A DNA stretch of 46,999 nucleotides from Deltaproteobacteria bacterium. Its GTDB lineage: Bacteria > Desulfobacterota > Deferrimicrobia > Deferrimicrobiales > Deferrimicrobiaceae. Positions 1 to 46,999 of the stretch are shown in pieces. The stretch spans positions 70,059 to 117,057 of the forward strand of contig JACRIV010000113.1 in NCBI GenBank assembly GCA_016220005.1. The letters run 5' to 3'. The notes under the pieces were generated by a model. It was not told the origin of the DNA, ran no database searches, and saw nothing but the letters and a program-made list of their open reading frames with translations. The translations under genes were made by a program, and so were the position numbers. Numbering within the stretch: the stretch's first letter is position 1; each line of letters begins with the position of its first letter.

Positions 1-72
1 CGGTCGGAGTCGCGCATGCTCTCCCTCTCCGCGTTCTTCCGGCGCGCGCCCGTCAGGACCGAAAAGAAATGA
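1..72 (+). CDS. C-terminal tail of an upstream gene, probably lptF (partial)
   Basis: An open frame enters from the left edge and ends at TGA 70-72, giving 23 residues that finish in RTEKK. The stop overlaps the lptG ATG at 69 (ATGA), the usual sign of translational coupling. In Gram-negative bacteria the gene directly before lptG is commonly lptF, its sister permease in the LptB2FG exporter, so lptF is the best guess. That is inference from position; the visible tail is too short to identify on its own. Confidence 0.45.
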   Translation, partial: RSESRMLSLSAFFRRAPVRTEKK

Positions 73-1142
73 CGATCCTCTCCCGATACGTCCTCCGGGA
101 GTTCTTCCGGATGGCGGCCGCCTGCATCCTGGGGTTCCTCGCGCTCTTCCTCGTGATCGACTTCATCGAGGCGGCCGACGAGCTCATCCGGTACCATGCC
201 ACCGCCGGGGAGATGCTCCGGTACTACCTGTTCCGCGTCCCGGGCGCCTTTTACATGATCGCCCCGGTCGGGGTGCTGATGGCGGTGCTGATCACCGTCT
301 CCCTTCGGGCCAGGTCGAACGAGCTCACCGCGATGTTCACCGGGGGGATCAGCCCCCTCCGGGTGTTCGCCCCGATGATCGCCGGGTGCGCCCTCGTCTC
401 GGTCCTGACCCTCGCCAGCTCGGAGATCCTCGCCCCCCAGGCCAACCGGAAGGCGCGGGAGATCGCGCGGATGCGGATCCGGCCAGGGCGGGTGGCCGCC
501 CAGTTCTCGCTCAACCGGTACTGGATGCGGGGGGAGAACGCCATCCTCTCCGCCCAGGTGATCGACATGCAGAACCGCGTGCTGCACGGGTTCCAGTACC
601 TGGAGATCGACCGCGACTTCCGCCTCGTCCGCAGCGTCGATGCGCGAACCGCCGCGTTCGGAGGGGAGGGGAAATGGCTGCTCAAGAACGGGAGGGAGAG
701 ACCCCTCGGGGCGGACCTTCGGGCGGCCCCCTTCACGGAGAAGGAGTTCGCCTTCGCCGAGACGATCCAGGGCTTCCTGGATGGAGAAACCCCGCCCGAG
801 GAGATGACCTACGAGCGGCTCTCCCGCTACATCGGAGACTCGCACGCCAGGGGATACGACGTCCGCCGCTACGAGGTGGACCTGCACGCCAAGCTGTCGT
901 ACCCGCTGCTGAACATCATCATAAGCCTGATCGCCATCCCCCTCGCCCTGCGCACTCCCCGCTCGGGAGGGGTGTGGAGGAGCATCGGCACGGGGCTCCT
1001 GATCGGCTTCGTCTGCTGGATGGCTCTCTCCGCCTCCCTGTCCATGGGGAGGAAGGCGATGCTGCCGCCGATTCTGGCCGCGTGGCTCCCCGACCTCCTC
1101 TTCGCCCTCGGCGGGATCGTGTATTACCGCATCAAAGAATAA
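69..1142 (+). CDS. lptG: LPS export ABC transporter permease LptG (YjgP/YjgQ family)
   Basis: A 357-residue inner-membrane permease that with LptF and the ATPase LptB extracts lipopolysaccharide from the inner membrane and passes it to LptC/LptA. Hydrophobic segments appear near residues 14-32, 57-80 and 97-118, followed by a large periplasmic domain (about 120-270) and three C-terminal helices (about 275-295, 305-325, 332-352). This is the six-helix plus beta-jellyroll plan of the YjgP/YjgQ family, at normal length. The ATG overlaps the preceding stop as ATGA. The partner genes lptB, lptA and lptC lie on the opposite strand at 13327-15156. The LptF/LptG distinction rests on being the second gene of the pair. 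Confidence 0.9.
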   Translation: MTILSRYVLREFFRMAAACILGFLALFLVIDFIEAADELIRYHATAGEMLRYYLFRVPGAFYMIAPVGVLMAVLITVSLRARSNELTAMFTGGISPLRVFAPMIAGCALVSVLTLASSEILAPQANRKAREIARMRIRPGRVAAQFSLNRYWMRGENAILSAQVIDMQNRVLHGFQYLEIDRDFRLVRSVDARTAAFGGEGKWLLKNGRERPLGADLRAAPFTEKEFAFAETIQGFLDGETPPEEMTYERLSRYIGDSHARGYDVRRYEVDLHAKLSYPLLNIIISLIAIPLALRTPRSGGVWRSIGTGLLIGFVCWMALSASLSMGRKAMLPPILAAWLPDLLFALGGIVYYRIKE

Positions 1143-1214
1143 GCCGGGAGAACGGCAACGGGGGGGATGACCCCCCCGATCCTTTCAAGGAGGGGAATCC
1201 TTTTATCTCCCGGC
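1143..1214. terminator. Nested palindrome between convergent lptG and ahcY, possible bidirectional terminator
   Basis: The region between the convergent genes contains a perfect outer stem, GCCGGGAGA (1143-1151) with TCTCCCGGC (1206-1214). It encloses a hairpin of seven G (1160-1166), loop ATGA, and seven C (1171-1177). There is no long T run right after the stem on either strand, so classical intrinsic termination is uncertain. The position between two convergent stops suits a bidirectional transcription barrier. The remaining bases to 1269 show nothing recognisable. Confidence 0.45.
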
Positions 1215-1269
1215 ATCTAGTATAGATGAAAATCGGGAGCCGTTCGTCGCGTCCGGAGAGCACGTTTTC

Positions 1270-2766
<1,497 letters not shown>

Positions 2767-2770
<4 letters not shown>

Positions 2771-3933
2771 GCTTTGTACCCGGTGTGCTTGCGCAGCGCT
2801 CCGGCCTTGTCGGTCCTCTCCCAGGTGAATTCCGGAAGTTCCCGCCCGAAGTGCCCGAGCGCCGCGGTCTTCTGGTAGATCGGCCGGAGGAGGTCCAGCG
2901 TCTTCGTGATCATTCCGGGGCGGAGGTCGAAGGTGTCCCGGATCGCCCGTGCGATCTTCTCCTCGGGGATCCGCGCCGTGCCGAACGTGTCCACCAGCAC
3001 CGAGACCGGCTCCGCGACGCCGATCGCATAGGCGAGCTCGACCTCGCACTTCCCGGCGAGCCCCGCCGCCACCACGTTTTTCGCCACGTACCGGGCCATG
3101 TACGCCGCGCCCCGGTCCACCTTGGAGGGGTCCTTGCCCGAGAAGGCCCCGCCGCCGTGGCGGCTGTACCCGCCGTAGGTGTCGACGATGATCTTCCGGC
3201 CGGTCAGCCCGGTGTCCCCGTGGGGGCCGCCCACCACGAAGCGGCCGGTGGGATTGATGTAATACTTCACCTTCTTCGACAGCAGGCTCCCGGGGATCGC
3301 CTTCTTGATCACTTCCTCGACGATCCCTTCGGTGAGGTCCTTTCGGCTCACGTCCTCGGCATGCTGGGCCGAGCAGACCACCGCGGTCACCTCCCGGGGA
3401 ACGCCGTCCACGTATCGCACGGTCACCTGGCTCTTCCCGTCCGGCCGCAGCCAGGCAAGCACTTTCTTCTCCCGCGCCTCGGTGAGCCTCGCGCAGATCT
3501 TGTGGGCGAAGGAGATCGGCATCGGCATCAGCTCCTTCGTTTCGTCGCAGGCGAACCCGAACATCATCCCCTGGTCCCCCGCTCCCTGCTTCTCTTCCGC
3601 GCCCCGGTCCACGCCCCGCGCGATGTCGGCGGACTGCCGGTCGATCGCCGTGACCACGGCGCAGTTGTGGGCGTCGAACCCCTTGGTGTTGCCGGTGTAG
3701 CCGATGTCGGTCACGGTCCGGCGCACCAGGCCGGGAATGTCGAGCAGCGCGGTCGTCGTGATCTCGCCCGCCACGATGACCAGGCCCGTGGTCACCATCG
3801 TCTCGCACGCCACGCGGCCGCGCGGATCCTGCCGGATGACCTCATCGAGGACCGCGTCCGATATCTGGTCCGCGACCTTGTCGGGATGCCCTCCGGTCAC
3901 CGACTCCGATGTGAAGAGGAACTCTTTCTTCAT
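2767..3933 (-). CDS. metK: S-adenosylmethionine synthetase (methionine adenosyltransferase)
   Basis: Makes S-adenosylmethionine from methionine and ATP in the cytoplasm. The 388-residue protein starts [19 protein letters not shown] with the ATP-binding GHPDK, and carries [12 protein letters not shown], the metal- and phosphate-binding region of the family. It has the canonical three-repeat length. The ATG at 3933 is preceded by AGGAG at a good distance. It sits between ptsI and ahcY and forms a SAM-cycle pair with ahcY. Its TAA stop coincides with the end of repeat copy A, so the last bases of the gene are shared with the element. No SAM riboswitch is visible in the short leader. Confidence 0.97.
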
Positions 3934-3982
3934 GCCGCGACGCTCCTGTATGGGGGAATTGACTAAGCTCGCGGATTATACG

Positions 3983-5722
3983 TCAAAAACGCTCTTCGGG
4001 AAATAGGTCTTCCAGCTTCTTCCGGAGAATCTTCCCGATCTCCTCCGCGGTCCCGTGGAGCAGCAGGCCGGAGACGAACTCCTTCGCCTCGTAGGCCACC
4101 GATTTCCGGAGGATCCGCTTGACCCGGGGGATCGATGTCGCGTTCATGCTGAGTTCGTCCATCCCCAGGCCCAGGAGGACGTAGGCATACAGGGGCTCGC
4201 CGGCCATCTCTCCGCACATCGACACAGGGATCCTGGCGTCGTGGGCCCCCTCGACGGTGCGGCGCACCAGCCGCAGGATCGCAGGGTGCAGCGGCTCGTA
4301 GAGGTACGAGACGTGCTCGTTCACGCGGTCGATGGCCAGGGCGTACTGGATCAGGTCGTTGGTCCCGATGCTGAAGAAATCGACCTCCCTTGCCAGCAGG
4401 TCGGCGACCATCGCCGCGGAAGGGATCTCCACCATGATCCCCACGGGCATCTCCTTGTCGAAGGCGATCCGCTTCCTGCGCAGCTCGGCCCTCGCCTCCT
4501 CGACGAGGGCCAGGGCCGCCCGCAGCTCACCCACCCCGGAGATCATCGGGAACATCATCCGGACCATCCCGTGGGACGACGCCCGCAGGATGGCGCGCAC
4601 CTGGGCCTTGAAGATCTCCTTCTCTTTCAGGCAGAACCGGATCGCCCGGAGGCCCATCGCGGGATTCATCTCGTCGGCCAGCTCGATCTGGGAGGCGAAC
4701 TTGTCCCCGCCCAGGTCCAGGGTCCGGATAGTGACGGGATGGCGGGCGAACTTCTCCGTCACCTTCCGGTAGGTCTGAAAATGCTCCTCCTCCGAAGGGA
4801 GGTCCTTCCGGTTGAGGAACAGGAACTCCGTCCGGTACAGCCCCACCCCTTCCGCCCCGCTCCGGAGCGCGGCGTCCGCCTCCTCGGCGAACTCGATATT
4901 GGCGTGGAGCCGGAGCGTCCTGCCGTCCCGGGTAACGGCCGGGAGCCTGGCGAACCTGGAGAGGTCGCGGATCCGGAGAGAGTACTCCTTCCGCTTTTCC
5001 GTGTACTCGCGGATCGCCTCGGGCGTGGGCCGCAGGATGACGATCCCCTCCTCCCCGTCGACGATGATCTCGTCGGGCTCGGCGAACTCGTCGGTCACCC
5101 GCTCGAGACCCACCACCGCGGGGATCCCGAGGGAGCGCGCGGTGATCGCCGTGTGGGAGGTCTTGCTCCCCACGTCCGTGGCGAACGCCAGGACGGGGCT
5201 CTTGAGGATCTGGGCGGTGTCCGCCGGGGAGAGGTCGTGGGCGATCACGATCACGGCGTCCCGGATGGCGGCGACCGAGTCGACGGGCCTGCCGGCGAGG
5301 TTCTCGAGCACACGATGGCCGATCTGCCGCAGGTCGTGCCCCCGCTCGCGGAGGTACTGGTCCTCGATGCGATGGAAGGTCTCCAGGAGGTTCTGGAGGA
5401 CCTTGTTGAACGCCCAGTCCGCCTTGAACTGGTTCTCCCGGATGAGGCGGACCGTCTGGTCGATGAGCATCGAGTCCTCGAGGAGCGCCAGGTGGACGGA
5501 GAGGATCTGGTAGTGCTCGGAGGAGTGGTCCTTCACCCCCTCGCGGATCCCGCGGATCTGCTCCTTGGACCGGTTCACCGCGCGCAGGAACGCGGAAACC
5601 TCCTCTTCGACCTTTTCGCGGAGGACCGTCGAGTGGACGGAGCTGGGCAGCGCCCGGGAAAGGAAAAAGCCCCGGCCTATGGCCACGCCGGCGGATGCGG
5701 GGATCCCGTGCATCACCTTCAT
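3983..5722 (-). CDS. ptsI: PTS enzyme I (phosphoenolpyruvate-protein phosphotransferase)
   Basis: Takes phosphate from phosphoenolpyruvate and passes it to HPr, starting the PTS phosphorelay. From ATG 5722 the protein is 579 residues and begins MKVMHGIPASAGVAIG, the usual family start. The active-site histidine is His190 in GSKTSHTAITARS. The C-terminal PEP-binding barrel shows YRTEFLFL, RTLDLGGDK and the conserved cysteine in MCGEMAGEP. A GTG at 5746 with AGGA upstream would add eight residues and cannot be excluded; I prefer 5722 because GGGGGA lies nine bases before it. It directly follows ptsH, so the general PTS proteins are encoded together with the sugar-specific enzyme II genes. Confidence 0.95.
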   Translation of the reverse strand: MKVMHGIPASAGVAIGRGFFLSRALPSSVHSTVLREKVEEEVSAFLRAVNRSKEQIRGIREGVKDHSSEHYQILSVHLALLEDSMLIDQTVRLIRENQFKADWAFNKVLQNLLETFHRIEDQYLRERGHDLRQIGHRVLENLAGRPVDSVAAIRDAVIVIAHDLSPADTAQILKSPVLAFATDVGSKTSHTAITARSLGIPAVVGLERVTDEFAEPDEIIVDGEEGIVILRPTPEAIREYTEKRKEYSLRIRDLSRFARLPAVTRDGRTLRLHANIEFAEEADAALRSGAEGVGLYRTEFLFLNRKDLPSEEEHFQTYRKVTEKFARHPVTIRTLDLGGDKFASQIELADEMNPAMGLRAIRFCLKEKEIFKAQVRAILRASSHGMVRMMFPMISGVGELRAALALVEEARAELRRKRIAFDKEMPVGIMVEIPSAAMVADLLAREVDFFSIGTNDLIQYALAIDRVNEHVSYLYEPLHPAILRLVRRTVEGAHDARIPVSMCGEMAGEPLYAYVLLGLGMDELSMNATSIPRVKRILRKSVAYEAKEFVSGLLLHGTAEEIGKILRKKLEDLFPEERF

Positions 5723-5752
5723 TTTCTGGCGTCCCCCGTTGGTCACAAAATC

Positions 5753-6067
5753 CTATTCCTCCCCGAACTTGCGCGCGATCAGCAGGCCGATGGCGTCCAC
5801 CGCCTGCGCCGCATCCGGGCCGTCGGCGCGAACCAGGATAAGGGAATCCTTGGGGGCGGCCAGCATCAGCACCCCCATGATACTTTTGCCGTTGACCTCC
5901 ATCTCGTCCTTGGAAAGCCGGATGTCCGAGGCGAACCGGTTGGCGAGATGGACGAGCTGCGCCGCGGCGCGCGCGTGCAATCCCAACCGGTTCATGATCT
6001 CGAACTGTCGGGTGACCGGCTGCGAACCCGTCTCCATTCCTCCTGGCCTCTCTTCCGAGCAGTTCAT
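5753..6067 (-). CDS. ptsH: PTS phosphocarrier protein HPr
   Basis: Small cytoplasmic phosphocarrier between enzyme I and the EIIA domains. Of 104 residues, His31 in GLHARAAA is the phosphorylated histidine, and Ser62 in NGKSIMGVLML is the regulatory serine targeted by HPr kinase. The His-to-Ser spacing of 31 is the same as His15/Ser46 of the family, so both forms of HPr phosphorylation are likely, in keeping with hprK at 9485. The ATG at 6067 overlaps the EIID stop (ATGA). An internal ATG at 6037 would remove the ten-residue N-terminal extension, but AGGAGG lies too close to it. Confidence 0.93.
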   Translation of the reverse strand: MNCSEERPGGMETGSQPVTRQFEIMNRLGLHARAAAQLVHLANRFASDIRLSKDEMEVNGKSIMGVLMLAAPKDSLILVRADGPDAAQAVDAIGLLIARKFGEE

Positions 6068-6822
6068 TGCAACAGGATCAGCGTGCCGATGATGAACAGG
6101 AACAGCAGTACCTCCGAGGGCGACACCGCCTTCCGGAACAGCACGGTGAGAAGGTGGACCGAAAGCGCCGCGATCAGGAAGAAGCCCAGCGCGGCCGCTC
6201 CTCCTCCGGTGAGGAAGGCCGTCCTGCTGCCGATCACTCCCGCGTAGGCCCCGCCCAGGACCGCCGCGAGCATCTTGCGGTCCTCGGTCCTGGCCGTGAA
6301 ACCCGCCCCTTTCAGGTACCGGACCGCGCTCTCCTCCCCCGCCATGCCGGCGGCGAACCCGCGGAGCCGGACCGGTATGTGCGACATGTTATAGAGCAGC
6401 AGGAGCGCGCCGATCCCGAGGAGGGGATGGACGAGGGCGAGGATCGCGCCCGCCGCGGAGGCCATGGGCTTCAGCGCCCCCCAGAAATAGGCGTCGCCGA
6501 TCGCTCCCAGCGAACCCATGAGCCCCACCTTGAACGTCCCGATCGCCCTGGGATCGGCCTCCCCCGCCGCCACTCGCTCCTCGATCCGCACCGCTGCGCC
6601 GAGGATCACCCCTCCCATTGCCGGCTGCGTGTTGAAGAACTCCAGGTGGCGCTTGATCGCCTTCGTAAGCTCTTCGGGGCGGCCGTTGTAGAAGTGGCGG
6701 AGCGCCGGCAGGATGCTGTAGGCGAAGCCCACGTTCTGCATCCCCTCGTAGTTCCAGCACCCCTGCAGCAGGAACTGGCGCAGCCACACGCTTCGACGGA
6801 ACGCCGTGTCCGGCCCCCTCAT
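6064..6822 (-). CDS. PTS mannose-family EIID component
   Basis: Membrane subunit of a mannose/fructose/sorbose-family PTS permease, forming the sugar channel with EIIC. The 252-residue protein shows the EIID signature near the N-terminus (FLLQGCWNYEGMQNVGFAYS), GDAYFWGALKP in the middle, and C-terminal hydrophobic helices ending IIGTLILLQ. The ATG at 6822 immediately follows the EIIC stop (TAGATG). The order EIIA-EIIB-EIIC-EIID-HPr-EI in transcription direction gives a self-contained phosphorelay. Substrate cannot be assigned from sequence; mannose, another hexose or an amino sugar are possible. Confidence 0.9.
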   Translation of the reverse strand: MRGPDTAFRRSVWLRQFLLQGCWNYEGMQNVGFAYSILPALRHFYNGRPEELTKAIKRHLEFFNTQPAMGGVILGAAVRIEERVAAGEADPRAIGTFKVGLMGSLGAIGDAYFWGALKPMASAAGAILALVHPLLGIGALLLLYNMSHIPVRLRGFAAGMAGEESAVRYLKGAGFTARTEDRKMLAAVLGGAYAGVIGSRTAFLTGGGAAALGFFLIAALSVHLLTVLFRKAVSPSEVLLFLFIIGTLILLQ

Positions 6823-7521
6823 CTATCCCACCCACCGGAAGAAGAGGGTTGCCCCGAAGACCGTCCCCATCGTCAGGTAGAACGCCGGCGCGGCCCGTTC
6901 GGTGCGGCTGCACGAGAACACCGACGCCGAGCCGATGAGAGGCAGCACGGGCATCATGGCGGCGAACCGGAGTTTGCTCGCGGGGCCGAACAGGGGGAGG
7001 AGGAACTTCGCCACGGCCACCCCCGCGCCGGTGAACAGGAGCGCCAGGGCCATCCCGGAGAGGGCGAAGAGCGACAGTCCGGCCAGCAGCCCGTGCTCCA
7101 CCGCCTGGGAGTCCCCGCGCTCGACCGACTCAACCGTGAGGGTGGCGATCCTCCCGTTGATGCGCCGCACGAAGCGGTCGGCGGACTTGCCGAGCTCCGC
7201 GCACGGCACCGACAGGAGCAGGATGGCGGTGTAGCTCCCCGCGTCGAGGCCGAGGGACGAGGACGCGACCGCCGCGGCGGCCCCGCCGAACATGGCGGCC
7301 CCCGTGTCGTCGGGCGGTATCGAGGCTCCCACGGGGAGGCGGGCAAGGTAGAGGAGCTCCAGCACCGCGCCCACCTGCGCGCCCGCCGCGAAGTTCCCGA
7401 ACAGGGCCCCCATCACGCTGGCCACCACGAGCGGCCGGTGGAGCATCAACTGGAACGCGGCGGTGCGGTCGAGGTAGGCGAGGCACCCCAGGGCAGCGGC
7501 CATTATGAACTGCCAGGCCAT
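6823..7521 (-). CDS. PTS mannose-family EIIC component
   Basis: Membrane permease subunit, 232 residues, almost entirely hydrophobic helices. It contains YLDRTAAFQLMLHRPLV near the start and the family segment LLYLARLPVGASIPPDD. I place the start at ATG 7521 (MAWQFIMAAALGC) because the upstream frame lies inside repeat copy C. There is no good Shine-Dalgarno before this ATG; the nearest purine-rich stretch (GGGA) is about 12 bases away, so the inserted element may have replaced the native ribosome-binding site. It is coupled to EIID downstream. Confidence 0.88.
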   Translation of the reverse strand: MAWQFIMAAALGCLAYLDRTAAFQLMLHRPLVVASVMGALFGNFAAGAQVGAVLELLYLARLPVGASIPPDDTGAAMFGGAAAAVASSSLGLDAGSYTAILLLSVPCAELGKSADRFVRRINGRIATLTVESVERGDSQAVEHGLLAGLSLFALSGMALALLFTGAGVAVAKFLLPLFGPASKLRFAAMMPVLPLIGSASVFSCSRTERAAPAFYLTMGTVFGATLFFRWVG

Positions 7522-7523
7522 TT

Positions 7524-7694
7524 CTAGTGTCCCGTCTCGCAAATAATCCGGCATTCGAGGCCCGCTGCATCCGCTCCGGCTTCGTTGCGCTCCCTCGCCG
7601 TACCACTGGCGAGTACGCCTCGGTCGCGCGCCTCGCCGGAAGCGGCGCATCGGTCCTCTCGGTGCATCGGCCTATTTGCGAGACGGAACACTCT
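7524..7694. repeat. Terminal-inverted-repeat element, copy C (EIIB-EIIC gap)
   Basis: About 170 bp placed exactly between the EIIB stop and the EIIC start. Left end AGTGTCCCGTCTCGCAAATA (7526-7545) and the reverse complement of the right end AGTGTTCCGTCTCGCAAATA (7673-7692) differ at one base over 20, or 3 over the 25-base ends. The inside is again palindromic (a CTGGCGAGTACGCC-type core). It shares the AGTGNNNCNNNTCRYAAATA end consensus with the copies at 2584, 10451 and 46708, but is a more diverged subfamily. Confidence 0.75.
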
Positions 7695-8170
7695 TACTCC
7701 CTCTCGGGCTCATAGGATGTCCCCGCCTCGAACGGCGTGGAGCGAACGTCGACGGCGACCCCCTTATGGCGGAAGCAGTGGACCGCGTCGAAATCCTCCG
7801 GCGAGAAGAACACCGACGGGGAGATCTCGACCTTGCCGGCGGCGTAGTGCAGGTTGCCGATGTTGACGGCGGAAAACCGGATGCCGGCGCGGTGGATCCG
7901 GAGGGCGTCCCCGAAGGTCGCGCACAGGAGGATCGCCTTCTCGCCGTGGCGGTCGATCTCTGCGAGTGCGTCGGCGACCTCGTCCAACCTGCAGAAGACG
8001 ACGCGGATCGAGCGGGGAACCGCCAGTTCCATGACCGACCGGAGAAACGCGTTGGAAGCAAGGTCTTCGTTGGCCACCACCAGGCAATCCGCTCCGGTGT
8101 GCGGCACCCAGGTCTCCACCACCTGCCCGTGAATCAGCCGGCAGTCCACCCGCACCAGCACCAGCGACAT
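7694..8170 (-). CDS. PTS mannose-family EIIB component
   Basis: Cytoplasmic phosphotransfer domain that takes phosphate from EIIA and gives it to the sugar during transport. The 158-residue length is typical of a free-standing EIIB of this family. The start MSLVLVRVDCRLIHGQVVE carries the phosphorylated His14 in the conserved RLIHGQV context, and the sequence VNIGNLHYAAGK follows in the C-terminal half. It starts two bases after the EIIA stop. The TAA stop (7694-7696) abuts repeat copy C. Confidence 0.92.
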   Translation of the reverse strand: MSLVLVRVDCRLIHGQVVETWVPHTGADCLVVANEDLASNAFLRSVMELAVPRSIRVVFCRLDEVADALAEIDRHGEKAILLCATFGDALRIHRAGIRFSAVNIGNLHYAAGKVEISPSVFFSPEDFDAVHCFRHKGVAVDVRSTPFEAGTSYEPERE

Positions 8171-8172
8171 CT

Positions 8173-8586
8173 CTACTTCTTCTCCACCCTTTTTTTCAGC
8201 ATATCACCGGGTATCGTGATGTTGCGCTGGCCGTACTCCTGGAGGTGCCGCGCCAAGTCGGGGAGCGACATCGTCGCACGGGCCATCGGCAGCTTGATCA
8301 TCATCGGGAGGTTGATCCCGGTCAGCACCTCGACCTGGTGGGTGCCCAGGAACGACAGCCCGATGTTGGAAGGAGTCCCCCCGAACATGTCCGTGAGGAG
8401 GAGCACACCCTTCCCGAGGTCGACCGTCCGGATCGCCCCCTCGACCGCCTTCCGGATCTCGTCCATCCCCATCTTCGGGTCGATGTCGACGGCGACCGAG
8501 TTCTCCACCTTCCCGACGATGATCTCCGCCGCCCGGAGAAGCTCGGTGGCCAGTCGGCCGTGCGAGATGACGACGATGCCGATCAT
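8173..8586 (-). CDS. PTS mannose-family EIIA component
   Basis: Cytoplasmic 137-residue domain that receives phosphate from HPr. It begins MIGIVVISHGRLATEL with the phosphorylated His9, and has the family loop LLTDMFGGTPSNIG. The start at ATG 8586 overlaps the rapZ stop (TAATG), which rules out the longer upstream open frame as native. Adjacent rapZ and hprK make it plausible that this EIIA also has a regulatory role; that is inference. Confidence 0.93.
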   Translation of the reverse strand: MIGIVVISHGRLATELLRAAEIIVGKVENSVAVDIDPKMGMDEIRKAVEGAIRTVDLGKGVLLLTDMFGGTPSNIGLSFLGTHQVEVLTGINLPMMIKLPMARATMSLPDLARHLQEYGQRNITIPGDMLKKRVEKK

Positions 8587-9488
8587 TATGATCTCCTGGC
8601 CGGGAGGGGGGAGCGCGCGAGGTCCCGATGCACCACGATGGGAGACGCCTGGCCTGCGAGGTCCTTCGCCAGGGCTTCCGCGACGGCCACCGAGCGGTGC
8701 CTCCCGCCCGTGCACCCGATCCCCAAGGTGAAATACGCCTTCCCTTCCTTTGTATAAAGCGGGAGCAGGAAATGCAAGAAGGAGGTCAGCAGGCGGTAGA
8801 ACCTCCGGGTGGTCTCTGCCTTCATGACGTAGTCCCGGACCCTCCGGTTCTGACCCGTGTACGCTTTCAGCTCGGGAACGAAGTTGGGGTTGGGAAGGAA
8901 CCGGACGTCCACGACCATGTCCGCGTCGAGGGGGATCCCGTACCGGTACCCGAACGAGACGATGCTGACCCGCAGCTCCCCGCCCTCTTCCCCGCGGAAG
9001 CGGCGCAGGAGCGCGTCGCGCAGTTGGTGGACGGTGAACTGGGAGGTGTTCAGCACCGTGTCGGCGATCTCACGGAGGGGGGAGAGCAGCCTCCTCTCCC
9101 GGGCGATCGATTCCTTCGCCCCCCCGCGCCCCGCGAGCGGGTGCTTCCGGCGGGTCTCGCTGTAACGGCGCAGCAAGACGTCGTCCTCGGCGTCCAGGAA
9201 CAGCACCTTGACGTCGTGGTGCTCCCGGCGGAGATCCTCGATCACCCTCGCGAAGTCCGGCAGAAACTCGCGCCCCCGCACGTCGGCCACGAGGGCGATC
9301 AGGGCGCCCTCCCCGCGGGCCTCGGTCACGATGTCCACGATCTTCGGCAGGAGGACGGACGGGAGGTTGTCCACGCAGAAATAACCGATGTCCTCGAACA
9401 CCTTCGTGGCCGTGCTCTTCCCCGATCCGGAGAGTCCCGTCACGATGACGACCCGCGCAAGGCGGTGGACGCTCTTGGCCGGGGTCAT
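8586..9488 (-). CDS. rapZ: RapZ/YvcJ-family nucleotide-binding adapter protein
   Basis: A 300-residue P-loop protein. In enterobacteria RapZ senses glucosamine-6-phosphate and directs RNase E to a small RNA; in other lineages its role is less clear. Walker A is GLSGSGKS (residues 18-25), followed by FEDIGYFCVDNLP, the family signature. The C-terminal domain has GIGCTGGRHRSVAVAE, the conserved Cys-His region. ATG 9488 overlaps the hprK stop as ATGA; the longer open frame upstream is a shadow of hprK. Its place between hprK and EIIA is the common rpoN-hpf-ptsN-rapZ neighbourhood with hprK inserted. Confidence 0.94.
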   Translation of the reverse strand: MTPAKSVHRLARVVIVTGLSGSGKSTATKVFEDIGYFCVDNLPSVLLPKIVDIVTEARGEGALIALVADVRGREFLPDFARVIEDLRREHHDVKVLFLDAEDDVLLRRYSETRRKHPLAGRGGAKESIARERRLLSPLREIADTVLNTSQFTVHQLRDALLRRFRGEEGGELRVSIVSFGYRYGIPLDADMVVDVRFLPNPNFVPELKAYTGQNRRVRDYVMKAETTRRFYRLLTSFLHFLLPLYTKEGKAYFTLGIGCTGGRHRSVAVAEALAKDLAGQASPIVVHRDLARSPLPARRS

Positions 9489-10423
9489 CGCGGGGGGGGC
9501 CCTTCCGTCCGGCGGGTCTGCCGTTCGACGAGCTCCCGTGCGGAGTGCACCCCCTGTGCCTTCAGGATGTGGTTCCTGACCGCCACCTCCACGATAGTGG
9601 CCAGGTTCCGCCCCGGCGAAACCGGGATGAGGAGCGTCGGGATGGAGACGCCGAGATACGCCGACCTCCGGTCCTCGAGGCCCAGGCGGTCGTACTCCTT
9701 GGCGGGGTCCCACTCCTCGATCTGGATGATCACCTCCACTTTCTTCAGGTCTGTGATCGCGGAGAGGCCGAAGAGGTCGCGGATGTTGATGATCCCCAGG
9801 CCCCGGACCTCCATGTGGTGCCGGGTAACGTCGCTCCCCTTTCCGAGGATCGTCCCCGGCCCCCGCTTCTCGAGGTGGATGATGTCGTCCGCGACGATCC
9901 GGTGCCCGCGGAGGATGAGGTCGAGCGCGCACTCGCTTTTCCCGATCCCGCTCCGGCCCATCAGCAGGACCCCGACGCCCATGATGTCCATCAGGACTCC
10001 GTGGACGGTGGTCATCTCCGCGAAGAGCAGCGCGAGGTGCTTGAGGATGTCCTCGAAGAGCTGGCCGGTGGAGAGGGGGGAGGAGAAAAGGGGCACCGCG
10101 TGGCGCGCGGCGGCGGTGAGGAAGATCCCGGGGACGGGGAACGCGCCCCCGACCACGACGCAGGCCATCGGTCCGGAGAAGAAGACGTCGGCGATCGCGG
10201 CCTGCCGCTCGGGCGGCTGGATCTCGAAATAGGTGATCTCGGTGTCGCCCAGGACCTGGATCCGTCCCTCGTGGGTGGACTGGACCTCTCCCGTGAGCGC
10301 CAGACCCGCCTTCTGGATCCGCTGTTCCGTGATTTCCCGGGTCAGGCCGTCGGCCCCGGCCAGGAGCCGCATTCCGAGTGGCGCCGCGCAGGCCTGGAGA
10401 AAACGGTCGACCGTAATGGGCAC
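9485..10423 (-). CDS. hprK: HPr kinase/phosphorylase
   Basis: Phosphorylates and dephosphorylates the regulatory serine of HPr, here likely Ser62 of the ptsH product. The 312-residue protein has an N-terminal domain of about 130 residues and a catalytic P-loop domain with His141 (VHGVLMD), Walker A GRSGIGKS (156-163), Asp179-Asp180 in RIVADD, and the HprK signature EVRGLGIINIRDLFG. All catalytic positions expected for the family are present. It uses GTG at 10423, supported by AAGGAGG eight bases upstream. Repeat copy B lies immediately upstream and separates it from ptsN. Confidence 0.95.
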   Translation of the reverse strand: MPITVDRFLQACAAPLGMRLLAGADGLTREITEQRIQKAGLALTGEVQSTHEGRIQVLGDTEITYFEIQPPERQAAIADVFFSGPMACVVVGGAFPVPGIFLTAAARHAVPLFSSPLSTGQLFEDILKHLALLFAEMTTVHGVLMDIMGVGVLLMGRSGIGKSECALDLILRGHRIVADDIIHLEKRGPGTILGKGSDVTRHHMEVRGLGIINIRDLFGLSAITDLKKVEVIIQIEEWDPAKEYDRLGLEDRRSAYLGVSIPTLLIPVSPGRNLATIVEVAVRNHILKAQGVHSARELVERQTRRTEGPPPR

Positions 10424-10450
10424 GTCCCCTGCCTCCTTGATCGCTCCCGC

Positions 10451-10802
10451 CTAAGTGCTGCAGTTCATAACTGCGATCACGTATTCAGCCGCTGACTCCG
10501 TGAGGCGCTTCGCCTCCGGTGGCTCCGTGCTCGCATCGTCGCCTGCGGCTCCCCGGCTGCATCAGCGACGGCCAGGGATGGCCTAGTGCCGCGGGAGCCA
10601 TGGATGGCGGGAGCGGCCGAACGTGCCCAACGCTCCCCTCCCAGTCTTTCCAGCTCCCCATGCAGTCCGCTCACCCTTGTCCATCCCAGGAAAACGGGGC
10701 CTTTCGCCGGTTCCGCCGCGGCTACTCGCTTGCGCCGGACCCCCCTGCGGCTGCGCCTCGCGCAGACAAGACGTGGCCTTATTTATGAAATGCAGCACTC
10801 AG
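10451..10802. repeat. Terminal-inverted-repeat element, copy B (ptsN-hprK gap)
   Basis: This 352-bp element fills nearly all of the gene-free stretch 10424-10798. The left end CTAAGTGCTGCAGTTCATAA (10451-10470) pairs with the reverse complement of the right end CTGAGTGCTGCATTTCATAA (10783-10802), 27 of 35 positions matching over the longer ends. The TGA in CTGAGTG is the ptsN stop codon (10799-10801). The inside has blocks shared with copy D at 46708, such as CCTCCGG...TCCGTGCTCGC and GTCGCCTGCGGCTCCC near the left end and GCGCCGGACCCCCC near the right. It also holds the small hairpin GCCATGGATGGC (10598-10609). No coding frame is credible. Confidence 0.75.
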
Positions 10803-11260
10803 GCCCGGTCGTCTTCCTCCTTTAGGATCCTCCGGAGTTCGTCGGCGTCGCGGGCGGAGAGGAGCGACTCGCGGAACCGGACGTCCTTGAGCAGGCGTGA
10901 GATGCGGGCCAGCGCCTTCAGGTGCATCCCGGCCGACTGCTCGGGCGCCACGACGAGGAAGAACAGGTGGGCGGGCTTGCCGTCCATCGAGTGGAACTGC
11001 ACCCCCGTGCGGCTCCGGCCGAAAACGGCCACAAGGCGGGTAAGCCCGGGAACCTTGCCGTGCGGGATCGCGACGCCGTCCCCGATCCCCGTGCTGCCCA
11101 GGCTCTCCCGGTCCATCAGGATCGACGTGAGGCTCTGCGCGGAGAGCGTGGGGACCCTTGCCGCCACCGCCTCCGACATCTCGCGCAGCACCCCCTCCTT
11201 CGTCTCCGCCCGGAGGTCGTCCACCACCCCTTCGGGCGAGACGATGTCCAGGAGCTTCAT
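10799..11260 (-). CDS. ptsN: PTS fructose/nitrogen-family EIIA (PtsN-like)
   Basis: A 153-residue EIIA(Ntr) domain protein, usually a regulator and not a transporter subunit. His67 in GDGVAIPHGK is the phosphorylation site; GSTGIGDGVAIPHGKV and the LLKDVRFRESLL C-terminal region are typical. It follows hpf with an ATGA overlap and belongs to the conserved rpoN-hpf-ptsN cluster. No ptsP/ptsO is seen in the window, so it may be phosphorylated by the ptsI/ptsH pair encoded 5 kb downstream. Its TGA stop lies inside the end of repeat copy B. Confidence 0.93.
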   Translation of the reverse strand: MKLLDIVSPEGVVDDLRAETKEGVLREMSEAVAARVPTLSAQSLTSILMDRESLGSTGIGDGVAIPHGKVPGLTRLVAVFGRSRTGVQFHSMDGKPAHLFFLVVAPEQSAGMHLKALARISRLLKDVRFRESLLSARDADELRRILKEEDDRA

Positions 11261-11796
11261 CGGGCGGAAGGCTCCGCGAACCCGATGTTTCCGTCCTGCT
11301 GCCGGAAGACGACACTCGGCTGGTTGGTCTCCTGGTTGACGAACATCACTACGTCGACCTTGAGCATGTCGAGGTGGCGGGCGGCTTCCTCCACGCTCAT
11401 CGGCTTGGGCAGGAAGTTGTCGGAGCGGATGATCCGCGGCCCCTCCTCGCCTTCGCGGATCGTGAGGGACGATCCCGAGACCATCGGAGCGGGGCTTGCG
11501 CCCTGCCCCTTGTCTTTCTTCTTCTCCCGGTATTTCTTGAGCTGCCGCTCGACCTTGTCGGACACGAGGTCGATGGCGGAATACAGGTCGTCCGTGGACT
11601 CGAACGCCTTGATCGTGATCCCCTTGCCGGTCAGGAACACCTCGGCGATGTGGCGGTATTTTTCCACGGACAGCGTCACGTGGGCGTCGAACGGCCTGTC
11701 CAGCACCTTCTGGATCTTCCCGAGTTTCTCGGTGACGTAGCTCCGGAGCGGCTGGCTCGGATCGATGTGGCGGAACGTGACGGATATATTGTTCAC
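11257..11796 (-). CDS. hpf: Long-form ribosome hibernation promoting factor
   Basis: Binds idle 70S ribosomes and drives dimerisation into 100S particles in stationary phase. The 179-residue protein has the N-terminal ribosome-binding domain (about 1-95, starting MNNISVTFRHIDPS), a basic linker (KKYREKKKDKG, about 87-97), and the C-terminal dimerisation domain (about 121-175, with KPMSVEEAARHLDML and QPSVVFRQQDGNIG). Two domains make it the long form and not the short E. coli type. It uses GTG at 11796 preceded by a G-rich ribosome site. It sits between rpoN and ptsN. Confidence 0.95.
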   Translation of the reverse strand: MNNISVTFRHIDPSQPLRSYVTEKLGKIQKVLDRPFDAHVTLSVEKYRHIAEVFLTGKGITIKAFESTDDLYSAIDLVSDKVERQLKKYREKKKDKGQGASPAPMVSGSSLTIREGEEGPRIIRSDNFLPKPMSVEEAARHLDMLKVDVVMFVNQETNQPSVVFRQQDGNIGFAEPSAR

Positions 11797-11829
11797 TCTT
11801 CCCCCCCTTTCGAAAACGATATCTTGCGG

Positions 11830-13311
11830 CTAAAAAAGCTTCCTTCTTCTCGACGAGGGCAGCATTCCCAGCTGCGCCCGGTACTTGGTCACGGTGCGGC
11901 GGGCGATCCGGATCCCCTGGTTCCGGAGCAGGCGCATCAGCTCCTGGTCCGATAGAGGCTTCTCGCCCCCTTCGGAGCCGATGATTTCCCGGATCTTCTC
12001 CTTGACCGACTTGGACGCGATGTCCTCCTCGCCCCCGTCGCGGTTGAAACCCGAGTTGAAGAAGTACTTCAGGTCGAAGATGCCGTGGGGCGTGTAGACG
12101 TACTTCCCGCTCGTCACCCGGGAAACCGTGGACTCGTGCATCGAGATTTCCTCGGCCACGTCGCGCAGCGTGAGCGGCCTCAGGTACTTCGGCCCCTTCT
12201 CCAGGAAGTCGCGCTGGAGCTTCATGATGCTCTCCACGACCTTATAGATGGTGCGCTGCCGCTGCTGGATGCTCTTGATGAACCACAGGGCGGAGTTGAC
12301 CTTCTGCTTGATGAACTCCCTGTCCTCCTTCGGGAGCGATTCCCCGCCGGAGAGGAGCCGCCGGTAATAGGAGCTGAGCTTAAGCCTCGGCTGGCCGTCC
12401 TCGTTCAGGGTGATCACCCACTGGTTGTCGATCCTGACGATGTAGACGTCGGGAGTGATGTAGTGGACGTCGTCCCCCGAGAAGCCGCGCCCCGGCTTCG
12501 GGTCGAGGGTGACCAGCTTCTGGTAGGCTTCCTTGACCGCCTCCCGGGAGATCCGCATCCGCCGGGAGATCCCCGCGATGTCCCCCCGTGCAAAGAGGTC
12601 GAAATGGTCGGTGAGGATCTTCAGGGGGAGGGCGAAATCGTCCCCCTTCTCCCTCGCCTGGACCATCAGGCATTCCCGCAGGTCCCTCGCCCCCACGCCG
12701 GTGGGATCCATCGCCTGGATCCTGGCGATCGCCGCCTCTATCGCTTCGACCGGTTCGGAGAGAGCCTCGGCCGCCTCCTCGGCGGTGACCCTCAGGTACC
12801 CGTTTTCGTCGATGTTCCCGATCAGGTAGCGGGCAATCTCGCGCACCTTCTCGTCGGCGTCGGAGAGGGTGAGCTGCAGCTCCAGGTACTCGGCAAGCGT
12901 GGACCGCCGGGTCAGCATGTTCTCGTAATAGGGCCGGCCGTCCTCCTCGTCCCGGTCCCGCTCCCGTTCCCCCCGGCCTTCCGACGAGGCCCCGTCCCCG
13001 AAGTAGTAGTTCCAGTCGACCCGGTCGATCAGGCCGTTGTCCTCCCGGGTCAGAGGTTCCCCGGCGGGGGGCTCGGCGACCTCCGGCGAGGAAACGGCCT
13101 CCCCGGGGGCGGGCGCCTCGTCGACGGTCGCCTCCTCCTCCGGGCCCCCCTCCTGCCCCTCTTCCAGGACGGGGTTCTTTTCCATCTCTTCGCGAATCGC
13201 CTGCTGGAGCTCCAGGCGCGAAAGTTGCAAGAGTTTTATCGCCTGCTGCAGCTGGGGGGTCATCACCAGCTGCTGGCTGAGCTTCAGGGATTGTCTTAAC
13301 TCCAACGCCAT
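11830..13311 (-). CDS. rpoN: RNA polymerase sigma-54 factor RpoN
   Basis: Alternative sigma factor that reads -24/-12 promoters with the help of AAA+ activators. The 493-residue product has the glutamine- and leucine-rich activator-interacting N-terminus (MALELRQSLKLSQQLVMTPQ, about 1-50), an acidic variable linker (about 50-115), the core-binding domain, and the C-terminal RpoN box ARRTVTKYR at 470-478 that contacts the -24 element. All regions are intact. Position between lptB and hpf is conserved in many proteobacteria. Confidence 0.97.
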   Translation of the reverse strand: MALELRQSLKLSQQLVMTPQLQQAIKLLQLSRLELQQAIREEMEKNPVLEEGQEGGPEEEATVDEAPAPGEAVSSPEVAEPPAGEPLTREDNGLIDRVDWNYYFGDGASSEGRGERERDRDEEDGRPYYENMLTRRSTLAEYLELQLTLSDADEKVREIARYLIGNIDENGYLRVTAEEAAEALSEPVEAIEAAIARIQAMDPTGVGARDLRECLMVQAREKGDDFALPLKILTDHFDLFARGDIAGISRRMRISREAVKEAYQKLVTLDPKPGRGFSGDDVHYITPDVYIVRIDNQWVITLNEDGQPRLKLSSYYRRLLSGGESLPKEDREFIKQKVNSALWFIKSIQQRQRTIYKVVESIMKLQRDFLEKGPKYLRPLTLRDVAEEISMHESTVSRVTSGKYVYTPHGIFDLKYFFNSGFNRDGGEEDIASKSVKEKIREIIGSEGGEKPLSDQELMRLLRNQGIRIARRTVTKYRAQLGMLPSSRRRKLF

Positions 13312-13326
13312 GGATGTCCCGGACGG

Positions 13327-14049
13327 TTAAAGCGTAAACCCGTCTCCCAGATAGATTTCCCGCACGCGGGCCGACGCCGCGATTTCCTCCGGGTTTCCTG
13401 CCAGGAGGATCTCCCCGTCGGAGATGATGTATGCCCGATCGCACACCTTAAGCGTGTCGCGCACGTTATGATCCGTTATTATAACCCCGATCCCCTTCTC
13501 CTTTAAACCAAGGATAATCTGCTGCAGGTCGGCAACCGAGATCGGGTCGATCCCCGCGAACGGCTCGTCGAGGAGGAGGAAGGACGGCGACATCACCAGG
13601 GCCCGGGCGATCTCCACCCGCCGGCGCTCCCCCCCCGATAGCGAAAAGCCCATCGTCTCCGCGACGTTTTCGATGCGCATCTCCCCCATCAGCAGGTGCA
13701 GCCGCTCCTCCCGCTCGCCGGGGGGGAGTGGCGTCTCCTCGATGAAAGCGAGGATGTTCTCCCGGACGGTGAGCTTCCGGAAGACCGACGGCTCCTGGGG
13801 GAGGTAGCCAAGCCCCATGCGGGCGCGCCGGTGCATCGGCAGCCGCGTGACCTCCTGACCGTTGAGCAGCACCTCGCCCCTGTCCGGACGCACGAGGCCG
13901 ACCATCATGTAAAAAATCGTGGTCTTGCCCGCGCCGTTGGGGCCCAGGAGCCCGACGACCTCCCCGGGGTCGATCACAAGCGAGACCCCCTTGACCACCT
14001 CCCGATGGCGGTAGCGTTTCGACAGGTCACGGACCGAAAGGGTATTCAC
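13327..14049 (-). CDS. lptB: LPS export ABC transporter ATP-binding protein LptB
   Basis: ATPase that powers the LptB2FG lipopolysaccharide exporter at the inner face of the inner membrane. The 240-residue protein shows Walker A GPNGAGKTT, Q-loop YLPQEPSVF, signature LSGGERRR and Walker B LLLDEPFAGID, with the switch histidine in ITDHNV. The GTG start at 14049 overlaps the lptA stop (GTGA). It is translated with lptC and lptA from one transcript; the permeases lptF/lptG are divergently placed at the left edge. Confidence 0.97.
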   Translation of the reverse strand: MNTLSVRDLSKRYRHREVVKGVSLVIDPGEVVGLLGPNGAGKTTIFYMMVGLVRPDRGEVLLNGQEVTRLPMHRRARMGLGYLPQEPSVFRKLTVRENILAFIEETPLPPGEREERLHLLMGEMRIENVAETMGFSLSGGERRRVEIARALVMSPSFLLLDEPFAGIDPISVADLQQIILGLKEKGIGVIITDHNVRDTLKVCDRAYIISDGEILLAGNPEEIAASARVREIYLGDGFTL

Positions 14050-14576
14050 TGGCCGGCCTTCTCCTTCTCCTTCGTTTCCGCCTGCCCCTTGGGGTGGATG
14101 ATCGCCTTGACGCGGCCCCCCTCCCCTCCGGTCGCCACGGAGCGGTTCTCCCGGATATAGATGGTCACCGTCTCTCCCTTCAGGTTGTTGGCCCCCTGCA
14201 TGAGGTCGACCCCCCCCGACAGGACGATCCGCTGCTCCAGGTTGTAGAACACGGCATGCGGCGCCCGCGCCTCCTTCCCCTCCTGTACAACCCGTACGTT
14301 CCCGTCGGCGATGACCTTCTCGATGGCCCCCGCCACGCGGGAATACTCCGCGAACAGGCGGTCGGAATACAGGGTCACGTCGCCCTGCTTCGCGACGACG
14401 TTTCCCTCGAAGGTCACCGAATTCCTCGCGCTGTCGGCGGACAGGCGGTCCGCCGTGATCTCGATGGGTCGGCTCCCCAGCTCCTCCGGCCGAAGGGCTC
14501 TGCGCTCCTCCGCGGAGACGGTGGAGGCCGCGACGGCAAGGATCACGAGGACCAGTAGCGCCATGCGGTTCCGCAT
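14046..14576 (-). CDS. lptA: Periplasmic LPS-binding protein LptA (OstA-like)
   Basis: Forms the periplasmic bridge that carries LPS between LptC and the outer-membrane LptD. The 176-residue protein has an N-terminal signal peptide (MRNRMALLVLVILAVAASTV, likely cleaved after residue 22, ...VSA-EE) and an OstA-like beta-jellyroll with PIEITADRLSADSARNSV and VTFEGNVVAKQGDV. It ends with a Lys/Glu-rich tail. I place the start at ATG 14576, five bases after the lptC stop; the longer upstream open frame is a shadow of lptC. Confidence 0.9.
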   Translation of the reverse strand: MRNRMALLVLVILAVAASTVSAEERRALRPEELGSRPIEITADRLSADSARNSVTFEGNVVAKQGDVTLYSDRLFAEYSRVAGAIEKVIADGNVRVVQEGKEARAPHAVFYNLEQRIVLSGGVDLMQGANNLKGETVTIYIRENRSVATGGEGGRVKAIIHPKGQAETKEKEKAGQ

Positions 14577-14580
14577 CGTC

Positions 14581-15156
14581 TCACCCCTTTCGGGGAAATG
14601 CCCTGGCCGGCTCGAACCGGGTCTTCGGGAGCTCGATCTCCATCTTCCCCTCCCCCCACCGCCAGACCAGGTTTTCCCCTGCGACCGTAACACCCGGCCC
14701 CGAGAGCCATGCCCTCCCTTCGGCGGCGAGTAGCCGTTCGGAAAGGGAAAGGCTTGCCGCGTCGGCGGCGGCGGTCCAGCCGGAGGGGCTTACGGCTTCG
14801 GCCCCTTCGGGAAGGAGGATCTGCCCGGCCTCCATGGCCCACAACGCCCTCCGGGCGCGGACGACGATCCCGCCGGATTTCTCCTGCAGCAGGAGGGTCA
14901 CGCCTGTCGCCGCGAGCTTCCGCGCCGCCAGCAGGTAGGAAGCCTGGTCGGAAAGGAGGCGGTACTGCGGGCCCTCCTTCCGGACCTCCCGGAAATCGAC
15001 CCCCCGGAGGAGGAGCTCGGGCCCGGCGTGGCCGTTCGCGGGCGCCCCTCCCGCGCCGGTACGGCCCGCATCTTTCCCCAGGATCCCGGCCAGCGCCAGG
15101 ATCCCCGAAAGAACGGCGAGCACCATCGCGAGGGGAAGGATCCTCCGGCGCCTCAT
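14581..15156 (-). CDS. lptC: LPS export periplasmic protein LptC
   Basis: Bitopic inner-membrane protein that hands LPS from LptB2FG to LptA. The 191-residue product has one membrane helix (about residues 5-26) after a basic MRRRR start, then a periplasmic jellyroll domain with the pattern GVDFREVRKEGPQYRL. Start ATG 15156 puts the basic cluster and helix at the N-terminus as in the family. An in-frame ATG at 15258 with GGGAGG upstream would add 34 Arg/Gly-rich residues encoded by palindromic intergenic DNA, which I consider non-native. The family is divergent, so identification leans on position before lptA/lptB. Confidence 0.85.
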   Translation of the reverse strand: MRRRRILPLAMVLAVLSGILALAGILGKDAGRTGAGGAPANGHAGPELLLRGVDFREVRKEGPQYRLLSDQASYLLAARKLAATGVTLLLQEKSGGIVVRARRALWAMEAGQILLPEGAEAVSPSGWTAAADAASLSLSERLLAAEGRAWLSGPGVTVAGENLVWRWGEGKMEIELPKTRFEPARAFPRKG

Positions 15157-15246
15157 GTTCAGATGTGCTCCATTTCGGGCTTTTCCTCCCGGCGGCTCTC
15201 GCTCAGGCGTCCTGCCTTCGCTGCGCCGCCCGCCTCGGGGCCTGTC

Positions 15247-15264
15247 GCCGGCATCCATGCCGGC
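15247..15264. repeat. Perfect 8-bp hairpin in the kdsC-lptC gap
   Basis: GCCGGCAT followed by CC and ATGCCGGC forms an inverted repeat with a two-base centre. On the minus strand it reads with a CATGGATG core, like the GCCATGGATGGC hairpin inside repeat copy B (10598-10609). The rest of 15157-15318 is GC-rich with no recognised element. No clear promoter for lptC was seen here. Confidence 0.5.
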
Positions 15265-15318
15265 TCTTCCTCCCTGTTCGGTCGGCGGCCCCTCGGAGCT
15301 CGATCCCTCGTAGTGAAC

Positions 15319-15879
15319 TCAAGTGGACGGTCTCTCGCTCCCGAGATATTTCGCCACGATCTTCTCCCACGCGCCGCTGGACCGCAGGACGAACTCGATG
15401 ATCTCCCGGACGGCCCCGTGGCCGCCCGCCCGGGAAGAGACGAAATCGACCGCGACGAGGACTTCGCTCTCCGCGTCGGCCACGGCGGCGGAAAAGCCCA
15501 CCTGCCGGAGCAGCGGCACGTCGACGATGTCGTCCCCGACGTAGGCGGTCTCCTCGGCGGAGATCCCCTTCTCCAGGAGGATCTCCCTCCATGCGGCCAC
15601 CTTGTCGGTGGCGCCCTGGCGGACGAGAGCGATCCCCAGCTCCTTCGCCCGGACGTTCACCACCTCCGACGTCCTCCCGGTGATGATCCCCACCTCGACC
15701 CCCGCGCGCTGGATCATCTTGATGCCGTGCCCGTCCCGGACGTGGAACCGCTTGATCTCCCGCCCGTCGCCGTCGAAGACGATCCCCCCGTCCGTCAGGA
15801 CCCCATCCACGTCGAGCAGGAACAGCCGGACCCTCGCCGCCTTCTCGGCGGCCCCGGCCCTCACCGTGGAGGCCTTCAT
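15319..15879 (-). CDS. kdsC: 3-deoxy-D-manno-octulosonate 8-phosphate phosphatase
   Basis: HAD-superfamily phosphatase that converts Kdo-8-phosphate to Kdo, the third step of Kdo synthesis. The 186-residue protein has the nucleophile motif LLDVDGVLTDG (residues 20-30), IITGRTS in motif II and the metal-binding motif GDDIVDVPLL. This is the small, cap-less tetrameric KdsC type. ATG 15879 overlaps the kdsD stop (ATGA). Together with kdsD, kdsA and kdsB in this operon it completes a CMP-Kdo pathway. Confidence 0.95.
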   Translation of the reverse strand: MKASTVRAGAAEKAARVRLFLLDVDGVLTDGGIVFDGDGREIKRFHVRDGHGIKMIQRAGVEVGIITGRTSEVVNVRAKELGIALVRQGATDKVAAWREILLEKGISAEETAYVGDDIVDVPLLRQVGFSAAVADAESEVLVAVDFVSSRAGGHGAVREIIEFVLRSSGAWEKIVAKYLGSERPST

Positions 15880-16847
15880 CCCACGCCCGCCTTGAGGAGA
15901 TCGTGGATGTGGACGATGCCGACCAGCCGCTCCTTGTCCTCCGCGTCGAAGACGAAGAGGCTCGTGATCGAGTGCTCCTCCATCTTCCGGAGGGCCGACG
16001 CGGCAAGCTCGGAGGAGGACAGCCGCTTGGGGTTCGTCGACATCACCTCGGAGGCTCGCGTGCCGAAGAGGTCGACCCCCCTCGCCATCGCCCGGCGGAC
16101 GTCCCCGTCGGTGATCACCCCGACGAGGGCGCCGGACCCGTTGACGACGCCGGTGACGCCCAGCCGCTTGGCGCTGATCGTGAACAGCGCGTCCTTGAGC
16201 GGCGTCTCGGCCGGCACCAGCGGGACGTCCTCTCCGGCGTGCATAAGCTCCTCCACCGTCAGCAGCCTTCGCCCAAGCATGCCTCCGGGGTGGAGCATCG
16301 CGAAGTCCTGCTCCGAGAACCCCTTCTCCTCGAACAGGACGACCGCAAGGGCGTCCCCCATCGCCAGCGCCGCCGTGGTGGACGCCGTCGGAGCCAGGCC
16401 CATCGGGCACGCCTCCTCCCGGACGCCGACGTCGATCGCCGCGTCGGCATGGCGGGCCAGGGTCGAGCCCGGGTTCCCCGTCAGGGCGATCAGCGAAAGG
16501 CCCAGCCGCTTGAAGACGGGGAGGAGGCGCACGACCTCCAGGGTCTCCCCGGAATTCGAAAGGGCGATCACGACGTCCCCCTTGTTGACCATCCCGATGT
16601 CCCCGTGAATCCCTTCCGCCGGATGAAGGAAAAAAGCAGGCGTCCCGGTGGAGGCGAGGGTGGCCGCAATCTTGCGCCCGATGAGGCCGGACTTCCCCAT
16701 CCCCGTCACGATCACCTTGCCCGGGGCGTGCAGCAGCATCTCCACCGCCCGCGTGAAGTTCTCGTCGAGCTTTTCGCGGAGCCCGGCGATCCCTTCCGCC
16801 TCCACCGCGAGAACCCGCGCGGCGCGCCCCTTGAGGTCGCGGCTCAT
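15876..16847 (-). CDS. kdsD: D-arabinose-5-phosphate isomerase (KdsD/KpsF)
   Basis: Interconverts ribulose-5-phosphate and arabinose-5-phosphate, the first step of Kdo synthesis. The 323-residue protein has an N-terminal SIS sugar-isomerase domain (GMGKSGLIGRK at about 49-59; SNSGET at 97-102) and two C-terminal CBS domains (about 205-320, each with a VGVITDGDVRR- or LVGIVHIHDLL-like end). ATG 16847 overlaps the kdsA stop (ATGA). Its place among kdsA/B/C argues for a housekeeping Kdo role and not a capsule role. Confidence 0.95.
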   Translation of the reverse strand: MSRDLKGRAARVLAVEAEGIAGLREKLDENFTRAVEMLLHAPGKVIVTGMGKSGLIGRKIAATLASTGTPAFFLHPAEGIHGDIGMVNKGDVVIALSNSGETLEVVRLLPVFKRLGLSLIALTGNPGSTLARHADAAIDVGVREEACPMGLAPTASTTAALAMGDALAVVLFEEKGFSEQDFAMLHPGGMLGRRLLTVEELMHAGEDVPLVPAETPLKDALFTISAKRLGVTGVVNGSGALVGVITDGDVRRAMARGVDLFGTRASEVMSTNPKRLSSSELAASALRKMEEHSITSLFVFDAEDKERLVGIVHIHDLLKAGVG

Positions 16848-17695
16848 GCGCACCCTCCTTCCGGGGCTTTCCCGGGTTCCGCCGCACTGCGGATCGCCAG
16901 GAGGGTCCGCAAGAGGGCTTCGACATCGGCGAGAGGGAAGCTGTTGGGGCCGTCGGAGAGGGCCCGGTCCGGGTCCGGATGGACTTCGAGGAACACCCCG
17001 TCCACCCCCGCCGCCACCGCCGCCCTGGCGAGGGGAGGCACGAACCGCCGCTCGCCCGACGAGCTTTTCCCCGCCCCCCCCGGAAGCTGGACGCTGTGCG
17101 TGGCGTCGAAGACCACCGGGCAGATCCGCTCGCGGATGGCGGGAATCCCCCGGAAGTCGACGACCAGGTTGTTGTAGCCGAACGTGGTCCCCCGTTCCGT
17201 GACGAGGACGGCGGAATTCCCGGTCGACGTCACCTTCTCCACCGCGTTCTCCATGTCCCAGGGCGCCATGAACTGCCCCTTCTTGATGTTGACCGGAACG
17301 CCCGTCTCTCCCGCCGCCACCAGCAGGTCGGTCTGCCGGCAAAGGAACGCGGGGATCTGCAGCAGGTCGGCCACCTCCCCCGCCGCCCGTGCCTGGCGGG
17401 GTTCGTGCACGTCGGTGGTCACCGGAAGGCCGAATTTCCGCTTGACCTCCCCCAGGATGCGCAGCCCTTCCTCCTGCCCGGGGCCGCGGTAGGACCCCTT
17501 CGAGGACCGGTTGGCCTTGTCGAAGGACCCCTTGAAGACGATGCCGGCGCCCAGGCGGACGGCCATCCCTTCGATGCAGGCCGCCACGTCGAACGCGAGC
17601 TCCTCCGACTCCAGGACGCAAGGGCCAAGGATGAAGGCCAGCGGGTTCCCCGGGCCGATCCGGACCCTCCCCGCGATCTCGACCTGCCGGATCAC
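16844..17695 (-). CDS. kdsA: 3-deoxy-8-phosphooctulonate synthase, metal-dependent type
   Basis: Condenses phosphoenolpyruvate with arabinose-5-phosphate to give Kdo-8-phosphate. The protein is 283 residues from a GTG at 17695 whose GTGA overlaps the pyrG stop. Motifs include [33 protein letters not shown] and [11 protein letters not shown]. Cys26 in GPC aligns with the metal-ligand cysteine of the Aquifex-type enzyme, where E. coli has asparagine. With the downstream His in DATH and the Glu/Asp of the [15 protein letters not shown] segment, this predicts the divalent-metal-dependent class. The much longer open frame upstream of 17695 is a shadow of pyrG. Confidence 0.93.
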
Positions 17696-19332
17696 GCGAG
17701 GACCTGCCCCCGGGAGATCGTGTACGCCGCCCCGATGAAGTCGCGGAACAGGGGGTGGGGAGCCATCGGCCGCGACTGGAACTCGGGATGGAACTGGACG
17801 CCGAGGAACCAGGGATGGTCCTGGATCTCGACGATCTCGACCAGGCGGCCGTCCGGCGAAAGGCCGGTGATCCGCAGCCCCTTGCCCGAGAGGAGATCCC
17901 GGTATTCGTTGTTGAACTCGTACCGGTGCCGGTGCCGCTCCGAAACCTCCGCGGCTCCGTACGCCTTGCGGGCGAGCGACTTTTCGGAAAGGCGGCACAG
18001 GTAGGCGCCGAGCCGCATCGTCGCGCCCTTCTCCACCACCCCGCGCTGGTCCGGCATGAGGTCGATGACGGCGCATTCGCTCCCGGCGTCGAGCTCCCGG
18101 CTGCTGGCCGACGCAAGGCCGCACACGTTCCGGGCGAACTCCACCACGGCCACCTGCATCCCCAGGCAGATGCCGAAATAGGGGATGCGGTTTTCCCGGG
18201 CGTACTTCACGGCGGCGATCTTCCCCTCGACCCCGCGCGAACCGAACCCCCCGGGGACCAGGATCCCGTCGGCGCCCTTCAGGAGCGCCTCGGCTCCCTG
18301 CCGCTCGACCTCCTCGGAGTCCACGTAGCGGTGCAGGACCCGGACCGAGTGGGCGATCCCGCCGTGGGTCAGCGCCTCGTTAAGGCTCTTGTAGGACTCG
18401 CGGAGGTTGACGTATTTCCCCACGATGGCGATCGTGACCTCCCCAACGGGGTTCTTCCACTTCTCCACGACCTTTGCCCAGGCGTCGAGCCTCGGCTCCC
18501 CCGCCCAGATGTTCAGGAGCTCCATGATCTTGTCGTCGAGCCCTTCCTGGTGGAAGACCAGGGGCAGCTCGTAGATCTGCTCCACGTCCCGGGCGGTGAT
18601 GACCGCGTCCTCGGTTACGTTGCAGAACAGGGCGATCTTCCCCTTGATGTCCTTGGGCAGCGGCCGGTCGCAGCGGCACAAAAGGACGTCGGGCTGGATG
18701 CCTATTTCGCGCAGCTCCTTCACGCTGTGCTGGGTGGGCTTCGTCTTCAGCTCCCCCGCCGTCCCGATGTAAGGGACGAGCGTCACGTGGACGTAGAGGA
18801 CGTTCTCCTTCCCGCGGTCGGTCCGGATCTGGCGGATCGCCTCCAGGAACGGAAGGCTCTCGATGTCGCCCACCGTGCCGCCGACCTCCACGATGGCAAG
18901 GTCATACCCCTGCGCCGCGGAAAAGATGACTCGCTTGATCTCATCGGTGATGTGGGGGATGACCTGCACCGTCCCGCCGAGGTAGTCGCCCCGCCGCTCC
19001 TTCGTGATCACCGAGTGGTAGATCTTGCCCGTGGTGCAGTTGTTCTTCTTCGCCATCCGGGAGGATACAAACCGCTCGTAGTGCCCCAGGTCCAGGTCGG
19101 TCTCGGCGCCGTCGTCGGTCACGAAGACCTCGCCGTGCTGGAACGGGTTCATGGTTCCGGGGTCGACATTGATGTAGGGATCGAGCTTAAGCATCGTGAT
19201 CTTCAGGCCCCGGGCTTCCAGGAGCGCGCCGATCGATGCGGCCGCGAGCCCCTTGCCGAGCGAGGAGACGACCCCGCCGGTCACGAAGATGAACTTCGGC
19301 TTTATGGTCTTTATCGTTCTTTCGGCCCGCAT
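17692..19332 (-). CDS. pyrG: CTP synthase
   Basis: Converts UTP to CTP using glutamine and ATP; CTP is the nucleotide donor for the adjacent kdsB. The 546-residue length is standard. The N-terminal synthetase domain has [15 protein letters not shown] and [14 protein letters not shown]. The C-terminal class I glutaminase domain has the nucleophile cysteine in YFGICLGMQ and the His-Glu pair in VQFHPE. The start ATG 19332 overlaps the end of kdsB by 22 bases. Both domains are intact. Confidence 0.97.
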
Positions 19333-20060
19333 AGCTTCTCCTTGACCGCCCGGAGGTCCTCGGGAGTGTCGACCCCGTCGGAGTCGTATTGCACATCCAC
19401 GACGCGGATCCTGTAGCCGTTCTGCAGCACCCGGAGCTGCTCCAGCCGTTCCGCCTCCTCCAGGGAGGACGGAGCCAGGGCGGAAACGGTGAACAGGAAG
19501 TCCTTCCGGTACCCGTAGATCCCCAGGTGCTTGCGGTACCTGCCGGATCCGGTGTCCCGGAAATGGGGGATGGGGGACCGGGAAAAGTAGAGCGCGTCCC
19601 CGCGGTCGTCGGTGACCACCTTCACCACGGAGGGGCGGACGAACTCTTCCGGGTCGTCCCGGGGAAGGGCGGCGGTCGTCATCCGGACCGCCGGATCGCG
19701 GAGCAGGGGCTCCGCGACCGCGTCTATGACCGAGGGGTGCATCATCGGCTCATCGCCCTGCAGGTTGACAATGACCTCCTCGGAGAGGTCCCGGGCGGTC
19801 TCGGCCACCCGGTCGGTCCCCGAGGCGCAGGCAGGCGACGTCATCCTCGCCTCCCCCCCGAAACCGCGGACCGCCTCCACGATGCGCAGGTCGTCGGTCG
19901 CCACGACCACACGGGAGGCAAGCCGCGATTTCATTGCCTTTTCCCAAACATACCATATCATCGGACGACCGTCTATTTGGGCCAGGGGCTTCCCCGGCAG
20001 CCGGGTCGACGCGTAGCGGGCGGGGATCACCACCGCCACTCCCGAGGGCCTGCCGCTCAT
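19311..20060 (-). CDS. kdsB: 3-deoxy-manno-octulosonate cytidylyltransferase
   Basis: Activates Kdo with CTP to CMP-Kdo, the donor for lipid A glycosylation. The 249-residue protein has the nucleotidyl-transfer start [29 protein letters not shown] and [12 protein letters not shown], all characteristic of KdsB. ATG 20060 overlaps the argC stop (ATGA), and its own 3' end overlaps pyrG by 22 bases. The open frame extends beyond 20060 only as a shadow of argC. Confidence 0.95.
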
Positions 20061-21097
20061 GGGAAGAGCGGGGCTGCGCGGAGTCCGTCCTCCTCCGGGA
20101 ACCCCATCATCAGGTTGAAACACTGGACGGCCGCGCCGGAGGCCCCTTTCACAAGGTTGTCGATGGCGGAGACGACGATCGCCCGGCGGGTCCTCCCGTC
20201 GGCCCGGAAAGCGATGTCGCAGAAATTGCTGCCCGCCACGTCCTTGGTGGACGGAAGGACCCCGGACGGGCACAGCCGTACGAAGGGCTCTCTCGCGTAA
20301 TGTTTCCGGTAGGCGGCCGCCACCGCCTCCTCGGAGACCTTCGGCCTCAGGGTGGCGTAGCAGGTGGCGAGGATCCCGCGGACCATCGGGATCAGGTGGG
20401 GGACGAAGGTGATCGAGACCTTCTCCCCCGCGGCGAGCGAGAGCTCCTGGTCCATCTCGGGGTTGTGGCGGTGCCTCGGCAGGCCGTACGGCCGGACCCC
20501 CTCCTCGACCTCGGGGTAATGGAAGCCGAGCGACGGGCTCCTGCCCCCGCCCGACACCCCCGTCTTGCAATCGGCCACGATCCCCTTCCGGTCGATGAGC
20601 CCCTCCTTGAGCAGGGGGTACAGGCCGAGGATGACCGACGTGGGGAAGCAGCCGGGAACGGCCGCGAGCTTCGTCCTGCGGAGCGGCTGCCGGTATATCT
20701 CGGGCAGGCCGTATACCGCCTTGGAAGCGGCGGCCGGGCTCTTGTGCCGGACGCCGTAGACCGACTCGTAGAGGGGGATGCTGCGGAAACGGAAGTCCGC
20801 CGAGAGGTCGATGACGGGGATCCCCCTCGCAAGGAACGCCTCGGCCACCGGGGCCGAAACCGTATGCGGCAGCGCGAGGAAGGCCGCGTCGACGTCCGCG
20901 GAGAGCATCTTCTCCATCTTGCCGAAGGCGACGCCCGGGAGCCTCCCCCGGAAGGGAGAGAAAGCCTGGTCGACCGGCTGCTCGGAGTACTGCTCGGAGG
21001 TCAGCGCCGAGATCTTCGCGCGGGGATGGGACAAAAGGAGCCGGATGAGCTCGAAGCCCGTGTACCCCGTCGCGCCGAATATGGCAACCCTCTTCAT
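20057..21097 (-). CDS. argC: N-acetyl-gamma-glutamyl-phosphate reductase
   Basis: NADPH-dependent reduction of N-acetylglutamyl phosphate in arginine synthesis. The 346-residue protein starts MKRVAIFGATGYTGFELIRL (dinucleotide-binding GxxGxxG) and has the catalytic Cys150 in AAVPGCFPTS. The later VPHLIPMVRG segment fits type 1 ArgC. It is the first gene of the argC-kdsB-pyrG-kdsA-kdsD-kdsC string. Other arg genes are not in the window, so it is isolated from its pathway. A perfect TATAAT lies about 35 bases before the start. Confidence 0.95.
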   Translation of the reverse strand: MKRVAIFGATGYTGFELIRLLLSHPRAKISALTSEQYSEQPVDQAFSPFRGRLPGVAFGKMEKMLSADVDAAFLALPHTVSAPVAEAFLARGIPVIDLSADFRFRSIPLYESVYGVRHKSPAAASKAVYGLPEIYRQPLRRTKLAAVPGCFPTSVILGLYPLLKEGLIDRKGIVADCKTGVSGGGRSPSLGFHYPEVEEGVRPYGLPRHRHNPEMDQELSLAAGEKVSITFVPHLIPMVRGILATCYATLRPKVSEEAVAAAYRKHYAREPFVRLCPSGVLPSTKDVAGSNFCDIAFRADGRTRRAIVVSAIDNLVKGASGAAVQCFNLMMGFPEEDGLRAAPLFP

Positions 21098-21129
21098 GTT
21101 TCTCTCCTTGAGGGGAGCGTTCTCAAGTG

Positions 21130-21135
21130 ATTATA
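21130..21135 (-). promoter_or_regulatory. -10 box TATAAT upstream of argC
   Basis: A consensus TATAAT on the minus strand lies about 32 bases before the argC ATG. There is no good -35 at 16-18 bases upstream, so the promoter would depend on the strong -10 or an activator. It would drive the argC-kds-pyrG operon. Confidence 0.4.
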
Positions 21136-21228
21136 CCTTCCGCCGCACCGATCGCCGATGCCGGAAGTCGCAACGTCGCAAGGGGTCCCTGCCCATCAAA
21201 ATAAGGGACGTTCCAAAAACTTTTTATA

Positions 21229-21409
21229 TGGGGACGTTCTTCAACTTTACTTTTAAGCCCGGGGACGAAAACTTTTCATGCGGCATGGGGACGTTCTTCA
21301 ACTTTCGGAGGTGTTCTTTTGCGGAAAGTTGAAGAACGTCCCCAGCATGAAAAGTTTTCGTCCCCGGGCTTTCCGACGTCCAAAAAAGTAAAGTTGAAGA
21401 ACGTCCCCA
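21229..21409. repeat. Giant imperfect inverted repeat of GGGGACG units (REP/RAYT-like)
   Basis: Two arms of about 80-90 bases face each other around a short centre (about 21306-21323). Each arm carries TGGGGACGTTCTTCAACTTT at the outside, then GCCCGGGGACGAAAACTTTT, then TGGGGACGTTCTTCAACTTT again near the centre. The arms differ mainly by a short insertion in the right arm. The lower-GC units stand out against the genome. The gene-free stretch 21098-21525 otherwise holds the argC -10 box, a small GGGACGTTCC unit near 21204, a CATGGCG/CGCCATG hairpin (21423-21441) and the rpsI terminator. There is no transposase here. Confidence 0.8.
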
Positions 21410-21455
21410 GACTGCATCCAGTCATGGCGCTGCGCGCCATGCCTGGCGCACCAAC

Positions 21456-21488
21456 GAAAAGGGGAAGGCAAAAGCGGCCTTCCCCTCC
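21456..21488 (-). terminator. Intrinsic terminator after rpsI
   Basis: On the minus strand GGGGAAGGC, a loop of about 7 bases, GCCTTCCCC and then TTTT form a classical stem plus T run just past the rpsI stop. It should end the rplM-rpsI transcript before argC. Confidence 0.75.
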
Positions 21489-21525
21489 GGGAATCGTTGG
21501 ACCAGGCGGGTTGCGCCCCGGGTCC

Positions 21526-21918
21526 TTACCGCTTGGAGAACTGGAACCGTTTCCGCGCCCCCGGGCGGCCGTATTTTTTCCGTTCCTTGATCCGTGCGTC
21601 CCGCGTCAGGAACCCCGCGCGCTTGAGCACCGTGCGCAGATCGGGGTTGTCCGCCTGCAGCGCCTTGGCGATGCCGTACTTCACCGACTCGGCCTGGGCC
21701 GCGGGCCCCCCGCCGCTGACGTTCACCTCCACGTCGATCGCCTGCCGCTTGCCCGTGAGGACCAGCGGCTGGACCGCGACCGCGCGGAGCGCGAGGACGG
21801 GGAAGTAGTTCTCGAACTCCCTCCCGTTGACGCTGATGCGGCCGCTGCCCGACTTCAGGTAGACGCGGGCGATGGCCGTCTTCCGTTTTCCCGTTGCGTA
21901 GAGCTTCGTCTGGGCCAT
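21526..21918 (-). CDS. rpsI: 30S ribosomal protein S9 (uS9)
   Basis: Small-subunit protein whose C-terminal tail reaches the P-site tRNA. The 130-residue product starts MAQTKLYATGKRKTAIARVY and ends RKRFQFSKR, with the conserved tail Lys-Arg. It has the normal length. It follows rplM after a short gap, the universal bacterial order, and is followed by a terminator. The upstream frame extension past 21918 overlaps rplM and is not used. Confidence 0.97.
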   Translation of the reverse strand: MAQTKLYATGKRKTAIARVYLKSGSGRISVNGREFENYFPVLALRAVAVQPLVLTGKRQAIDVEVNVSGGGPAAQAESVKYGIAKALQADNPDLRTVLKRAGFLTRDARIKERKKYGRPGARKRFQFSKR

Positions 21919-21935
21919 GTCGCTTGGATCCCCTC

Positions 21936-22373
21936 CTATTCGTTGACGGCCAGGGCCTTGGGCTGCTGGGCCTGATGGGGATGGTCGGGCCCGGCGTAAA
22001 CCTTGAGCTTGGTGAAGAGCCGGTCGCCCAGCCGCGACTTGGGCAGCATCCCCTTGACCGCCCACTCGATCAGCCGTTCGGGGTGCTGCTTCAGCACCTT
22101 TTCGGGAGTGGTGGACTTCAGCCCCCCCATGTAGCCGGTGTGGCGGTAGTAAACCTTCTCCGTCATCTTCCGGCCGGTCAGCTTCACCTTGTCGGCGTTG
22201 ACCACGATGACGAAATCACCGACGTCGGCGTTGGGGGTGAAGGTCGGCTTGTGCTTGCCCCGCAGGACCTCGGCCACCTTCGTGGCGAGCCGCCCAAGGA
22301 CTTTGTCCTTGGCGTCCACCACGTGCCAGACCTGGTTCGCTTCGTCTCGCGTGAAATACTCCGTCTTCTTCAT
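21936..22373 (-). CDS. rplM: 50S ribosomal protein L13 (uL13)
   Basis: Early-assembly large-subunit protein of 145 residues. It has [30 protein letters not shown] near the N-terminus and [12 protein letters not shown] in the middle, both diagnostic. I use ATG 22373, nine bases after AGG; a GTG at 22379 would add two residues. It is the first gene of the rplM-rpsI operon, with a good sigma-70-type promoter at 22408-22437. Confidence 0.97.
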
Positions 22374-22407
22374 CGGCACAAACCTTTCCCCTGGAAATCA
22401 AAGGGTG

Positions 22408-22437
22408 TATTTAATCCCACGCGGCGCCAATCGTCAA
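22408..22437 (-). promoter_or_regulatory. Sigma-70-type promoter of rplM-rpsI
   Basis: On the minus strand: -35 TTGACG (22432-22437), an 18-base spacer, and -10 TAAATA (22408-22413), about 35 bases before the rplM start. The same -10 and spacer length occur before rpsB (46642-46671). Confidence 0.65.
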
Positions 22438-22474
22438 GGGGAAATTGTCCTGCCCGGGGGCCGGGCGGAAGTTT

Positions 22475-22672
22475 TCACCGCGTCCGGGAAGTGAAGAAGT
22501 CCTCCCCCTCCCATGCCAGGCTGTCGACGCGCATCTCCAAGAGGATGTCGAAATTCCCGTCGAATTCGAACACGACGACGTATCGGTCGTCCGCATCCAG
22601 AAACCGTATCCAGTATCGGTCCTCCCCGATGACGCCGGCATCGATCGTCCAGACCTCCGGGACATCCATCAT
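22475..22672 (-). CDS. Small hypothetical protein
   Basis: I do not recognise this 65-residue protein. It starts MMDVPEVWTIDAGV and alternates acidic, aromatic and hydrophobic residues (EDRYWIRFLDADDRYVV, VFEFDGNFDILLEMRVDS), which suggests a small beta-rich fold. ATG 22672 is the first good start, with AAGGAGG about 14 bases upstream, a little far. The open frame runs higher but there overlaps a truncated exchanger fragment. The promoter of rplM lies just past its end. A weak GC hairpin (GCCCGG/CCGGGC, 22452-22466) follows it. The codon pattern looks coding; function unknown. Confidence 0.5.
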   Translation of the reverse strand: MMDVPEVWTIDAGVIGEDRYWIRFLDADDRYVVVFEFDGNFDILLEMRVDSLAWEGEDFFTSRTR

Positions 22673-22692
22673 CCATTTCGCGAGGACCTCCT

Positions 22693-22809
22693 TCAGCCGA
22701 TGCTTCCTGCCCCGGTCTTCTCCGCGATGACCTCTCCGTGCCGGGAGAGCCGGGTCCCGGACGCGACGATGGCCGCGGCGCACGCGGCGAACGCGATCCA
22801 TGCGGTCAC
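22693..22809 (-). pseudogene. Truncated N-terminus of a sodium/calcium exchanger-family protein
   Basis: A GTG at 22809 overlapping the antiporter stop (GTGA) opens 38 residues, TAWIAFAACAAAIVASG then TRLSRHGEVIAEKTGAGS, and then a stop. This looks like the first helix of CaxA/YrbG-type Na+/Ca2+ exchangers, whose first helix is followed by a GTRLSRxGxxIAEKTG pattern and then a long membrane domain. Here that domain is missing. It may be a deletion remnant, with the 65-aa unknown protein joined downstream. A genuine 38-residue membrane peptide is the alternative. Confidence 0.45.
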
Positions 22810-24128
22810 GACGGGTCCCCCGTCGTCGATCCGTTCGCCGCCGCCCGGGGCCGCATGGCCCGCTTGAGCAGAGGAGGCGTCACGAGGGTCGTGACGAAGA
22901 CCATCATCACGACGGCGGAATACGTCGCGGCATCGACGACCGGCTCCCCGCGGAGGACGAGGGTCATCCCGATCCCGGCGAAGATGAGCCCCACCTCCCC
23001 CCTGGGGATCATCCCGATTCCGACGGCCCACCGGTTGAGCCCCCTCCCGACGACCCCCAGGGAGCAGATCTGCTTTCCCACGACGGCGGCCACGGTCAGG
23101 GCAAGGGCGAGCAGGAGCGCATCCGCCGAGGCGAAGGCGCGCAGGTCCACCTTGGCGCCCATGGCGACGAAGAAGACGGGGACAAGGAACTCGGCAAGCC
23201 GGGTCAGGCCTTCTTCCAGGGAGTGGATCCTGTCGTCGCCGAATTGCTGGAAGTGGACCGGTTCGAGGATCAGCCCCGCCGCGAACGCCCCCACGATGGG
23301 AGCGAGCCCGGCCAGTCCCGCGAGGTAGGCCAAGAGGAAGCAGAAGGCGAGGGAGACCCCGAGCAGGACGCCGGGGCCCCGTAGCCTTGCCGCCTGGCGG
23401 AAGAGCCTCGGGGTGAGGAAGGTCCCGAGGAGCAGCGAGCCCGCAAGAAATCCGACGGCCTTGAGGACGACCATGACCGTGGACATCCAGTCCGCCTGCC
23501 CGCCGGCGTCCGCGGCGAGGATGATCCCGGAGACGGAGGCCAGGACGATCAGCCCGAGGACGTCGTCGATCACGGCGGCGCCCAGGATGATCCGCGCCTC
23601 CTTCTCGCGGGACTTCCCGATGTCCTGAAGGACCCGGGCCGTGATCCCGACGCTGGTCGCACAGAGGGTGGCGCCCAGGAAGGCATGGACATACGCGGAT
23701 TCCCCCGGCAGGAGCCAGGCGCCGACGAGCCAGCCGAGGCCGAACGGGGCGATCACGCCCAGGACCGCCACGAGCAGCGACGAAAACCCGACCTTCATGA
23801 TGTCGCGGACCGTCGATTCGAGCCCCACCTGGAAGAGGAGAATGACTACTCCGATCCGGGCGAAGATGTCCACGAAGGAGTCCGCGGCAAGCCCCCCCGC
23901 CGCGGGAATCCCTATGAGGCCGAGGTTTCCCAGGAGGATCCCGGCGCAGAGTTCTCCCAGGACCGGGGGCTGCCCGAGGAGGACGGAGACGTGCCCCATC
24001 AGTTTCGCGGTGAGGAGGATCAACACGAGAAAGAGTAGAAGCGGAAGGGAGGGGTCCTCCCCCGCGGCAAGCGCCGCGGAAGGGAAAAGGATCGACAGCG
24101 CGAGCGCGAGGGGAAGCAGGCGTGTCAT
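22806..24128 (-). CDS. CPA2-family cation:proton antiporter
   Basis: Inner-membrane exchanger of monovalent cations for protons. The 440-residue protein starts with a signal-like segment (MTRLLPLALALSILFPSA then ALA) followed by about 12 hydrophobic helices. Family marks are GQPPVLGELCAGILLGN in the first helices, FARIGVVILLFQVGLE, and the ion-binding aspartate pair in GAAVIDDVLGLIVL. There is no TrkA-N/RCK regulatory domain at the C-terminus, unlike KefB/KefC. ATG 24128 is chosen because the upstream part is Arg-rich and lacks hydrophobic character. Specific cation (Na+ or K+) cannot be told. Confidence 0.88.
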   Translation of the reverse strand: MTRLLPLALALSILFPSAALAAGEDPSLPLLLFLVLILLTAKLMGHVSVLLGQPPVLGELCAGILLGNLGLIGIPAAGGLAADSFVDIFARIGVVILLFQVGLESTVRDIMKVGFSSLLVAVLGVIAPFGLGWLVGAWLLPGESAYVHAFLGATLCATSVGITARVLQDIGKSREKEARIILGAAVIDDVLGLIVLASVSGIILAADAGGQADWMSTVMVVLKAVGFLAGSLLLGTFLTPRLFRQAARLRGPGVLLGVSLAFCFLLAYLAGLAGLAPIVGAFAAGLILEPVHFQQFGDDRIHSLEEGLTRLAEFLVPVFFVAMGAKVDLRAFASADALLLALALTVAAVVGKQICSLGVVGRGLNRWAVGIGMIPRGEVGLIFAGIGMTLVLRGEPVVDAATYSAVVMMVFVTTLVTPPLLKRAMRPRAAANGSTTGDPS

Positions 24129-24166
24129 TCGACTCGAGTTTTCGCCGCCTTGCACCGGGTGATATC

Positions 24167-26416
24167 TCAGCTCACGGTCTCGGGCAGTCGCAGCCGCGCG
24201 AGCTCCGTGATGAGGTTCCCCGCCCACCGATAGACATTGTGTTCCTTGATGGTGGCGCGCATCCGCTTCATTCTCCCGGACCTTTCGGCGGGCTCCATCT
24301 TCAATGAAAAACGGATGGCATCGGCCGTTTTTTCGATGTCATAAGGGTTGATAACGACGGCGTCCTTCAATTCGCGGGAGGCGCCCGTAAACTGGCTCAG
24401 GATCAATACGCCGTCTTCGTCGTTTCGAGCGGCGACATATTCCTTGGCAACCAGGTTCATCCCGTCATGCAGGGAGGTGACCATGCAGATGTCGGATGCC
24501 CTGTAGAAGGGAGCGATGGCCTCGTGGCTGTGATGTGCCTTGAGGAAAACGATCGGTTTCCATTTTTTTGTCTGGAATCGCCAGTTGATTTTTTCGACCG
24601 TCTCTTCGATTTCCGCCATGAGGTCGCGGTATCGCTTCAGATGTGTGCGGCTGGGCGCACCCAGTTCCACGAAAGTAAATTTTCCCATGAATTCAGGGGA
24701 CTTCTCGAAAAATCGCTCGATGGCCCGGAAGCGTTCGGGGATCCCCTTCGTGTAGTCGATGCGGTCCACCCCCACCCCCAGATAGTCCGCCTGAACGCCG
24801 ATCTCCTTTCGTACGTGTTCCTTTGGCGCCTCTTCGCCCGCAGGAGCCATCCTGGTCAAGCTTTCGAGACTGACGCTGATGGGAAAGGGTTTTATCGATG
24901 TCGTATGGCCTCCCCGGGTGACCGAGAACCGCTCCCAGTCGACTTTCGATTCCAGGAATCGATCGACGGTCTCCAGAAAATTGTTGCAGTGAAATTGAAT
25001 ATGAAATCCTATGATGTCGGCTCCGAGCATTCCCAGGAGGATCTCCTGATGCCACGGGCAGATGCCATAGGCTTCGGGGTTCGGCCACGGGATGTGCCAG
25101 AAGAGCGCCACTTTCGCATCGGGACGCTTCTTCTTCACCAGCAAAGGAAGCAGGGCGAGATGATAATCCTGGACAAGGATCAACGGGGATTTCTCACGGG
25201 CGATTTCCTTTAACAAGGCCTCGGCGAACCTCTCGTTCACGGTCCGGTAATGGGACCAGTCGTCCAGGCGAAAAACGGGACGGGTATGGGTAATGTGGCA
25301 GAGCGGCCACAGGCCTTCATTTGAAAAGCCATAGTAATAGCCGTCTTCTTCCTCCTTGGTCAGCCATACCCTTTTCAGGGTGTACGCAGGTTCCTCGGGA
25401 GGCACGCGGATCTTGTCATTGTCGTCTACGGTTTCGCGGTCCGCATCCCCGCTGCCATGCGCCATCCATAGGCCGTCGCAGACCCGCATGACAGGATCCA
25501 ATGCGGTAACCAGACCGCCCGCGGGAATGATGCATCTGACATTTCGACCTTCCTTTGTGTGCACGTAAGGTTCCCTGTTCGAAACGAGAAACAGCTTTTT
25601 CCCTCCGAGTTCCACGCGCATATGCTCTTTAAGGCGGCCGGCCGTCCACAGGGAATCGGCTTGGAGACGCAACTTGGCCTCCTCTTCCGCGTCTGCGCGC
25701 GCCATGGCAAGACTTTTCGCCATGCGGCTCACTTCCGATATCAACGGATCCAGCGCATCTTTTCCGGGGGAAATGAATGGTCTACCCGCCTTCTCTTTCC
25801 CCATGCGCAGGTCTCTGATCCAGGATGCGATTTGGGCTATCGGCCCCGTGACGCTCCAACGCACCACGAGAACGGTTATGGCGACGACCAGCAGCGACAA
25901 TATCAGGAAGCGAAAGAGGTTGTGTTTCCATATATCGGAGAGCCTTACGTCGATGTAGGAAGCATTGTGGAAAAGCGCCAGGACCCCCAGGGTTTTATCT
26001 TCGTGAATCAGAGGCAAAGCGTAGATGTAGGTTTTCTTGCTTCCGATATGGATAAAGTCGCTTGCCGTCTGGTTGTCCGTGATGGAACGGACGACTTGGG
26101 GGATGGGCTGCGAGGCTTGCTCCTTGAGGTCGGCAGTGGATGCCAGCACAGCGCCTTGGCTGTCATAGACGGCGATCCCCTGAAGTCGTTCGCGATTGCC
26201 GAATCGTTCGACGAGGCGGTGGAGTTTTTGGGGGGAATCCGGGTTGATAAGGGGTATCACCGATTCCCGTAGACTTTCGGCCAGGATGGCAACCCGTCGT
26301 TCCAGCTCGGACGCAAGGCGGATCCTTTCCTCCCTGACCTGGTAGAAGGAGGATCCGATTGCGACCAGGGCAACCACGAAAGTCAGAGATACGATGAGAC
26401 GGATCGTGATCTTCAT
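24167..26416 (-). CDS. Membrane-anchored HAMP-domain trehalose-6-phosphate synthase (GT20)
   Basis: Predicted to make trehalose-6-phosphate from a nucleotide-glucose and glucose-6-phosphate. The 749-residue protein is a fusion: a membrane helix at about 6-24, an extracytoplasmic sensor-like region (about 25-165), a second helix (about 167-187), a HAMP linker (about 187-240), then a full GT20 domain (about 274-745). In GT20, SNREPY (279-284), WHIPWPNPE (440-448), VDRIDYTKG (550-558, with Arg552 and Lys557 matching OtsA Arg262/Lys267) and HDGMNLVAKE (650-659) are intact. The DNA is visibly less GC-rich than its neighbours, suggesting later acquisition. No trehalose-6-phosphate phosphatase gene is adjacent. 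The 177-base gap upstream (26417-26593) shows no clear promoter. Confidence 0.88.
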   Translation of the reverse strand: MKITIRLIVSLTFVVALVAIGSSFYQVREERIRLASELERRVAILAESLRESVIPLINPDSPQKLHRLVERFGNRERLQGIAVYDSQGAVLASTADLKEQASQPIPQVVRSITDNQTASDFIHIGSKKTYIYALPLIHEDKTLGVLALFHNASYIDVRLSDIWKHNLFRFLILSLLVVAITVLVVRWSVTGPIAQIASWIRDLRMGKEKAGRPFISPGKDALDPLISEVSRMAKSLAMARADAEEEAKLRLQADSLWTAGRLKEHMRVELGGKKLFLVSNREPYVHTKEGRNVRCIIPAGGLVTALDPVMRVCDGLWMAHGSGDADRETVDDNDKIRVPPEEPAYTLKRVWLTKEEEDGYYYGFSNEGLWPLCHITHTRPVFRLDDWSHYRTVNERFAEALLKEIAREKSPLILVQDYHLALLPLLVKKKRPDAKVALFWHIPWPNPEAYGICPWHQEILLGMLGADIIGFHIQFHCNNFLETVDRFLESKVDWERFSVTRGGHTTSIKPFPISVSLESLTRMAPAGEEAPKEHVRKEIGVQADYLGVGVDRIDYTKGIPERFRAIERFFEKSPEFMGKFTFVELGAPSRTHLKRYRDLMAEIEETVEKINWRFQTKKWKPIVFLKAHHSHEAIAPFYRASDICMVTSLHDGMNLVAKEYVAARNDEDGVLILSQFTGASRELKDAVVINPYDIEKTADAIRFSLKMEPAERSGRMKRMRATIKEHNVYRWAGNLITELARLRLPETVS

Positions 26417-26593
26417 ACGGATCCCTCGGCGGCATCTCCAATACGTTTCATCTTACTCCGCCTTTTTCCCGCATGACACCCCAGCGGTAGCTCCAAGGTT
26501 GCTGCCGGACTCTTTCGACGGCGCGCCGGTCAACAAGTCGTTCGGCGTTCGGAAGCTCTGCCGCCTCCTGGCCCGCGCGGCAAGGGCGCTGGG

Positions 26594-27331
26594 CTAGTAG
26601 GTGACCCCCCATAGGAACAGGCCGTGCGCGGGGGCGGTGGGACCGGCCTGCTTGCGGTCGCGGAGGGAGAGAAGCTCTTTCATTCGCCCCGGCGGGACTT
26701 TCCCCTTCCCGACGTCCACCAGCGTCCCGACGAGGTTGCGGACCATGTGCCGCAGGAACCCGCTGCCGGCGATCGCGATGAAGTGGAGAGGCGGGAGCTG
26801 CACACCCAGCTCCGCCCGGAAGATCGTCCGGACGGTCGTCACGGCGGTGCATCCCTGGCCCCGGAACGAGGAGAAATCGTGCTCCCCGAGGATGTGGGCC
26901 AGTCCCTCCTTCATCGCGCCAAGGTCCAGGGGCTTCTCGATGTGCCAGGCATAGCGGGAAAAGAACGGGGACGCCACGGGGTTCAGATGGAGAAAGTACC
27001 GGTACTCCTTTTCCCTGGCGTGGCGCCGGGCGTCGAAGGAAAGAGGAGCCTCCTCGGCGGACAGGATGCGGATGTCGGGAGGCAGAAGGGCGTTCCCGCC
27101 GCGGAGGATCGTATCGAGGGGACGGTTCCCGGAGTCGGCGAAATCGACGACCTGCTCCCGCGCGTGCACGCCCGCGTCGGTGCGCCCTGCCGGCCGCATC
27201 TTCACGGACTCCTGGAGCAACCGCTCCAGCGCCTCCTCCAGGACCGACTGGACCGTCGGCCCGTTCGGCTGGACCTGGAACCCCAGGTACGCGGTCCCGT
27301 CGTACGAGAGGGTCAGATTAACGCGCCGCAC
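26594..27331 (-). CDS. truA: tRNA pseudouridine(38-40) synthase TruA
   Basis: Makes pseudouridine at positions 38-40 of the anticodon arm of many tRNAs. The 245-residue protein starts MRRVNLTLSYDGTAYLGFQ and has the catalytic Asp52 in AGRTDAGVHA, then FHRARHA-like FDARRHAREKEYRY and GSGFLRHMVRNLVGTL. It lies 10 bases downstream of asd and is the last gene of the ilv-leu-asd run. Confidence 0.95.
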   Translation of the reverse strand: MRRVNLTLSYDGTAYLGFQVQPNGPTVQSVLEEALERLLQESVKMRPAGRTDAGVHAREQVVDFADSGNRPLDTILRGGNALLPPDIRILSAEEAPLSFDARRHAREKEYRYFLHLNPVASPFFSRYAWHIEKPLDLGAMKEGLAHILGEHDFSSFRGQGCTAVTTVRTIFRAELGVQLPPLHFIAIAGSGFLRHMVRNLVGTLVDVGKGKVPPGRMKELLSLRDRKQAGPTAPAHGLFLWGVTY

Positions 27332-27341
27332 CCCGTGATTT

Positions 27342-28379
27342 TCAGACCGCCGCGGGCTGAAGGTATTTCGCGGCCAGCACCTCGGCGATTTGAATGGCGT
27401 TGAGCGCCGCGCCCTTGCGGAGCTGGTCGCCGCAAACCCACAGGTTGAGGGCGTTTTCGGCGCTGTCGTCCTCCCGGATCCGGCCGACGTAGCAGTCGTC
27501 CTTCCCCGCGCAGAACAGCGGCATCGGGTAGACGTTGGTCGCCGGGTCGTCCATCACCTGGCATCCGGGGAACTTCGCGATAAGCTCCTGAGCCTTCTCC
27601 CGGGTGATCTTCTTCTCGAACTGGGCGTTCACCGAGATCGAGTGGGCGGTCAGCACGGGCACGCGCACCGTGGTGCAGGTCACCCGCAGGTCGGGAAGCC
27701 CCATGATCTTGCGCCCCTCGTTCGTCATTTTCATCTCTTCCTTGGTGTACCCGTTTTCCAGGAAGGCGTCGATGTGGGGGATGACGTTGAAGGCGATCTG
27801 GTGCTTGAACGCCGCCACCTCCATCTTCTCGTCCTTCGCGAAGGCCTTCGTCTGGGCGACGAGCTCCGCCATCGCCTTGGCGCCCGCGCCCGAGGTCGCC
27901 TGGTAGGAGGAGGCCACCACTCTCTTGAGCTTGCCGTAGTCATGCAGGGGCTTGAGCGGCATGATCGTGATGATCGTCGTGCAGTTCGGGTTCGCGACGA
28001 TCCCCCGCTTCCTGTATTGGGCGATGTCTTGCGGGTTGATCTCCGGCACCACGAGCGGGATGTCCGGCTCCATCCGGAACGCGGAGGAGTTGTCGACCAC
28101 CACGGCGCCCGATTCCCACGCCGCCGGGGCGAACTCCTTGCTCCGGGAGGCTCCCGCCGAGAACAGCGCGATGTCGATCCCCTTGAAGGCGCTCTTCCGG
28201 AGCAGCTCGACGGGGACGTCCTCCCCCTTGAACTTGAGCCGCCTCCCCACCGACCGCTCGGAGGCCAGGAGGCGGAGGTTCTTCACGGGGAACCTCCGCT
28301 CGGCCAGGATCTGCAGCATCACTTCACCGACCGCGCCGGTGGCGCCCGCCACGGCGACGTTGAAACTCTTGGCGCTCAT
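27342..28379 (-). CDS. asd: Aspartate-semialdehyde dehydrogenase
   Basis: NADPH-dependent reduction of aspartyl phosphate to aspartate semialdehyde, the branch point for lysine/diaminopimelate, threonine and methionine. The 345-residue protein starts with AVAGATGAVGEVMLQIL, has the catalytic Cys133 in VANPNCTTI and the QATSGAGAKAM segment, and HSISVNAQFEK near the C-terminus. It follows leuB after a short gap that holds a hairpin. Confidence 0.96.
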   Translation of the reverse strand: MSAKSFNVAVAGATGAVGEVMLQILAERRFPVKNLRLLASERSVGRRLKFKGEDVPVELLRKSAFKGIDIALFSAGASRSKEFAPAAWESGAVVVDNSSAFRMEPDIPLVVPEINPQDIAQYRKRGIVANPNCTTIITIMPLKPLHDYGKLKRVVASSYQATSGAGAKAMAELVAQTKAFAKDEKMEVAAFKHQIAFNVIPHIDAFLENGYTKEEMKMTNEGRKIMGLPDLRVTCTTVRVPVLTAHSISVNAQFEKKITREKAQELIAKFPGCQVMDDPATNVYPMPLFCAGKDDCYVGRIREDDSAENALNLWVCGDQLRKGAALNAIQIAEVLAAKYLQPAAV

Positions 28380-28396
28380 CGCTTCACCTCGCGTCG

Positions 28397-28419
28397 TAGG
28401 AGGTTAGTGCAGCCTCCTA
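28397..28419. other. Hairpin between leuB and asd
   Basis: TAGGAGG (28397-28403) and CCTCCTA (28413-28419) form a 7-bp stem with a 9-base loop. On the minus-strand transcript it places an AGGAGG and an anti-Shine-Dalgarno CCTCC near the asd start. No T run follows. It could modulate asd translation or transcript stability; that is inference. Confidence 0.35.
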
Positions 28420-28423
28420 AGTT

Positions 28424-29539
28424 TTACCGAACTATATTACGTACGGCTCCCTCTGCCTGTTTCCTCACAGCGCGCCGAACCTGCTCGCCCATCTCTCCGG
28501 TTCCCACCCGGCGCACCCCCGGCGCTTCCCGGTAGATGTCCCCCGTCCGGAAGCCGTCGGCGAGCACCTTTTCCACCGCCTCCTCGATCCACACCGCCTC
28601 GGCGGGCATGCCGAAAGAATACCGGAGCATCAACGCTACGGAAAGGATCGTCGCGAGGGGGTTGGCCACGCCCTTCCCGGCGATGTCCGGGGCGCTGCCG
28701 TGGATCGGCTCGTACAGCCCCACCCTGCCGCCGAGAGAAGCGGAGGGGAGCATCCCGATCGACCCGGTGATCATCGACGCCTCGTCGGTCAGGATGTCGC
28801 CGAAGAGGTTGGTCGTGACGATGACGTCGAACTGCTTCGGGTGCCGGATGAGCTGCATCGCGCAGTTGTCCACCAGCATGTGGGAGAGGTCGATGTCCTT
28901 GTACTCCCGGTCGTGCACCTCCGTCACGATCCTGCGCCACAGCTCCGTGGCCTCCAGGACGTTGGCCTTGTCCACGGAAGTCACCTTCCGCCCCCGCTTC
29001 CTCGCCAGCTCGAAGGCCACCCGGGCGACCCGCTCGATCTCCGGCCGGGTGTAGACCTCTGTATTGATCCCCACCTCCACTCCGTTCTCCACCCGGATCC
29101 CCCGGGGCTCCCCGAAGTAGATCCCGCCCGTCAGCTCCCGAACGACCACCAGGTCGATCCCCTCGACGAGCTCCCGCCGAAGGGGGGAGGCGTCGAGGAG
29201 GGGGGCGAAGACCTTCGCCGGCCGGAGGTTCGCGAAGAGGCCCAGGTTCTTCCGCAATCCCAGCAGCGCCCGCTCGGGCCGCACCGCGAAGGGCAGCGGG
29301 TCCCACTTGGGACCCCCGACCGCCCCCAGGAGGACCGCATCGGCGCCGCACGCCAGGCCCATCGCCCGCTCGGTCATCGGAACCCCGTGGACGTCGTAGG
29401 ACGCCCCCCCGAGCAGCTCCTCCTCCGTCTCGAAGGACCGCCCGCCCGCGACCTCCTCCACGGTCCGGAGGACGGAGAGGGCCTCCCGCACGACCTCCGG
29501 GCCGATCCCGTCCCCGGGGAACACGCAGATCTTCGGCAT
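28424..29539 (-). CDS. leuB: 3-isopropylmalate dehydrogenase
   Basis: NAD-dependent oxidative decarboxylation of 3-isopropylmalate in leucine synthesis. The 371-residue protein starts [20 protein letters not shown] and carries [31 protein letters not shown] and [19 protein letters not shown] with the metal-binding aspartates, then [14 protein letters not shown]. The ATG at 29539 is five bases from the leuD stop; the longer upstream frame is a shadow of leuD. Full length and intact. Confidence 0.97.
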
Positions 29540-29544
29540 TGCGG

Positions 29545-30042
29545 CTATTTTCCTTTCCGGCGGGCGGCCATGTAGTTCAGCAGCCCCCCCGCAGCGACCA
29601 GCTCCTGCATGAACGGCGGGACGGGAGCGATCCGGTACTCCTTCTTCTTCGTCTCGTTCCGCAGGGCGCCGCGCTCCATGTCGACGTAGAGAAGGTCCCC
29701 GGCGTCGATCTCGCCGACCGCCTGGGGCGCCTCGAAGATGGGAAGGCCCATGTTGAAGGCGTTGCGGTAGAAGATCCTCGCGAACGACCGGGCGATCACC
29801 GCGGAGGCCCCGGAGGCCTTGATGGCGATGGGGGCGTGCTCCCGGGAGGAGCCGCAGCCGAAATTCTTTCCGGCCACGATGAAGTCCCCCGGGGACACCT
29901 TCGAGGCGTAACCCCGGTCGATGTCCTCCATGCAGTGCTTCGCCAGCTCCGCCGGGTCGCTCGTGTTGAGGTACCGCGCCGGGATGATCACGTCGGTGTC
30001 GACGTCGTCTCCGTACTTCCACGCCTTGCCCTTAAGCATCAT
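29545..30042 (-). CDS. leuD: 3-isopropylmalate dehydratase small subunit
   Basis: Swivel-domain subunit that pairs with LeuC to isomerise 2- to 3-isopropylmalate. At 165 residues it is the short archaeal/Thermotoga-like class and not the roughly 200-residue enterobacterial form. Marks are [14 protein letters not shown] near the start and [11 protein letters not shown] in the middle. Two ATGs in tandem (30042, 30039) follow GGGAGA. A structured 127-base gap separates it from leuC. Confidence 0.95.
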
Positions 30043-30112
30043 CGGCCGCGCTCTCCCGCAAATGGATTCTCCTGCCTCCCTTGGTCGACGACTCCGTAAC
30101 CCGCGATGCCTC

Positions 30113-30154
30113 GGGGGTCCGCTGGCGTGCTACGCTCGCCTCACGGGGGACCCC
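30113..30154. repeat. Hairpin repeat in the leuC-leuD gap
   Basis: GGGGTCC (30114-30120) pairs with GGACCCC (30148-30154) and an inner GGCG (30124-30127) pairs with CGCC (30137-30140). The enclosed GCGTGCTACGCTCGCCTCAC (30125-30144) recurs with one change at 46688-46707, so it is a dispersed sequence and not a local terminator. No T run follows. Confidence 0.5.
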
Positions 30155-30169
30155 ACGGCATGCACGCGT

Positions 30170-31432
30170 CTACCGGATCTCGTCGGGGCCGCCGATCCGG
30201 CCCAGCACCGCGGACGCCGCGGCGATCGCGGGATTGGCGAGGTACACCTCGCTCTCGGGGTGCCCCATCCGGCCCACGAAGTTCCGGTTGGTGGTGGCGA
30301 TCGCCCTCTCCCCCTTGGCGAGGATCCCCATGTGCCCGCCCAGGCAGGGCCCGCACGTCGGCGTGGAGAACGCCGCGCCCGCCATGACGAACACCTCCAT
30401 CAGCCCTTCCCGCATCGCCTGCAGGTAGATCTCCTGGGTGGCGGGAAACACGAGCATTCGCACCGCATCGTGGACCTTCCGGCCCTTGAGAACGGCGGCC
30501 GCGCTCCGCAGGTCCTCGATCCTCCCGTTGGTGCAGGACCCGACGACCACCTGGTCGATCGGGACGTTGCCGACCTGGGAGAGGGGCCTCGTGTTCTCGG
30601 GAAGGTGCGGGAACGCCACCTGCGGCTCGAGGGAGGACATGTCGACCGCGATCTCCCCGGCGTACCGCGCATCCCGGTCGGCGGTCACCACCTCGTACCT
30701 TCTCTTCGTCCGCCCGTCGGCGTAAGCGCGGGTGGTCTCGTCGAACGGGAAGATGCCGTTCTTCGCCCCTGCCTCGATCGCCATGTTGGACATGGTGAAG
30801 CGCCACGCCATCGGAAGGGATGTGAGCCCGTCCCCGGCGTACTCCATCGCCTGGTAGAGCGCGCCGTCCACGCCGATCTTCCCGATGATGTGCAGGATGA
30901 CGTCCTTCCCCTCCACCCACTTTCCGGGCCTTCCGGAGAGCGCGATGCGGATCGATTCGGGGACCTTGAGCCACACCTCCCCCGAGATCATCGCCGCGGC
31001 CAGGTCGGTGCTCCCCACGCCGGTCGAGAAGGCGCACAGCGCCCCGTAGGTGCAGGTGTGGCTGTCGGCGCCGATCACGAGGTCTCCGGGGACCACCAGC
31101 CCTTCGTCCGGGAGCAGCACGTGCTCGATCCCCATCCGGCCGACCTCGAAGTAGTTCACGATCCCGTACGCGCGGGCGAACTCCCGCATCATTCTTATCT
31201 GCTCGGCGGACTTGATGTCCTTGTTGGGGGCGAAGTGGTCCGGGACCAGGGCGATCTTCTCCCGGTCGAACACCGCCTTGACCCCCATCTTCCTGACCGC
31301 CTCGATGGCGATCGGGCTCGTCACGTCGTTGCCCAGTGCGAGGTCGACCCTCGCGAGGATCAGCTCCCCCGGCTCGACCCGGTCCTTCGCCGCGTGCCTA
31401 GCGAGGATTTTCTCTGTAAGCGTCATGCCCAT
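30170..31432 (-). CDS. leuC: 3-isopropylmalate dehydratase large subunit
   Basis: Aconitase-family [4Fe-4S] subunit of isopropylmalate isomerase. The 420-residue product starts [14 protein letters not shown], and has the ligand cysteines in [10 protein letters not shown] and [23 protein letters not shown] is also present. It is the short class also seen in archaeal LeuC/HacA, matching the short LeuD. ATG 31432 lies 35 bases inside the end of pssA, an unusually long overlap. A second ATG at 31426 would give 29 bases of overlap. leuA, often found at this spot in related genomes, is missing. Confidence 0.95.
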
Positions 31433-32195
31433 CGGCCCGCTTCTCGCTTTCCGGAATTTTCCCGCGCCGGCGCCGGATTACCCCGACCAGCTCCCCGATC
31501 GGTCCCGAAACGACGTAGATGGAGCTCAGCAGGAAGAGCATCACCTGCGGCTCCGCCGCCAAAAGCAGCGCCAGGAAGATGAACACCACCAGCGTGTTGA
31601 ACGGCCGCCTCCGGAACGCCTCCAGGTCCTTGAAGCTGTGGTACCGGACGGTGCTCACCATCAGGAACGCCAGCACGTAGATGGCCAGGAGCAGCGCCAG
31701 GTGCTTGAAGCTCCCCGACCCGCCCATATGGTAGAAGAGCAGGATGATCGACGCGATGAAGGTCGCGGCCGCGGGGATCGGCAGCCCGTTGAACTTCCCC
31801 TTCTCGACCGTGTTGACCTGGACGTTGAACCGCGCCAGCCGGAGCGCCCCGCAGATCAGGTAGAGGAACGCCGCCAGCCAGCCCCACCGGCCGAAATGGG
31901 AGAGCGCCCAGCCGTACACCAGGAACGCCGGCGCGACACCGAAGGAGACCAGGTCGGCCAGCGAATCGTACTCCACGCCGAACTTGGTGGTGGTGCGGGT
32001 CATCCTGGCCACGCGGCCGTCCAGGCCGTCGAGCACGACCCCCGCAATGATGGCCATCGCCGCTCTCTCGAACTGGCCGTTATAGGTCGCCGCGATCGAA
32101 TAGAACCCGGCGAACAGGGAGCCCGAGGTGATCAGGTTGGGGAGGACATAGATCCCCCGGCTGATCCCGTCTACCCTGCGCTCTCTTCTCCTCAT
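31398..32195 (-). CDS. pssA: CDP-diacylglycerol-serine O-phosphatidyltransferase
   Basis: Membrane enzyme that makes phosphatidylserine from CDP-diacylglycerol and serine. The 265-residue protein has several hydrophobic helices and the CDP-alcohol phosphotransferase motif DGRVAR...G...D...D, seen as [12 protein letters not shown] then [18 protein letters not shown] 32195 overlaps the psd stop (ATGA). With psd upstream it makes phosphatidylethanolamine, using CDP-diacylglycerol from cdsA (41486). Confidence 0.94.
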
Positions 32196-32854
32196 GGAAG
32201 CACCCCCACGACGCTCTCCCCCGCCCGAACGCGGTCGCCCAGTCCGACGCGAAGGGTCGCGGAGGAGGGGAGAATGACGTCGACCCGGGAACCGAAACGG
32301 ATCATCCCCACCCGCTGCCCCTGATTCACCGCGTCCCCCTCGCGCAAGTCGCACACGATCCGCCGCGCGATCAGCCCCGCGATCTGCACATAGGAAACCC
32401 TGCGGCCTCCGGGGGTTTCGATGACCACACCGTTCTGCTCGTTCTCGAGCGACGCCTTGTCGACGTTCGCCGCCAGGAACTTCCCGGGGTTGTAGCGGAC
32501 CGCGACCACCTTCCCCGAGACCGGGGCGCGGTTGACGTGCACGTCGAACACCGACATGAACACGCTCACCTTCTTCCCCGTCTCCTCGTTGTATCTCCCC
32601 GGCGGGCAATCGCCACAATAAACTATCTTACCATCCGCAGGGGAAATCACCGCCCCGGGTTCCGCTGGAGGAATCCGCTCGGGGTTCCTGAAAAACCACG
32701 CCACGAACGCGGCGAGCAGCAGCGCACAAACCGCGAGCGGCAGGCTCTTCGGCCACAGGAAATACAGGGCCGCGGCGACGGCCGCCGCGGAGAGAACGAA
32801 CGGAACCCCTTCCGGCGCGATCACTCCACCCCTCTGCTCCGTCTCCCGGCTCAC
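32192..32854 (-). CDS. psd: Phosphatidylserine decarboxylase, short (archaeal-type) proenzyme
   Basis: Converts phosphatidylserine to phosphatidylethanolamine. The 220-residue proenzyme has two membrane segments near residues 18-50, FFRNPER and ISPADGKIVY, VFMSVFDVHVNRAP, and the self-cleavage site in MIRFGSRVDV, where cleavage between Gly and Ser makes the pyruvoyl group. It is the short PSD-A class and not the roughly 320-residue E. coli form. Confidence 0.95.
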   Translation of the reverse strand: MSRETEQRGGVIAPEGVPFVLSAAAVAAALYFLWPKSLPLAVCALLLAAFVAWFFRNPERIPPAEPGAVISPADGKIVYCGDCPPGRYNEETGKKVSVFMSVFDVHVNRAPVSGKVVAVRYNPGKFLAANVDKASLENEQNGVVIETPGGRRVSYVQIAGLIARRIVCDLREGDAVNQGQRVGMIRFGSRVDVILPSSATLRVGLGDRVRAGESVVGVLP

Positions 32855-32919
32855 CTAACGGCCTCTTCCCCCGGGCTTGGTGTGCCGCATCGCAAACATG
32901 GTCCCGAACCTAAAGAGCG

Positions 32920-33084
32920 GCCGGAGGCGCCGCGGAGCGTGACACCCCATCCGAGCGGGCGTGTGTTTTTCGCAGAGCCATGGAGGGCGAGAGCGAAAAA
33001 CACCCGCCAGCGCAGGCAGCCAAGGACGGCTGCCGGAGCGGTAGCGAGGAAGGGGTGTCACGCGGAGAGAGAGGCGCCGCCGGC
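32920..33084. repeat. Nested cloverleaf-like inverted repeat in the ilvC-psd gap
   Basis: Outer arms GCCGGAGGCGCC (32920-32931) and GGCGCCGCCGGC (33073-33084) are followed by perfect 12-base arms GCGTGACACCCC (32937-32948) and GGGGTGTCACGC (33052-33063). Inside are two hairpins: GTGTTTTTCGC (32963-32973) with GCGAAAAACAC (32993-33003), and GGCAGCC (33015-33021) with GGCTGCC (33028-33034). The result would fold as a stem with two side loops. A GCCATGGAGGGC core (32977-32988) resembles the CATGGATG hairpins elsewhere. No open frame fits. Confidence 0.75.
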
Positions 33085-33120
33085 ACCCGGATAGGCAACC
33101 GCACCCACGAATTGGGGCGC

Positions 33121-34140
33121 CTAGTTCTTCGTCTTGTCAACCAGCTTCCCCTTGGCGATCCAGGGCATCAGGGCGCGGAGCCGGCGCCCCACCTCCTCGA
33201 TCGGGTGCTCCTCGCCGCGCCGCGTGAGCGCGTTGAACACGGGGCGGTTGGCCTGGTTCTCGAGCATCCACTCCCGGGCGAACGACCCGTTCTGCACCTC
33301 ACCGAGCATCCGCTTCATTTCCTTTTTCGTCTCTTCCGTGACGATCCGCGGCCCGCGGGTCAGGTCCCCGTACTGCGCCGTGTTGCTGATCGAGTACCGC
33401 ATCGTGGAGATCCCTCCCTCGTAGATGAGGTCCACGATGAGCTTCAGCTCGTGGAGGCATTCGAAATAGGCCATCTCCGGCGCGTAGCCGGCCTCGACGA
33501 GCGTCTCGTACCCCGCCAGGACCAGGGCCGTGACCCCGCCGCACAAGACCGCCTGCTCCCCGAACAGGTCCGTCTCGGTCTCCTCCCGGAAGGTCGTCTC
33601 GATCACTCCCGCCCGCGCGGCGCCGATCCCGGCGGCGTAAGCGAGAGCGATCTCCCTGCTCTTCTCCGAGGGGTCCTGGTGGACGGCGATGAGGGCGGGG
33701 ACCCCCTCCCCTTTCAGGTATTGAGCCCGCACGAGGTGCCCGGGGCCTTTCGGCGCCACCATGAAGACGTTGATATCGGGCCTGGGTACGATCTGGCCGA
33801 AGTGGATGTTGAAACCGTGGGCGAACATGAGGAACGCGCCCTTCGAAAGGTTCGGGGCGACCGAGTCCCGGTAGATCCTCCCCTGCAGCTCGTCCGGGAG
33901 GAGCATGGAGACCACGTCCGCCTTCCCGACCGCGGTCGACGCGTCGTAGACCTCGAACCCCGCTTCCTGCGCCTTCTTCGCCGCGGCGCCGCCGGGGAGC
34001 TCCCCGACGATCACATTCATGCCGCTCTCCTTCAGGTTGTTCGCGTGGGCGTGCCCCTGGCTGCCGTAACCGAGAATCGCGATCGTCTTCTTCTTGAGCG
34101 CCTGCGGCTTTGCATCCTTCTCCCCGAAGATCTTCACCAT
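33121..34140 (-). CDS. ilvC: Ketol-acid reductoisomerase (class I, NADP-type)
   Basis: Isomerises and reduces acetolactate or acetohydroxybutyrate in valine/isoleucine synthesis. The 339-residue length is the short class I form. It has the dinucleotide fold [29 protein letters not shown], and the metal-binding [16 protein letters not shown] with [19 protein letters not shown]. It follows ilvN and precedes the cloverleaf-like repeat. The Arg/Ser residues expected after the first beta strand for NADPH are not obvious, so cofactor preference is uncertain. Confidence 0.96.
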
Positions 34141-34200
34141 CGTTTCCCCTCCCTCGATGCTCCCTTGATTTGGTTGGTCCTTCCGATCCGCGCCGGCCGC

Positions 34201-34677
34201 CTACATCCCCCTCGCGATGGCCACGCGCCCCGTCCGCACGATCTCCTTGATGCCGATCGGACGGAGCAGCTGGAGGAGGGCGTTGACCTTGCCCCCGTCC
34301 CCGGTCATCTCGATCGTGTAGCACCGGGGGGCCACGTCCACGATCTTGGCCCGGAAGATGTCCACGAGCCGCAGCACCTCCGCCTTCGTCTCGGACTCGG
34401 CGTTGACCCTGACGAGGACCAGCTCGCGGTCCACGGTCTCGACCCCGGTCAGGTCGACGACCTTGATGACCGAGATGAGCTTGTTCAACTGCTTGAGGAT
34501 CTGCTCAATGATCTGGTCGTTCCCGCTGGTCACGATCGTCATCCGGGACACGGACGGGTCCAGCGTCTCCGCGACCGAGAGCGACTCGATGTTGAACCCC
34601 CGGCCGGAAAACAGGCCGGCGACGCGGCTCAACACCCCGAACTCGTTCTCCACCATCACGGATATGGTATGGCGCAT
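34201..34677 (-). CDS. ilvN: Acetolactate synthase small (regulatory) subunit
   Basis: ACT-domain subunit that activates the catalytic subunit IlvB and usually confers valine feedback inhibition. The 158-residue protein starts [21 protein letters not shown], the ACT N-terminus, then [15 protein letters not shown]; the C-terminal half has the second ACT-like domain. It lies between ilvB and ilvC in the conserved order. It is often named ilvH in relatives. Confidence 0.96.
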
Positions 34678-34709
34678 CGGCTTGTCTCCTTACCTGCGCG
34701 GCATTCGCG

Positions 34710-36404
34710 TCATACGAGCAGCATCTTGGTCAGCGGCGCCCCCGCGGGCACCATCGGGTAGACCATCTCGTCCGGGTCCGTCGGGATGTCGATTACGGCC
34801 GGCCCCTTTGCGGAGAACCCTTTCGAAAGCACCTCCGTCACTTCCTCCGTCCGGGTCGCCCGGAACCCCGCGGCGCCGTACGCTTCCGCCAGCCGGACGA
34901 AGTCGGGGATCTGCGGGAGGCAGGTCTGCGAATACTTCCCCTGGAAGAAGAGCTCCTGCCACTGGCGGACCATCCCCAGCGCACCGTTATTAAGGATCAC
35001 CACCTTGACGGGGAGCCGGTACTGGACGGCCGTCGCCAGCTCCTGGATGTTCATCTGGATGCTGCCGTCCCCCGCCACGTCGATCACGAGCCTGTCGGGC
35101 ATGGCCACCTGGGCGCCGATCGCGGCCGGGAAACCGTACCCCATCGTCCCCAGCCCCCCGGAGGACAGGAAGGTGCGCGGGCGGTCGAACTTGTAGTACT
35201 GGGCGGCGAACATCTGGTTCTGGCCGACCTCGGTGGTGATGATCGCCTGCCCCTTCGTGAGCGCGTAGATCTGCTCGACCACGTACTGGGGCTTGATCTT
35301 CCCCTTCCCCCGCTTGTAGGAGAGCGGGTGCGTCGTGGCCCACGTTTCTATCTGCCCCCGCCACGGCCCGATCTTTTCCCGGTACTGCGCCGCCTCCTTC
35401 GCCCCCTTGACGAGCCGGATCATCTTCTTGAGGACGTCCTTCAGGTCTCCCACGATCGGGATGTCGACGGGGACGTTCTTCTGGATGGAGGTCGGGTCGA
35501 TGTCGACGTGGACGATCTTGGCGTGGGGGGCGAACTCGTCGACCTTCCCCGTCACCCGGTCGTCGAACCGCGCGCCGAAGGCGATGATCACGTCGCTGTG
35601 GGAGATCGCCATGTTGGCGCAGTAGGTGCCGTGCATCCCGAGCATCCCCATGTACAGCGGGTCCGTCCCGGGGAACGCCCCCATGCCCATGAGAGTCGTC
35701 GTGACCGGGATCCCCAGGATGTGCGCCAGCTCGGCGAGCTGCGGGGAGGCGCCGGACAGGATGACACCGCCGCCCGCGTAGATCACCGGCCGCTCCATCT
35801 CCTTGACCAGCCGGACGGCGCTCTCCACCTGCCGGGGGTGCCCCTCGTATGTGGGGCGGTAGCCGCGGAGGTTGACCTCCTTGGGGAGGGCGTACTCCGC
35901 CGACCCGGCCAGGACGTCCTTGGGCATGTCGACGAGCACGGGGCCCGGCCTGCCGGTGGAGGCGATGTAGAACGCCTCCTTCATGATGCGGGCCAAGTCC
36001 TTGGTCTCCTTCACCAGGTAGTTGTGCTTGGTGCACGGCCGGGTGATGCCGACGATGTCGGCCTCCTGGAACGCATCGTTCCCGATCATCAGCGTCGGCA
36101 CCTGGCCGGTGAAGACGACGACCGGGATGGAGTCCATGTAGGCCGTGGCGATGCCGGTGACCGTGTTCGTCGCCCCCGGACCGGAGGTCACCAGGCAGAC
36201 GCCGGTCTTTCCCGACGCGCGGGCGTACCCGTCGGCCATGTGGACGGCGCCCTGCTCATGGCGGCAGAGCAGATGACGGACCTTCGTGTTCTTGAAGAGG
36301 GCGTCGTAGATGTTCAGGACCGCCCCGCCGGGGTACCCGAACACCACGTCCACACCGAGGTCCGCCAACGCCTTGACGAATATTTCCGCTCCGGTCATCT
36401 TCAC
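34710..36404 (-). CDS. ilvB: Acetolactate synthase large (catalytic) subunit
   Basis: Thiamine-diphosphate enzyme that condenses two pyruvates, or pyruvate and 2-oxobutyrate. The 564-residue protein has the catalytic Glu50 in [16 protein letters not shown], the FAD-domain middle region, and the ThDP/Mg motif [12 protein letters not shown] through VVILNN. I choose GTG 36404 because AGGAGG lies six bases before it; an ATG at 36398 two codons later is the alternative. An ACTAGT palindrome lies between ilvD and this start. Confidence 0.96.
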
Positions 36405-36439
36405 TGCATCCCTCCTGGTCAACGCATCCGCTGTACTAG

Positions 36440-36455
36440 CACTAGTGCACTAGTG
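36440..36455. promoter_or_regulatory. 16-bp perfect palindrome (double ACTAGT) at the ilvD-ilvB junction
   Basis: CACTAGTGCACTAGTG reads identically on both strands and contains ACTAGT twice, 8 bases apart; a third ACTAG follows in the same phase at 36435-36439. It overlaps the ilvD TAG stop (36450-36452). The spacing resembles the ACTAGT pair in the E. coli trp operator, so it may be a repressor operator inside the ilv operon. No regulator gene is nearby. Confidence 0.4.
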
Positions 36456-38102
36456 GATCACCGCCCCGGTTCCCGCCGAGCGGACGAGCCGGGCATACCT
36501 GGCAAGGTAGCCCGACCGGACCTTGGGAGCCGGCGCTTTCCACGTCTTCCTGCGCCGTGCAAGCTCCGCGGCGGGGACGTCGAGGGTGAGCTTCCGCCTC
36601 GGGATGTCCAGGACGATCTCGTCGCCGTCCTTGACGAGGGCGATCGGCCCGCCCTCCATCGCCTCGGGGGAGACGTGGCCGATGCACGGCCCATGCGTCC
36701 CCCCGGAGAAGCGCCCGTCGGTGATGAGCGCCACCTTCGTCCCCAGGCCCATCCCCATGATCGCCGAGGTGGGCGAGAGCATCTCGCGCATCCCCGGCCC
36801 CCCCTTGGGGCCCTCGTACCGGATGACGACGACCATGCCGGGCCGGATCTTCCCGCCCATGATCGCCGCCATGGCGGCGTCCTCGGAGTCGAACACCTTG
36901 GCCTTCCCCCGGAACTTGAACATGGACGGATCCACACCCGACTGCTTGACGACGGCGCCGCCGGCCGCCAGGTTGCCGGTCAGGATGGCGATCCCCCCTT
37001 CGGTCCGCACGGGCGCCGACAGGGGGCGGATGATGCCGTCGGAAAGGACCCGCCCCCGCCGGGCGATCCTCGTTATGTCCTCCCCCGCCACGGTCGGGTT
37101 CTTCTTCAGCATGGGCAGCAGCCGGTTGAGCACGCCCGGGATCCCGCCGGAAAACTCCACATCCTCCATCATGTGCGGGCCCGCGGGCGTCACGGTGGTG
37201 AGCTGCGGGGTCTCCCGTGATAGGCGGTCGAACTCGGACAGAGGGAGCGGCACGCCCGCCTCGTGGGCGATGGCAAGCAGGTGCAGGACGGAGTTGGAGG
37301 ACCCCCCAAGGGCCATGTCGACGCGGACGGCGTTCTCGAACGCGGCGCGGGTCAGGATCCGCCGGGGGGTGATCCCCTTGCGGACGAGCTCCACGATCCG
37401 CTGGCCGCTCGCGTAGCCGATGTGCCGCTTCTTGGACATCCCCGCCAGGGCGGTGGCGCAGCCGGGCAGCGACATCCCGAGGGTCTCGGTCAGGCACGCC
37501 ATGGTGTTGGCGGTGTAAAGCCCCTGGCAGGAGCCCTCACCGGGGCACGCCTCGGCCTCGAGGTGACGCAACATCTTGCCGTCGATCTCCCCCCGCTGGA
37601 ACCGGCCGACCGCCTCGAAGGTGTCGGTGACGAGAGAAAGCCTCCGGTCGCCCATGCGTCCGGAGAGCATGGGGCCCGCGGTCAGCACAATGCACGGGAT
37701 GTCGAGCCTTGCGGCGGCCATGAGCATCCCGGGGGTGATCTTGTCGCAGTTCGTGAGGAGGACCAGGCCGTCGAGGGCATGGGCCTCAGCGACCGACTCG
37801 ATCATGTCCGCGATCAGCTCGCGCAGGGGCAGGGAGTAGTGCATCCCCTTGTGGCCCATCGCGATACCGTCGCATACCGCGGGGACCCCGAACAGGAACG
37901 GGTACCCGCCGGCCGCGTGAACGCCGTTTTCGACGACGCGCTCCAGCGGCCGCATCCCCACGTGCCCCGGGACAAGATCGGTGTACGAGGTCGCGATTCC
38001 GATGAAGGGTTTCCCCATGGCGGCCTGCGGCACGCCGGCGGCGCAATAGAGCGCCCGGTGCGGCATCCGCTCCAATCCCTTTTTCGTCCGGTCGCTTCGC
38101 AT
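36450..38102 (-). CDS. ilvD: Dihydroxy-acid dehydratase
   Basis: Iron-sulfur dehydratase, the third step of valine/isoleucine synthesis. The 550-residue protein has Cys119-Asp-Lys in TNCDKITPG and the second ligand Cys in [16 protein letters not shown], then the [12 protein letters not shown] segment and [11 protein letters not shown] near the C-terminus. The position of the third cysteine of [2Fe-2S] homologues is occupied by [10 protein letters not shown], as in the E. coli [4Fe-4S] type. Start ATG 38102 follows AAAGG. A hairpin with eight T lies just upstream. Confidence 0.96.
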
Positions 38103-38130
38103 CCTTTTTCCTCTTGCTCCTTTCCGAGAT

Positions 38131-38167
38131 AAAAAAAACCCCTCGTGCGCGCCATCCCGCCCAAGGG
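38131..38167 (-). terminator. Possible terminator/attenuator upstream of ilvD
   Basis: On the minus strand CCCTT, a GC-rich 20-odd-base segment, AGGGG and then eight T (38131-38138) lie 30 bases before the ilvD ATG. The closing stem is only 5 bp with a wobble, so its strength is doubtful. It could end the short upstream transcript or attenuate ilvD. Confidence 0.35.
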
Positions 38168-38215
38168 TGGTTCGTTCCGGATTGAACGGTCTTCCGGTGG
38201 GTGTGCCCCTTGCCT

Positions 38216-38431
38216 TTACGCCCCGGTGAGCATCCTCGCGATCTGGTCCTTCTTGGCGAGCTTCAGCTTCTGCAGTTTTTTCCGCTCCATCTCCTCGTCG
38301 GGCGTCAGGTATATTTTCCTGTCGAATTCCTTCAGTTTTTCATCCAGCATCCGGTGCTCCTGAACCAGGTTTTTGAATGCCGGATCCTTTTCGATGAGAA
38401 ACGCCATCTTCGCGTCCTGGCTCTGGCCCAT
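38216..38431 (-). CDS. YdcH-family (DUF465) small coiled-coil protein
   Basis: A 71-residue helical protein of unknown function. It starts [17 protein letters not shown] and has the family pattern [19 protein letters not shown] followed by [14 protein letters not shown], a two-helix coiled-coil design. ATG 38431 is chosen over an upstream frame because GGAGG lies five bases before it. A strong sigma-70 promoter is upstream and a hairpin with T run lies between it and ilvD. Confidence 0.85.
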
Positions 38432-38460
38432 CGGCACCTCCGGTTTTGGGATGATTGTCC

Positions 38461-38488
38461 AGTCTAACAGAGACGCACAAATTGTCAA
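38461..38488 (-). promoter_or_regulatory. Sigma-70-type promoter upstream of the YdcH-like gene
   Basis: On the minus strand: -35 TTGACA (38483-38488), consensus; 16-base spacer; -10 TAGACT (38461-38466), about 30 bases before the ATG. Confidence 0.65.
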
Positions 38489-38530
38489 ACAAAGCCGGGA
38501 ACCTATGACGTATGGAGCTCGAACCCTTCA

Positions 38531-39238
38531 TCAGTCAATCCTTAACGGTTGGTTTCTCGCTCCACGCTTGATTTCCGCCTCCGAGGGACGGATGTAGGCG
38601 GGTACCGCCGACCGGGCCTCGACCGCCGCACCCTCCCGGATGAGGCGCGCCGCCAGGAGGCCCACCGCGCCCGCGCTGGGCAGCCCTTCCCCTTCGGGCG
38701 CGAAGACGGCCCTTCCCCCAAGACGCTCCCGGAAGAGCACGCCGAAAGGGGCCGCCCCGTCGCCGCAGAAGAACACCGTCCCTTCGGGAAGTCTTCCGGG
38801 AAGCGCGTCCGGCGGGACCGCCATGTCGGGGGAGAGTCTCCTGCACTCCCCGCCCTCCCATCGGAACAGGCCCGCGTAAACCTCCTTCTTCTTCGCGTCC
38901 AGGACCGGGCACACCGTCGCGCCCGCGGCCGGAAACCGGAGCGCGAGTGCATGAAGGGTCGGGACCGGCACCAGGGGCACCCCCCACCCGAAACAGAACC
39001 CCTTCGCGGCCGCCATCCCCACCCGCAATCCCGTGAAGGATCCCGGACCGGCGGAAACCGCAACATGGGTGACGTTTCCAGGCTCGGACCCCGTCGCCCG
39101 GAGAAGCTCCTCGACGGCGGAAAGAAACGTCTCGGAGGACTGGCGCCCCCGAGGCAGCGCCGCCTCCGCGAGCACGGCGTCCCCGGAAACCAGCGCAACG
39201 CTGCCGTGAGCCGTGGCGGACTCGATGGCGAGGATCAA
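38531..39238 (-). CDS. tsaB: tRNA threonylcarbamoyladenosine biosynthesis protein TsaB
   Basis: Non-catalytic partner of TsaD in making the t6A modification at tRNA position 37. The 235-residue protein starts MILAIESATAHGSVAL and has the ASKHA-like SAGPGSFTGLRVGMAAAKG. The HxxxH metal site of TsaD is absent, so it is TsaB and not TsaD. It uses an unusual TTG start at 39238, four bases from the rseP stop, with no good Shine-Dalgarno; translation is probably coupled. Confidence 0.93.
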   Translation of the reverse strand: MILAIESATAHGSVALVSGDAVLAEAALPRGRQSSETFLSAVEELLRATGSEPGNVTHVAVSAGPGSFTGLRVGMAAAKGFCFGWGVPLVPVPTLHALALRFPAAGATVCPVLDAKKKEVYAGLFRWEGGECRRLSPDMAVPPDALPGRLPEGTVFFCGDGAAPFGVLFRERLGGRAVFAPEGEGLPSAGAVGLLAARLIREGAAVEARSAVPAYIRPSEAEIKRGARNQPLRID

Positions 39239-39242
39239 GAGG

Positions 39243-40307
39243 CTACCGTGTGACGAGGCGGGCGATGTCGTTATAGAACACGAGCGCCGTCAGCATCAGG
39301 ATGATCGCCAGGCCGACCTGCTGCGCCAGGGCGCGGGCTTGGGGCGAGAGGGGCTTGCGGCGGAGCGCCTCGATCGAGAAGAAGAGGAGGTGCCCGCCGT
39401 CGAGGATCGGGATGGGGAGAAGGTTCAGGATTCCGAGGTTCACGCTCAACAGGCCGAGGAAGTAGACGAACGGGGAGATCCCCTGACGCGCCTGGTCCCC
39501 CGCGATCTGGGCGATGAGGATCGGCCCGCCGAGGGTTTCGGAGGGGAGGACCCGCGTCACGAGCTTCACGACCGTCATCACGGTCAGCTCTATCAGCTTC
39601 CCCGTCTCCTTTCCGGCGCGGCCGAACGCCTGGACCGGGTTGAGCTTCTGCCGGACGATCTCCTGCCCGGCGACGATCCCGATCTTGGGCTCCCGGACCT
39701 TCTCCCCGAAGATGCTCTTCCCTTCCCGGATCTCGGGGACGACCTTGACGGTGAACTCCTTCTCCCCCCGCCGCACCGTGAGCGTGAGCTCCCTGCCCGC
39801 GCCCTCCTGCCGGATCCGGGCGGCAAGCTCCTCCCAGGTCGCGACGGCTTCCCCGCCGACCCGGACGACGACGTCCCCTGCGGCCAGCCCTGCGCGGGCC
39901 GCCGGCGAGTCGGGGAGAACGTTCCCGATCCTGGGCGTCAGCACGGGGACCCCGCCCAGGAAGACGATCCAGAAGACGAGGACCGCGAAGAGCAGGTTCC
40001 CCAGGGGGCCCGCCGCGACCACCGCCATCTTCACCCAGACCGGCTTGTGATGGAACGACCGGGCCCGCATCTCCTCGGGGATCTCCTCGCCTTCGCTCTC
40101 CCCCACCAGCTTGACGTAGCCGCCGAGCGGGACGGCCGAGAGCAGGTACTCGGTTTCCCCCCGCTTGACGCCTGCGAGCTTCGGCCCGAACCCGAAGGAG
40201 AACTTCGTGACCCCGACCCCCAGCCTGCGGGCGACGAGGAAATGCCCGGCCTCGTGAACGAAGATCAGGATCCCCAGGACGACGATGAAAGAGAGAAAGT
40301 AGATCAT
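39243..40307 (-). CDS. rseP: RIP metalloprotease RseP (site-2 protease family)
   Basis: Intramembrane zinc protease that cleaves anti-sigma factors and remnant signal peptides. The 354-residue protein has the zinc motif HEAGH at residues 18-22 in the first helix, GGYVKLVGE after it, one PDZ domain (about 115-200, with AGLAAGDVVVRVGG), and the third zinc ligand in LLPIPILDGGH near the C-terminus. There is one PDZ domain instead of E. coli's two. ATG 40307 lies eight bases from dxr. Upstream codons are a shadow of dxr. Confidence 0.95.
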   Translation of the reverse strand: MIYFLSFIVVLGILIFVHEAGHFLVARRLGVGVTKFSFGFGPKLAGVKRGETEYLLSAVPLGGYVKLVGESEGEEIPEEMRARSFHHKPVWVKMAVVAAGPLGNLLFAVLVFWIVFLGGVPVLTPRIGNVLPDSPAARAGLAAGDVVVRVGGEAVATWEELAARIRQEGAGRELTLTVRRGEKEFTVKVVPEIREGKSIFGEKVREPKIGIVAGQEIVRQKLNPVQAFGRAGKETGKLIELTVMTVVKLVTRVLPSETLGGPILIAQIAGDQARQGISPFVYFLGLLSVNLGILNLLPIPILDGGHLLFFSIEALRRKPLSPQARALAQQVGLAIILMLTALVFYNDIARLVTR

Positions 40308-40314
40308 GGGAGCT

Positions 40315-41484
40315 TCAGGGCCTCCGAATGAAGGATATCCGTCGCATGGCCGCCTCCCGCGCCTCCCCGTCCGCGCGGAAGACATCGGACAGGGTAACGT
40401 TTCTTCTTCCCCCGCGCCAGCCGGCCATTACGGACTCCACCACTTTCGCGATGTCGGTGAACCGGATCCTCCCCGACAGGAACGCGTCGACCGCGACCTC
40501 GTTCCCGGCATTCAGCGCCGCGGGCGCGGTCCTCCCCGCCTCCGCGGCGGCGTAGGCCATCGATAGGGCTGGAAACCTCCTGCGATCAGGTGTCTCGAAG
40601 GTCCATCCGTCCATTCGATGCGGCTTGAATCTGGGCAGTTCCAGGGGGAGCCGCTCCGGGTAGGAGAGGGCGTAGCCGATGGGGATCCGCATGTCGGGGA
40701 TCCCGAGTTGGGCGATCAGGCTCCCGTCCCGGTATTCCACCATCGAATGGACGACCGATTGGGGGTGGATGGTCACGTCGATCTTCGAGGGGGGGAGGCC
40801 GAAGAGCCACGTCGCCTCGATCACCTCCAGCCCCTTGTTCATGAGCGTCGCGGAGTCGACCGAGATCTTCGTCCCCATCCTCCACGTCGGGTGCCCCAAC
40901 GCCTCGGCCACCGTCGCCTCCCTCATCTGGCGGAGGGTGCGGTTCCGGAACGGCCCCCCGGAGGCGGTGAGGATGATCCGCAGGACGTCCTCGCGGCGGT
41001 GCCCCTCGATCGCCTGGAAGACCGCCGAGTGCTCGCTGTCCACGGGGAGTATCCGCGCCCCCCCCGCCCGGGCGGCCTCTACGAGGAACCTGCCGGCCAT
41101 TACGAGCAGCTCCTTGTTGGCCAGGGCGATCCGCTTCCCGAGTCTCGCGGCCGCGATGACCGGCCTGACCGACGACACACCGGAGGCGGCGGCAAGGACG
41201 GTATCCGTCGCCTTGGCGCAGACCGCCTCGGTCATCCCCTGCTCGCCGAACACCACGCGGGTGCCGGCGGGAAGGCGGCCCAGACGGGCGGCGGCGCGCT
41301 CCTCCGAGAGGCAGATTACGGCGGGACGGAACCGCCGCGCCTGGTCCCCGAGCATCTTCGCGTTTTTCCCGGCGCACAGGGCCGCCACCCGGAACCTCCC
41401 TGGAAAACGGGCGATCACGTCGAGGGCGCTTCGGCCCACCGATCCGGTGGAGCCCAGGACGGCTACCGCTTTCGGCAAGCCCAT
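40315..41484 (-). CDS. dxr: 1-deoxy-D-xylulose 5-phosphate reductoisomerase
   Basis: NADPH-dependent first committed step of the MEP isoprenoid pathway, supplying precursors for uppS. The 389-residue protein starts with VAVLGSTGSVGRSALDVI, has LANKELLVMAG, the metal-binding LPVDSEHSAVFQAIEG, TASGGPF and WRMGTKISVDSATLMNKGLE. It is intact and lies between cdsA and rseP in the conserved order. Confidence 0.97.
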   Translation of the reverse strand: MGLPKAVAVLGSTGSVGRSALDVIARFPGRFRVAALCAGKNAKMLGDQARRFRPAVICLSEERAAARLGRLPAGTRVVFGEQGMTEAVCAKATDTVLAAASGVSSVRPVIAAARLGKRIALANKELLVMAGRFLVEAARAGGARILPVDSEHSAVFQAIEGHRREDVLRIILTASGGPFRNRTLRQMREATVAEALGHPTWRMGTKISVDSATLMNKGLEVIEATWLFGLPPSKIDVTIHPQSVVHSMVEYRDGSLIAQLGIPDMRIPIGYALSYPERLPLELPRFKPHRMDGWTFETPDRRRFPALSMAYAAAEAGRTAPAALNAGNEVAVDAFLSGRIRFTDIAKVVESVMAGWRGGRRNVTLSDVFRADGEAREAAMRRISFIRRP

Positions 41485-41485
41485 C

Positions 41486-42292
41486 CTAGTGTCCCCCGAC
41501 CTGCCCGGAGAGGATCGCCAGGAGGTAGAGAATCGGACCCACGGCGATGATGCTGTCGGAGCGGTCGAACAGCCCCCCGTGGCCCGGCAGCAGCCCGCTG
41601 CTGTCCTTCACCTCGGCCGCCCGCTTGAGCAGCGACTCGAAGAGGTCCCCCGCCTGGCCCACCGCGCCCACGATCGCGGCCGACCCGAAGGCGAACCAGG
41701 CCGGGACGCCCGGGAGAAAAGCGACGGCGTACGCGGTGGCGAAGAACACGCTGGCCGCGAGCCCCCCCGCGGCGCCCTCCACGGTCTTGTTCGGCGAGAT
41801 CCGGGGGGAAAGCCGTCGCTTCCCGAACGCCCGCCCGACGAAATAGGCGAACGTGTCCCCCGCGGAGACCGCCACGACGCCCAGGAGCACCCAGTGCTCT
41901 CCCCGGGGAAGGAAGATGGTCCGCGGGTAGGTCGAGAAGAACCCCCCGATGTAGACGGCCCCCAGGGCGGTGAGCGCCGCACCCCGCACCCGTTCGTCCG
42001 GCTCCCCTTGTCCCGAGAGGAAGGGGAATATCCCCGCGGCGACGCAGAGGAAGATGGCCGCCGCGGCCGCCGGGTACGGGAGAGCGGCCCCCGAGGCGTA
42101 GACCAGGCCGGTGACCGCGATCCCGGACCACCGGTCGCGGGCGGAGAGGAGAAACATCCTGAAATATTCGCCCGCGCACAGGAGGGTCGCGGCGCCGACG
42201 AACAGCGTGAAGGGCCATCCTTTCCCGTAAAGGATCGTTCCGACCAGGAGCGGCAGGAGGACAGCGGCGGTTGCGACCCTTTTCCGGAGCAC
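41486..42292 (-). CDS. cdsA: Phosphatidate cytidylyltransferase
   Basis: Integral membrane enzyme that makes CDP-diacylglycerol from phosphatidate and CTP. The 268-residue protein has about eight hydrophobic helices and the CdsA signature LLKRAAEVKDSSGLLPGHGG then LFDRSDS at the C-terminal end. The start is a GTG at 42292 just after the uppS stop (TAATCGTG). The pssA and psd genes at 31398-32854 use its product. Confidence 0.94.
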   Translation of the reverse strand: MLRKRVATAAVLLPLLVGTILYGKGWPFTLFVGAATLLCAGEYFRMFLLSARDRWSGIAVTGLVYASGAALPYPAAAAAIFLCVAAGIFPFLSGQGEPDERVRGAALTALGAVYIGGFFSTYPRTIFLPRGEHWVLLGVVAVSAGDTFAYFVGRAFGKRRLSPRISPNKTVEGAAGGLAASVFFATAYAVAFLPGVPAWFAFGSAAIVGAVGQAGDLFESLLKRAAEVKDSSGLLPGHGGLFDRSDSIIAVGPILYLLAILSGQVGGH

Positions 42293-42294
42293 GA

Positions 42295-43050
42295 TTACTT
42301 GCCGCCGGACGGAGGCTCCGCCTGCTCCTCCGTCAGCCCGAAGCGGCGGTGCCTGCGGGAATACTCGTCGAGCGCCTGGAGGAACTCGGGCTTCCCGAAA
42401 TCGGGCCAGAGCACGTCGGTGAACACGAACTCGGCATATGCGCCCTGCCACAGAAGAAAATTGCTCACCCGGAGCTCCCCGCTGGTGCGGATGACCAGGT
42501 CGGGGTCGGGCATCCCTGCCGTGTCGAGCCGGCCGGCGAAGACCTCCTCGGAGATCTGCTCCGGGGCGATACGCCCCGCCGCGGCGTCCTCCGCCAGCTT
42601 CCTCGCCGCCCGGACGATCTCATTGCGCCCGGCGTACGAAAGCGCCAAGGTCAGCGTCATCTCGTCATGGACCGCGGTCGCCGACTGCGTGCGTGCGAGC
42701 GCCTCCCGGACGAAGGCGGGGAGCTGCCAGGCCTCCCCGATGACGTTCAGACGAATGCGGTGACGCACGAACTCCGGGAGCTCCGAAAGGAGGAACTCCC
42801 GGAGCAGGCCCATGAGCGTGGAGACTTCGGGCTCGGGCCTTCCCCAGTTCTCCACGGAGAAGGCGTAAAGGGTCAGGTAGGGGATGCCGAGCTCCCGCGC
42901 GCACTCCACGACCGCGCGGACGGACCGTATCCCCATCCTGTGACCTTCGACCCGCGGAAGGCCGCGGAACCTGGCCCATCGCCCGTTGCCGTCCATGATG
43001 ACGGCGACGTGGCGCGGAAGCGCGCCCGCGTCGGTTCCGCCGCTTCGCAT
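42295..43050 (-). CDS. uppS: Isoprenyl (undecaprenyl) diphosphate synthase
   Basis: cis-Prenyltransferase that makes the C55 carrier lipid for peptidoglycan and LPS. The 251-residue protein has the catalytic Asp20 in VAVIMDGNGRWARFRG, YAFSVENWGRP and DLVIRTSGELRVSNFLLWQ with the EFVFTDVLWPDF end. ATG 43050 is chosen; the higher frame overlaps the ferredoxin gene. Shine-Dalgarno is weak (AAGG four bases before the ATG). Confidence 0.95.
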   Translation of the reverse strand: MRSGGTDAGALPRHVAVIMDGNGRWARFRGLPRVEGHRMGIRSVRAVVECARELGIPYLTLYAFSVENWGRPEPEVSTLMGLLREFLLSELPEFVRHRIRLNVIGEAWQLPAFVREALARTQSATAVHDEMTLTLALSYAGRNEIVRAARKLAEDAAAGRIAPEQISEEVFAGRLDTAGMPDPDLVIRTSGELRVSNFLLWQGAYAEFVFTDVLWPDFGKPEFLQALDEYSRRHRRFGLTEEQAEPPSGGK

Positions 43051-43085
43051 TTGGCCTTGGGGTCTACAGTTCCCGGAGGAACGTC

Positions 43086-43250
43086 CTAGTTCTGGACGAT
43101 CGCGCCGGTGGGGCAGGAATCGACGCAGGCGAGGCACTCGGTGCACGTGTCATTCACCTTGTACTTGTCGCCCTCCTCGATCGCGCCCGTGGGGCAGGTG
43201 TCCATGCAAGTGCCGCAAGCGGTGCACTCGTCGTTGATGACTACAGCCAT
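43086..43250 (-). CDS. 2[4Fe-4S] ferredoxin
   Basis: A 54-residue low-potential electron carrier. It has two CxxCxxCxxxCP clusters: Cys9, 12, 15, 19 and Cys36, 39, 42, 46, each followed by Pro-Thr-Gly-Ala-Ile, so all eight ligands are present. The start MAVVINDECTACGTC at ATG 43250 is preceded by AGGAGG at eight bases. It sits between frr and uppS, away from any recognisable redox partner. It is typical of anaerobes. Confidence 0.95.
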   Translation of the reverse strand: MAVVINDECTACGTCMDTCPTGAIEEGDKYKVNDTCTECLACVDSCPTGAIVQN

Positions 43251-43301
43251 GATGTTTTCCTCCTTCTGCTGCCGGGGTTGATGAAGTGGAGGCCCGGTGT
43301 T

Positions 43302-43856
43302 TCAGACCTCCATGATCTCCTGTTCCTTGACCTTGAGGATCTCGTCGATCTTCCTGATGAAGGCGTCGGTCTCCTTCTGGATCCGCTCCTGGCCGCGCTT
43401 CATCTCGTCCTCCGAGATCTCCTTCTTCTTCTCCTTCTCCTTGATCCGCTCGATCGCCTCTCGGCGGATGTTGCGGACCGCCACCCGGGCCTCCTCGGCC
43501 ATCTTCTTCACCACCTTGACCAGCTCCTTCCGGCGCTCCTCGGTCAGGGGGGGAATGGGGACCCGGACGATCTTCCCGTCGCTCGCGGGGTTCAGACCCA
43601 GCCCGCTCGCCTGGATCGCCTTCTCGATCGCCCCGATCAGCTTGGCGTCCCAGGGGGTGATGGTGATGAGGCGGCTCTCCGGCACCGAGAGGGTCCCCAC
43701 CTGCTGGAGCGGCGTCGGTGTCCCGTAATAGTCGACCTTGACGCCGTCCAGGAGCGAGAACGAGGCGCGCCCGGTGCGGACCTTCCCGAGCTCCTTCCTG
43801 AACGACTCGATGCCCCGGGTCATCTTCCCGGAAACGTCCTTGAGCAGAGCCTCCAT
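43302..43856 (-). CDS. frr: Ribosome recycling factor
   Basis: With EF-G splits the post-termination ribosome. The 184-residue protein starts [19 protein letters not shown] and has VRTGRASFSLLDGVKVDYYG, the family core, with a Lys/Glu-rich helical C-terminus. ATG 43856 overlaps the pyrH stop (TGATG). The frame continues upstream only as a shadow of pyrH. Confidence 0.97.
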   Translation of the reverse strand: MEALLKDVSGKMTRGIESFRKELGKVRTGRASFSLLDGVKVDYYGTPTPLQQVGTLSVPESRLITITPWDAKLIGAIEKAIQASGLGLNPASDGKIVRVPIPPLTEERRKELVKVVKKMAEEARVAVRNIRREAIERIKEKEKKKEISEDEMKRGQERIQKETDAFIRKIDEILKVKEQEIMEV

Positions 43857-44581
43857 CAGTGGCCTCCGTGGACGACGGTGCCGATCTTCTCCCCGAGGAC
43901 CGCCCGGACGATGTTCCCGCGCTTCGTCAGGTCGAACACGACGATCGGGAGGCCGTTGTCCATGCACAGGGAGATCGCCGTCGCGTCCATCACCTTGAGG
44001 TTTTTTTGCAGGACGTCGATGTAGGTCAGTTCCTTGAACTTCTTCGCCTTCTTGTGGACCATCGGGTCCCGGTCGTAGACGCCGTCCACCTTCGTCGCCT
44101 TCAGGATCGCGTCGGCGTTGATCTCCATCGCCCGGAGCGCGGCCGCGGTGTCGGTGGTGAAGTACGGGTTCCCCGTGCCCCCCGCGAAGATGACCACCCG
44201 CCCTTTCTCCAGGTGGCGCAGGGCGCGCCGCCGGATGTACGGCTCGGCGATGGCCCGCATCTCGATGGCGGAGAGGACCCGGGTCACCACCCCGTCGCGC
44301 TCCAGCCTCTCCTGCAGGGCGAGGCTGTTGATGACGGTGGCCAGCATCCCCATGTAGTCGGCCGACGCGCGATCGATGCCGTAATCGCGGCTTGTCCGGA
44401 TGCCCCGGAAGATGTTTCCGCCTCCCACCACGAGCGCCACCTGGACGCCTAAGGCCGTGATCTTCCCCACCTCCCCGGCCAGGTCGGCGAGGACCGCCGG
44501 GTCGATCCCGTACTCCTGCTTCCCCATCAGGGCCTCCCCCGACAGCTTCAGCAAGATGCGGCGGTAGATCGGTTTGGCCAC
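43856..44581 (-). CDS. pyrH: UMP kinase
   Basis: Phosphorylates UMP to UDP; usually hexameric and regulated by GTP and UTP. The 241-residue protein begins [20 protein letters not shown], with KLSGE at 12-16, then [13 protein letters not shown] and [12 protein letters not shown]. It uses GTG 44581, preceded by GGAGG at four bases. The exceptionally long open frame reaching back beyond tsf and rpsB is an artefact of the GC-rich code. Confidence 0.96.
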
Positions 44582-44607
44582 GGTCCCTCCGGGACGGCTC
44601 AGGCGAG

Positions 44608-45528
44608 TCAGTGCTGCCCGAGCTGCCTGGCCACCTCGGCGGCAAGGTCGTCGGAGCGTTTCTCCATCCCCTCGCCGACCTGGAAGCGGGCGAAGTCGGC
44701 CACGCGCACTTCCGCCCCGACCTTCGCGGCCATCGCCTTCAAGAGTTCCTTCACCTTCCGGTCCGGATCCTTGATGAACGCCTGCTCGACCAGGCAGAAG
44801 TCCCCGTAGAACTTCTCGAGCTTCCCTTCCGCGATCTTGTCGAGGATCTTCTCCGGCTTGCCCGCCGCAAGCGCCTGCTCCCGATAAATGGCCTTCTCCC
44901 GGGCGATCGCTTCGGGCGGGACGTTCTCCCTGGAGATGTAGGAAGGGTTGGCCGCGGCGACCTGCATCGCAAGGTCCTTGCCGAGGGCGGCGAACTCCGG
45001 GGCGTCCGCCCCGGCGCCGTGCAGCTCGACCAGGACCCCGATCTTCCCGCCCGCGTGGATGTACGGGACCACGACGCCTTTCGTCCCCGCCGGCGGCGCG
45101 TAGCGGACGAACCGCCGGAAGGAGATCTTCTCGCCGATCTTGGCGACCCGCTCGGTCAGCTTCTCGTCCAGGGTGGCGCCGCCCGCCGGGAGGGCCAGCG
45201 CGGCCTCCACGTCCCGGGGAGCCTTCGCGTGCACCAGGGCGGCGACTTCCCGAACGAACGCCTGGAAATCTTCGGTCTTGGCGACGAAGTCCGTCTCGCA
45301 GTTCACCTCGACGAGGGCCCCCGCGGCGCCGTCCACGTGCGCGGCGACCACCCCTTCCGAGGCGATGCGGCCGGCCTTCTTCGCCGCCGCCGCCAGCCCC
45401 TTCTTCCTCAGGTAGTCGATCGCCTGCTCCATGGCGCCGCCGGACTCCGTCAGCGCCTTCTTGCAATCCATCATCCCCGCGCCGGTCTTTTCGCGCAGTT
45501 CGCGTACCATCTCCGATGTGATCTGCAT
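44608..45528 (-). CDS. tsf: Translation elongation factor Ts
   Basis: Nucleotide exchange factor for EF-Tu. The 306-residue protein has the UBA-like start [19 protein letters not shown], then [14 protein letters not shown] (79-84 TDFVAK), and a C-terminal core with [16 protein letters not shown]. At 306 residues it is a full-length two-subdomain form. It lies downstream of rpsB across a 153-base gap carrying a CRISPR-type repeat. Confidence 0.97.
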
Positions 45529-45557
45529 CCCTTATCTCTCCCGGTCGATAATCGTTT

Positions 45558-45590
45558 GTTTCAATCCACGCGCCCCAAGCGGGGCGCGAC
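45558..45590 (-). repeat. Single CRISPR-type repeat (type I-C-like) between rpsB and tsf
   Basis: A 33-base sequence that on the minus strand begins GTCGCGCCCC, has a perfect 8-bp stem (CGCGCCCC, loop GCTT, GGGGCGCG), and ends GTGGATTGAAAC. Length, stem and the terminal GGATTGAAAC all match type I-C CRISPR repeats. There is no second copy 30-40 bases away on either side, no array and no cas genes. It lies 29 bases before the tsf ATG, so on the tsf transcript it would form a hairpin in the leader. Confidence 0.7.
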
Positions 45591-45640
45591 ATGACGAGTT
45601 GACCGTTGCGAGGCCATTTAGACGAAATCGCGCTGCGATG

Positions 45641-45679
45641 CCCGGGCGGGCCCGGGGGGCGGCGACCGCTTCGCCCGGG
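45641..45679. other. GC-rich stem after the rpsB stop
   Basis: CCCGGGCG (45641-45648) and CGCCCGGG (45672-45679) form a perfect 8-bp stem with a GC-rich loop, two bases past the rpsB stop. No T run follows, so it is more likely a processing or attenuating hairpin than a full terminator. Confidence 0.35.
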
Positions 45680-45681
45680 TC

Positions 45682-46506
45682 CTATTCCTCGCCCGCGGCC
45701 GAGACCCCGGGAGGCTCCGCCGAAGGCTCCTCCTCGGTGGATATCAGCGACATGGTGACCTCCTGGGTCACCGCTTCCTTGTCCCCCTCGGAGGCCGTCT
45801 TCTCGGCGTAAGCCGCCTTCCCTTCGATGATCGCGTCGGCGACCTTCGAGAGGAAGAGCTTGATCGCCCGGATGGCGTCGTCGTTCCCGGGGATGACGTG
45901 ATCGATGAGGTCGGGGTCGCAGTTGGTGTCGACGATGGCGATGATGGGGACTCCCAGGCGGCGCGCTTCGAGGACCGCGATCTGCTCGCGTGAGGGGTCG
46001 ACGACGAACAGGGCGTCGGGGACGCGGCGCAGCTCGCGGATGCCGCCCATCACCTTCTCCATCTTGACGCGCTCCTTCTCGAGCTTCAGCACTTCCTTCT
46101 TCGGGAGCTTCTCGGCGGTCCCGTCGGTGCCCATCTCGCTCAGGCGCTGGAGCCGGTCGAGGCTCTTGCGGATCGTCTGGAAGTTGGTGAGCATTCCTCC
46201 CAGCCAGCGCTGGTTGACGTAGGGGGTGCCGGCGCGCCGGGCTTCCTCCTCCACGGCCTCCTGCGCCTGCTTCTTGGTGCCCACGAAGAGGATCGTCCTT
46301 CCCTCGGCGGCCATGTCCCGCACCACATCGTACGCGTGCCGGAACATCTTCACCGTCTGCTGCAGGTCGATGATGTAGATCCCGTTGCGGGCGGTGAAGA
46401 TGTACTTCTTCATCTTCGGGTTCCACCGCTTGGTCTGGTGCCCGAAGTGGACGCCCGCCTCCAGCAGCTGCTTCATCGTGATGACCGAGCCTTGTCCGTT
46501 CGCCAT
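45682..46506 (-). CDS. rpsB: 30S ribosomal protein S2 (uS2)
   Basis: The 274-residue product starts [20 protein letters not shown] and shows [22 protein letters not shown]-like [16 protein letters not shown] and [12 protein letters not shown], all diagnostic. It has an acidic C-terminal tail ([11 protein letters not shown]) beyond the conserved core, as in several delta-group species. ATG 46506 is preceded by AGGAGG and GGAAGG. It heads the rpsB-tsf-pyrH-frr operon. Confidence 0.97.
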
Positions 46507-46569
46507 GCCTTCCCTTCCTCCTTCGGTTCGGGGTTGGTCCTCCGGGCGTTCCGCCCCTCCCCATCCACC

Positions 46570-46591
46570 CCGGCTTTTCGCAAAAAGCCGG
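46570..46591 (-). promoter_or_regulatory. Hairpin in the rpsB leader
   Basis: CCGGCTTTT and AAAAGCCGG form a perfect 9-bp stem with a 4-base loop, about 64 bases before the rpsB ATG. A structured S2 leader that binds the protein and represses the operon is known in other bacteria; whether this is its equivalent is inference. Confidence 0.4.
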
Positions 46592-46641
46592 AGCACCCCG
46601 GGGAGAGTCCCGCCCGTGGGGGATGATTGCCTAATCGGTCA

Positions 46642-46671
46642 TATTTAGCACAAACACCCGCACACAATCAA
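46642..46671 (-). promoter_or_regulatory. Sigma-70-type promoter of rpsB
   Basis: On the minus strand: -35 TTGATT (46666-46671), 18-base spacer, -10 TAAATA (46642-46647). It matches the rplM promoter in both -10 and spacing. The leader to the rpsB start would be about 125 bases and includes the 46570-46591 hairpin. Confidence 0.6.
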
Positions 46672-46707
46672 CCCCGAAACACCGCCCGCGTGCTACGCAC
46701 GCCTCAC

Positions 46708-46999
46708 CTTAGTATGCCGTTTCACAACTACGGTCACGTATGTTGTTGCAAGAGGCGCTTGCCTCCGGGGGGTCCGTGCTCGCGCTGTCGCCTGCGGCTC
46801 CCCTGCACAGTGCTCCACGTGCCACGCGGTCCTCTCCTCGCACTTCGGTCACCCGCCGTGGTCCGCCAAGCCGGTTTGTTGCAAGGGTGGTGCGCCTGAG
46901 ACGGACGGTTCCGCCTTGGCTCCACGCTGCGCCGGACCCCCCTTCGGCTGCGCCTCACGTGCACAATACGTGACCGTATTTGTGACAGGGCGCACTTAG
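46708..46999. repeat. Terminal-inverted-repeat element, copy D (right edge)
   Basis: This 292-bp element fills the right end of the window. The left end CTTAGTATGCCGTTTCACAA (46708-46727) and the reverse complement of the right end, CTAAGTGCGCCCTGTCACAA (46980-46999), continue through matching ACGGTCACGTA; 28 of 34 positions agree. It is flanked on the left by the dispersed 20-mer at 46688-46707. Interior blocks match copy B at 10451. The right end CTAAG suggests that a minus-strand gene with stop TAA at 46996-46998 lies just beyond the window. Confidence 0.75.

Follow-up and report, generated by a model that had tools for sequence, protein, structure and literature searches.

A lone type I-C CRISPR repeat in the rpsB-tsf gap of a member of the Deferrimicrobiaceae

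The rpsB-tsf gap and its repeat

The window, i.e. the whole stretch of 46,999 nucleotides that was analyzed, carries rpsB and tsf on the minus strand, separated by a gap of 153 nt. Pfam matches to Ribosomal_S2 and EF_TS confirmed the identities of the two genes. A full-form type I-C CRISPR repeat of 33 bases had been reported between the genes, and it was found exactly there, at 45558-45590. It reads from 45590 to 45558 on the strand that encodes rpsB and tsf (minus) and is thus in sense with both; it lies 91 nt 3' of the rpsB stop codon and 29 nt 5' of the tsf ATG. The features of the locus, all on the minus strand, are as follows.

44608..45528, minus strand: tsf, elongation factor Ts (Pfam PF00889)
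45529..45567, minus strand: ancestral tsf leader, common to relatives, including the Shine-Dalgarno sequence GGGAG; the repeat's 3' end coincides with the first 10 nt of this leader
45558..45590, minus strand: solitary type I-C CRISPR repeat GTCGCGCCCCGCTTGGGGCGCGTGGATTGAAAC
45558..45568, minus strand: TGGATTGAAAC, 11 nt, would-be crRNA 5' handle after Cas5c cleavage (from the sequence; handle length according to PMC5965380)
45569..45588, minus strand: repeat hairpin, stem CGCGCCCC/GGGGCGCG, loop GCTT (from folding)
45568..45632, minus strand: net insertion of 65 nt relative to the gap of the relative G014, comprising 42 nt (about spacer-sized) and the first 23 nt of the repeat (flank alignments, gap comparison)
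45591..45625, minus strand: 35 nt upstream of the repeat, in spacer position (flank alignment)
45633..45658, minus strand: ancestral GC hairpin after rpsB, CCCCCGGGCCCGCCCGGGCATCGCAG, common to G014
45682..46506, minus strand: rpsB, 30S ribosomal protein S2 (Pfam PF00318)

The repeat has the GTCGC...GCGTGGATTGAAAC form with a perfect stem that defines type I-C CRISPR repeats. It matched the I-C pattern GTCGCNCCCCNNNNGGGGNGCGTGGATTGAAAC at 27 of 27 specified positions, and no match to the repeat arose in 100 shuffles of the window. Folding gave a stem of 8 bp closed by a 4-nt loop (-18.1 kcal/mol, z = -3.0). The GTCGC start and the 8-bp stem described before are both present, with the correction that they overlap, the first paired base being the third base of GTCGC. 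The match to the Rfam family CRISPR-DR9 reached only 22 bits, under the cut-off of 45. The hairpin is not followed by a U tract and is therefore not an intrinsic terminator; neither a promoter nor a terminator was found within the 65-nt insert. Farther upstream, at 46533-46638, there is a weak match to t44 RNA, the rpsB leader (28.9 bits, under the cut-off of 44).

A search of the genome for the same 33-mer, as had been suggested, found it only once in the assembly, at this site of the window. The exact sequence was also absent from the viral and genome contigs searched, a set from which the own genome was possibly left out. The window holds one repeat and not the two or more with intervening spacers that make an array: no second copy was found up- or downstream (best local matches, p = 0.1-0.3). 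Candidates for a decayed neighboring repeat in the window were rejected as not significant, the upstream GTCGCCGCCCCCC at a distance of 76 nt being within chance. The absence of an array and of cas genes from the window, as first annotated, was borne out, and Cas1, Cas5, and Cas8c were not found in the assembly either (PF09709, PF09704, and PF01867 unmatched); at 90.7% completeness, a cas locus could be missing from this draft. At the contig end, positions 46708-46999 hold a dispersed repeat of ~220 nt with inverted ends (46708-46741 and 46966-46999), which has 18 matches in the genome, including in the window near 10502-10557 and 10708-10802.

The assembly consists of 142 contigs, and a read from a CRISPR array might have been misjoined into the operon. 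Such an artefact is extremely unlikely: both flanks of the repeat run into orthologous leader sequence, two false junctions only 65 nt apart would be needed, and the assembly has no other exact copy of the repeat.

Type I-C repeats in the family and the phylum

Of 395 phylum genomes, 96 contained the general I-C pattern GTCGC-N(12-17)-GCGTGGATTGAAA, most of them in multiple copies. The reversed control pattern occurred in none, which makes a chance match very unlikely. The nearest counterpart of the repeat was found in the same family. G004 possesses Cas8c and a complete type I-C array with more than 60 repeats of the sequence GTCGCGCCCCGCGCGGGCGCGTGGATTGAAAC at a period of 65-68 nt. This array repeat and that of the window differ only in the loop; they agree even in the stem's variable G-C pair. 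The G004 array lies ~8 kb upstream of that genome's rpsB, on the same strand.

A second family member, G009 from a sister genus, has a relic two-repeat I-C array (L205, G009:C72:72000-82000, repeat at 4624). One exact repeat is followed by 34 nt and then by the degenerate repeat GTCGCGCCCCGTTTTGGGAATTCGG (66 nt on), and Cas8c was not found in this genome; the locus is a decayed array. The agreement with the G004 and G009 arrays supports the initial suggestion of a remnant or insertion of a repeat, as do the lack of the repeat in the relatives' gaps and a net insertion of one array unit (below). Across the phylum, exactly one exact I-C repeat was present in 20 genomes, some of them with the match at a contig edge or with a degenerate second repeat. 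As 16 of these 20 were without Cas8c, orphan I-C repeats form an ordinary class in the phylum. The repeat GTCGCGCCCCGCGTGGGCGCGTGGATTGAAA is common to three phylum families (L187, G289:C438; L205, G009:C72; L149, G349:C172), a sharing of sequence that gives a hint of I-C system transfer.

The enzyme that processes type I-C repeats is Cas5c/Cas5d, whose cut leaves an 11-nt 5' handle (PMC5965380). If I-C Cas proteins were present, Cas5c would be expected to cut between the stem and the handle, parting the rpsB from the tsf mRNA with the handle on the tsf side. Cleavage of the transcript, as proposed in the initial annotation, is conceivable in principle, although the own genome yielded no cas gene. 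A functional processing site, at which Cas5c from a system missing in the assembly sets the ratio of S2 to EF-Ts, would agree with the complete substrate form of stem plus handle; in addition, the contig stops 0.5 kb upstream of rpsB, the side on which the G004 array lies. We nevertheless regard this as very improbable, since Cas8c was detected in just 1 of 24 family genomes and that one, G004, is without the repeat in its own rpsB-tsf gap.

The gap in relatives and the 65-nt insertion

The gap could be read in 19 other genomes of the family. It measured 6-113 nt in these and contained the repeat in none; a partial resemblance was seen in G014 only. A search for related loci with tsf returned distant genomes alone. 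The comparison of the family gaps, which had been proposed as a check, led us to reject a conserved element of the tsf leader. It likewise does not support the idea of a repeat-like hairpin recruited to the tsf leader: the hairpin is kept in no relative, and the ordinary GC hairpin that the family has after the rpsB stop codon is a separate element upstream of the repeat. The relatives compared belong to other genera of the family and do not establish the insertion as recent.

The closest gap was that of G014. On the left, the flank CCCCCGGGCCCGCCCGGGCATCGCAG matched up to CGCAG (p = 0.007); on the right, the match ran from GGATTGAAAC to the Shine-Dalgarno sequence. The two matching flanks are adjacent in G014, leaving a net insertion of 65 nt in the window (45632..45568), which is the size of one spacer-plus-repeat unit; the period of the G004 array is 65-68 nt. 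Where the repeat ends with GGATTGAAAC, G014 reads GGACTTGAAAG, which indicates a landing site similar to the repeat 3' end (GGAcTTGAAAg). Searches of viral contigs, of phages and plasmids, of the own genome, and of the loci fetched gave no convincing protospacer for the upstream segment.

The G014 gap also contains the hairpin CGCTCCCCGCCCGGGGATGCGCAGGGACTTGAAAG, which aligned with the whole repeat at a score of 30, above shuffled sequences. In simulations of GC hairpins with a following TTGAAA, 2% attained this score as well, and a decayed repeat copy in G014 is therefore not established; judged from this alignment, the repeat may conceivably be of partly ancestral origin. The gaps of relatives do have GC hairpins, and together with the G014 alignment this might suggest that an ordinary leader hairpin followed by TTGAAA happens to fit the I-C consensus. 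We consider such convergence very unlikely. It would have to account for the fit at every specified pattern position, for the agreement, loop excepted, with the CRISPR repeat native to the family, and for the silence of the reversed control, and the G014 hairpin aligned at least as well with another window hairpin, upstream of the repeat. The alignment of this upstream hairpin and of the repeat to the single G014 hairpin was also considered as a duplicated target (repeat, spacer, repeat) produced by off-target spacer integration. This was not adopted, because a copied pseudo-repeat would leave the match to a real CRISPR repeat unexplained.

We consider it likely that this is a true repeat of the type I-C CRISPR native to the lineage and that the rpsB-tsf gap gained about one spacer-plus-repeat unit at a point where the leader resembled the repeat 3' end. 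The resemblance of the landing site points to microhomology recombination or to an off-target adaptation complex. Recombination might have involved an array repeat or the solitary repeat of a mobile element. The rpsB-tsf mRNA presumably includes the repeat as a stable hairpin that would have no specific effect as long as I-C Cas proteins are missing. In its present state, the element is probably an inert relic, transcribed as a passive hairpin. Against this account, the repeat is intact, without the decay expected of a very old neutral relic, and the 35 nt upstream of it have no known protospacer. The element could act as a Cas5c cleavage site, and perhaps as an RNA anti-CRISPR-like decoy, only if type I-C Cas proteins are present or arrive.

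Relation to known solitary repeats

Solitary repeat units (SRUs) and RNA anti-CRISPRs (Racrs) were described by Camara-Wilpert et al. 2023, among them RacrIC1, a lone I-C repeat that inhibits type I-C (PMC10651486). The window repeat has the features of an SRU: it is intergenic, matches a known CRISPR repeat, and has no further repeat nearby. The I-C pattern was matched in 14 viral contigs, nine of which carried a solitary repeat (L031, L033, L034, L035, L036, L038, L040, L041, and L042, candidate Racrs). Several of these repeats lie shortly before a codirectional gene, the position expected of the described SRUs (PMC10651486). The precedent of RacrIC1, these viral repeats, and the strong expression expected of the rpsB-tsf operon are compatible with a Racr-like role, in which the transcribed repeat, either a leftover of a mobile element or retained by the host, titrates I-C Cas proteins. 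Such a role is unlikely, as I-C Cas genes were not found in the own genome, no promoter of its own was found for the repeat, and prophage genes were not noticed beside rpsB and tsf, whose flanks were not scanned for phage families. The gap is chromosomal in location and gave only weak matches to phages and plasmids.

A second repeat in a translation operon was encountered in G335. Here, the repeat GTCGCCTTCCGCACGGAAGCGTGGATTGAAAC stands alone, in sense orientation, between rplP and rpmC (L180, G335:C7:391199-391229). The two genes overlap in most relatives, and the solitary repeat is absent from the relatives' gaps. The G335 repeat is flanked on both sides by ATGAAATCG, ~69 nt apart. Two translation-operon cases among roughly a dozen true orphans are suggestive, but this was an after-the-fact observation. 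That host-borne solitary repeats in highly expressed translation operons (rpsB-tsf, and rplP-rpmC in G335) act as an RNA decoy or a Cas5c cleavage switch restraining incoming type I-C immunity is, in our estimate, very unlikely.

Type I-C repeats, orphan repeats, and solitary repeat units are known; new is the place, the tsf leader in a chromosome, as far as the literature searched shows (many subscription papers lie outside it). If the element is a mere relic, as we favor, individual CRISPR units are able to lodge in essential-gene operons, and the 65-nt insert at an ancestral site like the repeat end would be a clean case for repeat movement. If, instead, it is maintained, RNA anti-CRISPR-like decoys would no longer be confined to mobile elements but would include host translation operons, and the expression of EF-Ts would be linked to the processing of CRISPR RNA.

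Among known systems, the G004 array repeat is the same in sequence apart from the loop, with the same hairpin and 3' handle, but the window repeat is a single copy without array, leader, or cas genes inside a translation operon. It shares with orphan or decayed arrays such as G009:C72 the lack of Cas8c, in the same family; G009 retains a spacer and a second degenerate repeat, whereas a second repeat is undetectable in the window. The G335 case is alike in being a lone sense-oriented I-C repeat between two translation genes, with relatives lacking it, and differs in its stem sequence and in the presence of an I-C-type array on another contig. As in SRUs and Racrs, RacrIC1 especially (PMC10651486), one intact intergenic repeat lies within a transcription unit with no cas genes nearby. 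The SRUs catalogued so far come from viruses, prophages, and plasmids, and most of the hosts possess CRISPR-Cas, whereas the window repeat sits in the rpsB-tsf operon of a chromosome, and Cas was not detected in its host.
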